Assembly: GCA_018340805.1 (NCBI GenBank)
Contig: JACMZG010001911.1
Location: forward strand, 53,955,571 to 54,019,570
Length of the DNA: 64,000 nt
Source: Microvelia longipes
Taxonomy: Eukaryota; Arthropoda; Insecta; Hemiptera; Veliidae
Direction: 5' to 3'
The translations under genes were made by a program, and so were the position numbers. The notes under the pieces are model-generated. The model was not told the DNA's origin, made no database searches, and saw only the letters and a list, made by a program, of their open reading frames with translations. Positions within the stretch are counted from its first letter, which is position 1. Each line of letters starts with the position of its first letter. Shown here piece by piece: positions 1 through 64,000 of this stretch.

Positions 1-385
1 AATAATGAAGAATAAATCACTTTCAAGAAAATTATAAGATTTTTAGAAGTTTTTAAAACAACTATTAACAACACGTCATTGTCAGTTATGACGCTGTTAA
101 GCTTTCATTAATTCTAAACCTGTCATTACCAGATCTTAGCGTTCCCTCTCTCATTTAAGTTAATCTTCAATCAACATTTTAAACAATAGCATCTTTTTCT
201 TTGTTACAGAATAAATTAATCAGTACCTAGCGAGAAGTTTGACCTGCCTTACGTAAGTATAATTTAGTAATAATTTTAATCTAACGAAAATATATTATTA
301 ATAAACCTATTATTCTTTGCAATAATTTCACATATTATATTATAATTAACAAAATATTTATTGGACTGTTAAGAATTAAATTCTT
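1..385. other. AT-rich noncoding flank
   Basis: No open frame, RNA gene or repeat that I recognise. Base composition matches the rest of the noncoding window. Confidence 0.5.
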
Positions 386-547
386 GGTTAATTAATGAAG
401 ACTTCAGTCCTTTAAAAATTTTATTTATATAAACATTAATAACAGACGTTTCGCATGGCAAGCCAGGCACCTTCAGTGTTAAACAAAACACTATTAATGT
501 TTATACAAATAAAATTTCTAAAGGACTGAAGTCTTCATTAATTAACC
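386..547. mobile_element. MITE-like inverted-repeat element, about 160 bp
   Basis: The left arm (386-441, starting GGTTAATTAATGAAG) is repeated in inverse orientation at 492-547, with arms of about 55 bp and few mismatches. The spacer of about 50 bp has no coding potential. Short size, long terminal inverted repeats and no ORF are typical of a miniature inverted-repeat transposable element. A TTAA or TA target duplication is possible but cannot be separated from the AT-rich arm ends, so the superfamily is open. Confidence 0.6.
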
Positions 548-1904
548 TAGGATTATATTATAAATTGAAACCTAAAATAAATTTATAAACGCAGGTAATT
601 AAATAATATCGTGTATATATTACATATATACACTCACACACACACAAAAATCCCTCACTTTCCGACATATAAATATTAAGTCTTGCAATTATTTGATTTT
701 ATGAGATGTTTAATATTTATTTTTTAAATATTTTTTTGTGTTGATTTCGTTATATATCTGAAGATGGTACAAAACCCGAAATATATTACATTTTTATATA
801 TACATTTTATATATACATTTTTTAATTTTTTGAGGAGCTAAAGTCTATATTTTAACCTTTTGATAATAGAATAACTTATCTGAAATTTTTACTCAGTTAA
901 CTGACTTCTTTTGTTGCGATATAGTAATCTAAAACATCTTTGTTAGACCATAATTACAGCCGGCATAAAGGTTTTACATATAATAGAGCGAGTATAGAAA
1001 GGAGACTGAACTTAGGACAAAGGGTCATATGATTAATATGTCAAACATTAATCTATGTTTACCTAATTATTACCTTCAACCCTTGTTAACCGAAATGTCA
1101 AAATTATCTTGGGGTTAGGTTATATTAATACCTTGTAAAGCATATTTATGAGCATGTAAAGAAAACATAATTTTACAAAATAACACAAAGAGAAAGTTTA
1201 AAACTAGGTAGTTTCTAGAAAATAAACAACTATCTGTTAAAGTCTAGAATAGTTTATAAAATCAGGGTAAAGGCAAATATGCATCGTATTTATTTATACA
1301 CCTTTAGTGAATAATGCACTCTATTATGTCCCGAGTGACTGAACGATTCCTAGCAAAGCCAAAGGCACTTTCTTCATAAATCACGAGGTGTTCCGAGGGG
1401 ATTAGGCATTTCAAGCCCAAGCCTTTAGCCGAGGGATTTATGTTAAATAGCCTTCGAGACTTGCCAAGAAAGATGATTTTCAAGAGAGTTATAAGATGAC
1501 AATGGAGTATTTGCATTTTTCCAAAAAAAAATTTTGTTCATAAAATGATAAAATGTGTTTAAAAAAATATATTAAGCTGTAAAAATAATATTTAATTTAA
1601 TTTTAAATAGTCGCATTTAATAGTAAGCATTTAAAAAAGAGGAGAGGGGGAATGGGTGAGAGATTGGGGTGAAAACGGAACGTTCCAAAGGTTGGGTCGT
1701 TTAAGGTACAAATGAGAATTTTAGTAAGAAATATCGTAAGGTCAACAGTTGCTTACAGTTCAATAGAATGTTGAAAAAAAACAGTTCCGTGTACCAGGTA
1801 ATACAATGTCTAAGGAACGTGATGACTACAGCTGTCAGTATCATCTTGTTGGCAGTATTCTAAAGTTGGCGATAAATTATTTGACAAAATCTTATACACA
1901 AGCT
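548..1904. other. noncoding, no recognised feature
   Basis: AT-rich sequence with a short CA run near 630-647. The small open frame on the minus strand around 1304-1516 resembles no protein family I know and sits in ordinary noncoding composition, so I do not call it a gene. Confidence 0.5.
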
Positions 1905-1988
1905 GAGAGCTTAACCTAAGATGCGAACCCCAGACCTCCATGGTATTAAAGATCAGACAAATATTGACGCTTTAACGACCTCGACCAT
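1905..1988 (-). repeat. tRNA-derived SINE-like fragment
   Basis: Read on the minus strand, this has a box-A-like start (GGTCGAGGTCGTTAAAGCG) and, about 45 bases later, a box-B-like GGTCTGGGGTTCGCATC. The same arrangement recurs at 25344-25436 and 44880-44955. The stems do not pair well enough for a functional tRNA, so I read it as a tRNA-derived dispersed repeat fragment. Confidence 0.45.
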
Positions 1989-2099
1989 GAAAGCAGTACT
2001 TGCAATATATAATATATAAATGAAACAAGCTCAAAAGCCTCGGGACATGCCAGACACAGTTTTTGTAATTATAATTTAGTTGCAACATTTAATTTGCAA

Positions 2100-2278
2100 T
2101 ATTTACATTCTGGCGCGGTGGTCCACATGTCAGGCGCATTTCCTTTAGATTGCGTGTTTCCGTGCTTAGCAATCCATTTCTTGTTCCGGTTTATGCTTTA
2201 TAACTTAAAGCAGTTACTCAATTATAAAGCACGACCCGTAACACATAATTACTGTATTTTTCAAAGGAAACGTGCATA
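2100..2278 (+). repeat. dispersed repeat family B, copy 1
   Basis: Contains CTGGCGCGGTGGTCCACATG, then TTCCTTT..ATTG, then GGTTTATGCTTTATAAC. Related blocks in the same order occur at 37388-37520, and partial copies lie at 3612-3830 and 36236-36330. The open frame across it is incidental. Family identity is unknown. Confidence 0.5.
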
Positions 2279-2526
2279 ATTATGCTGTTGCTTATACAAA
2301 ACTATGGCTCTAAAATTGGCAGTGCACACCATTATTTCCTTTAGTTTAATGCTCAGTCGGTTTTAATCTTTGATGGTCTTAAGAATTAGCGAATTTTTGT
2401 ACAAAGGAAATTTGCTAGATAAATATTGTCAAAATTGAATTTAAATAAAAGTCATAATTGAATTAAATGTGCATTTTATATCGCAATGGCAAAAGCGTCA
2501 ACATAATTGGTTGTAAGGACTTATTT

Positions 2527-2612
2527 TATTTAATAAGTTGTCTTTGTTGTTTAATAAGTTGTCCTTGATGTTAAATAAGTTGTCCTTGTTGTTTAATAAG
2601 TTGTTGTTTTAA
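2527..2612 (+). repeat. 24-bp minisatellite
   Basis: About three and a half tandem copies of a unit close to TTTAATAAGTTGTCCTTGTTG, with small substitutions between copies. Confidence 0.75.
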
Positions 2613-3611
2613 TAGGTCAACATTATCCTGACGTGAACATTTACACTTACTGGCAACATTTAGTCAAATTTAAATTAACATGTCAGCATTGTTGATTTTT
2701 TAGTTGCAAAACGTTTTACTTAATATGGTTTTATTCAAATCAATTTTGTTCCGAGTTCGAGCTACCAGTAGAAGTAGTTAATAGTTTTGATAATATTAAT
2801 AATAGTTTGGATTTTGAAAAATATTGATTTCACGTGAGTATTAGGATGGTTTATTATAAAGTTATGGACGATAAAAGCAGAGGAAAACAACTGATAACTA
2901 AAAGAGTTTTTGGGATTCGTGGTGAAAACCCGAAACAATTTCAAGAAACTTAGTAGACAAGGAAGCAATCATGAACTCTTTTATCATGATAAAAGTTTTT
3001 TATCTATTAGCAGGTTTAATCGTTTAACATTATAACGGGATGTTTTAGCAAACATCCATTGACAAATTAATTTATGGGAAAGACGCCAGGTTATTGGAAT
3101 ATCAATAACCCAGTTTACTCAGACACCAAATTTTTTCAAGAAAAAAGTGTTTATTCAGGTTTTTTACGATAAATATAATAAAACTGGTCCGAAGTCAATA
3201 AGACTATTTTAAGTTATTACAATTTAACTATTACAATCAGTTAAAAAAACTAACATGGTAAATTGCAAAAAAATTATGATTAAAAAATCATTTTTCATAG
3301 GTATCGTTTCCAGATGTTTTTGGGACCGCAAAATGAAATACAACCGGTCCGGAGTAGATAAAGTGACCAAAAAGTAAAAAATAAACGATATTAAATAACT
3401 GAAATTTTAAAATACGGTACCTGAACAACAAATGTCGAGTCGGGTTTCGTTTTCAATATTTTTTGGCCCTGGGTAAAATGAAATTAGTTGGGAGTTGATT
3501 CGAGTACTCAAAGAACGTAAACCCAGGGGCTCGGGTTCCAATTTTGATTCTGGAGAAAAATTATTATCGATATACATCACTAACTACAAAATAACTATAT
3601 CGAACTACAAA
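2613..3611. other. noncoding, no recognised feature
   Basis: AT-rich. A short block near 3100-3130 (CAGTTTACTCAGACACCAA) resembles 7900-7920, suggesting two fragments of an old dispersed repeat. Nothing else is supported. Confidence 0.4.
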
Positions 3612-3830
3612 ATAATTCTGGCACGGTGGTCCACAATCCGGACAAAGATCATTTGAATTGCTCGAGTTTTTGCGCACAATTCTAGTTCTTGCTCAGGATT
3701 GCATTAAATTATATTCTAAATTATATTATAAATTATTATTTTACCGTCGTAACAGTGGCAATTTTACTAGTCTGTCAATTTGCATGTTTTTTTTTTCAAA
3801 GAAAATGCGCTGAAACATTTTTTACATTAG
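3612..3830 (+). repeat. dispersed repeat family B, copy 2 (diverged)
   Basis: Starts CTGGCACGGTGGTCCACA and follows the same order of blocks as the copy at 2100, with a T-rich stretch then AAAGAAAATGCGC near its end. It is more diverged, with an AT-rich insertion in the middle. Confidence 0.45.
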
Positions 3831-4027
3831 TATAAACTGAGCTTTGACTATGACTGTCCAAAATGTAGTGCAGTATTGATTATATAAGGACAAGCTTAGT
3901 TTTGAACAACCTATGATATAGAATTCCCAAATTGACAGAGACTTGTAAAAGTGCTAATTTTATGTGTATGAAGCATAGACAGCAAACATGAACAAGAATT
4001 GGACTGGTTGTGAACCTCCGGGCCCGA

Positions 4028-4894
4028 ATTCTTTACTCTTGATTACAGCTCAGAAATAGATCAGTAATAAATACTTGCAGGTAATTATTACTACCAGTAA
4101 ATGCAGGTAGTACAGAGTGTTACTCAACGCATAAACCGAAAACTTTAGCAAGATCGATGGATTTAAAATAAACCAAAAAAGAAAATGTAAAAGAAAAATT
4201 CCTAATGTAGGAAAATTCCCTTTTCAAGAATGTAAAAGGAAATTTGCCCGGCTCACGGACCTCCGAGCCAGAATTGTTTAATTTATACTCTTATCCTAAA
4301 TATAACTCAGAATAAAAATTTATGAAAGAAAGTAAATTTGAACAAAATTGGTTAAACTTTGGGATTTGTTTATCTTTACAGTTTGTCTGCAGAATGTATG
4401 ACTGTGGGCGTTTTTGGTCTCATGCTGGGAAAAAGGATTAGAATTTCAAGTTTTTGACCCTCCGTATTTTTAGATTTTTTTTAAACGTGTAGGATTTAGT
4501 TCTTTCTACTTATTCCTAGAAAAATGGTGATTGATATTAAACATGTGTTTTTAACTCTTTTCATTTTTTATACATATATAATTACAATATCAAAATTATA
4601 TTGAAGGTTAACCCATCTAATAGGGAAAATATTCTGGTGATATGTAAATAAGATTGTTACTATAACACACTTCTGGCTCGGAGTTCGGCAAGCCGGTAAA
4701 CCTCCTTTTACATTATTGATTTCTTTTTTGATTTATTTTAAGTCCATCTTCATCAAAAAATCCATCGATCTTGTTAAAGTTTTCGGTTTATTCGTTATAG
4801 TCTGATGGTGCTACCTACATTTACTGGTAGTAATACTTACCTGCAAGTGTTTATTTCTGAGCTATTTATAGGCTGTAATTATTTTAAGAATTAG
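4028..4894. mobile_element. long inverted-repeat (foldback/MITE-like) element
   Basis: The left arm (about 4028-4278) is found in inverse orientation at about 4668-4894. Shared blocks include ATTACTACCAGTAAATG, ATAAACCGAAAACTTTA, AAGATCGATGGATTT and CTCCGAGCCAGAA. The spacer of about 390 bp has no ORF of note. A block like CGGACCTCCGAGCCAGAATT also occurs directly repeated near 4010 and 4254. The architecture fits a non-autonomous DNA transposon; no transposase remains and target duplications were not resolved. Confidence 0.6.
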
Positions 4895-5054
4895 CGTAAA
4901 ATTAATTTAAATGAGAAAATATATTTTTTTAAAGAAAAAAGCATAGTTTTCATGGCAAATGGAATAAACTTGCACATTTTCTTTTAAAAACATTAAAATA
5001 AACGTCAAAGTGCCTGCTCTAACACAAAGCATAAACTGAAAAATCAAGCACGAT

Positions 5055-5500
5055 ATGGACTGTTTGTTGAGAAAATACCAAGCAATAAATGGACTGATAA
5101 GCAAAAAAATCAAGAAAGAAATTTACTGTTAAGTAAAAAAAAGCAAATATGGACTGTTAAGCAAAATAAAAAAACTGTGAGAATGGAATAAACTGTGAAA
5201 TGGACAGTGAAAATGTACTGTTAAGCACAATAAATTAACTATAAGAATGGAATAAACAGTGAAATGGACAATTAAAATGAACTGTTAAGCACATTAAAGG
5301 AAAATGTGGGAATGGAATAAACTGTGAAATGGACAGTGAAAATGTACTGTTAAGCACAATAATGAAAGTGTAACAATGTAATGAACTGTGAAAATAAAAT
5401 GTGAAATTGACATTGAAAATAGACTGTTAAGCAAAATAAAGGAACTGTGAAAATGGAAATAAACTATGAAAATGGACTGGGAAATGATCTGCGAAGCAAA
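5055..5500 (+). repeat. degenerate minisatellite (GGACTGTTAAGCA family)
   Basis: Tandem, imperfect units of about 60-70 bp containing ACTGTTAAGCACAATAAA, then AATGGAATAAACTGTGAAAT and TGGACAGTGAAAATG. At least five units can be followed before the array decays. It is noncoding. Confidence 0.7.
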
Positions 5501-5574
5501 CTATCAAGCATTTAAATAAAATTTGGACAGTTTTCAGACACTTGCAAAGGATTTCATTTTTATGATTATAAGTC

Positions 5575-5860
5575 ATATATATTACCACATGCATGTAAAA
5601 TCTTAAACCGATCGACAATTGTTTCACGTTTTATGACTTTTTGAGTCAAATTGCGGTTTAATGACGTCAAAATTTTTACTCACACATACAAACACACACT
5701 TTCTAAAACAAACTCAGGAGGTCTTTAAAACACCTGCAGCAGATAATTTGAGTGAAGTCCCGGTCTCAGATTTTTTGCTAACCCAATACTTTTTCTATAT
5801 ACCTACGTTAAAAATGAGGAAAGTAAAAATACTAGATGTTAAATATCGATCCATAAAAGC
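5575..5860 (+). repeat. modular dispersed repeat family A, 3' part
   Basis: Carries a CA-rich spacer (CACACATACAAACACACAC), a block ending GGTCTTTAAAACACCTG, then CCCGGTCTCAGATTTTTTG and the family tail CTATATACCTACG...AAATGAGGAAAGTAAAAA. Similar tails lie at 9415-9490, 19990-20070 and, inverted, 39848-39900. The open frame through it is incidental. Confidence 0.6.
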
Positions 5861-6534
5861 ACGGTAATAACAATTACCCTAAAAATTGTTCTTTAACATT
5901 TAAACCTCCAAGTAAAAAATAATATTATAACCTAAAGCAAATTCAAAACGCCGTAAAAAAGGTTACAAATTTAAAATTATTGAATTACCATCCTATCTCA
6001 AGAAGGAAAGGGAAAAACTCAGCCCTTTCAAGCTGGCATTAAATAAGAATATTTTAAACCATTTACCACTGAGCTTTTCTAAGCTTTTTCTTTAGAGTAA
6101 AAAAGAAAAATATGTTTTATGACGTCATCACTAAAAACATATTTATACTAAATGCGATAAAAAATAACATAAACACGTTGTAATGTTTTTATTACTCTTC
6201 ATAAAACTTAATATGTAGGAAAATTTTATATAAATAAGAAGAGTGTAATAGAAGGTAACACGCAAATAGCGCTAAAAGATCGCGTAAAGCATCTTATAGA
6301 GTTACAATGATAAGGATGTAATAAAAAGCAAAAAATAAATAAAAGGAGGCAATAAATTCCCAAACAAGACAAAGATTTAAAACTTCGTATAAGAATGCCC
6401 ATTCTTACATATTCTATACCAGACTTAAAAAGATTTTTATACGACAACGAATTGTAAAAGCTAAAGATTATCATAATTTTTTGTGTCAACCTTACAATTG
6501 TGCGTCTTTAGATGCAAAATAATTAATCGAGGCA
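5861..6534. other. noncoding, no recognised feature
   Basis: AT-rich sequence. A minus-strand open frame at 6226-6489 is hydrophobic by composition only and matches no family I know. Confidence 0.45.
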
Positions 6535-7060
6535 CCCCAGGTACTTGGTTACTTCCTCACGTCGGATTCGTTACGCAGCACCATCCTACTTAGGAATTAA
6601 CAAATTTATACTGTAGCATGTCTTGGGACTCGCTTTGCTCGATCACAGGTAGTAAATGCAGTCGTTCATCATCGGTCACCTATACAGCACTGACCAAGCT
6701 AAATGCTACTTAACTTTTATGATTCAACTAAAACAGTGAATATACTTGTCCTATTGAAACGAAACATAGTACTTATTTATTATGTAGAGGTATACACTTT
6801 TTCCAAATTTCAACTCAAATAAATTATTTTTTGATTCTAAGCAATTTTTGAGAAATGTATACTAGCCATTTGATAATAATTGAACTAATGCTGATAATGA
6901 GATAAAACTTGGCACATATTTTGATCGTATGCATGACTACATGCGTGCCAAATTTCAAATCTATCAAAACAGTCTTTGCATTGTAAAATTTTAAAATATT
7001 TACCGAGCCATTATCACACAGTTTATGACGTCATGAAACATGACCCTAATATAAATTAAT
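6535..7060 (+). repeat. family A repeat with inverted 5S-rRNA-like segment
   Basis: At about 6685-6730 the minus strand reads like the 3' half of 5S rRNA (AAGTTAAGTAGCATTTAGCTTGG reads on to a GGTGACC-like block). Downstream follow CTATTGAAACGAAACATAGTA, a GGTATACACTTTTTCCAAATTTCAACTC-like block, TTGAACTAATGCTGATAATG and CATGCGTGCCAAATTTCAAA. The same order occurs at 63640-63990, and the last two blocks recur inverted at 30290-30360. Confidence 0.6.
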
Positions 7061-7384
7061 AATTATTATTAATAAATTAACTAGATTAATTTTTGTACCA
7101 AGTTTTAACTTTCTAGCACAATATGACAGGCTACACAGCAACCATGATAAAAGACAACACATATGCAGATGTGAAAATCACACAGGATTTTAGGTGTAAA
7201 AAAACCTATAACAGATAGTAAATGTGCAATTCCGGTTTCGGATTTAACAACAAGTAAAAATATTGTTCATTAAAGAATTTATACACTTTTCACGTGAATA
7301 CGGTACAGGGTATAGTTCTAACACCTCAACTAATTTTTAGTGGAACTATATTTTGATGCCTATTAGCTTAAAAATGTAGGGTCG

Positions 7385-7574
7385 AACATTTAACAGACGG
7401 GCTATAAAGATATCACTCTCAGAAGAGGCTAAGATTGCTTCAAGCTATATTGTAATGAAAGCAAAACAGAAAGTGATGAAAATCTTTTGCGTAGAAGTAA
7501 GAATTAACAAAGGTTTGTTTAGATAGTAATAATACAATATTAAATTCTAGAACTCGGTTGCACACCCAAGTTTC
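7385..7574 (+). repeat. 190-bp duplication, copy 1
   Basis: Nearly identical to 8687-8877 in the same orientation, from AACATTTAACAGACGGGC to GGTTGCACACCCAAGTTT. Only a few substitutions and a one-base indel separate the copies, so the duplication is fairly recent. Confidence 0.85.
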
Positions 7575-8686
7575 CACAGTATTAAATCATTATCAACAGA
7601 GTGGTACACTTGCAATACATTACCCTGACGACTCTAACCTTCAGATTGATGTAGATAAATGAAAATAAAAAATTGACTACCCCTACTATAACTATGATTA
7701 ACAGCCACTATGAGACTTCAGAATATAAATTCAATTTTAGCGAATTTCCTTAAGAAAAAAATTGCTGTGGGTCTTGAACCACAGACCATAACTCAAATCT
7801 GTTTCAAAGGTCCCTGATTACAAAAAAATACGTTTTGAAGGACACGATACCTATTGGAAATCAGGCTCTTGTAATCCGGTTGTATCAAACCAGGTTTACT
7901 GAGTCACCAACATTGTAGAAAAAATCGGTAAAATTCAGAGTTAATATTTTTCGCCGCGAAAAAAATGTCAAATAATTTAATGTTATTATATTTCGCCGCG
8001 AAAAAGGTCTCTATTTATGTTTTTGGGTCGTTGAATCGAATAAAACCGATAGTAAAGTAGTAGTTTTGTAATGCAATGAATTTTCTAAGAGATCTAAGTA
8101 CCGTGGAATCTTCTTAAGCATTTTAACAAACATAAGTTCTAGTTTAATTATGTTTAGACTTGTATAAAAATCAATAAGAACTTAATTCGGCTATTCCTTT
8201 TGTACTTGGAAGTTCTTGGTTAGAGTAATTAACTTAAAAAATTATAAATTTCTCACTCAAACTAAAAAACTCACTGAAAAAGAAATCCCTTATTCAAAAG
8301 ATAAACATGAGAACCAATGTCATCCTCTGAAGAATTAGTAATAATAGTTCGTAAGCATACATTAATGTCAAAATGTACAAGAGATAGTTAGTGTAGTAAA
8401 AGATAACAAACTTGGTATTGAAACGCATCGACTAACCAATAGTGGAGAGAAGTATAGGGAGGGGGATGGAAAATGTTCCGAGAGTATAATATACTAACTT
8501 GTAAAATCAATCCAGTCTTTGTCTATTGGATATAATTTAGTTTCAACCGAATTAAAGCCAATATACAAGGATCAAAGTCCCTCGATAGCTACTTGGAAAC
8601 AATTTTAAGTTGGAAATGGAATCATAACTTTGTGTAAACTTAATTGTTTCTGATCAATCTACTCCTTTAAAAATAAGTCGGTATTA
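7575..8686. other. noncoding between duplicated blocks
   Basis: No gene. Near 7764-7786 the minus strand has a box-B-like TCTGTGGTTCAAGACCCACAG, possibly a tRNA-derived fragment, but no clear box A was found. Confidence 0.4.
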
Positions 8687-8877
8687 AACATTTAACAGAC
8701 GGGCTATAAAGATATCACTCTCAGAAGAGGCTAAGATTGCTTCAAGCTATATTGTAATGAAAGCAAAACAGAAAATGATGAAAATCTTTTGCGTAGAAGT
8801 AAGAATTTAACAAAGGTTTGTTTAGATAGTGATAATACAATATTAAATTCTAGAACTCGGTTGCACACCCAAGTTTT
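8687..8877 (+). repeat. 190-bp duplication, copy 2
   Basis: Direct copy of 7385-7574 about 1.3 kb away. The minus-strand open frame across it has no recognisable product. Confidence 0.85.
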
Positions 8878-9124
8878 CATTATCAAATAGACGTTCAAAT
8901 AAATCTTTTTTGAAGTCGAAATATTACATGAACCCAGTAAAAAATGTATCAAAGCTGAACGAATAACCTATTAAGTGGTATTGAAACTTAAGTAGTTGTT
9001 TTTGTTTTGATTAGTTGACCATGTCAGTAATCAGTGAGAGAAAGATATTTTGATTTTCAAATTAAAAAAATTAAACTCCGCAAACCTCTTAACTTTTCCT
9101 TGCCTTAAAAGAGTCGGAACGCTC

Positions 9125-9500
9125 ATCCTCATCACATCGAATTTACTTCGCTCATCCTAAAAATATGAAAGACTTAATTTATAATGCAGGGTGTATTTGA
9201 ACTCACTTCGCTCGTCCTCAGACAATCAAATTCGTATTATTCCCAGCGGTCATCCACTCACTTACTGACTCGCTCGTTGCTGCTGAATACAGGCGATCCT
9301 ACAAACTTGTTGACTTTATATACCAAATATAAAGAATTTAAGATAGAAAAGACTTATAAAAGACTTGAAAAACCATTGAGGAGGTCCGGTGACAAACAAC
9401 GGATAATTGCGGTGACATCCCGGTTTCGGATTTTGCAAACTCAATACTTTTCCTATATACCTACGGTATTAACAAGGATGAGTAAAAGCAGTGCTTAAAA
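9125..9500 (+). repeat. family A repeat, copy with 5S-like head and tail
   Basis: Contains CTCACTTCGCTCGTCCTCAG and then a degraded inverted 5S-like block at about 9245-9290 (CCAGCGGTCATCCACTCAC...GCTGCTGAATAC). Further on are CATCCCGGTTTCGGATTTTG and the family tail TTTTCCTATATACCTACGGT at about 9448-9470. It is shorter than other copies because the middle modules are missing. Confidence 0.6.
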
Positions 9501-9987
9501 CAACCTATTGCATTTTAACTTATGGTATGATTCGCCCGATTTATAGCCAGACAAGTAAAAAGTTGAAACCACTTTAAACTTCATAGTTAAACGGCTCAGG
9601 ATAATCTCACCCACAATTAATAGGGAAAAAGTTTTAAAAATACTGAATCGATACCAAAACTCACACTTGACCACTCACAAATTCACACATGAAAAACTTT
9701 ACACGAACCTTTTAAAGCATTCATTAAATGCTTCAACTCTGGCTAAAACGTTGATCAAGTAGATAAATACTTTTCTCGTGAAGTGTAAAACGGTCTGATT
9801 TCAATAGAAATGGGTTTTTCCTAGTAGAGGTTAAAATGGCACTCTAGATTCACTCCCCCTCTCGCTAACAGCCATGACAAAAATATTACTTATAATATAC
9901 ACCTTTTCGGTTTAAAGTGACATTTATCCTTAGGTAAAAGGATAAATGGGGTTTACACTATGCTAGTATTATGAGTTGCTTAGTATA

Positions 9988-10087
9988 CATTCTTTTGGCA
10001 AATTATCTTCACAAAGGATATGTGATAAAGGATGTCCCTTATCACAAAAAATGTTTTAGCGATATTTGATATGAAGCCAAAAGAATG
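9988..10087. repeat. nested short inverted repeats
   Basis: CATTCTTTTGGC at 9988-9999 pairs with GCCAAAAGAATG at 10076-10087. Inside it, 10022-10045 folds on itself (GTGATAAAGG with CCCTTATCAC). It directly abuts, and slightly overlaps, the larger hairpin at 10084. Confidence 0.65.
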
Positions 10088-10204
10088 TCATTAAATAATG
10101 TAAAACTGTACAAAATTTAAGAGGAGGGAGGAACTCTTGGTCCACCACCAAGAGTTCCCCCTTCTCTTAAATTTTGTACAGTTTTACATAAATTAATGAC
10201 ATTT
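10084..10204. repeat. near-perfect 58-bp-arm hairpin
   Basis: The arm at 10084-10141 is the near-perfect inverse of 10147-10204, with only a 5-base loop (CCACC). Differences are limited to one or two small indels or mismatches. Could be a very small MITE or a recent fold-back duplication. Transcription would give a long double-stranded RNA stem. Confidence 0.85.
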
Positions 10205-11094
10205 GGAAAACTTTTCTTGAAAAATGAAGGCAACTTCTTTTTGGTGGTGTAATTGACTTCGGGTCAAATTTTAAAAAAATAGATAAAATTTAATTAGAAA
10301 GCATACTTTTATCGAGCTTTTTAGGTTCGAGGGATAAATAAGACATTTTACCCCTCGCATATTCTTGTCTTAGACCACTAATTTGGCAAAGATAAGTGCT
10401 CAAAATGTAATAATTAAACATTTTAACTTATAACTAAAGCTTAAGTATATTGTATAAATATATAAGAATATAAGACAGATATCATAGACAAGAAAGAGTT
10501 TATCAATAAATGAGTTTCTTCCATCATAGATAAGAGAGATAAATGAGTTTCTATCTGCCATTGTTTCTGTCACCTTCGAGGCACAAGATGTTTTAGGCCG
10601 AACGTTATGTTGGGAGTTCGTCGTGGAATAAATAGCTATTTGTGTTATTTTTATTAATTAATTATTATCTTACGATCTATGGTAGTATTTCATAGTTGTT
10701 GTACTCAAGTGTAAACTAAAGAACTGTCTTAATTATGATCTAAATTGTTTTTAGTGGGAAAAAGTTATCTTTTTCCTGGTAAGACCTGATTTTCTGGAAA
10801 AATTGTATTGGCGGGTTAACAGCTTCTGCAGATTCCCCCTTAGATTGGTTTTGCTGCATATGTAAAACTACTGAACGAGATTATAAAAAAAATTAGAACT
10901 CTTCGAAATTGTCTTTTGCGCACAATTAGCAATCAATCATCTTTAGCAATTCTACTTAATTTATGGCTCCGCCTTGACACCTACTGGATCTTATTATCTC
11001 GTCGATGTCATGATAATAAATTCTAACCAAGGACCATGGTAATCAACATTAAGATCACAATGCCAATTCTTATTGTGCCAATTTTATGGTTATA
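10205..11094. other. noncoding, no recognised feature
   Basis: AT-rich. Two short similar phrases (ATAAATGAGTTTCT) occur near 10505 and 10540. No gene evidence. Confidence 0.45.
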
Positions 11095-11480
11095 AATGTA
11101 AGTCTAGGTACTTATAGTGTCAATCTTACGATCACAAACCTATCGTTATTGACCTTTAGGGTCAATATCACGATCACAAACCTATTGTTACTGACCTATG
11201 GTGTCAATATCACGATTACAAACCTATCATCACTGACCTATAGTGTCAATATCACGATCACAAACCTATCATTACTGACCTACAGTGTCAATGTCACGAT
11301 CACAAACCTATCGTTACAAACTTATAGTGTCAATATCACGATAAAAAATATCGTAATAGACATATGGTGTCAATATCATGGTCACAAACCTAACTTCACC
11401 GACCTATGGTCACAATATCTCCTACTCAACACAATAAACCCAACTGTCTTATCCTACCGACTCAACATAGCCATCGTAAA
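11095..11480 (+). repeat. 42-bp minisatellite
   Basis: About eight imperfect tandem copies of a 42-bp unit containing GTCAATATCACGATCACAAA and CCTATCATTACTGACCTA. Because 42 is a multiple of three, the array stays open as a repetitive frame of 14-residue periods (VNITITNLSLLTYS-like). There is no start context, homology or flanking exon to suggest real translation. Decayed copies continue to about 11640. Confidence 0.8.
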
Positions 11481-11649
11481 GCCAACTCACATCCATGGCC
11501 CATGACCTGAACCATTATGTAATCGTGTCAATCTCACGATTACAAACCCATATCCAATTATCCTATGGTCGCAATATCATAATCACAAATCCAACTCTCT
11601 TAAGCTGCCGTCTTAACACAGCCATCACAAACCCAAGCCTTTATTCATG

Positions 11650-12251
11650 GTCCATGGCCTGATTCATGGTGCCAACATCACGATCAAAAAACCCCAGTCG
11701 AACACACAACCTATAGAACATACACAACCAACACACTTAGTTATTAAGAATCGTACCTCTAATGCACTTGTAACTATGATTGTTTTGAACTCCTTTATAC
11801 AGGGAGCGTTGAAGTCAAGCCTTAGAATGGCATCATCATCAGGCATTGACAGGCCAGTGCCTCTCACGATGACAGTACGTTAACCAACAATATTTTACAA
11901 CTAATTTTTAACACCTTTTCTTTGATGCTTTATAACACGTATTTTACAAAGTAACACCAGTGATTTAAAATAAGTTTATTGTAGTTTTAAGGTATTTCAG
12001 TGTTTTATCTAGCTTTTAGCGAAACCAGCAATATAATATTAAAAATATTACTTATTTTTAACACGTTGCATACCATGTCAAACAAAAATCAAACCAGTTG
12101 GTTTTAAATCATTGTTTAGACCTTGCAACGAAACGTCATAGAACAGAGCAAGTTCTAAGGCAAAGGCAAGTGCATCGGCCCTCTTATTGAAATGCATTAA
12201 GGAAAAATGCAAATGTTTTATTGCATTTTTAATTGAAAGATGACTTCCTTA

Positions 12252-12285
<34 letters not shown>

Positions 12286-12710
12286 CTTTTATAATATGCT
12301 GATGTCTCTTGAACTATCACAAAAATGAATGTCACATATAAATTATAAACCCTAATTTAAGTATTGCTGGATATGACACTGGAATGCCAATTTTAGATTT
12401 TACTAATTACTTTAATAGCTATACTTAATAACGTCTAATTTATTTTTTTATTTTTAGCATAGCATGATTTTTAAAATTAACTAATGTATATTTAATGCTT
12501 AGATATAATTGCTTATATTATATTTTTGTTGCATTTTGTATATATAATGTTACGTCATGTATTAATTATGAGTTATAGTATGATTAATATTTATTAAGCT
12601 ATTATAAACGTGGGAGTCTATGCATATTTAGCTAAGCAGGTTTCTAAATTATATTTAGAATACCCCATTCATAATATGGTAACTTTACATTGAATAAATT
12701 CATTAATTCT
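11650..12710. other. noncoding with TA microsatellite
   Basis: A pure TA run lies at 12253-12283. Short overlapping open frames on both strands at 11647-11883 are not supported by any recognisable protein. Confidence 0.5.
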
Positions 12711-12803
12711 GTTTCTTTGATCTGCGAAGGACGATATATTTGGTTTCTGAGCCATTCCATCTCCTGAACCCAAATATATTGTCACTTTACGAATCAAAGA
12801 AAC
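12711..12803. repeat. imperfect hairpin, about 37-bp arms
   Basis: GTTTCTTTGATCTGCGAAG at 12711 pairs imperfectly with 12785-12803, and the stem continues inward to AAATATATTGTC. The loop spans about 12748-12765. Size would suit a small MITE relic. Confidence 0.6.
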
Positions 12804-15597
12804 CTTTAGTAGGTGTTCACTGCATAGATTAAAGAATCCTTTCAATACATGGTCCCATCATAGATTATACATTCATTTGAGTTAAGGTTTTAGGTTAAGG
12901 ATTTAGGTTAAGGTAAACTATTCAGTTTCTTTAAGATGAATGTCTGCTACCATAAAGATCGCACTGTTAAGTATGACATGCGGTCAACTTCAGTACCCTA
13001 ATAAATGTAAAATTTAAAAATTAAGTAGTTTACCTACGGAAACAAAACTTTAAAAACCAAATAAATTATTAGTAAATTTTACACTCTACTCTACACAAAA
13101 CCAAAAAGATTGAAATTTGTTTGTTTTGTGGAGAGACTTCATAGTTTTTATTATTTGTAATGGAGTCCATTCTCGCTCATTCTAATCATTCAAAAAGATT
13201 CGAGTTCATGATTACACTATTGATTAGAGAAGCAATTCATAAGATAAAATGGTCTAGAATAAAGATTATAGAATGTATCATATTAAATGTGAAGAATATT
13301 TAATTTAAGACGTAAGTACTGATGCCATTGCTGGCTCCTATTATCACATAGAATCGATTAGATCGGAGTTAGTCATTAAGTTCGGAATCATTTTCACTCG
13401 TCGCCCCTTTTTATATCATTAAATTCCCCCTGCCTCCTATATTAAACGTTGAGGAGGGTTAAAATCTAAGAGGATGTGTATAGTATGCGCACATGATCCT
13501 AATCTAAAAAAATCACTACTGTTTTCAATATTGTAGCAATTACTTCTCATTTAGGGTTTTCGATTGTAAGTTTAGCATAACCAACAGTTTCCTTACAAAT
13601 TTTAATTAAATACTTGTGACAAGCAAAGAAAAACAACCCAGAATGCGAGCGAAGCGAGTCAAAGAAAACTTTTCCTTATCTTCGAATAAAATAGTGTATT
13701 TTTGATTCAATGCTTTTGGTCATGCATGTTAAAGAAGGATCCCGGGAGTCCCTCATTTCTACGTCTCTATTTTTATTTAGTTTAGAGAATCGTTATTTAT
13801 TGCGTGACAATGAGCAAAAACAATATCATTCTATTAATTAAATGCCCTAGTTTTTTGTCGAGACTCGGACTTAAGGGTACAGTCTGTAGATGATATCCCT
13901 TTCAAATTTGTTGTTCATGGCATTTATTCTCAAATGTGAGTACTACAAAAACATATTTAAGACTGCACTGATATAATAAGGCATGATATGTTCTCGATGC
14001 GAGCACAGTGAGTAAATAGAATTAAAATAACTTTTTCTAAACAGGTGTGCTATTTTGTATAATGGTGCCATGTATGATCTACGTGCTAAATTTTGTTACC
14101 TGCCTCTTTTCATTTAAATTGAAAACTATATTTTCGTTTTTGCTCCTAGCTCCGACATCGCTCCTACACTTACTACACAAACAGAAGTGCATCTTTGGGT
14201 ATTTTGACTAATCAGACGCTTGTTTTTTTTTAAATAACAACTATATCCCATGCCCTCAGAGATGCGCATTATAGTTTAAATTTAGGGTTAAAGCAATACG
14301 CATAGATCAAATTATATGTACACAATTATAGTAACTTCCCTAGTTAACCTGGATAAATGTTTTGCAAGACACAGTTGAGGTCCTGTGACTGACTAATTTG
14401 TGGCCTGGCTGAAATTTCAGTATCCTTTAAATTTTATCCTTTATCTTTCGCGATACCTTTACCCTAATCAATATGATAGTTGGGTATCTTTACTGGCAAG
14501 CCTTTATCATTAACTATCAGTCTAACTTGCACACTATCTCTTCAATATTGAAAATAATTATGAAGATAAATAAACTCAAAAAATAGTTGAATAAATTTAT
14601 GAGTTTAGAAACACTCTTTATATATATTTTTCCTATAATCAAACCGCCATTGATACAACGAACGCATTAAAATACGGCCCACACAATTGCGCTTAAACGC
14701 TTTAAAAGCTCAAAAAGATTGATGCTGTTTAACTTAATATTTTTACATGCACGTGTGTTTTAATTGTTTAAACTGAAACACGATTTTTTTCGGTTGGAAC
14801 AAATTCCAGAATGTTTTTATACAGAATTATATCGCTTTAATTCATATAATACTTAGTTGACAAAGTATTATTTTTACTTATTTTTTTTGCTTTGTCTTTT
14901 TTACTTAATATGTGTTATTTAACTTATAGTCTGTATTTTTTGCTTAAAAACTAAATTGTCAGTTAAAGCAATAATTTTCTATATAACTATGGTATGGTGT
15001 TGTAAGAACAATGTCTGATAAACACGATTTTCCGAGATCCCGTAATTTGTGATCTCTCACCTTATAATTAAGCTAGGGGAAGCCTTTTTTAACTCGAATG
15101 GTTCTCAATTCAAGACCGAATAAATCAATGGTTTTCATGTGGGTTTTCCACTCCACGTGGAAAACCCTACCTAACTTATAATGACCATTTAAATAAATAG
15201 ATATTGCAAAATGACTATTGAACGCAAATTATGGGATGGATGACTTCTCTCTAAGGTTCTGTCGTTTAAAATGAACAAACAAATCATTGCCACGAATAGG
15301 GAACTTTTTATGCGAGTTCCCGTCTTAATACCGAAGAACTTTGAAATGGTATCACCTAAGGGACCATAAGCAAAATATTGAGATGCAGTACCTTAATCTT
15401 TTTCTCTTGATAAGTTTATTAGAGTTATTTTAAATTAAGTAAGTTATTTGATTTAATAAGCAATTAGGTTTTGAGGTGCTCATGATGTTTATTTGACGTT
15501 GTTTTGTGTTGTTGCATCAATTATTTACCATTTAGTTTCCTAAATTTACAAGTATTACATAGTTCTAATATATTATTGTGAATATTGTTTGGTTTAG
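12804..15597. other. noncoding region upstream of the tetraspanin coding start
   Basis: Any promoter and 5' untranslated exon should lie here or further upstream, but no core promoter could be picked out with confidence. A short 11-bp-stem hairpin (GGGTTTTCCAC ... GTGGAAAACCC) lies at about 15141-15168. Fragments such as GCGAGCGAAGCGAGTC (13646) resemble part of family A. The 3' end shows TTGGTTTAG just before 15598, a plausible splice acceptor. Confidence 0.45.
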
Positions 15598-16202
15598 GTG
15601 AGGCCAAGGTAGGATGGTTTTAGGGCCGGTATACCAGAGGCAAAGTCAGTGCCCGGTGAATCCGCTCCGGTCCTCCGTCCAACCACCGCCTATAACAACC
15701 ATGCGTTATTATCGTCTATGGATCTACACGTGTAACACGCTTCTATTAATGAGCGTCGTAGGTTTCTCGGTAGCAGCAGCGAGAGTTTTGGTATTCGATA
15801 TGAGACGACATCTCGTACCCGGACTTTCACTGACGCAACCTGGATTCTTATACGCTTACGCAGTGCTAGTATTCCAATCAGGCTTTCTTCAACTCGTCGG
15901 CTGTTTGGGTGCCCAACGATTGAATGAACGTCTCCTTAACGTCTACTGGTTCCTACTGCTCGCTCTCTTGGTCGGGGATCTCGTCCTAGGAGTGTTCTGG
16001 TTGTTCCGGTTTGACAGGATACTATCAGAACTGAAACCATTCCTTAAAATGAGCTTATCACGGAGGTACGGATACGACTCTCACTTCACATCTCTCTGGG
16101 ACTCTTTACAGTCCCAAAACAAGTGCTGCGGTATCCACGGATATCAAGATTATCGATTTATAAATTTTACCATTTTTGATGGAGGAGCTTACACTATAGG
16201 AG
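15598..16202 (+). CDS. tetraspanin, coding exon 1 (with short 5' UTR)
   Basis: First coding exon of a tetraspanin, a four-pass plasma-membrane scaffold protein that organises partner receptors and integrins. The exon probably begins at 15598 after TTTAG. An in-frame TGA at 15599 sits just before the ATG at 15614, which is therefore the first possible start. A second ATG at 15701 (MRYYRLWIY) gives the short cytoplasmic N-terminus usual for the family and may be the real start. Numbered from 15614, membrane segments are about 36-61, 77-99 and 107-131. The large extracellular loop then opens, with the family-defining CCG at residues 171-173 (NKCCGIHGY). The exon ends in phase 1 at G|GTACGT. GC content and codon use stand out from the surrounding AT-rich DNA. 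No orthologue name is assigned because EC2 is distinctive and I could not compare it. Confidence 0.9.
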
Positions 16203-17720
16203 GTACGTAAAGAATAACATATAGTATATATAGATTATATATAGCAAATATAGTATTTGCATAGTATAAATCATAAAACCTTTTAACTCTCAAGGTTCTC
16301 CCTTTGTTCAAGGGGAAGAGTAATGATAAAAGTTTAATAAAAAAACCGATTCCCCTTTAACTCTTTTCCGAAACTGACTTTTAATTTGGGAACTTAATAA
16401 TTCTTCCTTAACATCTTTTTTCGGGAATCTTTTTTCCCTGAAGTTTAAGCTGAAGAAGGATATCTCATAAAGCTTAACTTCTAACATAGTTTAAAGCAAC
16501 AATAAACTATAAAATACTGAAATAATTTAAGCTTCAGCTTTTTTTATTATTCTATGACCTCTCTGAGATCAATTAAGTTGAAGTTGTGGGGAATTTAATG
16601 ATGAATAAAATATGACAAAGTATCAGATAACAGGAGTTCATGCATAAATCACAACTCCTGATCCCGAGCTGAGTCGCTAGACAATTTCCTTCACCCTATC
16701 AAACCCTTTGTCTTAAACTTAACGACATCATTAAAGGTTTGACAAGGATTTGTGTTTAGATACTGAATAACACTGATTTAGTCATTAAAATTCTATATTA
16801 TCCTAATGATCATATTTAAACATTATTCATAAGTAGTGATAATAATATTTTTTAATAAATAATATACAATAATATAAATTATAAAAAAGATATTTTTTAT
16901 GACAAGAAATCCATCTTTGACCATTAAAAACGCAAAAGGTATACGCTAAAACAAAAAACGCTAATTCCTCGGTTTTTTCAGTTATTAATAATATTTTTTA
17001 TAGTGTACAGTAAATAACTAGTTTATAATATATGCAGATGCATCCACGTTGTCGAACGCATGTAGACAAGTATGTTTAAAACAGTTATAAGAGAAAATAA
17101 CATTGAATTTTGGGTATGCACCACACCAGCCTGAAATATGTCTTTAATAGCTTTATTCATATCATAGAATATTTATATATTATAGAATATTATATTTTAT
17201 CATAGAAGTACTCAGAGAGGTAAAATGAGCACCATTCCAAAAGATGATTTATATTGTTATTTTCATAATATGTATCAGAAATGACTACGGATTTCTTTTA
17301 GAAAATTATCTAAGTGATGCCAAATTTGATATTAAATATAGTTATAATTTGAACTTGTTTCCCGTATTAATGTGAATAATCATAAATAAACAATGAATAA
17401 TGTTTAAAAAATATTTTTCTAGAAAAGTAATGCTGTTTATAGGTCCATGTTTATGAGGAGTTAATATCTTCAGTTATTTATCTAAAGATAAATTTAAAAG
17501 TATTTCCCTGATCTTATTGTGACGTTAGTGATGGACCTTAAATCATTTAAACCAATGAAATATCAGAGATAACAACATCTCAGGGAACTATTTTCTATGA
17601 TATATTCTACTACACCTCTAGAAACTATTTTCTAGAATAATAACATCGTATGCGTAATATTTTAAGATAATTCTGCATGTGTAAAATTTAAGAATAAATT
17701 TGATCTTTCATTTATTACAG
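16203..17720 (+). other. tetraspanin intron 1
   Basis: Phase 1 intron of 1,518 bp with donor GTACGT and acceptor TTTATTACAG. Contents are AT-rich with no recognised element. Confidence 0.85.
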
Positions 17721-18036
17721 GTATTAGTTCTGAAAGCATAGTACTTCCTAAATCATGCTGCAAAGAAGACCGACCACCAATAACAGCGGCTGCATTAAAT
17801 CGTCACATGCAGCACACGTCTACAGGTCAAACAACAACCGTAACAACACCAACAGTGGCACAACAACAACCCATATCACCTTATCAGCCACCAAGATGTC
17901 CTCCAGATACCTCACCTCATGTACAATCATGTCTGCCACATTTACATGCATGGTTGACCCAAACAGCACATGTCCTTTTCGTTATAGGATACTGCGTTAT
18001 CGCATTTATTAAATTATCATTTCTCGGAATACTTAG
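17721..18036 (+). CDS. tetraspanin, coding exon 2 (rest of EC2 and TM4)
   Basis: Continues exon 1 in phase. It encodes residues about 197-302: the second double cysteine (PKSCCKED, C209-C210), then a Thr/Gln/Pro-rich stretch (about 229-254). Next come C256 in PRCPP, C267 in QSCLPHLHAWL, and the fourth membrane segment (about 279-301). Together with CC171-172 this makes six cysteines in a large loop of roughly 147 residues, consistent with a six-cysteine tetraspanin EC2. The low-complexity Thr/Gln stretch is unusual for such a loop and probably forms an exposed linker. Ends in phase 2 at CTTAG|GTAAGT. Confidence 0.88.
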
Positions 18037-19228
18037 GTAAGTTGAACTTATGACTATTTATTCATACATTACATACATTGGAGCAAAACCAAAATATGCT
18101 GTACTACAAGTCTTTTTGCAACTTAAATAGTTAAGTCTTTGTAGCTTTTCTCTTAAGGACAGATGATTTGTGTTTTTTGCCTTTAAAACAACCTACGTGT
18201 TAGATTTTCCTGTAAAACCTCTAAATGGCTGAAGACCATGAATCAGTCCGCCTCCGTTTTTACTACTAAAAAATACCCTGAGTGAGAAAAAATCCTAAAA
18301 TTGCCCCACGGAAAAAGGTAAATCCCCTGACTCTCATAATTGAGGCCCAGTTAGGTTATTAGCTTTATTAGCCCAAAAATGCATCAGCTTTGTTAAAAAA
18401 GGATTTCTTTCTCTAACCTGTGTTCAGTTTTAAACAATAATTTCCTTAGTGTGTCGTTAATGTTCAATAATAACCTTGGTAAATTGACTTTAAAATTGCA
18501 ATAAAGATTGTACTGTTGGTTTTATTATATCATAATAGACCATCCTAATTATTTACAAGACCAAAACATTTTTTATCAGAGTGCCATGAATACAGAATAA
18601 ACTGAACTGAAACATTCTCTTAATATTTGTTTACAAGATGTATTTTGTAACATAAGGAATATAAAAATCAATCATTTTAACTGACAGGTTAGTTTAGAGT
18701 AGCTCCAGCGGTTCCTTTAGTCTACTCTATTATATGAGTATAAACTTCATTCCATACTCCAGTATCTTTTAATAATGATATATTGGCATCTATATTTTCT
18801 CTGACCTATATAGTAACTTCTTGTATTTAGACTGTAATATTTTTAAGTCACATGAAGAGTGGAACGTTTCAGATGTGCTGTAATTATCTTGAACTACGAA
18901 AGTAAAGTTTAAATTAAGTAGAAATGAAAATTAGAAAAGAATATCCTTTTTATATTTTTGTAATCTACTAAAAACCGAATTGGTTACAATTTAGTCCATT
19001 TACTCTTTTCTAAGGAAGAAAAAAAATCTAAAAATCTCTTTTAAAAATTATGTAGCCGCATTAATTAAAAGTTTTGCCATAACTTACAAGATATGACCTA
19101 CCATTCAATATTTGTAAACTGTAAGATCATGAGTTCGGATCCTAACAAGGACAAATTCTTTTTATTTTAGGATGTCTAACATTAACAATATATTTGCTTA
19201 GTATTCTTAAATATATTTACTATGACAG
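18037..19228 (+). other. tetraspanin intron 2
   Basis: Phase 2 intron of 1,192 bp, GTAAGT to ACTATGACAG. An upstream TTTATTTTAG at 19161-19170 looks like an acceptor but would read into TAG after nine codons, so the later AG at 19227-19228 is preferred. A tRNA-like box-B phrase (GAGTTCGGATCC) lies near 19130. Nothing else recognised. Confidence 0.75.
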
Positions 19229-19377
19229 GTACGAGATAAAAGAAATGATACAGAAAATAAAACTGGTACAAGAAAGTACGGGGTCAACAGGTTCACAAAT
19301 AGTACGAACAGACGGCGCTGATAAGATAAGCGTCAAAAATAATGGTGCTATTATTGCTCAACAGCCAAATAGCATAG
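19229..19377 (+). CDS. tetraspanin, coding exon 3 (start of cytoplasmic tail)
   Basis: Completes the codon for R302 and reads YEIKEMIQKIKLVQ, the charged segment expected immediately after the fourth membrane span (FLGILRYEI is a typical tetraspanin junction). It continues into a polar tail and ends in phase 1 at ATAG|GTATGT. The splice choice at the 5' side is fixed by reading frame: the acceptor at 19228 preserves the family-like sequence while the one at 19170 gives a stop. Confidence 0.85.
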
Positions 19378-19739
19378 GTATGTTTCACATTTAATTTACT
19401 AAATGTTCCTTGAATATTTTTTTCTTTAACATGTTATGCGGAATGAAATTTTACACATTACCTTATTAAGTCAAAAAGGAGGGGATTTCCACATTTCATT
19501 TATACGTTAACATAGATTTTACGTTTACTAATTGCCAAATCTCATAGCAAGTAAGAAACGATAAACAACCGTCATAGAGAGGGCAAATTAATTCAAAAAA
19601 GGAAGGAGGATAATAAGGAGATTAAAGGAGGAGCTTAAAGGAGGAGCTTACGTTATTTTATCAACCAATCAGCTTATTTTTATTGTTTACTTGCCAAACT
19701 TACAGTGAATTTAATTGTTTCAAATTTTAAATCTCTAGC

Positions 19740-20070
<331 letters not shown>

Positions 20071-22497
20071 AATTAAGAGAATATAAATATCAAATTTATT
20101 GTTAATATTCATTAAAAGGATTGAAAATAAAAAACTAGGCTGCCAAGGATGACCGCAGATCAAACTTGGACTAGATTTAATAATTTCGTAAACATTGTAT
20201 TTTTCGTATAACATAGATGTGTCTATCTGCTGTAGCCGTTTGCATTCGAATTTCTAGCGTAATAAGTCAATATCTAGTGTAATAATTTTCAAAGTCTACA
20301 GTATAAATGAGGCAAAGTATAAATAATATATATAAATAATACAAGGCAATAAAATTGTAGCAGTTGACACTTTTGTTTTCTATTAACACAATGTAACAGC
20401 GTTTATCTATCAAAATTAAGTTTACAAAGAAGCAGTTAATCAGCAACAAAGCATCGTTCTTTATCAGATCGTTTCAAGCGGTCTAAGTATAACTAAACAT
20501 TAAATCCCCTAAACCCGACCATTAACTATTGCGTGGTTACAAATAATTACCACTAGTATAAACATCATCATTAGAGTTAAAGCAACATAGAGTTGCTTGA
20601 ATTTAGGTAACCTTGATGCTAAACCATTATTTCAACCTCATTTTCCTCCACTAGTAATTTACATAAATCAATCGTTTCTAATATCATAAATAATTCAAGA
20701 ATTTACATTTATGAATCAATTAGTTTGGTTAAAACTAAGGATATTCATTATTTCTTCTGTTGGTCTCCGCAATGTCTTTTTTGGTGTCTCATTAGTGGCC
20801 AATTTCTAATTTAATAAAGAATTTCACGAAAAAAATATATATATCTATTATTCTAAAACACTAAATTGAAGGTAGAACGCTATAACATTACATTACATTG
20901 AGTACTTACTTATTCTTATATTTATAACGTAGTAATATGACTTACTTATTCTTAAGTAATGTTTAGTAATATCGTAACTACACGGACACGGATAGCCTTA
21001 TATACGCTATGTTACTTTTATTTATATTAATCTATAAAACGAAAATAAAAATCTTTTTTTATTCTAGCAAAGAAAATTTAGTGTGCAAAATATTTAAATA
21101 TTTTGGCTACAAATATTTCCAATGCTAGAACTAGAAGTTTAAGTGAGAATTTTTATTTAATATAAAACTTACGCAATTTTAATCGACATAATGTAATTGG
21201 TCTTTTCTTTACGTTAAAATAAAAATGTAAGGTAAAACAATCGTAATGAAGAAAAAAATAAAGAAAAAAGTAAAAAGCAATTAGTCCAAAATACGTGATT
21301 CAATAACAAGAACATTTCAATACTTTTTAAATAAAAAAACATTTAAGAATCTATATCAAGCTCTGCTTGGTCTCAGAATTCTATTTCAAACTGCTGAAGT
21401 ACTCCGAACCAATCAAACCGCACTACTAAACCAATTCAAAAGAAAATATTAAATCGATAGAGTCAAAGATTTTTTATCTAATAGTAATCATTAGCATATC
21501 TGAAATAAAATGTATACTTCTAGGTCCTATTTGGCTTTCAAATCTTTGATACAGAAAAAGATTATATAAAAACCAAATACCATTTTTTCTAAGTACTCAG
21601 AAAAGAAAGTAAAAAAGAATATCAAAGTGGAAAAAGGAACGTTTCAAAGAGTAATAATAATAGAATAAAATTTTCAACTTAACCCGTGTCCTTAGTGTAA
21701 CTCACTTGTAATAGAACCTTTTTTCATTTAACATTACATTAACATTTTCTTCCTTCATTTTAAAATGAAAAGGGAAGGAAATTTAATGTATCTCCAGTAG
21801 TAGTGAATATTTAGATTTTATTGCACGCTTTTAAAGTCTGAAGCCTTTATCTAAATTCACAAGGCACATTTGTAAAGAGCGTTTAACACGCAGAAGTACA
21901 GTTTGGTGACCATTGAAGAAGACATACATACATGATTATAGCCAATTATGAACCATAGTCAATTACAAGACAATTATGGACCAAGGTAATTTAGATACGA
22001 AACGAAAAGTTTGAATAAAAAGTTTCCTTTCGCATCGAAATGTTCTGTATCCAAGCCTACGGTCATTTTGCAATAAAATAGAATGCAAAAGCTTAATAAG
22101 AGGAATCATGTTAAATGTAAAAACCATTCCAGCCCACTGGGAAAGGGCAGTAGGGCAAGGATATTAGAGCTTAAACTTTTCCAGATGTTCTTCTCTCTAA
22201 AACTCATTTTGGAGATAAGTTCAAGGTTAATGACTTTATTTAATGAATTCTTTCCTTATACTATCATCTTCAAGGACAGATTAAATCTTTACATTTTTAA
22301 GTTTATTTATAAAGTTAAAGGAAAAAGTTGAATTTACAAGAATTAAGTCAAAACTTTAAATATACAGGGTAAAACATTTCTAATGAACCAACATTTAATC
22401 CTAAAAGATAATGGAAAAACATGGTCTCAGATTTTTGAGAACAGTGTGTATGCTAACTCACACGGGTGTGTGAGTTCTAATTCACGATTTATCAGAT
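20071..22497. other. intronic, no recognised feature
   Basis: AT-rich. A weak echo of the family A tail (TCTACAGTATAAATGAGGCAAAG) is at about 20295. A small palindromic CACAC/GTGTG hairpin is at about 22454-22475. No exon or RNA gene seen. Confidence 0.45.
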
Positions 22498-22897
22498 AAC
22501 CATTACCTAGTTTGGGTAAATGTGTTGCCACTTTTGGGAACTTAGTTACAGAAAAGTTAAATTTGATTATACCATAATATTTACTATTTTGAAAACTCCA
22601 TTAAGGCCTATGAAATGAATAACTAATATCTCTACTGTAAATTTTTCAGTAAGCTATTGTTTGACATATATAATTTTTTAAACATACTTGTTTGTTTTAG
22701 TTTTGAAAAATAAATCAATAATAAATGTCAAGTATTAGCTTGGTGAAATACTTTCGGAATATGGTGATATTGGTATAAATTTTTTTAGGATTTAAATTAT
22801 TATTATTACCATATTTTGATAATATGGTATGCTCTAATTTAACTTATTAAAGTTACCAAAAGTGGTAACAAAATTACATTATTTAGGTAATATTTAA
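22498..22897. mobile_element. MITE-like element with about 80-bp inverted arms
   Basis: The left arm (about 22498-22583) includes GTTGCCACTTTTGGGAACTTA and GATTATACCATAATATT. These are found inverted at about 22812-22897 as AATATGGTATGCTCTAATTT and TTACCAAAAGTGGTAAC. The arms have diverged by several substitutions and indels, so the insertion is old. The interior of about 230 bp is noncoding. Confidence 0.6.
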
Positions 22898-23944
22898 CAT
22901 AAAAACAGTCGTAAATTTGAAATCGCAAATCAACACAGCCACCTCTAGAGTCCACCAGTGCAATCCTAAAAGCTCATCTCCTATTTATTTTTTCATCTAC
23001 TAATTAGGTTTGGTTAAACCGACAAATTTATAAAGAAAAATAACATCCTTTCAACTTCGACAGAAACATACAACTTAATAACTTATATAATAAAGAAGAA
23101 ATAAATTCAAATAAAGAACAATTAGAGAGAATTAAAAATCATTTAGACGATATGGTTTATAACTCTTTTTAGCTCCACCCAGTTTGGTATATGAAACCAA
23201 ACCATAAAATCAACATAAAAAATTAGGGGATTTTCATTCACATTCGACAGTTTAAAAGTGTATCGCAGAAAAAAAACATTTATTGTTGAACGCAAGTAAA
23301 AACGTCGATCCCTCTATAAAAATAGAAAGGTAAAGATTTATGTTATGCGAAACATGAGCGAGAGGTAGCTACATAGCCTCCAGCTTTCAACATAAGCAAT
23401 ATTTTTTCCTTCATGTTATAAAGAAAAATAACTCAATTTCCTTCACATAGGTCAACATTACGCTGAGCAATTTAGCATATTTGTTTGCCCTCAGGCCATT
23501 GAAATAAACTTAGTTTTTACGCAAATCAATTTTTACGAATCAACTAATATAAAATAAAATAAAAATAAACAATATGTGAAATTATATTGTTTTATTTTTT
23601 TCATAAAATAAAGCGACCTGGATGATCCATATTGTTATTAGAACATTAACAAATGCCTTTGACACCAGAAAGGCTCAAATCTACAGCCTAGGTTAATGTC
23701 AGTTGATATTAATAGTTATTGTAATTCGCTCGGTTAGGGTGACTTTGAATGGGTAAGTTCTATTTAAAAATGGTACCTAATGTTATAATTTTATATCGAT
23801 AATTAATTTTTCCGGCTCTTTATAGTTAAAAATAAAATCCGAAAACGTCATAAATCGAAACTTAAGCATTAGTAAAAAACTCAATCACCTTATTCAGCTT
23901 TACCTATAGAGATATTATAAAAAGAAAGGGCCTATCGCTTGAAT
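22898..23944. other. intronic, no recognised feature
   Basis: AT-rich noncoding DNA. No splice-flanked open frame or repeat recognised. Confidence 0.45.
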
Positions 23945-24462
23945 TTTGAAACATCGGTAAAGTAACCTAAACACCAATTATTCATATAAACAATAAACAT
24001 CGGTAAAGTGACTGAAACACCGATTATTCATATAAACAATGAACATCGGTAAAGTAACTGAAAACCGTTTATTAATATCAACAATAAACATCGGTAAAGT
24101 AATTGAAACAATGATTGTTAATATAAACAATAAACATCGGTAAAGTAATTGAAACAATGATTGTTAATATAAACAATAAACATCGGTAAAGTAACTGAAA
24201 CACTGATAGTTAATATCAACAATAAACATCAGTAAACTTACTGAAACACCGATTGTTACTATAAACAATAATCATCGGTAAAGTAACTGAAAACCGACTG
24301 TTAATATAAACAATAAACATCGGTAAAGTAACTGAACACTGATTATTAATATAAGTAATAATCATCACTAAAAGTAACCTGAACGCTGATTATTTAATCT
24401 AAACAATAAACATCGGTAAAATAACCTTAACACCGATCGTTAATACAAACAATACAAAATTA
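23945..24462 (+). repeat. 46-bp minisatellite array
   Basis: About eleven tandem units containing CATCGGTAAAGTAACTGAAA, then CACCGATTATTAATATAAAC. Units are mostly 45-47 bp with scattered substitutions. The two sides carry similar flanking sequence (ATAGAGATATT near 23908 and 24650), suggesting the array lies inside a larger repeat. Confidence 0.85.
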
Positions 24463-25343
24463 CAGTAATTTTGTTGTTTATTTTAAATTATAAACATTCT
24501 ATTAAATGTTTATAATTCACAACGCTAACAATTTGCAAAAAACAAACAGCAATTAAATTATTATAACCTTTTTTCTTATTTTTTAAAAATAAAAACACAC
24601 TCTAGAAGGGGGTTACAATGAGGTTACGCGGTGTCCTGAAATCCCCATAGAGATATTCTTACTATACAGAGAGGCTCTATTAGTTGAATTATTAAAACAT
24701 CAAAAAGTAACCTGAACACCTTCGTTTATTATTATAATCGAATAATTCATCTCGAATAATGAGCGAAAAGTCGATGATTGATTTATTATAACCTTTCACC
24801 CTACCATTTCACAATGGTAGGTTACAATGATGTTACAGAGCGAGCCCCAAAAAGATGTTTCAAGTCTCTCAATATATTGAGATGGAGTATGCCCCCTCTA
24901 GTAATATATCTCTATGGAAAACCCTGAAAAATGTTTAAGTCTCTTAATGTTTTGAGATAGGGAATGTTGCCTAGTAATATAACTCTTTAAATCCACCCAT
25001 AAAAAGGGAATTTATACTAAAATGCTAGCAGCCAAATTTCCTTTTAATAACTATTTATCAAAGTAGGTTAAGGAAATTTAAGTTTATTTTCAAATCGATT
25101 GACGTTGAGATATTAGCAAACTTTTCTTGTTATTTTAATTCTTTGTTATTAACAATACTAACAACTCTCTTAGTTTGATTGATTACATTAACGCCGCATC
25201 CAAGGTGTGGGGTGGTGGTAATTTGCTCTTTCAACTTGAACTATATTTCTATATAACTATGTTCTATATTTGGAGTAAGATTATGATAGATTGTCTGCCA
25301 TCTTCATTGAATGTATGTTGTTGCAACGTACATTCGAACCTAA

Positions 25344-25436
25344 GCGTTATCGAGGTCATTAAATTTTGTATTGACAAAAAAATATTTACTTATTTTTTGT
25401 CTTTACAGAGGTCAAGGGTTCGCATCCCTCGTCACA
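25344..25436 (+). repeat. tRNA-derived SINE-like fragment
   Basis: GTTATCGAGGTCATTAAATT resembles the box-A region of the copies at 1905 and 44880. GAGGTCAAGGGTTCGCATCC supplies a good box B. The T-rich middle does not form an anticodon arm, so it is not a functional tRNA. Confidence 0.5.
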
Positions 25437-25502
25437 ATCTTAGTTTATATATTTTATTATAAAATAAGCTATTGTCAACTTTAATATAATAATGTATAAA
25501 CG

Positions 25503-25503
<1 letters not shown>

Positions 25504-25568
<65 letters not shown>

Positions 25569-25590
25569 ATATATATATATTATATACATA
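25504..25590. repeat. TA microsatellite
   Basis: About 60 bp of uninterrupted TA followed by an imperfect TA-rich tail. Open frames over it are artefacts. Confidence 0.95.
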
Positions 25591-26175
25591 TACATATTAG
25601 TTAGTTTTTTCAGAGTAACGAATGCCACTAGACTATTACCTAAGTTGACTATCACTAGTTGTTTCCTTAGGGGCTATCCCTAGTGGGACTTTAAACTGTA
25701 TTATTTATTATTAATAAAATTATTATTAATAGCCACTGGTTCAACAATAATTTTTTCTATTACCCAAAAAAATGTTTAGTGTTATAACTACGGTATTTAG
25801 ATAACGGACTTTGATATAAAATAAAAGTAACAAATTAATTGAAATTTTCTTACCTTCTTAATTAGGTGATAATGTTAATCAGGCTTTACTACTCCAAGTT
25901 ATTTAACACATTACAACACTAATGAAGCACAATAGCACATTTAAATTAACTAAAATTAACAAACACTTAAGTTCCTACAGAAGTAATCGTAACTTAAAGT
26001 TTAACAATATGCGAAAAAATAACCGCTGAAGTGTAAGAATAGAGATATAGTATTACTTGAGATGACACAGCCTATCTCAATACACTGAGAGGCCTGAAAC
26101 ATCATTTTGGGGCTCTTAGGGGTCTGTGTAACCTCATAGAAACCTCTTTTAAAATTGACGTAAGGTTGTAATTAA

Positions 26176-27711
26176 TCAATTGCTTTCGGCTACCCGCACG
26201 TTATTAGTATTTTTAACGTTCTGCTGTATAAGTTACTGTAATTTGATCTATTTATTTGATTATATTATTAATCTAAGATGGTCATGTTACTTTTTCAATT
26301 ACTACGTACACACAGTCTATTTAATATGTGATTACATTCCAAACGCATTAAATACTATCCGGTTCTAGCACCGTATTTGTTTAGTCGATCCAGTCAGATG
26401 ACGTCATAACTTATCCCGTTAAAGCAACCTGTCTTTTATTGTGAAGGTTCACTTAATTTAATAGGTTGTTCTAAACAAAAACTATATTTAATTAAATTGT
26501 AATTTCTTTGCATTATAATAAAGTTATACTAAAAAAAAATATTTGAAAAGTTATTTGGTGAAAAACGGTAATATTATTTAAGTGAAATGGGTCGCCCCCG
26601 GGGTCTCGACAAGTGGATGTCTCGACACTGCGTAACGTCGACACATGTGTCGATCTTACGCAAAATCAGGACAGAGGTGTCACGTGATATATTTCGTCGA
26701 GAAGGTAATATTTCAAATACGATCGCCTTTAAAGGCTTTGTTTGAAGGTACATATGCGCGGATGGCGCGTATGATCGATCTAGATTCCATCTCCCTAGAT
26801 CTAGCGTATCCGACTAAAATCCCTCCGCATGGTTCTTACAGAGTATTTAACTACCGTACATAATACGATCCGCTAATTTAGAATACTTTGTGAACGTACT
26901 GAATGTTTCAAATGCAAATAAGACCCCTTTATGAGAGTAAGAAACTATTGTAGTGTAGACGTCGCGGCTCGGCATAGTAGGCAACTTTATACTTCACATA
27001 GTTCTTCCATCTTATTAGATTAATGAAATTAATTAACAAAAAACCTAAGAATACACAATATTACATTGACAAACCTCTCGCTATAAATATATAACCGCCC
27101 GTAATATCACAAAGCCCGTAGCGACCGCACGAAATTTTTAAACTAGCCATTTTTCCACATTCTTCTTCATCTTTACATTCTCAAATTAAATATGGCTGAC
27201 AACTTTAGTTTTATTGTAACGCGATACCTATAATCTTTTTTTTACTAATTTTTTTTAAACTTTAAATTGGTCATAACTTATAATTATATTTGACGTGAGA
27301 TTCAGATGCAAAACATTAAAACTTATTCTAAGTAATATTTGTTTTTAATATTCTTTATTTTTTTAAACACCATATTTTACATAATCAGATAAATTCATTA
27401 AAAAGTACCTCTCCCAAGAGGTCTTGAAAAAAGACCTGCGCCGCAAAAGGGAAATGTGTGCCTCTTTATCTTATGTATTCTTTTCCTTTTAAGAATATTA
27501 CATTTTATATGAATAATTTATAAATAATTTAAATAGAATAAATAGATAATAAAAATCGTTAAAAATAATAATAATTTTGATGGGTTTTATAAGAAATAAA
27601 AAAGAAAATGATGTTTTTATAATACAAATATTTTTATTAGTTAATTTTATTTAAATAATTATATTATTTATTTTGACTAGTTTAATTATTAGGATGTTAG
27701 ATTAGTTAGTA
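26176..27711. other. intronic, with a local GC-rich palindrome
   Basis: Mostly AT-rich, but 26580-26880 is clearly richer in GC and CpG. It holds the palindrome at 26630-26663 (TGCGTAA ... TCGACACATGTGTCGA ... TTACGCA, two mismatched positions). No protein family recognised in the open frame at 26645-26863. Confidence 0.5.
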
Positions 27712-27720
27712 GTTATATAT
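27712..27720. repeat. left 9-bp target-site duplication of the foldback element
   Basis: GTTATATAT immediately precedes the GGGA terminus and is repeated exactly at 35723-35731 after the TCCC terminus. Confidence 0.85.
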
Positions 27721-29946
27721 GGGACTGCCTAAAACACTGAACAGAGGAACTACTGAATGCAAGAACTACTGAAGAGCATATCCAGGCTAAAAGCTATAAT
27801 GACTGTTCCTACAGAGTTGATAATTAGTACAAAAATAGATAACAACATTATAAGAGTGTCCAAACTTCGTCCAGTGGAAATATATTGTTGTTAACCACAG
27901 TTATGTACTCGATTAAGTAATTCACTGAATACATTATGTTTTCACTGAACGGCCAAATGGCTGTACCTACAGACTTCATATTTAGTACAAACATAGATAA
28001 CAACATTATGAGAGTGTTCAAACTTCGTCCAGTGGAAATATATTGTGGTTAACCACAGTTATGTACTTGACTAAGTATTCACTGAATACATTATGTTTTA
28101 CTGAACGGCCAAATGGCTGTACCTACAGACTTATATTTAGTACAAACATAGATAACAACATTATGAGAGTGTCCAAACTTCGTCCAGTGGAAATATATTG
28201 TGGTTAACCACAGTTATGTACTCGATTAAGTAATTCACTAAATACATTATGTTTTTACTGAACGGCCAAATGGCTGTACCTACAGACTTCATATTTAGTA
28301 CAAACATAGTAAACAACATTATAAGAGTGTCCAAACTTCGTCCAGTGGAAATATATTGTGGTTAACCACACTTATGTACTTGATAAGTAATTCACTGAAT
28401 ACATTATGTTTTACTGAACGGCCAAATGGCTGTACCTACAGACTTGATATTTAGTACAAACATAGATAACAACATTATAAGAGTGTCCAAACTTCGTCCA
28501 GTGGAAATATATTGTGGTTAACCACACTTATGTACTCGATTAAGTATTTCACTGAATACATTATGTTTTACTAAACGGCCAAATGGCTGTACCTACGACT
28601 TGATATTTAGTACAAACATAGATAACAACATTATAAGAGTGTCCAAACTTCGTCCAGTGGAAATATATTGTGGTTAACCACACTTATATACTCGATTAAG
28701 TATCACTGAATACATTATGTTTTCACTGAACGGCCAAATGGCTGTACCTACAGACTTGATATTTAGTACAAACATAGATAACAACATTATAAGAGTGTCC
28801 AAACTTCGTCCAGTGGAAATATATTGTGGTTAACCACAGTTATGTACTTGACTAAGTAATTCACTGAATACATTATGTTTACTGAACGGCCAAATGGCTG
28901 TACCTACAGACTTGATATTTAGTACAAACATAGATAACAACATTATAAGAGTGTCCAAACTTCGTCCAGTGGAAATATTGTGGTAACCACACTTATGTAC
29001 TCGATTAAGTATTTCACTGAATACATTATGTTTTACTGAACGGCCAAATGGCTGTACCTACACTTGATATTTAGTACAAACATAGATAACAACATTATAA
29101 GAGTGTCCAAACTTCGTCCAGTGGAAATATATTGTGGTTAACCACACTTATGTACTCGATAATTATTCACTGAATACATTATGTTTCCACTGAACGGCCA
29201 AATGGCTGTACCTACAGACTTGATATTTAGTACAAACATAGATAACAACATTATAAGAGTGCTCAATTTTCGTCCAGTGGAAATATATTGTGGTTAACCA
29301 CAGTTATGTACTCGATTAAGTAATTTACTGAATACATTATGTTTTCACTGAACGGCCAAATGGCTGTACCTACAGACTTATTTAGTACAAACATAGTAAA
29401 CAACATTATAAGAGTGTCCAAACTCGTCCAGTGGAAATATATTGTGGTTAACCACACTTATGTACTCGATAAGTAATTCACTGAATACATTATATTTTTA
29501 CTGAACGGCCAAATGGCTGTACCTACAGACTTGATATTTAGTACAAACATAGATAACAACATTATAAGAGTGTCCAAACTTCGTCCAGTGAAAATATATT
29601 GTGGTTAACCACACTTATACTCGATTAAGTATTTCACTGAATACATAATGTTTCCACTGAACAGCTAAATGGCTGTACCTACAGACTTGATATTTAGTAC
29701 AAACATAGATAAGAACATTATAAGAGTGTCCAATTTTCGTCCAGTGGAAATATATTGTGGTAAACCACATTATGTACTTGATTAGTAATTCACTAAATAC
29801 ATTATGTTTTCACTGAACGGCCAAACGGCTGTACCTACAGCCTTCATATTTAGTACAAACATAGTAAACAACATTTTAAGAGTGTCCACACTTCGTCCAG
29901 TGGAAATATATTGTGGTTAACCACACTTTATATGCAATTAAGTATC
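27721..29946. repeat. foldback left arm: about 14 tandem units
   Basis: The unit of about 157 bp contains ACGGCCAAATGGCTGTACC, ACATAGATAACAACATTATA, CAAACTTCGTCCAGTGGAAA and the 14-bp palindrome TGTGGTTAACCACA, then ATTCACTGAATACATTATG. Fourteen occurrences of GTCCAGTG(G)AAATAT can be counted. Copies differ by a few substitutions and small deletions, often at homopolymers. Confidence 0.9.
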
Positions 29947-30406
29947 CGTTTGAGGCGTTTTTAAGGCCTTTGAGTGGTTTTCCGCAAAGTTGTCTGTCTG
30001 TATGTGTGTTTTATTCTTAGGGATTTAAGATGAAAAGAGTTCTAATGACTGAATGAAAAGATGAATTGACTAAGACTCTTAAATAATAAACTAAATGTGT
30101 GTGTATGTCTGTTATCATTGTAGCGCCCAGTGTATTTAGTTGAAATTTTGTACAAAAATCAGTCTACCGCTGCAGTTGTACTATTTGGAAAATATTTTTT
30201 TATGATTCATTGACCCCCAATGATGACTCAGAGAAAATTTCAAAAAAATCATAAAACACGAAAAATGATGCGAACGGATTAAGATTCGGCACGCATGTGA
30301 CTATAAAAAGACTAACATATGTGCAAAGTTTCATCTCATTATCAGCATTAGTTTAATTTTTATTGAATGACTTGTGTGCGTTCTTTAAAAAATTGTAACA
30401 TGTTTC
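29947..30406 (-). repeat. foldback central spacer holding a family A repeat
   Basis: Read on the minus strand this contains the family A modules TTAAACTAATGCTGATAATG and CACATGCGTGCCGAATC, then CACTGGGCGCTACAATGATA, a CA-rich stretch, CAGACAGACAACTTTGCGG and AACCACTCAAAGGCC. It ends before the family tail. There is no transposase-like frame, so whatever the ancestral centre encoded is gone. Confidence 0.7.
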
Positions 30407-31962
30407 CACATATTTCCACTGTACGAAGTTTGGACACCTTTAAAATTTTGTTATCTATGTTTGTACGAAATATCAAGTCTGTAGGTACAGCCATTTGGCT
30501 GTTCAGCATATTACTTAATCGAGTATATAGGTGTGGTTTACCACAATATATTTTCACTGGACGAAGTTTAGACACTCTTATAATGTTGTTATCTATGTTT
30601 GTGCTTAATATCAACTCTGTAGGTACAGGCATTTGGCCGTTCAGTAAAAACATAATGTATTCAGTGAACTACTTAGTCAAGTGCATAACTGTGGTTAACC
30701 ACAATATATTTCCACTGGACGAAGTTTGGACACTCTTATAATGTTGTTTACTATGTTTGTACTAAATATGAAGGCTGTAGGTCAGCCATTTGGCCGTTCA
30801 GTGGAAACATTATGTATTCAGTGAAATACTTAATCGAGTACATAACTGTGGTTAACCACAATATATTTCCACTGGACGAAGTTTGGACACTCTTATAATG
30901 TTGTTTACTATGTTTGTACTAAATATGAAGGCTGTAGGTACAGCCATTTGGCCGTTCAGTGGAAACATTATGTATTCAGTGAAATACTTAATCGAGTACA
31001 TAACTGTGGTTAACCACAATATATTTCCACTGGACGAAGTTTGGACATTCTTATAATGTTGTTATCTATGTTTGTACTAAATATCAAGTCTGTAGGTACA
31101 GCCATTTGGCCGTTCAGTAAAAACATAATGTATTCAGTGAATTACTTAGTCAAGTACATAACTGTGGTTAACCACAATATATTTCCACTGGACGAAGTTT
31201 GGACACTCTTATAATGTTGTTATCTATGTTTGTACTAAATATCAAGTCTGTAGGTACAGCCATTTGGCCGTTCAGTGGAAACATAATGTATTCAGTGAAA
31301 TACTTAATCGAGTACATAACTGTGGTTAACCACAATATATTTCTACTGGACGAAGTTTGGACATTCTTATAATGTTGTTATCTATATTTGTACTAAATAT
31401 CAAGTCTGTAGGTACAGCCATTTGGCCGTTCAGTAAAAACATAATGTATTCAGTGAACTACTTAGTCAAGTGCATAACTGTGGTTAACCACAATATATTT
31501 CCACTAGACGAAGTTTGGACACTCTTATAATGTTGTTATCTATGTTTGTACTAAATATCAAGTCTGTAGGTACAGCCATTTGGCCGTTCAGTAAAAACAT
31601 AATGTATTTAGTGAATTACTTAGTCAAGTACATAACTGTGGTTAACCACAATATATTTCCACTGGACGAAGTTTGGACACTCTTATAATGTTGTTATCTA
31701 TGTTTGTACTAAATATCAAGTCTGTAGGTACAGCCATTTGGCCGTTCAGTGGAAACATAATGTATTCAGTGAAATACTTAATCGAGTACATAACTGTGGT
31801 TAACCACAATATATTTCCACTGGACGAAGTTTGGACACTTTTTTAATGTTGTTATCTATGTTTGTACTAAATATCAAGTCTGTAGGTACAGCCATTTGGC
31901 CGTTCAGTAAAAACATAATGTATTCAGTGAATTACTTAGTCAAGTACATAACTGTGGTTAAC
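30407..31962. repeat. foldback right arm, part 1: about 10 tandem units
   Basis: Same ~157-bp unit as the left arm but in inverse orientation (TTTCCACTGGACGAAGTTTG ... GTAGGTACAGCCATTTGG). The first unit is the most diverged. The arm is interrupted at 31962 by the copia insertion and resumes at 35394. Open frames across it on either strand have no homology and are not genes. Confidence 0.9.
31958..31962. repeat. copia target-site duplication, left
   Basis: TTAAC, repeated at 35389-35393. A 5-bp duplication is standard for Ty1/copia integration. The target lies in the centre of the satellite palindrome TGTGGTTAACCACA. Confidence 0.9.
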
Positions 31963-32109
31963 TATTGGGGCTAATCCATGCTCCAATATATTAACTTGAC
32001 ATTGAATGACAATGTCACAGTTAATTTTTATAAGTATTGAGTTAAATCAAATATGTATTATTGTTGAAATAAGTAAGTAACTTAAAAAACTGAAATTGAA
32101 TAGTTAATA
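31963..32109 (+). repeat. copia 5' LTR
   Basis: 147 bp beginning TATTGGGGCTAATCCATG and ending GAATAGTTAATA. Matches 35244-35388 except for a few single-base or short indels. Its ends are TATT/AATA rather than the common TG/CA. Confidence 0.9.
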
Positions 32110-32123
32110 GGTTATGGGCCCAG
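32110..32123 (+). other. copia primer-binding site (initiator tRNA-Met half)
   Basis: GGTTATGGGCCCAG directly follows the LTR. It is the exact complement of the anticodon-arm stretch CTGGGCCCATAACC of eukaryotic initiator tRNA-Met, from memory of the conserved tRNA. Drosophila copia uses the same internal half-tRNA priming rather than the tRNA 3' end. Confidence 0.88.
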
Positions 32124-32168
32124 AATAAACAAAGAAAGTTTAAAAAAAAAAAAAAGAAGAAGAAGAAC

Positions 32169-32830
32169 GTGAGTAAAAAAAAAAGCAATTTAAATATTAA
32201 TATTAATTCAAAAGAGGAAGTTATGGATAAACCTGAGATACTGAGCAGTATTAATAAATTTGATGGGGATAACTACAGACAGTGGAGATTTCAAATCATT
32301 TGCGCACTCAGAGCAAAAGGTGTCAAGTATACTCTGAGCCAAGAATGTCCTAAGGATAATCCAGAAGAAGCTATGAAGTGGGATAAAGACGACGCTATTG
32401 CTTTATGCACCATTACATCAGCTATGGTATACAAGCAAATTGAAATAATTGAAAATTGCCAAACAGCTAAAGAAACGATGGAAAAGTTAAATTCAATATA
32501 TGACATCAAAAGTGAATCAAACAAACTAATAGTTCATGAAAAGTACCACAGCTACGTGATGAATCCATCAGACAGTATGGCGCAACATATATCAAAGGTG
32601 TGGAAAGTTTAGCAAAACAAATAAGAGATTCGGGCGATACAGTTAGTGAAAATTCGATTATTACAAAGATACTTGGAACTCTCCCTGTTAAATATCGAGG
32701 TTTTAGACAAGCATGGTTATCAACTAGTGATGATAAGCAAACCCTTATGAACCTAACAGCTAGATTGCTTGATGAGGAAATGAGTTTGACTTCATTTGAA
32801 GAAAAAGGATGTTGCATTAGCTACGAGTAG
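32169..32830 (+). pseudogene. copia gag, frameshifted
   Basis: The frame from 32169 encodes the N-terminal gag region with the typical FDGDNYRQWRFQI block. It breaks at about 32598-32612, and the gag sequence resumes in another frame from 32600 (ILGTLPVKYRGFRQAW, a copia gag signature) up to about 32825. Gag forms the cytoplasmic particle that packages element RNA. At least one indel breaks it, so a complete protein is not expected. The start could also be the internal ATG at 32223. Confidence 0.85.
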
Positions 32831-33423
32831 TGAAAATAAGACAAGAGGAGATGAGAGAAAAACCCTCCGTGTGCTTTAGATGCTCCCAATGCGGCCATAT
32901 TGCTCGTTTTTGTAGAACAAAATTCACAGAAATTAATAATGTCAAAAACTATCGTAATAATCACTTGCATACGAATAATAATAAAACACAAGGACATTTT
33001 TCAGCTTTTGTGGTCTCAGAAAAGAAGGAGCTACATAAAGACCAGGATGATGAGTGGATCATGGATAGTGCTGCATCGTCACACATGTCATATAGGTTAG
33101 ATTTCTTTAGTACTTTAACAAAACTAAAAGAAAATTATACTGTCAAACTTGGGAACAATCATGTAGTACAAGTTAAAGGAAAAGGAAGTATAAAAATCAA
33201 GAAATTGATAAATGACACTTGGTATGATTCAATAATTCAAGATGTGCTATATATTCCTGAATTGTCTAGAAACTTATTTTCAGAGAGTGTTCTGACGAAC
33301 AAGGGAATGCAAATATTCAAGGAAGGTAACAAGGCAGAAGTTTATGATAAAGACGTTTTGGTTGCGAAAGGAATTAGAAAACCTAATAACTTATATAAGA
33401 TGATGTTTAAAAACTCTTGTTAA
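32830..33423 (+). pseudogene. copia zinc knuckle and protease region
   Basis: A 197-codon frame. A CCHC knuckle (CFRCSQCGHIARFC, spacing C-x2-C-x4-H-x4-C) lies near its start; it binds element RNA. The aspartic protease site follows as DSAASSHM about 75 residues in. A conserved LYIPELSRNLFS and the segment leading toward the gag-pre-integrase domain come next. It ends at a stop (33421) where intact elements continue into integrase, and it is out of frame with gag upstream. Confidence 0.85.
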
Positions 33424-33439
33424 TGATGAATGTTTATTA

Positions 33440-34084
33440 GGGGACAAAGACTCAAGCTTGAAAGTATGGCATGAAAGACTTTCACATAATGAACAAGACA
33501 AAATATAGATATGGTTAATAAGAATTCAGTGACCGGAGTTAACTTAAAGGACAAAAATAAAGTATCTCGGAAAGAGTTTATTTATAGGAAGCATCAACTT
33601 CATTTAAAAAGAATGATCATAATAAGGCTCGATGTCCTGGAGAAGTAATTTATAGTGACCTCAGTGAGGAGATGCCTGTTGAATCTACTTCGGGTGCTAG
33701 ATATTTTGCGTTATTTAAAGATGGATACTCAGGATATAGTTGTATGTTTTTTAAAACATAAAAGTGACATATTGAAATATTTTAAAGTTTTTGTAAATCA
33801 AATTAAAAATTAAGTACGGCTATTTAGTAAAGATTCTGCAAACAGATAATGGATCAGAATACTGTCATCTTGAATTTAGAGAATATATGAAGAGATTAGG
33901 GATTGCACACGAGACAATGGGACCACACACACCTCAAAAAAATTCAAGATCAGAACGAGATGTAAAACAATAATGGAGAGAGCAAGATCAATGTTACATG
34001 AAAGAGATGTGCCCAAGTATTTATGGGGAGAGGCAGTAAATACAGCAGTGTACATCTTGAACAGAAACTGCTACAAATCAAACA
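33440..34084 (+). pseudogene. copia gag-pre-integrase and integrase core, broken
   Basis: Fragments in shifting frames encode VWHERLSH (gag-pre-integrase), the first integrase acidic block near 33650 and the TDNGSEY block at about 33845-33865. The RSER block near 33950 carries the catalytic Glu. The D, D, E catalytic order is therefore visible but divided by several frameshifts and stops, so no functional integrase is possible. Confidence 0.8.
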
Positions 34085-34684
34085 ATGAAGTCAATTCCAT
34101 TTGAATTGTGGACAGGTAAAAAGGCGGATTTATTGCATACAAACATTTTCGGAAGTCCAGCATACATGCTTAAGCCAGATGTATTCAAAAATAAACTGAA
34201 CTCAAAAGGGAAGAAATTTATATTTGTTGGTTATGAAGGTTATTCAAATAATTATAGATTATTCGATCCCAATACCAAATCAATCAAAGTGTCGAGAAAT
34301 GTAGTTTTTGATGAAAATGACAGCGCTCAATTAAATACTAAAATGAGTGAGACTGTATATTTTGATTTTTGTGATAGTGGACAAGAAACTATAAGTCAAA
34401 GTATTATTGATGATAACATAAATCAAATTAAAGAAGGCAATAATGATGATAACAATATTATTAATGAAGAAGAATTAGATAACAATAATGAATATCATAA
34501 TATTGGAAAACAGAGTAACATTGAACAAGAAGAAAATGTTAAAAACAATATAGAAGAACAACAGGACCAAAATAATGTGAACAATCAATGTAACAATAAT
34601 GTACAAGCGAGCTTACCAAATAATTTAAAACCAAGAGACAGATTAAAGCAAGCGGATAGGTATGAGCTCAGTTTGTCAAATTAG
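34085..34684 (+). pseudogene. copia integrase C-terminal region and Asn-rich linker
   Basis: Reads PFELWTGKKADL and FGSPAYMLKPD, typical of the copia integrase C-terminal half, then the KGKKFIFVGYEGYSNNYRLF block. A very Asn/Glu-rich linker follows, then PRDRLKQADRYEL, which normally leads into reverse transcriptase. It stops at 34682. The 5' end of this open frame is an artefact of an upstream break. Confidence 0.85.
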
Positions 34685-35235
34685 ATGAACCAAGAGAATC
34701 TATCAGTAATAAATATCAAGATAAATGGAAAGAATCTATTCAGGATGAACTAAATTCTTTAGGGAAGTGTGATCGTGGAATATGGAAAGTTGACCCAGTC
34801 ACTAAAGGAAAGATGACAACAGAAACTAAGCGGAGATTTAAAATTAAAAGACATCCGAATAGTGAAATTGCAAGACTCCTTGCAAATGGCTATTCCCAGA
34901 AATATGGGCGATATTATTATTAACAATTGAGCCTATTAGTATCTATATGGGCTATCAAAGCTCAATAATAGTAGTCAAAATTCTATGTATTTCTTAAGAA
35001 CAAGACATATTAGTTCACTATCATTTTGAAAAAAAAAAAAAATATTTTAATATTTCAGACCAACTTTCAGGTATTCTCATAAAGGCATAAAGACATTGCC
35101 TAGGGCAAACTGATTGGTGCGTCGACATTATTTTTTTAGAGGGGATACAAAATTATGCCAACTAATTGATTAAGGGGAAGTTATTGAAGCTTTGATTAGG
35201 GGAGAGGGGATTCATTTAAATTGTTGCATGTATTA
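34680..35235 (+). pseudogene. copia reverse transcriptase/RNase H remnants around a deletion
   Basis: 34690-34922 encodes the N-terminal RT lead-in (KWKESIQDELNSL, then GYSQKYG). Sequence then jumps to a stretch resembling the extreme C-terminus of RNase H (RTRHISVHYHF at about 34998-35030). The YVDD-type catalytic region and all core RNase H motifs are absent. The junction lies around 34925-34985. Confidence 0.7.
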
Positions 35236-35243
35236 AGGGGAAG
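35235..35243 (+). other. copia polypurine tract
   Basis: AAGGGGAAG directly upstream of the 3' LTR, the expected primer site for plus-strand synthesis. Confidence 0.8.
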
Positions 35244-35388
35244 TATTGGGGCTAATCCATGCTCCAATATATTAACTTGACATTGAATGACAATGTCACA
35301 GTTAATTTTTATAAGTATTGAGTTAAATCAAATATTGTATTATTGTTGAAATAGAAGTAACTTAAAAACTGAAATTGAATAGTTAATA
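35244..35388 (+). repeat. copia 3' LTR
   Basis: 145 bp, near-identical to the 5' LTR. Followed by the TTAAC duplication, after which the foldback satellite resumes exactly where it was interrupted. Confidence 0.9.
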
Positions 35389-35393
35389 TTAAC

Positions 35394-35722
35394 CACAATA
35401 TATTTCCACTGGACGAAGTTTGGACACTCTTATAATGTTGTTTACTATGTTTGTACTAAATATCAAGTCTGTAGGTACAGCCATTTGGCCGTTCAGTAAA
35501 AACATAATGTATTCAGTGAATTACTTAATCGAGTACATAACTGTGGTTAACCACAATATATTTCCACTTGACAAAGTTTGAACACTCTTCTAATGTTGTT
35601 ATCTATGTTTGTACTAAATATCAAGTCTGTAGGTACAGTCATTATAGCTTTTAGCCTGGATATGCTCTGTTCAGTAGTTCTTGCATTCAGTAGTTCCTCT
35701 GTTTAGTGTTTTAGAAACTCCC
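35394..35722. repeat. foldback right arm, part 2, and right terminus
   Basis: Continues the satellite unit interrupted by copia, one more complete unit, then the unique terminal segment. That segment is the inverse of 27721-27800 (GCTTTTAGCCTGGATATGC ... AACTCCC). Confidence 0.9.
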
Positions 35723-35731
35723 GTTATATAT
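35723..35731. repeat. right 9-bp target-site duplication of the foldback element
   Basis: GTTATATAT, identical to 27712-27720. Exon 4 begins 150 bp further on, so the element inserted close to the branch-point side of the intron. Confidence 0.85.
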
Positions 35732-35881
35732 TTAAGTGGTTAGTAAGTTTGGTCAGTAAATTTAATTAGTTAGAGTTAGTGTGTTAACTTGGTTAATATT
35801 ATTATACTCTTTTATGGAGTAATATTATTATACTTTTTTTTAAATATGTTGAATTAACAATGTTAATTAATTTTTAACTAG

Positions 35882-36055
35882 GTAAAGTATTGAAAATGGA
35901 AGAAGGAGATAGTCCAGCTAAGCTGGGAGGTAAAAGACATTTAACAACATTAATAACACAAGATCCCGGTACTGATAGTGATACTAATAGTCACTGTGCT
36001 TTAATATTATGCGAAGAGGGTATTAAACCTCCTAATCAAGACCTTAATATTAATG
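35882..36055 (+). CDS. tetraspanin, coding exon 4 (cytoplasmic tail)
   Basis: Begins after TTTTTAACTAG and restores the frame left by exon 3 (split Gly codon). It encodes residues about 352-409, reading KMEEGDSPAKLGGKRHLTTL and later DSDTNSHCALILCEEG. The stretch is polar and acidic, consistent with a cytoplasmic tail. It ends in phase 1 at AATG|GTAAGT. Assignment to this gene rests on phase, codon quality and position, since no conserved domain lies here. The 16.5-kb jump from exon 3 makes transcript support desirable. Confidence 0.72.
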
Positions 36056-36235
36056 GTAAGTCATAAATACAACTCCTCATCTGAATAATTTCTATTATAC
36101 TTTTACATGATATTGCTATATTGGTAACTCTTTAAGTTGATAGTTCTGTAACTACTTCCACCAAGAAATGAATATGACCTTTTATTTTTTATTTATTTAC
36201 AATTAACGGCTTATAAGCTTATAAAGTACTAAAAC

Positions 36236-36330
36236 TTCTGGTGCGGAAGCCTGCAAGTTAGGTGAATTTACTCTGGAATGCTTGCTTTCTTGCCCACCAA
36301 CATCAGTTCTTACTCAGGTTTATGGTTCCT
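36236..36330 (+). repeat. dispersed repeat family B, fragment
   Basis: TTCTGGTGCGGAAGCCTGCA, then TCAGTTCTTACTCAGGTTTA, in the same order as the equivalent blocks at 3612-3695. Confidence 0.4.
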
Positions 36331-36364
36331 AAAATCGACCTTTTTATTGTCCCGAACCATATTG

Positions 36365-36585
36365 TTTTTGAAATATGTGTGACGTCATTAACCCACAGTA
36401 AAGACTCAGTTAAAATTTCTATGATGAAAAAACTTCAGAATTGTCTAATCACACCGAAGTTTTATATAGCATAATGTAAACAAATCAAATTGATAAATGT
36501 GTTGTGTTTTAAATTTGTATTTGTATGACATATTGTATCTAATTATGTTAGCTTTTGACAATAAATTCTATTCTATTCTATTCTA
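36365..36585 (+). repeat. probable non-LTR retrotransposon 3' tail with ATTCT repeats
   Basis: An untranslated-looking stretch ends GCTTTTGACAATAAATTCTA and then repeats ATTCT about four times. Insect LINE copies commonly end in such short tandem tails. A similar GGCTTTTGACAATAA phrase is at 40470. No reverse transcriptase is present. Confidence 0.4.
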
Positions 36586-37010
36586 ATGATTTTATATTTA
36601 CTCTAAATGAAAATGAACCACCTTTTATTTTACTTGATTTTTTATATATTATTTACTTTCAGCGTCAAACCTGCAATAAATTAATCATTTAAAATTGTTA
36701 TAGTGGTCATTATAAATAAGTATAAAAGTAATTTAATGTTATAAATATTATATAAGCTAAAGCTTACCTTTAACACAGATATTCTTTAACAGCCCAGGGC
36801 TAGATGAGGTGAGGCCTGTAAAAATATTTTTCCTCCCCTAAACATATTTTTTGTTAAGTTTTTCTATTCTAAAAATTTTATTACCACTCCAAAAACATAT
36901 GACTGCTATGACCCTAACCACCTTTGTCTAAATTTAAAATCCCTTTTTAATTAAGGTGAGATATTTCACAATTTTTAGCAAATTTGAAAACCTATAATTA
37001 TTACTTTCAG

Positions 37011-37170
37011 GTAACAATAATTACGAAATGGGTGAAATGGGAAGAAGTAGTCGGAGGTACAGACACAACACCTGACTAGGTGGGATATTGAATGGATGGT
37101 GGATCAAAATCCGTCAGTTAGCCGGTCTCCACCCAAATCACAAACTTAAACTATAAATTATCAACAAAAA
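37011..37170 (+). CDS. tetraspanin, coding exon 5 and start of 3' UTR
   Basis: After TTACTTTCAG the frame from exon 4 continues as GNNNYEMGEMGRSSRRYRHNT and stops at TGA 37073-37075, giving a 430-residue product. About 95 bases further, AAAAA|GTAAGTATT at 37171 is a strong donor-like site, so the 3' untranslated region may be spliced again. No AATAAA was found near enough to place the transcript end. Confidence 0.68.
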
Positions 37171-37387
37171 GTAAGTATTGAATGTTTTCAACACATACAT
37201 GTAGGATATTTCCTTTGTTATCCAATTTATTTCTAACCATACAATCATATTAAGGAAATTGGTATTTGGTATTAAATTTACTTAAAATTTAAGTAAATTT
37301 TCTTTATTATTTTCTTTTACAAAGGAATCAAAATATATAAAAATTTTGATAATTTGTTTCATAATATTGATCTAATAAATATTTAAT
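37171..37387. other. noncoding, possible 3' UTR intron start
   Basis: AT-rich DNA following the donor-like GTAAGTATT. Nothing else recognised. Confidence 0.4.
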
Positions 37388-37520
37388 TCTGAGCGGTGGT
37401 CTGCATGTCGGGCAAATTTCCTTTGAATTGTGCACGAAATGTGTTCTGGTTTATGCTTTATAACTGGAGCAGTTACCTCTAACCACTACTCATAACTCTT
37501 TTTTTTGCATTTTTCATAGG
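37388..37520 (+). repeat. dispersed repeat family B, copy near gene end
   Basis: CTGAGCGGTGGTCTGCATG, GGCAAATTTCCTTTGAATTG, TTCTGGTTTATGCTTTATAAC and GCATTTTTCATAGGAAAC follow the order seen at 2100-2278. Confidence 0.55.
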
Positions 37521-37526
37521 AAACAC

Positions 37527-37683
37527 TTTATTTTTGGCCTAAGAACACAAACCATTCATTACCTTAGCCTCATTTTAAGGTATTTATGGTCACTAAAGCT
37601 GCTACATTTAGGGAAATAGTTACCCAGAATTTGTTTAAAATTAAAAATGCAATTAATCATTTGTGTTCTTAGACCAAAAATAA
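37527..37683. mobile_element. small MITE-like element
   Basis: TATTTTTGGCCTAAGAACAC (about 37529-37548) is repeated inverted at about 37661-37682 (GTGTTCTTAGACCAAAAATA). Arms are about 28-30 bp, total size about 157 bp. Confidence 0.55.
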
Positions 37684-39177
37684 GGCATTTTTAAACTTGG
37701 CAAATTGTTTTTAGTGTCAATACTTTAACTTCTATTTTGAGTTAAAATGTCTAATTTATACACTTTGGCACACTTATAGACGTCTTAGACAAAAATGTGG
37801 GGGCAAAATGTCTTATATTCACCCCTAGAACCAAAAAGGCAAATAAAAGTATACCTTCTTATTTACTTTTTTCTATTTTTTCACGAAAAAGTTGCATGCG
37901 ACACGCAAAATTAACTACACCACCAAAAAGAAAAAAAAGTACCCCAAGAATCATTAATTTATATCTAATGGTTCAAATTTAAGAAAGGAGAGGACTTTTG
38001 GACCACCCTCTATAATTTTGTTGTTATTTTCTTTTTAACCCAACAGGGTTCTTCAAACATAGAAGTGAATCCAAACATTTATTGGACAATAAGAATTTCA
38101 ATAAATTTATTTTAATAATAAAAAAAACGTCAAATTATTTTCTTTCCTACTATTGCCTCAATAAGACCTAAACCATTTTTTAGTAAAAAAATCTATTTAG
38201 GCTATAAGAGTCAATCATAAACCCTATGATAGGGTTTTAATATTTTTCCTTATTTACTATGAGCAATAAAAACATGCCCCTCATACTTAGTTTAGAACAT
38301 AAAAAAATACATAAAAATCCTTTCAAAAAATACCAACACCAAAAAATAAAAACAAAGATCCTTTTCTTTAATAATAAATAAACATAAATAATGGAAAATT
38401 CATATAAAAATCAAAGATTACAATTTTTGATTAAAATTACACAAATCCCACAATGTCCAAGTTTTAATTTAAAAAAATAAAATAAAATAATAATTTACAG
38501 AATTGATAAAATTATACTGTGACACAAAAAAAACATTTTGAGGTCACTAAACTTTGAAAAGTCAATTGGAAATAATAAAATGTCTCTTTTTTACCCAAAA
38601 TAAGAAATTTTTACACAAAAAATGAAATTTTACTCAATTTTATCTTTTTATTGGTGTCAATAAAGAAGCCATTTATTTCTAAAGATTTTTTTTTTCATTT
38701 TTATGATTTAACGTTCCTATTGAATGATTTTCTTTCTTATATATTTAGTGGGAGCAAAGATATTTTATATTAAAAATACCAAAAAATAGAGGGTTTCATT
38801 TTCTTCTTTTTTTATGAGTAGCGAATTCCTGAGTAAATAAATTCTTTGGAAATTTACGACTGTGAGAGAGATACTGTATTTTTTTTTTTATTTATTAATT
38901 CCATTTTTATGAAGCCAGAGAAATTAAATCTATAAAATAGTTATTTTTATAGTCCATATTGGTTTTATTAAGTTTTAAATCAATATTAATAATTTTTTAA
39001 TTTATTTTTAGAAATAGTTATGCTTTTGTACAATGAGTAAGGTATGAATTAAATAACTTTTAAAAGTAACGAAAAAAGTTTGTAAAAAAGAGAATTTTAG
39101 TAGTATTCTAGAACAGTTCTTGTAATAGAATAAGTTGTTCCAATTATAATAACATAGGAATAAAATAATTGAAATAA
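37684..39177. other. noncoding, no recognised feature
   Basis: Very AT-rich with frequent A and T runs. No gene or repeat supported. Confidence 0.5.
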
Positions 39178-39430
39178 AGTCTCCCTACATTAAAATAATC
39201 AAAGCGCTTTCAAAGAAGAGGCCATCATTAGTGCTAGCCATTAAAAGAGAAGAGAGTAATAGATGAGTCTTACAGATCAGACAATAATGACAAATTTGTC
39301 TTTAATCTTGAGTATGTCTTTAATATATGATCATCTATCACCCTCTTTTATTTTAAATGGCAAACACTGATGATGGCCCCTTGTTAGAAAGCACTTTGTT
39401 ATTAAAGATAATTTCTATAGGGAGACTTCT
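39178..39430. mobile_element. MITE-like element with about 100-bp inverted arms
   Basis: AAGTCTCCCTA at the left is mirrored by TAGGGAGACTT at the right. The arms pair with some divergence through AAGCGCTTTC/GAAAGCACTTT, GGCCATCAT/ATGATGGCC and ATAGATGA/TCATCTAT, leaving about 50 bp unpaired in the middle. No coding sequence. Confidence 0.75.
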
Positions 39431-39837
39431 TTTTTATGGTCCTACATGAGGGTCTTATTTTCTGTTATTAAGATTTTTTTATTATTGAGATGAACTCCAT
39501 TAATCCTCAATTTACTTCATACAGGAATAAGCTTATAGGCAATTAGTTATTCAGTAGACTTGTAATTGTTATTAACCATTTAGTGGGATCATTTGGGCTG
39601 AGAACGGCCCTCTTGCATACTAAGCTATACAAATATTATTAAGATAATTAATAATATTTATTAAGACTTCAGTTATCAATATTGCCGATATAATATATTT
39701 AAAAAAATAATTTATAGAACTTTTACAAATAGATAAGAGATCTTATTTTATTAAATAAAATTATCGGTCATCAGTTGGATTAAATGTCATAAAATTTTAT
39801 CTTAATTTTATTAAAAAATATTTCAAAAAAGACTATA

Positions 39838-40200
39838 CACAATGTTATAGTTTATAGTTTTCCTCATTTATACCGTAGGTATATAGGAAAAGTATTGTCT
39901 TGTGTATTGTATTGTATTGAAAAGTACGAATACAATACAAAACATTACAATACATTACAATACATTGAAAAGTAAGTATGTACTTATTTATACTTAAGTA
40001 TACTTTTATGCATATTTTTATATAGATATAAACATAGAAATAATAAATAATAAGTTTTGTTTCAATACATCAAGTATATCCATCATTTTTATTACATCCT
40101 TAAAGTTAGGCAGAATCGAGCATGGTCAGTGCTTGGATAGGTGAATATTGTGAATGAAACAGATGTATTAACCATCTGTAGACGTGTTGCAATATAAATT
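39838..40200 (-). repeat. family A repeat with 5S-like segment, short copy
   Basis: The plus strand shows TTTATACCGTAGGTATATAG (inverse of the family tail) at about 39868. At 40105-40150 it reads AAAGTTAGGCAGAATCGAGC and ATGGTCAGTGCTTGGATAGG, closely matching the 3' half of 5S rRNA (AAGTTAAGCAGCGTCGGGC...TACTTGGATGGGTGACC, from memory). Head and tail are only about 250 bp apart, so the middle modules are missing. An imperfect TACAA/TTGTA-rich stretch lies between. Confidence 0.65.
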
Positions 40201-40605
40201 TAACAACCTGTATATTCTAAGGAGGACTGAAGCAAGTCCAAAGTATAGAGGATGAGTTTAACAAATTCAATATGATGAGGAAAAGTTCTGAGGTACCCCG
40301 TACCCCATTTTTAAAGTTTATTTCCTGACAAAAATACATATTTATATGTATATTTTTATATAAAAATAATAAAGATAACTTTATTTTATGCCTCTATATT
40401 CTCTAACCATAGATATGAATAATTAATGCCTACAATCTCAGAAGTCAACTCTCATACATAATAGGTTGGCTTTTGACAATAATGTAATAAATTATTTATT
40501 GTATATCCATTATAAACCCCTATCAGTATTGTAATTCTGTATTTATTCATTCATTGCCCTTTTTTATTAATCCACAGCTTATTCATTGTTTTCTTTCTTT
40601 TTCAG
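40201..40605. other. noncoding, no recognised feature
   Basis: AT-rich; it ends in a strong pyrimidine tract (TTTTCTTTCTTTTTCAG at 40589-40605) that could serve as a splice acceptor. Confidence 0.4.
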
Positions 40606-40660
40606 ATAATCGTGATAAAGATAATATTTATATCATGTAGGAAAAAAAATAATAAAAAAG
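40606..40660 (+). CDS. candidate alternative last exon of the tetraspanin
   Basis: Following the pyrimidine tract and CAG, the sequence spliced from exon 4 (phase 1) would read DNRDKDNIYIM and stop at TAG 40638-40640, with AATAAA-like sequence shortly after (about 40650). This would replace the exon 5 tail by eleven residues. Support is the strong acceptor, the fitting phase and the nearby poly(A)-type signal. It is short enough to be chance. Confidence 0.3.
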
Positions 40661-43600
40661 AAGAAGAAAAAGATTCAGGGCCCCAAATAAATGGCAACTA
40701 CGTATAAAAGTAAAAAAAAACTTAGTTAAATAGAAGAAAACATCTCTTTAATTAGCCCTTGTAATGAACAAGTAGAAAAAACTTATATAGACCAAATTAA
40801 CAAATAAGAACTAATTATAAAGAATTTAGACAAATTTAATTATATCAGTGTCATTATACAAAGAAAAATTCACGGAGTCACCAATAAGTTAAATATAAAT
40901 GTAATTTTCATTTTATGTTTTTGTATGAAAGTTTTTCATGGTTTATTAAAATTTGTATTGAACAATGATAATTTTTTACATTTACAGTAACATTTTAAGA
41001 ACAGCTAATTATCTCATCAGATTTATTTTGTGAAAAACTGTTATTAGTGTAGTGACTGTAGTGTAGAGGTTATGGTTTCAACCATTCGTTTTAACATTGT
41101 CAACAGAAATGAAAGCTGAAATGATATCGAAAGCTTGTTAAATATAAGAATAGACCCCATTTTAGCAAAAAAGAAAGAGTATTAAAATATTTATTAGTTA
41201 GAAAAATTAAAAACAAAAGTCTTTTATATGTATGAAGGGTCCAAGGGAAAAAGGGTGATTATCATGCATAAATTTTATTTTAAGATAAAAATCATTACTA
41301 CTACTATTACTAGTAGTAGTAAGAGTAGGGAGGTCAAGTCAGGTGGGTTGACTGCATTTTTGGATTCTTATTCATTTGATTATATCAATAAAAGCAATGT
41401 GTCCATTAAATTTCCAGCAAACCATTAAAATTGATGTTCTCATGAAAATAAGTTTAACTCATAATCTTCTCCAGCAAAATTTTGCTGACTAAATTTTAAT
41501 CAAAATGTGTTATTGCGCTCTCACACTTTCCATGCAGTGTTAATTATTATTAATATAATAGAAAATATTAAAGGTACATTCTATAATCATGAGTATAACT
41601 TCATAAAATAAAGTCATTGATTACAAAAAACACATTGCAAATTTATCTTGACGCAATAGTCTACTCTATATTTTTATGACTGATGATGGTTTAAAACATA
41701 ACTCAACATTAATAAAAGATAATAATAAGAAACATACTTAACGTATTCTAAATGTTAACTTTCAGCATTTTAAATAGCCTTTTGGTTGAAATTAAACAAA
41801 AAGATGCTTATTTCAATATTAACTTGACATCATTTGACTATCCATATAAAAATGTATAATTGTTACAAACTTATAAGTCAACAATGTTTTACAAAGTAGA
41901 GAATAGACGAAAAAACAAATACTCTATGATAGGTTTCAAAATATATGAAAAACATATCAAAACAGAACTCAACAGTAAATCAGACAAAAGAAGCAACTGA
42001 AAACATCCAAACAATCATACTAACAGTTTAATAGTTTTTTCATTAATTATCTCTTGTTCCTTTGATAAATAACTACATATTTAAAACGATGTTCAAAAAA
42101 TGATAACTCATAAAATAGAAACAAGAAAAACAAACCCTACTCTGAATATTACAGTCAACAACTTAATTCCACAAAATTTATTTTTCTTTCAAAAAGACAG
42201 AGCAGGCTTTCCACATCATCAGTGTCAGAGATTTATATTCTAAATGTATTGATTGAGTCAGTGATCAATATCAGCGCCTGATATTTTCCAAACACCTCTT
42301 TTAAATTAAATTTTACTTTCATCACCAAACAAATAAAAAAGTGTTAATAAAAGAATATTAAGTTATTTGAGAATTATTTTAGAAGAGTTTTTTTATCAAA
42401 AGATCTCAAAAAATTATAAATAAATAAAAACATCAAAAAATGTTTTACTTTTTATGGAAAACGAATTAATTAAAAATAATAAATGTATGTTTTTTCACTA
42501 GTAAAAATATAAAACCAAACCTAGATTATTAAAAATGTTTATAAATTTGAATTACTTTAATCAAAAGCATCCCTCCAACAAATTTCAAACACATTTTTAT
42601 TTACTCCTCATATTTTATGAATTTGTTAGCTATTTAAAAATCCTTTTAATTACATTATCATACATAAAAAAATGTTAATACCAACTACAAAAAAGAGAGA
42701 TATAAAATTTTATAATTATTTAATACCATCTCAATAGAAATCTTTCAAAGCATTTTGTTAGCAGAGCAGAAAATTTTAAAAATCATTAGATATGAATTTA
42801 AATTATTAAAAATTGGGACCAGAATTAATTAAAGGACAGAAAATAATAATGTATTATAATAAAGAAGTAAAAATTTTTTTATAAAACATAGAAAATATTT
42901 CACTGAAATCATTATTATAATCATTATCATAATTATGTGCAAACAATTTATCAAAAATTACTGTTATTAATTGAAATAGCCAAAAAGTTAAAATTTGTTA
43001 AACAGTCCTTTTTTAATTTAAAAGTGTTAAAATATTTATTTTTGGCATCATGAAACATAAATAATAAAACAAAAGAAAACACCTTAACAATAAAACTAAT
43101 AAAAGGAATTTAAAGTATGAGAGAAATATTAAAAATTTAAAGAAGTAATTAAATATTTTGCTACAAATGTGTCCTAGTATATTTTAACCTATGATTTAAA
43201 GTTAAGAAAACCAATGAAAAATAACTGATTTAATATATGACATTATAACAATTACGCATCCAATATAAGCTAGATAAAAACAAGTAAAAGTTCTGGCTTA
43301 TTTTAAAATTTTTAACTATTTTTATTTAAGAATGGTCGAAAAAATAAATCAAGTTATGTAATAAAGATGTTTTCTGTCCTGCAAGCAAAATGATTACCAA
43401 AAAGTTAAAATACATTAACTTTCAAATAATTGGGAACAAGGTATAGCAAAATTGAATTTCGGACCTTTTAAATAGAAACAAAATTTACGACAAGAACATA
43501 TCGATTAGGAAAATAGATATTCATGTAACATAGACTGCTCTGCTAAGTAATAAAGGTATATGTAGTCTGAAAATATTTATGCATTATATTATTATAGCCA

Positions 43601-44879
43601 TAGATTTTATTTGATTAAAAAGATTGAGATCATTTAAAAATATTATTTTTTTGTATCATTTATGTCTAATTATGTTTAAAATAAGTTATTAACAAATATG
43701 GCATGAAACTTGAGTGTAAAAATGCAACCTGAAAATTCTTCAACTTTCTTGCAAATTAATGAGTAACAAATGAATGTCTCAAGTTGTAAGAGAGGTATTT
43801 TAAAACATATGTAAGTTTGAGTAGGACTTATACCTATGTCTAAAATACTTATATAAGTCTTAAAGTTAATTACTAAATTCTTAAAGTTAATTAATGTTCA
43901 GGAATGCTGTCCTGCAGAAGCAAAAAAACGCCTTTGTATTAAACATTGCACTTTGAAAATAATTATTTTAACTAACGATAACAGTGTATTTGGTTCTATA
44001 ATTAAATAAGATTTATTTTACATTTATTTTGCTGAATATATTTCTTTTTTCACAACCACTTATGAATAGACATAAATTATATTATATTGGCATTGAATAT
44101 CATGAAGTAAATATAAAAATATTTCTTTTATAATGTTTATTAATAAAATTATAGATTACTATAACATTAAATGTGGACGCCCATGGATATGGAATTTTTT
44201 AATACATGAAAAAAATGTATATCAAGACCATTGAGTAATTTTATATTATAATTATTAATTATTATTATTAAATAATACAAGATAATACTATATGGTCCAG
44301 ACAAAATATAGTTCAAAGAAGTAGAAGTGGTTTCAATTATTTTGTTATAATAGCTCATTTCTAAGTTATACTAAAGATTATTTTTATTATAAAATATGAT
44401 CGTGAAAATCATGAAATTCAGTAACTTCACGATAGTTAAAATTGATATACTAGAAATTAATTATACTAAATAATTAATAGATTTATTACAAATATGGATT
44501 CAATATAAAAAGCAACATTACGAAGCATATAATGCATTGATTTCACAGCTGTCATCATTATGGCTCAACCATAAACATAAAAGATCAGAGGAAATGTAAA
44601 CACTTGCTTTAAGTACATCTTCATTCTGAGGATTAATAATGAGAAAGTGATGGTAAAGGGAATTGATAAAAAAAAGTTTGTCCACACAAATATTACTACA
44701 TTAGGTATAAATAAAAAACCAGTTTTCAACATTGTGATCATCATCAGTGGCAGAAGAAGAAAAAAAGATGATGTGACTCTTTACAAATGTATATAGTTAA
44801 CTCATATATAATAATTAATTAATATATATAATTCTCTATTTATACTTAATATAGTATTATTAGGCCTCCTCCAAGTTCG
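40661..44879. other. noncoding, no recognised feature
   Basis: About 4 kb of very AT-rich DNA. A short ACT/AGT palindromic run is at about 41296-41322. Small open frames here show no recognisable protein. Confidence 0.5.
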
Positions 44880-44955
44880 AGGTCGTTAAAACTTCAGTAT
44901 TTATACTGACTTTAGATGCCACAGAGGTCTGGGGTTTGCGTCCCAGGTTACCCTC
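44880..44955 (+). repeat. tRNA-derived SINE-like fragment
   Basis: GTTCGAGGTCGTTAAAACTT is box-A-like and AGGTCTGGGGTTTGCGTCCC box-B-like, closely following the inverted copy at 1905-1988. Not a functional tRNA by pairing. Confidence 0.5.
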
Positions 44956-46580
44956 TTCTTCAAATAAAATATCGCCAATTTTACAATACACTTGGAACGT
45001 AATGTTTGCCATGACCACCTGAGGTTATTATCCCGCAGGAGTTATCCTTGATGAGCTGCAATTGATATTTTATTTTATTTTATTTATTATTATTATTACA
45101 GTAATAGGCATTATTAATATTATAGTATTATTATTGTGGAGTGACTTGTTCCTTTTTTATTCAGTGAATTGTTGAAGTCAGTCTAATCTGTTATCAATCT
45201 ATTTATTTTTTTATTCATAACTTTGACAGATATATTAAATAAAAAATAACTCTTTTCAGGCTTCCATGTTATTCCACTTCCATTTTACATAACTAAGCAA
45301 AAGCAGCCACTTATATTTTTCAGTCTATGGTTGGCCTCTATCAGAGAAAATTATCTTTATTTTGTATAAATCAAACCATGCCCTCCATAATAAATTAAAT
45401 CAATGAAACAATTTCTTCGTGATATTCTACTAATCTATGATATGATACTTTAAAATCATAATGTTAATCAAATATTATGTTGTATACCTTTAATAAGATT
45501 ATGGTATACTTAATAATCTTTGATATAATAATCTTTAACTCGGATATAAAAAAACATTATAACTAAAAAGATTACAAAAGAGGAACAATTATACAATTTT
45601 AACTACAAGGATAAGCTCAAGAAATAAAATGTAAATTTTTAAGCTCTCTTAGTAAAAAAGATTTTATTTTGCTGTTGCAAAATTAAAAGTGCAGCTTTAA
45701 TTAGATGTTAATCTAATAACATCTTATTACTTCTCCTTCCATCCCCCCTTCAAATTTATTTTAGTTAACATGATCAAAAAATATTATTGTTGTCAGAGAT
45801 TAAATAAAAGATAAAATCAGGAGGGTCCAGCTTCAGGGATTTAGTTGTCCTGTAGCAGTGCCTATTGCCAAAGGTAGCGGAGAAAATAGAAAGCTTGTCA
45901 GGTTGTTGACTCTTTTATTTCCGGTGTGACAGAAAAACTCAAATGTTTACTTGATCATTAGATATTTGTTATGAAAATTTGTTGATTTTATAACTATTTG
46001 TGAACATAGATAGAACAAATTTATATTAGTTTATCCTTTTGATAGATTATTTTTAAGTTGTTCTAATTTTAAATTAAAGAATTTATTTTAAAGCCTTTTA
46101 GTTTTTCTTAATAAATTCAATGAGACATAACAGATAAATTTACGAAGTAATATTAATTTACTAAAATAATCCTCTGCCTATACAAATCTCTGACAAAAAT
46201 TTGTCAATTCACTGGGAATATTATTATTCTGTAATAATAATAATCTTAAATTATTGCTGTAAAATTATGAGACCATATTGGAAGATATTATAATAAAAAC
46301 AGTTCAAAATAAATAACTATTTTGAGATAAAAAATACTGCGATGTAAGAAAAAACATAAAAATTATATTAAAAACGTATTTTTAATTTTATTTGATATGA
46401 TGAATGAACACCAAAAATTTCTACTTTATATATTTTTTATATTTATTTAAAGGAAAACTAAATTAAATTAAATTGGTAGGGAGTAAGTATTTTATACCTC
46501 AAAATGTGTAATAATTGTTTTTATTTTCCCAAAATACATACAAAAGCAAATTTTTTATATAGTCTGTTATTATTTAGTTC
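44956..46580. other. noncoding, no recognised feature
   Basis: AT-rich; short ATT-rich low-complexity near 45080-45140. No gene. Confidence 0.45.
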
Positions 46581-46641
46581 TGACTTTAGTTCAAAGAGTG
46601 CAACACTTGAACATAGTGTTTTCATATTTGAACTAAAGTCA
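46581..46641. repeat. nested perfect hairpin
   Basis: TGACTTTAGTTCAAA (46581-46595) is the exact inverse of 46627-46641. Inside, AACACT at 46602 pairs with AGTGTT at 46615. The open frame over it is incidental. Confidence 0.7.
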
Positions 46642-47170
46642 AAAACAATTTTCAGCATACATATTTTTAAAAAAATACTAACCAATATTCTTCTTAATGA
46701 GAGAAAATCATAATGAATGTTCTTTTAAACAAATGAACATATTATTTCTTGATCTTATCAATGACAGAAATATATAAATTTATTTAAATTTTATATGCTA
46801 AAGTTAAAAATTCGTAAACAGTTAGTTGTTAAACTTAAATTTTATTGTGTAACAACATAATCACTAAAAAAACAAATAATAATTTTTTATTTTAAAATTT
46901 TCATGTAAAATATTATAATAAAAAATTGTAATTTGTTAAGAATGATTTTAAATTAAAAAAAAATATATTTAAAATATAAGGAAAATAATATTTATTATTA
47001 TATTTAAATAAATAGGCTTAAATTAATAAAAATATTTAGGGGATTTCTAATTGTTCTTTGATTTTAACTGTACTTTAGTTGTTTTTCATTTTTTTACGTT
47101 AAAAAATAAATAAAGTGTTAAAATTTTTAAGTTAAATTTTAATAACGTGTAAATTATACTATATCTCTAT
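46642..47170. other. noncoding, no recognised feature
   Basis: Extremely AT-rich, low-complexity sequence. Confidence 0.5.
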
Positions 47171-47285
47171 AGTACAGGATATAGAGCAACAAATTTACTG
47201 TCTAAATAGTATAGGAAATAGAGGAACAAACGTACTGTGTTAATAGTACAGGACATAGAGAAACTAATATACTGTCTCAATAATA
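47171..47285 (+). repeat. 37-bp minisatellite, three units
   Basis: Three imperfect units of AGTACAGGATATAGAGCAAC followed by ACTGTCTAAAT-like sequence. Confidence 0.75.
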
Positions 47286-48714
47286 CACATGATAGATTTA
47301 GATGGTACGAATCCAATAACCAGAGAGTCCTAGTATTAGTGCAAAGGGACTTCATATTAATTTAATAATAATAATTTACTAACTTATTATTATACTAGGT
47401 TATAGCCATCTTTACATTCAAGATGACACTCCTATTTATTTATAGGATGTAAAATAGCTTGGACAGTAAGTAAATAGTTGAGAGTTTAACAAAAGTGTTC
47501 AGTTTTTAGTTAACGCCCTAAGAAAATTCTATTTATTCCATCTCTAGATAATTTTTAATTAATTTCAAAAATTTCTTTAATAAAACACTTTATTTAATTT
47601 TTTGAACTAGAATGTATTATTTTTTAAAAAATTAGGCATAATTACAAAAACATAGATTACGCTTATATACAAAAATTGTTTATTGCCGATGCATAACTCA
47701 ATGTTTACAGGGGTCAAAAACAAAATTATATGTACACACCAGAGATAGGGGTTTATTTATTCATTTAAATCTTTAAATAAAAATGTAGAAAATCACCACT
47801 TAAATTGTATTTTAATATGTTAAAAATAGTGAAATGTCATTGGTTGTTTTTATACTCCAGTCAAATTTATTTTTTTGGTGTTAAATAGCAATGAAAATAA
47901 ATGTCAAACAAATAAAATGGTCATTAATAAATTTATTTTATTAAAATAATTTATTTATTAATTTTTCTTTATTTATTTTTTTTACATCAATACACATAAA
48001 TTCCGCACATTTTGATTTTCTTTAATAGAAATTTTAATTATCTATATTTTTAAATTAAAGGCATGTAGTGGAGTTTTAGATGCTACTTAAAAAAGACAAA
48101 TTAAAGATTTTTAACATTTTTTATAAATTTTAGTAAAAATAATTTATTTTAGTTAAAAAATAATAAGAATGCACTAATTTCATTTAAAATATTTTAAAAA
48201 GTTATGATTATTTTTTAATGGTTTTAATAATAACATTTAAATAATTAAAATAAATTGATTATCAATAATATCAATAATCAAGGCAAACATATACTATGTA
48301 TTGTTTATTTAAATACTTAAAATTTAAAGTTTGATTGCAATTTTCAATAAATTTACTAACAGAAAGAATAAATAAAAAATAAAAAGAATATACAAATTTA
48401 ATAATTAAAAAATATCATTATCAATATTTATTGAAACTCTAGAAACAATTCCATAAGCTTTTTTAGCAGCAGATTAATCTTGAATATTTTATTGATTTTG
48501 AGGATGAAATTCTTTAATTTAACTATTCATAGTAAGATAGATTGTAAGGATCACATAAGGTAACAAAAAGTTTAATAAAATGATAAAACAAAAATATATC
48601 AAAACAATAAATATAATTTTAAATTCTGTTAGCCTGAATTATTTGGTATTTGTTTATTTATCTCAATTTAAAAAGTTGCAATATAAAATTAGTTAATAAG
48701 TATGATTGACACAT
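47286..48714. other. noncoding, no recognised feature
   Basis: Very AT-rich with long A/T runs. No gene or repeat supported. Confidence 0.5.
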
Positions 48715-48970
48715 TCATGAACATGACAGGATTTGTCCCAGGTTTATGAAAAGGAGTTGTCCCAGAGTTGTCCAGGTTTATGAATATGAATTGTCCCAGA
48801 TTCATGATATGACAGGAGTGTCCCATGAATATGACAGGAGTGTCCAGATCATGAATATGACAGGAGCTGTCCCAGATTCCAGATGAATATGAACAGGAGC
48901 TGTCCCAGATTCATGTATGACAGGAGCTGTCCCAGATTCATGAATATGACAGGAGTTGTCACAGATTAGA
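48715..48970 (+). repeat. 29-bp minisatellite
   Basis: About eight imperfect copies of ATGACAGGAGCTGTCCCAGA plus TTCATGAAT, several with deletions. The unit contains the inverted pair GACAGGAG/CTGTCC. Confidence 0.8.
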
Positions 48971-51900
48971 GCACTTAAGTCCAGTGGCCAAGCTAGAGTA
49001 AGCTAGATAGAGTAATTACCACCACTAGACAGTGATAATGATTGGGTAGTATACCACGTCGTTAGAACCTTTATGACTTCCTTTGATATAAGATAGTACT
49101 CTACCTTTAACTAAAAACAATATGATTCAAAGCTTCCCTCGCCTTGAAACTAAGATCAAAATAATATATTTTATACGCAAGTTACTATTGAGAGTTAAAA
49201 ATTTTCCTAACAGGTTCATTTAGGGTTAGAGAATCTTTACAAGTACTTGATACATCACAGGCTTGAAACCACCGGCTTAGCGTATTTTTCTAAGGACCAA
49301 ACACTCAACATTTTCCATCCCTCACACTAAAATTCTAGAGGCCTTGACGAGGATAGAACACAAATTGTCTGAGTTATTAATCATAAACCACCCCTTTACT
49401 ACCATCACTAAATAATTTATAATAACAAAGTTACCTCTACTACTAGGTTTTAATAAATTAAATTAACTTAAATTATTATTCAATACAAGCAAAATTCAAA
49501 TATTTAGTGAAGTTCCTCTATCGGCCAAAGCCTTGCCGCTTTTAAAGGGCACACTTTGGCATCGACATTTTGAGTGGCTCAAAGCGTTTTCATTTAAATA
49601 TTGTTTTTAATGAATTAAAAACAAACGTAAATAAATGGAGAGAGACTGTAGCAGTACATAAATAGCACTGTACTTAGTGTTAAGTTTTAATCTAAGTAGA
49701 ACTCTTAACTACTTACTTTTAAAATTAGTTTGAAAAATGTAACAAACAGTACACATGTTTGTTAAAATTCGAATGATTTAACTAAAGAAATTTGAGGTGG
49801 TTGCTAACAAACAACCCATATGATTCCATAAAGGATATTCTTTGGGTCAATAGTATGTATAAAGCTGAATGTGCAACTAATTTTATTTTAATTGAAAGAA
49901 ACAGTTAAACAATCAATAATAAACTGAAGGCAGCTCTTGAATTTCATGTTCCGTGAATGTTTCAGCACCATATTTGGAGGCCATAATTATCCCCTAAGCA
50001 TTCTTATTATTGTTTTTAAACCTCTACTTTACCGCTGTCGTTAGATAAAATGCACTGAGAATAATTCATGTATAGATATTTTAAGTAAGTAGGAAATTTA
50101 AAAAATATGTATCATTCTGGCTTGGTTAGAATTTTAAAAGTCATCATAATATGTTATTAAAAAGTTTATCAAACAATGAGATTCTTTATTTTAAAGACTC
50201 TGAAATAATAAAAACACATTTATCAGTTATTTATTTCTCTCAAAAATTATAACATAGTGTTCTTATATAACGACAGCAGTTCATAAAGAGAACACATTTA
50301 TTCATTATTTTAATTTATTATTTGAAAGAAAAATGTCGAAACAAGCATTTATGTATTGTTTGACAAACAATGGTAACATAAAATCATTATTCCATATAGT
50401 AGAATTGAATCAAAAAGTAAATTTACTGCTGTATTTCAGGCTGTCAAAATATCTGCCAATGACAAAATAGAAAGTTTCGCTCACTAGGGCTTCATGCAAG
50501 ATGATAGAAATTTATAAGGTGATTCAATTTGATGTAAACAAACCAAACTCAGTCGGAGGATATAACCTGACTTTTTTATAAATGACATGAAACATCATTG
50601 CAGGAAATCAGTATATGAGGTTAACATAGAAAATTGACAATTTATTCCTGCAATGATGTCAATACAGGACTATAACCTAACCTGGAAAAAATGTAATTCA
50701 TTCATATAAACTCTTCATTTAAATCACGTTATAAACTCTATCAGCTTGGCTTACAAGAGCATAGAATGTGATATTGGAGATTACATAAATGTTTTGTTGC
50801 CTCTCATTGAAGGTTAGTTTGAGTCACTAGTTTTTAAATCTTGTTTACTAGTGTTGGAGAAACACACATAAGATCCAAATTCTGTTGTTCTTTTCATTTC
50901 GAACCAACAGCCATTTTTTGCCGGCAGCAGAAGTTTGTAAGGGGATAGAATTCACTTGTTGATTCTTTTCCGCTATATTATTATTACCTTTAACTAATTC
51001 TTGAATGTAATGTAACCCTGAATATAAAATAATTTATTTCCTGGATAAGAAACATAAAAATATAGATAATTAATCAATTCATAAAAAATGAGAGATTTAA
51101 TAAAAATAATTGAATTCAGTTTTAAAAATTATTAGTTTTAATTAAAAATAATTATTAATAAAAGATCAGTTAAAATGTAAACTGCGATTGAGGCAGAATA
51201 GCTCTATGGTAAAATAGCTTTAAATAAATTTAAAAAAAAAATAGTAAAAAAAGTATGTTATTTGGATGGAGGTGGCATATGAAACCTAACACGTATGAAT
51301 TTCTATGAGTGAGTTCCTTTCTTAATAAAACTTAAAGGGTATCAGTTGTTTTTGTGATAATGCCAATTCTTTCTCTCTGATTTTAAATAGTAAATAAAGC
51401 ACATAGCCCTATGGTTACTTCTTATTTATAAAGAAAGGACATAATCCTAGTACAGAGCTTATGAAGTACATGGCACATGAAAGTTTTGAATTTATCAAAA
51501 AAGATTTTTTCAGTTAACTTTGTTTAAAGAAATATAAGTAAACAAATTTTTATGTGATAGACTTAATTCTACAATATTCAACATTACAAATGCACATTAT
51601 CATCGAGTTAAAAGGTTGGTGGAAAAGGTCCGAAAAATCCTGACCTCTTTGCCAGGATTTTCCTCATCACCCTATTACTATTATTACTTAATTTTTTTAA
51701 GCATTAAGTATATTTTTGTCATCCGAGAATGGCAAATATTTGTTTTAAACTTAATGCTTTAATATATTATACTTAATTTAAAACTTCAGATAATTACTTG
51801 TTTAAAAAAGGTGAACCCACTCATTCTAAAAAAGGCCTCTTTTTAAACATAAATGATAATAATGAAAAAGCTAAATAACATCCATATATTATAAAAACTA

Positions 51901-52388
51901 TTAACAATATAAATTGTAATTTTACTCAGTAACATACTCTTTTATTAATTATATATCTTAATAAAAATAAATTATTATTTTCATATTTTTTTGTTGTATT
52001 GATAATAAAAAGCACTTTATTACTAGAAAACACTAAAATAATCCTAAATAATAAAACTATTTTATACTTGGTAGTTCATAAAAAAAATTACCTATAAAAT
52101 ATATTTTATTTCTTCATGAAACTGAATTCAAAAAATATGATCAGTCTTTTATTACAAAAAAAAAATCTTTGGAATGACATTATAATATTTTTAGTACAAA
52201 AAAATAAGTTAGTACACATTAAGAAATATAGGAGGCTAGATAAAAAGTTAAAAAAAATCATATGATATGAAATTTTGGGTGTGGTTTAACATCCACAACT
52301 AACATCATTGTCTGTCATGTCCCATTATTATTTTCCAACCAATCTATTAATATGGTTTTAACTGTGTGTTATACTATAATTCTGACGT
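48971..52388. other. noncoding, no recognised gene
   Basis: AT-rich. A 14-bp inverted pair (CATCATTGCAGGAA at about 50592 and TTCCTGCAATGATG at about 50644) encloses about 40 bp. No gene evidence. Confidence 0.45.
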
Positions 52389-52650
52389 ATAAACATGTTT
52401 TATTGACATATAAACTAAACATGTTTTATTGACACATCTGTACAAAACATAAGAGGTTTCCATTATATTAAAAACTGGTTCTACAAGGCTACACCCAGGG
52501 GTGTCAGACTTTAACTGAAGAGGGTAGTCAACGCATAAGACTGACGCCAGTGCTGAGTGGCCATTCTGGTGGCTAAAAAATTAACTATTTCTGTTCAATG
52601 TTAGGTATTTACACCTCCATTTTAACAATAATTGTCAAAGCATAATTAAG
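52389..52650 (+). repeat. 265-bp direct repeat, left copy
   Basis: Contains AACATGTTTTATTGACATAT, then CTGGTTCTACAAGGCTACAC, GACTGACGCCAGTGCTGAGT and AATAATTGTCAAAGCATAAT. It is almost identical to 53690-53960 in the same orientation. The first 25 bp is itself duplicated at the left edge. Confidence 0.9.
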
Positions 52651-52672
52651 ACTATAGTTATTTGTGTAACTA

Positions 52673-53666
52673 GGCAGGAAAATAGAATATTACTGACTAG
52701 TATCGAAGTTAGCCCCCGAGCCGAAGGCAAGGGTGTGCTATCTTAATTACCTGCAGAGGCGAAGCTCAGGCAGGTAATATATAATTTGACTGACGAGGCA
52801 ACGCCGAGGGAGGCAAATATACGAGTCAGTAATGTTTCCTTTCCTGCCTCGTTCCGCACAATATTCTATCTGCGAACAGTAACAAATCAAAACTTGCATT
52901 GTTGAAAAACTTATTACGTTGGTATTATGTTTTATATTTACATTTTCTTTGACTGTTAATACAGATCTTATCATCAAGAAAGTTGACCACAGAGTAGCAC
53001 TCGATTTTGTGTTTGACAGTTCTTTTAAATACGCTAACACAACGTTTTCACTTACATTCTTTACTTTTTTCTCTGAGCACCATTCTTTGCACACTTCATA
53101 TGCTTTGAGATACCTACTTCCTGATTTGCCGGGTAGTAGGCTCTCTTTGGCATTTGTAGCTATTTCCAAAACATCCGACGGGGTATGTTCGAAAAGTTTG
53201 TCTATATCTTCGACGATATTCATCACAAAACACTATAGAACCGCTATAGAATAAACTAACTTTTAAACTGTATTAAATACGGGTTTGTATGATAAAAGTA
53301 GTAGATGACTTGACAAAAAAAGATGAGATAATAAACCAAGACAAAAGTGTTGCCTTTAAAATAATCAATAAATTTATTTCTAATTAAAGATTTACATTAC
53401 AAAACTGTTTTATTTTAATTTTAATTAGTTAAATATGTAATTATTCATTATATAAATATTAAAATTTCAATAGGCTTTTTATTATTAATAATCATGTTTA
53501 TAAATATTATCTATTAACTTTCTTTACAGCAAAGGTAGGGGCGGTTGGGAAATGCTACTTTCCTGCCTAGGCAGGTAATGTGCAGTCATTCATGACTAAT
53601 TACCAGCCGATCTGGGAAATACTACTTTCTCGCCTAAATTAGTTCAGTAATGCTTCATTTCCTGCC
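52673..53666 (-). mobile_element. tyrosine-recombinase element remnant
   Basis: A 1-kb segment whose ends are inverse of each other: GGCAGGAAAATAGAATATTACTGACTA-like on the left and TTCAGTAATGCTTCATTTCCTGCC-like on the right (about 27 bp, imperfect). The same motif appears a third time internally at 52824-52848. Related short motifs (CTACTTTCCTGCC, CTACTTTCTCGCC, AGGCAGGTAAT) cluster near 52768 and 53555-53635. It carries the 5' part of a recombinase gene on the minus strand and lies between two long direct repeats. No target duplication was found, as expected for tyrosine-recombinase elements such as Cryptons. Confidence 0.5.
52747..53226 (-). pseudogene. tyrosine recombinase, N-terminal core-binding part only
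   Basis: A 159-residue frame. Its first ~110 residues (SGSRYLKAYEVCKEWCSEKKV, then ENVVLAYLKELS and SSATLWSTFLMIRSVL) resemble the helical core-binding domain of Crypton-like tyrosine recombinases found in insect genomes, from memory of the family. That domain grips DNA, while the catalytic domain with the R...HxxR...Y residues should follow. Here the frame instead runs into the repeated terminal motif (about residue 127 on) and stops, so the catalytic half is deleted. It cannot act alone as a recombinase. The upstream minus-strand context has no visible promoter. Confidence 0.55.
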
Positions 53667-53689
53667 ATAAAATTATAAATATTTTTATT

Positions 53690-53960
53690 GAATAAACATG
53701 TTTTATTGACATATAATGTTTTTTAACAATCTGTACAATGGTTAATCTAAAAACATAAGAGGTCTCCATTATGTTAAAAACTGGTTCTACAAGGCTACAC
53801 CCAGGGATGTCAGACTTTAACTGAAGAGGGTAGTCAACGCATGAGACTGACGCCAGTGCTGAGTGGCCATTCTGGTGGCTAAAAAATTAACTATTTTTGT
53901 TCAAAGTTAGCTATTTACACCTGCATTTTAACAATAATTGTCAAAGCATAATTAAAATTA
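53690..53960 (+). repeat. 265-bp direct repeat, right copy
   Basis: Near-identical to 52389-52650 over CTGGTTCTACAAGGC through CAAAGCATAATTAA, with about a dozen differences concentrated at the left edge. Confidence 0.9.
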
Positions 53961-54926
53961 AATTATTTTAATTAAAAAGCTAATGCATGTTAATTTAAAT
54001 TGATCTTATAAATATCAATAAATAAATAAAAATTGAACTGTACTTACTTGTTTAAGTTGACATTGCATTCATCATCTTAAAGGCTCAAGCCGTAACTTTC
54101 AACTGCCATTAATATCTATAATAACACAGTTCACAATGAATTCATTGAAATGTAAAAAACAACTTAAGATTGTAAGGGAGGCATTTGTTTTCAACATTAT
54201 AAATATTAAATTTAGTACAGTATTATTGTAGAGCAGTTTGAAAGAAGTTGGGATTATTGGACAGGATTTAACTTGTTAGATTCATTTGTCTGTAGTGGTC
54301 ACCCAGTGCTGCAGTCTTTTTTCTTGTTGACCAACTATTACTGTTTACTCCACAATCTTTACCAAGTTTATATGATTGGTGGCCACACCAGATCACTTCT
54401 TGACCAGCCAACATCTAGATGAGGTATAAATGTATAAGACCAAAAACCTAGGTGTAAGAGGGTATTGTATGACTTCTTGAAATTAAACTAATAGGCCACT
54501 TTATAAGTATGATTTAAGGATATAAAGTTTAGTGCCTTGATGTCTCTTAAGTCTTAGGCTTAGGTAAAGTTATAAACTTATTTAGGAAGACCAGATGACC
54601 ACAAGCTCTTTGTTTTAATTAAATTGTACTACGTAGAGAGTCTAATTAATAGATTCGATACTACTTCAACATATAGAAATCTATTAATATGATTGTTTGA
54701 TAGATTTTAAAGAATGTTAATATGAAACCTAAAATATTAAATATAAATAAGTATGCAGTTGATACTACCTCAGTCCATACGTTGAATCATTTGCAGAAAG
54801 CAATAAAACACAGCAGCAAGATTTGCAGTAAATTTCCAAAGAAAAATAAGACTTAAAAGCTTTATCTACAGTTTTACAATTGGTTGAGAACCTAGCTTTC
54901 CTGCGAAACTGTTTAGTTTAATTGTG
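53961..54926. other. noncoding, no recognised feature
   Basis: AT-rich; no gene or repeat supported. Confidence 0.45.
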
Positions 54927-55110
54927 TATTATAGTATAAAACATGGTTATAATCAATAGACAGCTTGGGAAAATAATGCAAGGGAGCCAATGATGTTAGT
55001 TCTAAATGTTAAACCAATACCACAATTTTATATCAGGCCAACCTTTTTGGTTCCTCGACATTATTTTCCCTAGCTGTCAACTGATTATAAGTGTGTGCAA
55101 TACTATAATA
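54927..55110. mobile_element. MITE-like element with about 65-bp arms
   Basis: TATTATAGTAT ... GACAGCTTGGGAAAATAATG ... GAGCCAA (54927-54991) is mirrored imperfectly by TTGGTTCCTC ... CATTATTTTCCCTAGCTGTC ... ATACTATAATA (55048-55110). Confidence 0.65.
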
Positions 55111-58100
55111 GCAATCCAGAACTTCAAACCTACTTTGTAACAAAACACTGACATTTTATAAAATCTCTCATAAAGTGAACAATTCATTATAATTTACTTG
55201 TATAATGTATAAACTATTGTGTAATTTATTGAAGAATTGCTTGTAATTTAATTTTATTATTTAATGCTTCCTTTCTTAAAGTTTTTCTTTCTGTTATTTG
55301 CTGTAAATTTTCATTCATTATTTGTATTTTTTTTTACAAAAATATATATATGAAGTTGAAAATGTTGATAAAAAATAGATTTTACTCAATTTTAAGAGTT
55401 GTTTTCATTATTATTTCAGCGAATTTCCTTTGTAGGAATAAAAAGCAATTATGCTTCTATTAATAATATGATATAAAAGTTTTATAGGAGGAGCAATGAA
55501 TACTTTTTGGTCAAAATTGGACTACACGCACTAGATGAATAGCATAGAGCCAAAATCATGTCACCACTATTTTTTAGGTTAGCAGAGGGACAAAATTAGA
55601 GTTTATAAGTATTATAGAAGAGACCCATAGTTAGTGTTTTCATTCCTAAATCTTAGTCATTTTTTAGAATTTATACATTCAAACTTTTGATCTAGATATG
55701 AATAACATAAAAGACTTAAAATTAACCCCTACACGGTTAAAAAAACTAAAAACTGGGCTGACAGTTTACAAGTTACAAGCAATACAAAGCAGACTAGCCT
55801 ATCAAGTTCAAGAGCCCAGACTGGAAATTATTTTTTACTCTTTCAAACCTTTTTTTTAATAAAAAAACTCAAATTTTGAAGAAAAAATACTCTGCCTGCT
55901 AAGAGTGAGAAACTTCATATAATTACACCAGCTCAAATGTTGAAAAATGTCACAAATTTCAATTTTCTTTTTAAATGGTTCTCTGTTGATCATGTGCAAA
56001 ACTTAAAAAGTTATTTATTGTAGCTCATCAAATTATTGAAAAGAAAAGCATTTTTTAATCAAAATTATATAAATGATGACATTAATTGCAAAAGTAATGA
56101 CATTCAAATACATAAAAAAATACTGAAAAAATCCATAAAAAATATTTCAAATAAATCTGACTTCAAGTAAATCAATTTCAAAGAAATTCACTCTTATTGC
56201 AATAATTAATTATTTTTCCAAACATCATAACTCTGGTTGTACTCATCTAATTTTGATGAATAAAAACTTATCTTTTTCGAAATGTGATCAGCTCCATAGA
56301 ACAATTCAAGTTTGCACAAAGCCAACATAGAACATTTTATATAAAGAAAACTAAAATTAGTACAATGAGGTAGATGCATAAATTTTAAACTATGGTTTCT
56401 TTTTGTTTTGTTAAGGTAATCGAGATAAGAAAAAAAATTTCAAAGAAAAATAATGAAAATATTAATTGTACAATTTTTTATAACCAATTAAAAAAAATTA
56501 AATATTTAAAAAAGTTAGATTCGCGGAAAAAAGCTATCACTTGGGTTGTTTAGTTGATTAGTTAATTTCAAATCTCAAGGTCAATGCTAAAAGTAACAAA
56601 TTTTCAAAAACCCATTTTTAGTTATACCAGTTTTCATTGCTTAGGAAGCAATGTTGCAGTTAAGCCTGCAATGCTCAAAATTATCATACAAAACTGGATC
56701 TAAAAGGTTTTAGGGAAAGCTGTTCGGATATCAGTAAAATTAAGTTTTACTTGATTGTTGTTTACCTTACGTTTTGTTCAAATTATGATATTATTGCTTA
56801 GAATTGGGGTAAATAGTTACTATTTTATTAGTCTGCACTATCTTATGTAAAAAAAATCACGTGAATAATTGCAAGTATTAAATTATTTTTGTTCAAATTA
56901 AGTACGTGCATGTATCATCTTACAATCACTATTCGGAGTTGAGATTACTAAAACAAAAGCTCTATTGATACCTTTTTTTATTAAAGTTAGTAAATATTAA
57001 TTAAAGAATAAATATTTCCAATTCAATATAATTTCATAAATTTAACGAAAAGTAGGGAAAATTTGTCTTGAAAATTTATCACTGATAGTTTATTATGTGC
57101 ACAAAATATTTTAAATCACAAAATTACCACCAACATTTCGTTTTAATTATTTAAAATAGCATAAATATAATTATAATATTGTTAAAATATTCCAATTAAA
57201 AAGTATACATCAATAACACATTAATTATTGTTATCACATGTGCTAAGAGTCATTTCCCACCAGAACTTGAGTTAACTAAAAAAAACTGAAGTATTTTTGC
57301 AATAGAATAAAGCAGCTAGAAGTCTGAAAATAAAAGGTACGTTAAGCAACAAATGATAATCACGAAAACTTCTAAATAAATCTGCTACAAGGTGCAATAC
57401 AGTCTCGCCTTAAACAACACGCCCCAAAAACTGTAAATTTTAAAAATTAATTCAAAATAATTAGAACACTTTTAAAATTTTTGTAAGTGCTATTATTTAT
57501 TAAATGTAGTATACTTTTAAATAAAAATATATTTGGCAAACATGCATCTTCCTCATTTTCCAAAATTTTGAATTTAAATGAACATCAATACAAATTGCAA
57601 CCACTAGAAGCATATATTTAGGTAAAACCTTGAATTTTTATTAACAGAGACGCTGAATTCACTCCTAGTTTGTAGGTTAACCTCTGGGATGAGCAAAATA
57701 TATAAACTAACAACACATTTTTTTCACTTTTAATATATTTATATACCAAATTTTTAAATTTATTTATAATCGTATCAGAATGTTAAATATATCAAATAAA
57801 TCATTACTTTATTTAGCTCACAGACCATTTTTTTTCTTAAAATAAACCAAAAATAAACAAAGAGGGAAAATGGGCAAAAGGAATGGAGGAAGGGCAAAGG
57901 AAGTAACATCACACAATCAAATTAAAAAAATGAAGCTTTTTTTAAAAAAAGAATCTTAGCTTAGATAATAATAAGATCAAAATTATTATTACAACTTTGA
58001 CATTTTTTTATATTTTTTATTTTTTACACATTTTTTTTATTCCCATAAGAACAATTTTAAAATGTAGTATTTTCAATTTAAATTACTAAACAAAAATTAG

Positions 58101-61100
58101 CAGTCAATACGACAGCAAATAAATTTGATGAAGATACAGGATTCCATTTTACCAATGAATTATAAGTTTCTGACATATTTTTGCTTCCTTCTTCTCTCAC
58201 CGTTAAAAGCTTTCAAATAATTTAAATTAAAAATCATACACATTCACAATTAATAAAACATGTTAATTGTTTGTTGTATATTTTTTAAATATATGTATAA
58301 TATAATAAACACTAAACGAAAAAAGAAAACTAAAGAAAGAATATTCTGTACAATATATATAAACTCTTTTTAATACAAAAAACAAAAGAAAAAAATTGCA
58401 GTAAAAACAACAAAAACTTTAAAAAATAAATATAATAACACGTAAGGATAAATAATTATACTTTTCACTTGTTTGTGGAACATAAATAGGTAAGTTACCA
58501 TCAAATAATTTTGTTAGCAAAGAAAATAATTATTTAGGATTTAAACAAAACCAAAAGCAATGTTGAAATACAAATGAATATAATATATGGCAAATATTAT
58601 GTTGACTTTCTAAGCAAAAACCTCAAGACTATGGAACTGGTATACTCCTACAGCCCTTTAGCAAATTTCCTTAAAAAATCACTAATGAGATAGGCTATAA
58701 GATGAAGATGATGGCTTAGGAGGGCAAAATTGTTCTTTGTTAAAATACAACAAATACAACCTAAACTGCAAAAGCCAAGAAATTATCAGAAATAGAGAAA
58801 TATTTTTACAATTTTTTTTCTAAACTTTTTTCTTTGTTGTGCCTTAGTTTATGCTTCTAATGATAACTGATCATCAATAATAATGATAATGATTACTGCT
58901 TTTTACTGATGTATAAAATTTTATTGTATACACCAAGGAGTTTTTTTTTTAAAAATCCTGAATTTCTCTTAATGTTTTGAATAAATTTAATGCACAATTG
59001 ATTCTAAGCATTAAAACTATTATTAGATTCGAAATAGAGAATTGTAGTAAATTCTTGAAGTTGGAAGAAATGACTGGTTTTCCTGTGATACAGTTCATTT
59101 CCCAAAAAATGCCTTAACTCTATGGGGGATTTGAAGAAAAGTTAATTAATTAAAATTTGTTCAATATTTTAGACAAGATTTAGAGCCCTTATAAAATAAA
59201 ACTGTAAGTCCTTGTATTCATTTTAAAAGAAATAATCTCTTAAATACCATCTTCCATTGATGAAAGTCAGTTTATCCCAGAGTAGTTTTAGTGAAAAATC
59301 TTATTGTAAAGGAAGGATGATTAAAGTTATTATTCAGACAGAAACATAAAAATGGCAAAACGGTACTATTATTGAATAAACTATTACAAAATTAGTATCA
59401 ATCCAATATTGAATACAGTTCCATCAAACATTTTCGATGAATTGGTTCTTTAAAGCCATTAAGCCAAAGATAATTAGGCAAATAAAGGAATTTGAAAGGG
59501 ACCAAACTTAGTTAGCACTAAATTTAAAACTTTAAATAAGAGATTTGGCAAGATCTCTTAAAGTATTTACAAAATGTGCCATGATCTCTCAAAGTTCTAA
59601 GAGATTTGACAAAAGCAATACATGTCAATTTATACCAAGTAAATTATAGAATATGAAACATAATGTTTTAATATTTTTATCATGAAAAATACTTCTTAAT
59701 TACTATAAGTGATCAAATCGATTTTATTTGACAGTTCTTAACCACTCTGTACCTCACATCTATAAATTCTAAAAAAAAATATTTTATCACAATTAATATA
59801 AAACTCTATTTCTGATATTAAATACCTGCACGTGAAATAAAAATAACCATAAAACTCTTTTTCTACAAACAATATATAAAGCTTACATAAAAAATTATGA
59901 TCACTTTATTTTTTTTTTGTAAACAAAAAATTAGATCATTTGAAAAAATATAAGCAATACATAAATTCCTTTATAAATTACAATTAAGATGATAGTAAAA
60001 TCAAAAATATAACATAACTTTACTCTTGAGATATCAGAGGTCTGTTTATGTAAACTATAAAGACAGTTGTAACTGTCTAAAAAACTAAATTGTCCTCCTT
60101 TAGTTGCCAACTGTCCTAAATATATTTGGGAGCTACCCAGACAAAGAACTTTCATAAATTAGTCAATTCTTGACTCAAAAAGTTTTTTTTAATAAAGAAA
60201 CCTAACAATAAAAACTGTTCAAGATGAGCACTCAAAATTAACACTTTTCTGAAATTGAATCAAGAAAATAGTGTAAAAAATTTGAAAAATTAAAAATCAT
60301 TTAAATGTGCTTAATTCATTACCCAAACTGAGAGCTTTTTACTCTCCCGTCTTCGGTTACTCAATGCTTGTAAATAAGTTACATTTATTTCACAAACAGT
60401 TCTAAATTGAAGTAAATATAATAAGAATTAAATTAATCACATCATAATCAAATAAAACAATAGCAACAAAACTAAGAGTTTGCTTACTCCTTTGATTGGT
60501 CTAAACAGGCCAACCAAACAATTTGTTATAAAATTATTTTAACTCCAGAATAAAAATTTAAGAAGTTATAAGTATAAGAAATTAAATAATTATTTTATTT
60601 AAAAGTTTAAATTTCATATTAAATAACTTAAATTAATTTTATTTATACATTCAAAAGAAATCAATATTTTATATATAATTTCTTAGTATTATTACACAGA
60701 GATCGGAAAAAATGTTATTACAAAGAAAATAAAAAGATTGAACTTCTACTTTTGTCTAAATAAATATTTTGCACTTAATAAAGCATAAATTAAACAATTA
60801 TCTACAAAAATATATTGAGTTATCATTTAAAGTTTTGTTTAAATTTGATAACAAAGTAAGTTGATCATGACAAAGCATAATTAACAGATTTCTGTGAATT
60901 CTTTACTTGATAATCAGGTTAGCCAATAGAATACAAAACTTTTCTTCAAAAAGAAGCTGGCATAGGTAAAAAGCTGTAGAAGCGCATTGCTGTGCAGCAT
61001 GCGTAAACAAGTCTTACTGATAACCAGATAAAACCACTCTTTCCAAAAAACTCATATTTTATTACATAGGAATTCTAACAAAATTTCAATTTATTTTGAA

Positions 61101-63174
61101 TATTTATTTAATTAATTAGCAAGATTTGTTTTAGTACATAAAAAAATATTAATAGTAAAATTATTTTTATAATTTTGGACAATTAAACCAAACTTGAAAT
61201 TTGGTTTAAAAAAATAGATGTATTTATAAAAGGTCATTTGGTAAGGGTTAAATGAGCCCAATTTACCCATCCTCCCTTTATTAGGTTTCAGGCAGGTTAG
61301 TGTTGCTGAACTTTCATTACAATGACAGCAAAACCACAATAAATAATACCCTATAAAATCCAAAACTAACCCCTGGATAGAGCATTAATTTTAGCAACGA
61401 ATGCTAAGAGTCCTAATCAAAATAAAGGTAACCCTTAAGGATACTCTAAATACAAACAAAGATACAAACATTTGACTTGTAATTGCAAACAATATTTTTG
61501 TAACTTGTTGCATGAAGTTGTAACTTTTGAATTCAAAGTAGAGTTATTAATTAAGTTAAGTTGAAAGATAAAAACAGTCAGGCAAAAGACATTATTCAAA
61601 TATTATTTTAGATAATAAAATAAAACAATACAGATATATAGAAACTTTTATCTCCTGCCCTTTCATTTTTTAATTAAATAATAAGTGATCCATTATTTAT
61701 TTTCATCCTTACATCCATCCAAAATATAACCTTAAAAAATATTTTAAACTATTGCAAACAAAAGTTTTAAATATTAAAAATCTTTATTTTTAAATGATAT
61801 CAATTTTTTTTAAAAATGATAAATTTAAAACACTATTTTCAATATTTTGTTATAATCAACCAAAATATAATAATCAAATAAAACCATTTTCATTACAAAA
61901 TACAGCAAAAGAAAATAGGCAATTAAAAGAAGGTGATATTAATGAAAGTAGACAACAGTAAGGCTTCTGATAATGTTTCCCAATTTATTTTTCAAAGCAT
62001 AATTTTTATCTCGAATGACATAAAAAACAAAAAACTTTCTTGCTTTTATATATTTTTTATTCTAATTTACTTCTTTTATAAAAAATCAAAGGTTAAAAAA
62101 ATGAAAGGTATTTAAATCATTTTTCAATTAAAGGAAAACATGTTTCCTCTGGAATTAGCCAAAATGAAATATAGTAATGTATTTTGTGATAAAAGCACGA
62201 GAAAGTTTGTTTTTTACATTTATATTCTAAAACAGAAGAAACAGAAACAAAGTATTATTAAACATTTCAAAAATAATACAAATAAAAAATTATCAAAAAT
62301 CTTTGATAAATATTAGTAAATTGTCGTTTATATCAAATAGTTGTTGATAGCATAGACTTAACAAATCTATAATTGGTAAGGTAATAAAGTTTTAGGGGTA
62401 AAATTTTATAATGCTCTAAATAGTTACAGTCAAATAGTTCTCAGTTTAATTATTCATCCTAAGCTTCAACCAATTTCCTCTGAACTTGCAAACCACTGAT
62501 TATAGAAAATTATAGAAAACCACAAGCTGCTCAGCAACTTAGTTAATAAACAATGTTCCTGACGTCTTACTGGACTCAGAATACATCAAAATAATATCTG
62601 AATATGAAGTTAAAATAATTTTTTAAATAAGTAAATAAATAAATAAATTTTAAATAAGTAATTATTTAAAAAATTACTTAAAATGTTTGCAATTACTTTG
62701 AAATGCAAAATGACCACCACCTTTATACGCCACATTGGGTTTTTCTCAAATGGAGTTAGTTTTTCTACTCATAGGACTAAAGTTTGGTACCAAGTTTTAT
62801 CAAATTCAGTTAGCCTGTGTTGCTTGAACCATGCTCACAATAAAACACTTTTTATTCCTTTATTTTTTATCTTTAAGGATAGAACAAGGATATTTAATGT
62901 ATTTTTTTCGATTAGGAAGTAAAATACAGCTGTTCACTTTTGCTTACACCCTATAAACACGAGAAGTACAGGATGATACCCATTAGACAAAATAAAGATC
63001 TCTTAACAATTTTTCTGAATAATTTTTACAGACCACTGAAGTTCTCTTACTTTCTTTATCTCAAAACATAAATGCACACAAATGAAGCTAAGATGATTCT
63101 TAGAGAATTCTCAAAGAGAAAGATTTTATCCGAATAAAAATCAATTTTATATCTTTTTTCACTTGAAGTAATCT
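55111..63174. other. long AT-rich noncoding stretch
   Basis: About 8 kb with no gene that can be supported. At 56411-56451, TTGTTTTGTTAAG is followed by a stretch that, in the phase left by exon 4 of the tetraspanin, would read GNRDKKKNFKEK and stop. It resembles the 40606 candidate in its NRDK but has a weak acceptor and is probably chance. Small hydrophobic open frames at 59931-60155, 61112-61363, 61933-62115 and 62683-62922 have no recognisable family. Confidence 0.5.
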
Positions 63175-63265
63175 TAATTTTACAGCTTAACTTAGGTTTC
63201 CGATTCTGGAAGAATTTTAAACCCAAGACCTCTCTAATACCTCTGAGATCTACCAACTAAGCAGC
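63175..63265 (-). repeat. tRNA-like fragment
   Basis: On the minus strand, TTAGCTGCTTAGTTGGTAGA is a good box A and GGTCTTGGGTTTAAAATTC a weak box B. Pairing is too poor for a working tRNA. Confidence 0.4.
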
Positions 63266-63389
63266 TAATATTGTATAACACAGTATCCAATATAACCTTA
63301 TTAAGACACAAACTTATTAGGAAAACAAAACTTAAAGAGGTGAGAGCTAAGTCAGTATAACATTTTTAAAAGATAAGAATAACGCTTTT

Positions 63390-63462
63390 TTTAATAGCTT
63401 AGTTAGTATACCATTTGAGAAACAATTGTAGATCTAGGGTTCAGATCCCTGATTAATATATT
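63390..63462 (+). repeat. tRNA-like fragment
   Basis: AATAGCTTAGTTAGTATACC (box A) and TCTAGGGTTCAGATCCCTGA (box B, with a 5-bp pairing T-stem) at tRNA-like spacing. The acceptor stem does not close convincingly, so I call a tRNA pseudogene or SINE head. Confidence 0.45.
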
Positions 63463-63579
63463 TTTATTTAAGTAAGGCCAAATAACCCAGGAAGAAAGGC
63501 ATTTTTTTTCTTAAAAATGAAAATCTATATGATAAAATTTTATATAAAACATAATATAAGAATAAATTATTTGATACAC

Positions 63580-64000
63580 TTATCCTCAATACTTCTAACT
63601 CGCTTCCCTCGTCCGCAGACAATAAATACATTTTTTTTATTTCCAGTGGTCACCCATGCAGGCACTGACCATGCTCGATGCTGATTAACTTTTATGATCC
63701 AACAAAAACTGTAGATAGATATACTTCCCCTATTGGAACGAAACTTAGTATACGTGTTTATTACGTAAAGGTATACACTTGTACAAAGTTTCAACTCAAT
63801 TGGATTATTTTCAGATTTATTAAAATTTTTGAAACTTACAAGTTAGTTGATAAAAATTGAACTAATGCTGATATATTATTACATGCGAGCCAAATTTCAA
63901 ACGGATCAACAAATTTTTCTATGTTTTAGGAATTTTCAAAATTTTAGCTGGTTCTTTATTTCCGTTAATGATGTCATAAAAAAGCTATTTTCCAGATAGC
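63580..64000 (+). repeat. family A repeat with clear inverted 5S-like segment, cut by window end
   Basis: ACTCGCTTCCCTCGTCCGCAG leads to an inverted 5S-like segment at about 63645-63695. On the minus strand this reads AAGTTAATCAGCATCGAGC and CATGGTCAGTGCC...ATGGGTGACC, the box-C/3' half of 5S rRNA. Then come CTATTGGAACGAAACTTAGTA, GTATACACTTGTACAAAGTT, TTGAACTAATGCTGATAT and CATGCGAGCCAAATTTCAAA, in the order seen at 6535-7060. The open frames here are incidental. Confidence 0.7.

What the first reader, a model, noticed from the sequence alone, without database searches (positions are those of the whole stretch)
27712..35731. Complete foldback transposon with satellite arms and 9-bp duplication inside a tetraspanin intron
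Inverse termini (GGGA...TCCC), arms built from a ~157-bp tandem unit in opposite orientation (about 14 against 12 copies) and an exact GTTATATAT duplication on both sides are all visible. This matches the Drosophila FB layout, but the unit is much longer than FB subrepeats. The family may be new in this lineage.
Basis: partly seen in the sequence, partly recalled or inferred. Interest (0 to 1): 0.75.

Follow-up and report, generated by a model that had tools for sequence, protein, structure and literature searches.

The report
Foldback transposon with satellite-built arms
An 8-kb piece of mobile DNA in an insect genome, whose two arms are mirror-image rows of a 157-letter repeat, probably sits in a gene's intron; relatives elsewhere in the same genome carry the same ends and the same kind of 9-letter insertion scar, so it is a real jumping element of a known kind, without an enzyme of its own that we could find.

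Summary
In detail: window 27721-35722 is an 8002-bp element with inverted termini, opposed arms of a ~157-bp tandem unit and an exact 9-bp duplication, GTTATATAT. The ends differ: one begins GGGACTGCC, the other GGGAGTTTC (clear in 16 of the 17). Variants private to this copy among 25 sampled occur in both arms, so the arms have evolved together. No transposase was found: the nearest Merlin, MULE, FLYWCH or P-type domain hit is about 154 kb from a listed end. A Mutator-type enzyme acting in trans is most likely, by duplication length and analogy with Tetris, Tm1 and Muta1. New member of a known kind. At least one very long "copy" is an assembly mis-join.

The parts
27712..27720 (.). left target-site duplication GTTATATAT
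   Evidence: sequence
27721..27797 (+). left terminal domain (L end, GGGACTGCCTAAAACACTGAACAG...), with three of the five ACTGAA motifs of the outer 240 bp
27798..29928 (+). left arm, about 13.7 tandem units of ~157 bp
   Evidence: TRF
29940..30399 (+). remnant of the core (460 bp matching 487 bp of the 2.7-kb core of L046 at 86%); non-coding, part of a very abundant genomic repeat
30403..31962 (-). right arm up to the nested insertion, about 9.2 units plus inner partial units
   Evidence: TRF (30512-31962); sequence
31963..35388 (+). nested copia-type LTR retrotransposon (LTRs begin at 31963 and 35244, about 145 bp each; no substitution and 4 one-base indels between them; TTAAC on both sides); gag, Pol_BBD and SH3-like pieces in separate short frames
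35389..35640 (-). outer part of the right arm, about 1.6-2 units
   Evidence: sequence; unit at 35483
35641..35722 (-). right terminal domain (R end; reads GGGAGTTTCTAAAACACT inward)
35723..35731 (.). right target-site duplication GTTATATAT
   Evidence: sequence
15695..16210 (+). tetraspanin coding exon (context)
   Evidence: Pfam PF00335
17666..18040 (+). tetraspanin coding exon (context; weak, below the Pfam cut-off)
19230..19379 (+). probable C-terminal tetraspanin exon (YEIKEMIQKIK...) ending in a phase-1 donor; would start the intron that holds the element
   Evidence: exon limits inferred
35879..36056 (+). candidate next exon, phase-compatible (GKVLKMEEGDSPAKL...)
   Evidence: inference

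Best explanation
This is one copy of a non-autonomous, cut-and-paste foldback-type DNA transposon family. Shown: defined, non-identical L and R ends; 9-bp target duplications at many independent loci; arms of a ~157-bp tandem unit in opposite orientation; a non-coding core; variants shared between the two arms of one copy. Inferred: a transposase supplied in trans recognises the shared terminus (GGGAnTnnCTAAAACAC) and perhaps the repeated ACTGAA motifs, cuts the element out and pastes it in with a 9-bp stagger; the enzyme is most likely Mutator-type (MULE; about 0.65 on the evidence here). Arms grow and shrink by unequal exchange or slippage, and the opposed arms exchange sequence with each other, which homogenises them and may now and then flip the core. 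After this copy inserted (probably in a tetraspanin intron), a copia-type retrotransposon landed in its right arm.
For: Ends and target duplication in the window; 17 of 25 end pairs with a duplication, plus one further same-contig pair (CTAGTGAGT, C565:40502231-40538844) and two cross-contig pairs; control flank comparisons 0 exact of 528 and 1 of 496, against 12 exact of 1056 L-R comparisons. Short complete copies of 480, 1082 and 1173 bp with the same ends and exact duplications. Core of six distinct copies 90-97% identical to L046 over about 2.7 kb, with no stop-to-stop frame above 113 aa (one copy, C1361, was entered twice as L045 and L055). Unit divergence in the window copy: within left arm 0.049, within right 0.050, between arms 0.051, to other elements 0.063; over all sampled pairs, same arm 0.020, other arm of the same element 0.027, different elements 0.045. 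Variant G102 in 38% of left-arm and 100% of right-arm units and 0 of 209 units of 24 other elements; T112 31/44/0.5%; C115 15/44/0%. Core orientation relative to the ends: 6 of 8 duplication-paired copies one way, 2 of 8 (C562:36154283, C564:28886148) the other (my reading; the mis-joined C505 and C565 spans left out). Tetris, Tm1 and Muta1 have comparable layouts and 8-10-bp duplications (passages).
Against: No transposase with these ends was found; no MULE, Merlin or FLYWCH domain hit lies within 185 kb of any of the 107 ends that I entered. A 9-bp duplication also fits Merlin elements (8-9 bp). Eight of 25 pairs have no duplication, one of them because the pairing was wrong, one pair being L/L and one R/R; two of the three shifted pairs can be read as 8 bp instead. 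One of the five elements with enough units in both arms (C1361a) does not show arm homogeneity (0.020, 0.109, between 0.073, to others 0.042). Flipped cores could be assembly errors, because these elements do cause mis-joins. Arm sharing may date from an unsampled source copy rather than exchange within this one.
Confidence: 0.9

Rival explanations
1. The same non-autonomous foldback element, but moved by a Merlin (IS1016-type) transposase rather than a Mutator-type one.
For: Merlin elements have terminal 5'-GG and 8-9-bp duplications, sometimes very unequal ends and internal tandem repeats (PMC8101967, passages read); the genome holds 66 Merlin-domain matches, some in intact frames, more than the 22 MULE matches.
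Against: Of four Merlin loci read, the one with recognisable ends begins GGTAGATCTTCGGTATACGG with an 8-bp near-duplication (7 of 8), unlike these ends; none of the four matches either 18-bp terminus within 5 substitutions; no Merlin hit within 185 kb of an end (33 of 66 rows entered).
Confidence: 0.2
2. An ordinary satellite array with a local inversion, and a chance 9-bp repeat at its edges.
For: The arms are homogeneous tandem arrays, the usual look of satellite DNA.
Against: Same ends and 9-bp duplications at many loci with different flanks; complete copies with only one to three units per arm; every listed unit hit lies near a terminus (capped list).
Confidence: 0.02
3. A P-superfamily foldback element like Galileo.
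For: Galileo has long internally repetitive arms with extra transposase binding sites (abstracts in the listing; passage); P-type transposase domains exist here (52 matches).
Against: Duplications here are mostly 9 bp; P elements make 8 and Galileo 7 (recalled). The nearest P-type hit to an end is about 154 kb away (compared by eye).
Confidence: 0.05

Closest known systems
Tetris (Drosophila virilis foldback transposon; PMC4079207, passages read)
   Same: Long arms with an outer flanking domain and a tandem array of a long unit (about 220 bp), variable copy number, non-coding middle, 8-10-bp duplications, no autonomous copy found; also assigned to Mutator from duplication length and earlier suggestions about foldback elements.
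   Different: Unit 157-158 bp, and no sequence comparison was possible; here more complete copies with duplications (three structurally complete copies in that paper), ends consistently non-identical (L and R), a conserved 2.7-kb core, and no free-standing arrays among the hits listed (capped list).
Tm1 (Mutator/Foldback family of root-knot nematodes; PMC3169594, passages read)
   Same: Composite arms of tandem repeats, asymmetric short motifs at the two outer ends, mostly 9-bp duplications, many non-autonomous copies.
   Different: Arm unit about 14 bp; Tm1 has a transposase-bearing copy (Phantom subclass of Mutator), which was not found here.
Muta1 (active Mutator-like element of Aedes aegypti; PMC5225508, passages read)
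   Same: 8-9-bp duplications, ends with subterminal tandem repeats, called a type 2 foldback element, over 300 putative non-autonomous relatives, most sharing only the ends.
   Different: 12-bp subterminal repeats, 145-bp ends and a transposase shown active in yeast.
Drosophila FB/NOF (recalled)
   Same: Foldback layout and 9-bp duplication (recalled).
   Different: Short arm sub-repeats (recalled); no sequence relation was tested.

Membership tests
Foldback-type element (structural class) | long inverted terminal repeats made of tandem sub-repeats, variable in number, around a middle segment | tested here: met
Foldback-type element (structural class) | target-site duplication at independent copies | tested here: met
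   17 of 25 pairs
Mutator (MULE) superfamily | 8-10-bp, mostly 9-bp, target duplication | tested here: met
Mutator (MULE) superfamily | MULE transposase encoded by a copy with the same ends | tested here: inconclusive
   22 PF10551 and 14 FLYWCH hits, none near the 107 ends entered; the test is limited to recognisable domains, a capped list of ends and an assembly with gaps
Merlin superfamily | terminal GG and 8-9-bp duplication | tested here: met
Merlin superfamily | Merlin transposase encoded by a copy with the same ends | tested here: inconclusive
   not found; four Merlin loci read, none with these ends; 33 of 66 hit rows compared with the ends; same limits as for MULE
P superfamily (Galileo) | 7-8-bp duplication | tested here: not met
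   mostly 9 bp; the P and Galileo lengths are recalled
Tetris family | sequence homology of terminal domain and unit | not testable with these tools
   no Drosophila genome or Tetris sequence was at hand
FB/NOF family of Drosophila | sequence homology to FB arms or to the NOF protein | not tested
   no reference sequence was fetched

The most novel reading that the evidence does not exclude
The two opposed satellite arms behave as one self-correcting palindrome: they pair with each other, exchange sequence (spreading new variants to both arms) and sometimes flip the core between them. And one terminus, GGGAGTTTCTAAAACAC, has been fitted to at least two unrelated tandem units of the same ~158-bp length, so satellite arms would be a recurrent, selected feature of what one transposase mobilises rather than debris.
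Probability: 0.3. Interest if true: 0.6.

Novelty: new member of a known kind. Interest (0 to 1): 0.36.

Why it matters
Foldback elements with long tandem units seem rare in print (Tetris is the clear case in the listings) and are proposed nurseries of satellite DNA. This genome offers many copies with both ends and insertion scars, arms from one to more than twenty whole units, and copy-private variants in both arms, so arm growth, inter-arm exchange and core inversion can be measured rather than guessed. It is also a practical warning: such elements can join unrelated chromosomes in an assembly.

Tried and rejected
Transposase inside the longest copies: the apparent 30-kb copy C505:15945460-15975513 was read in pieces (about 1.7 kb of it not held) and shows a run of N of about 14 kb and a mis-joined contig, not a gene. 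A 10.9-kb copy (C505:11429044-11439902) was read in part; the 4.5 kb of interior held are arm units plus a 0.68-kb core piece. L070, with the same ends and no arm units, holds nested repeats, and L071, with a few units, holds rearranged core pieces; neither shows a transposase. Merlin as the source of the ends: four Merlin loci read, none with these ends. One long MULE frame (L063, 750 aa) has no such ends within the 5 kb held. Other loci that begin with the 17-bp terminus (L064-L069) show no transposase frame in the 1.9-3.0 kb held. No terminus or unit match in viral contigs. No Rfam match above the gathering score in 27600-35900. The window ORF at 52747-53229 found no protein relative at E <= 0.001. 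Papers: the searches showed no title or abstract start describing this family; the 23 papers hold terminus-like letters, look unrelated by title, and were not opened; passages of PMC2884549 gave no end sequences. My first suspicion that the 30- and 37-kb spans were composite elements moving as a unit was dropped once the internal R ends matched copies on other contigs.

Rows dropped before counts: only a hand-made list of 37 sources (window included) was used, and units with N or not spanning the query were left out (231 units from 25 elements kept); only a hand-made list of 64 loci was used, and ends with more than two substitutions or less than 9 bp of flank were left out; the Merlin hits on C205, C810, C428 and C515 were reduced to one each (33 of 66 rows entered), no entered end being on those contigs.
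Full report
Observation. The element runs from 27721 to 35722 (8002 bp) with GTTATATAT on both sides. TRF finds 13.7 copies of a 156-bp unit on the left and 9.2 copies of a 158-bp unit in reverse on the right; further units follow at 35389-35640. The interruption is a copia-type LTR element at 31963-35388: two LTRs of about 145 bp with no substitution and four one-base indels between them, TTAAC on both sides, and gag (PF14223), Pol_BBD (PF22936) and SH3-like (PF25597) pieces.

Context. Tetraspanin exons lie at 15695-16210 and, below the Pfam cut-off, 17666-18040. A further exon at about 19230-19379 ends in a phase-1 donor, and a candidate exon at about 35879-36056 is in phase with it. The element would then be in a 16.5-kb intron; this is inference. 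The host is an insect; hemipteran is a tentative guess: the named matches to the first tetraspanin exon are planthopper, water-scorpion, cockroach, scale-insect and beetle proteins at 52-64% identity, while the best match, 90%, has no name.

Other copies. The genome that holds the window (664.6 Mb) was searched. The 130-bp left end gives 189 matches from 40 of 202 candidates scored, many of them arm units; the 84-bp end gives 40 from 40 of 92 scored; a 22-bp terminus with up to 3 mismatches gives 85 places, against 7 for the reversed control pattern. Of 25 end pairs for which both flanks were read, 17 have a duplication: 11 exact at 9 bp as read (one extends to 10); 3 exact at 9 bp when the boundary is moved (C565:27763714-27770863 AGGCTGAAG; C564:28886148 CCTTGTCTA and C1361:15797815 ATATTTTCC, which then begin GGAG and can also be read as 8 bp); 2 with one mismatch; 1 of 8 bp; 8 have none (the moved boundaries are my reading of its printed flanks). 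Matching 33 L flanks with 32 R flanks gave 12 exact pairs, two of them on different contigs, and 2 pairs with one mismatch, one of these across contigs and probably chance; like-with-like controls gave 0 exact (1 within one mismatch) of 528 and 1 exact of 496, so about one exact chance match is expected.

Ends. In 16 of the 17 duplication-bearing pairs one end is of the GGGACTGCC kind and the other of the GGGAGTTTC kind (allowing single changes); the 17th has one intermediate end, GGGAGTGCC. The one pair with two L ends (C618) and the one with two R ends (C110) have no duplication. So the ends are distinct and probably both needed, which recalls the A1 and A2 motifs of Tm1.

Assembly caution. 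The apparent 30-kb copy on C505 contains a run of N of about 14 kb and, beside it, an internal R end whose flank is identical over 280 bp to C707 sequence just beyond the gap in the copy at C707:21263188; the 9-bp flank CACTAGATG matches that copy too. Likewise the R end at C565:40523889 carries the 9-bp flank TGAAATCCT of the copy at C558:30106236, while C565:40502231 and 40538844 share CTAGTGAGT. The first is best read as a mis-join through near-identical arms; the second is probably one, but rests on 9 bp only. Arm lengths in the longest copies should therefore not be trusted.

Core. Six distinct copies share a core of about 2.7 kb, 90-97% identical to L046, with no frame above 113 aa. It holds two related copies (about 73%) of a very abundant repeat (6426 first-look candidates, 40 scored). 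The window copy keeps about 460 bp of it. Relative to the ends the core lies one way in 6 of 8 duplication-paired copies and the other way in 2 of 8 (read; C505:15945460 and C565:40502231 left out because of the mis-joins).

Arms. From 231 whole units of 25 elements, units of the window copy differ by 0.049 within the left arm, 0.050 within the right and 0.051 between arms, against 0.063 to other elements; overall the means are 0.020 (same arm), 0.027 (other arm, same element) and 0.045 (different elements). Of the four other elements with at least three units in each arm, three show the same pattern (C505b, which borders the mis-join, C505c, C518a) and the fourth, C1361a, does not (0.020, 0.109, between arms 0.073, to others 0.042), its minus-arm units being divergent. 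Variants private to the window copy among those sampled occur in both arms (position 102 G: 38%, 100%, 0 of 209 elsewhere). Either the arms exchanged sequence in this copy or they did so in an unsampled source. Well conserved stretches of the unit include ATGGCTGTACCTACAG, CGTCCAGTGG, the TGTGGT of an imperfect palindrome and the ACTGAA motifs; ACTGAA occurs five times in the outer 240 bp, and 4 of 1000 dinucleotide shuffles reach as many copies of any six-letter word.

Enzyme. None found. The genome has 66 Merlin (PF12762), 22 MULE (PF10551), 14 FLYWCH (PF04500) and 52 P-type (PF21787) domain matches. The nearest Merlin, MULE and FLYWCH hits lie 186, 685 and 209 kb from any of the 107 ends entered (33 of 66 Merlin rows); the nearest P-type hit is about 154 kb away (by eye). 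The Merlin copy with readable ends has different ones. The 9-bp duplication and the layout favour a Mutator-type enzyme, by much the same reasoning as was used for Tetris; Merlin is not excluded.

A second armed family. Loci beginning GGGAGTTTCTAAAACACGGACC or close variants (C562:56663585, C564:39375122, C1361:27179649 and others) share the first 17 bp but not the rest; L064 has its own 158-bp tandem unit with only short, chance-like matches to ours, and L065 has a 30-bp repeat about 0.8 kb inside its end. If one enzyme moves both, satellite arms arose more than once around one terminus.

Verdict.

Noticed in passing
C505:15957046-15967045 (L057, about 8234-8540) and C707:21263188 (L004): Scaffold mis-join: an internal R end on C505 carries 280 bp of flank identical to C707 and the C707 copy's 9-bp duplication CACTAGATG.
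   Followed up: yes
C565:40523889 (L082) and C558:30106236 (L005): Probable second mis-join: the R end on C565 carries the 9-bp flank TGAAATCCT of the C558 copy, while C565:40502231 and 40538844 share CTAGTGAGT.
   Followed up: partly
contigs C205, C810, C428, C515 of G000: Merlin transposase-domain fragments repeated about every 1.1 kb, as if a piece of a transposase gene had become a satellite.
   Followed up: no
C562:56663450-56666450 (L064), C564:39372300-39375300 (L065): Other loci share the 17-bp terminus GGGAGTTTCTAAAACAC but have unrelated tandem repeats inside; L064's unit is also 158 bp.
   Followed up: partly
window 52651-53690; L070 128-3022: A repeat whose reverse strand encodes what looks (recalled) like the start of a tyrosine-recombinase-type protein lies in the window and, split by a short-LTR element, inside another element with the foldback ends (L070). 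Pfam and protein searches gave no support.
   Followed up: partly
arm units, e.g. window 31795-31808: The window units hold a perfect or near-perfect palindrome TGTGGTTAACCACA, which resembles two opposed Runt/Lozenge binding sites (recalled); about twenty copies in a possible intron.
   Followed up: no
L049 3238-3906 (-) and 3861-4529 (+): Two nearly identical 223-residue frames in opposite orientation, with what looks like a GIY-YIG endonuclease motif (recalled, Penelope-like), forming a palindrome.
   Followed up: no
L054 6814-9999: A frame of at least 1062 residues with repeated DPLSVTT-like peptides running to the end of the fetched stretch.
   Followed up: no
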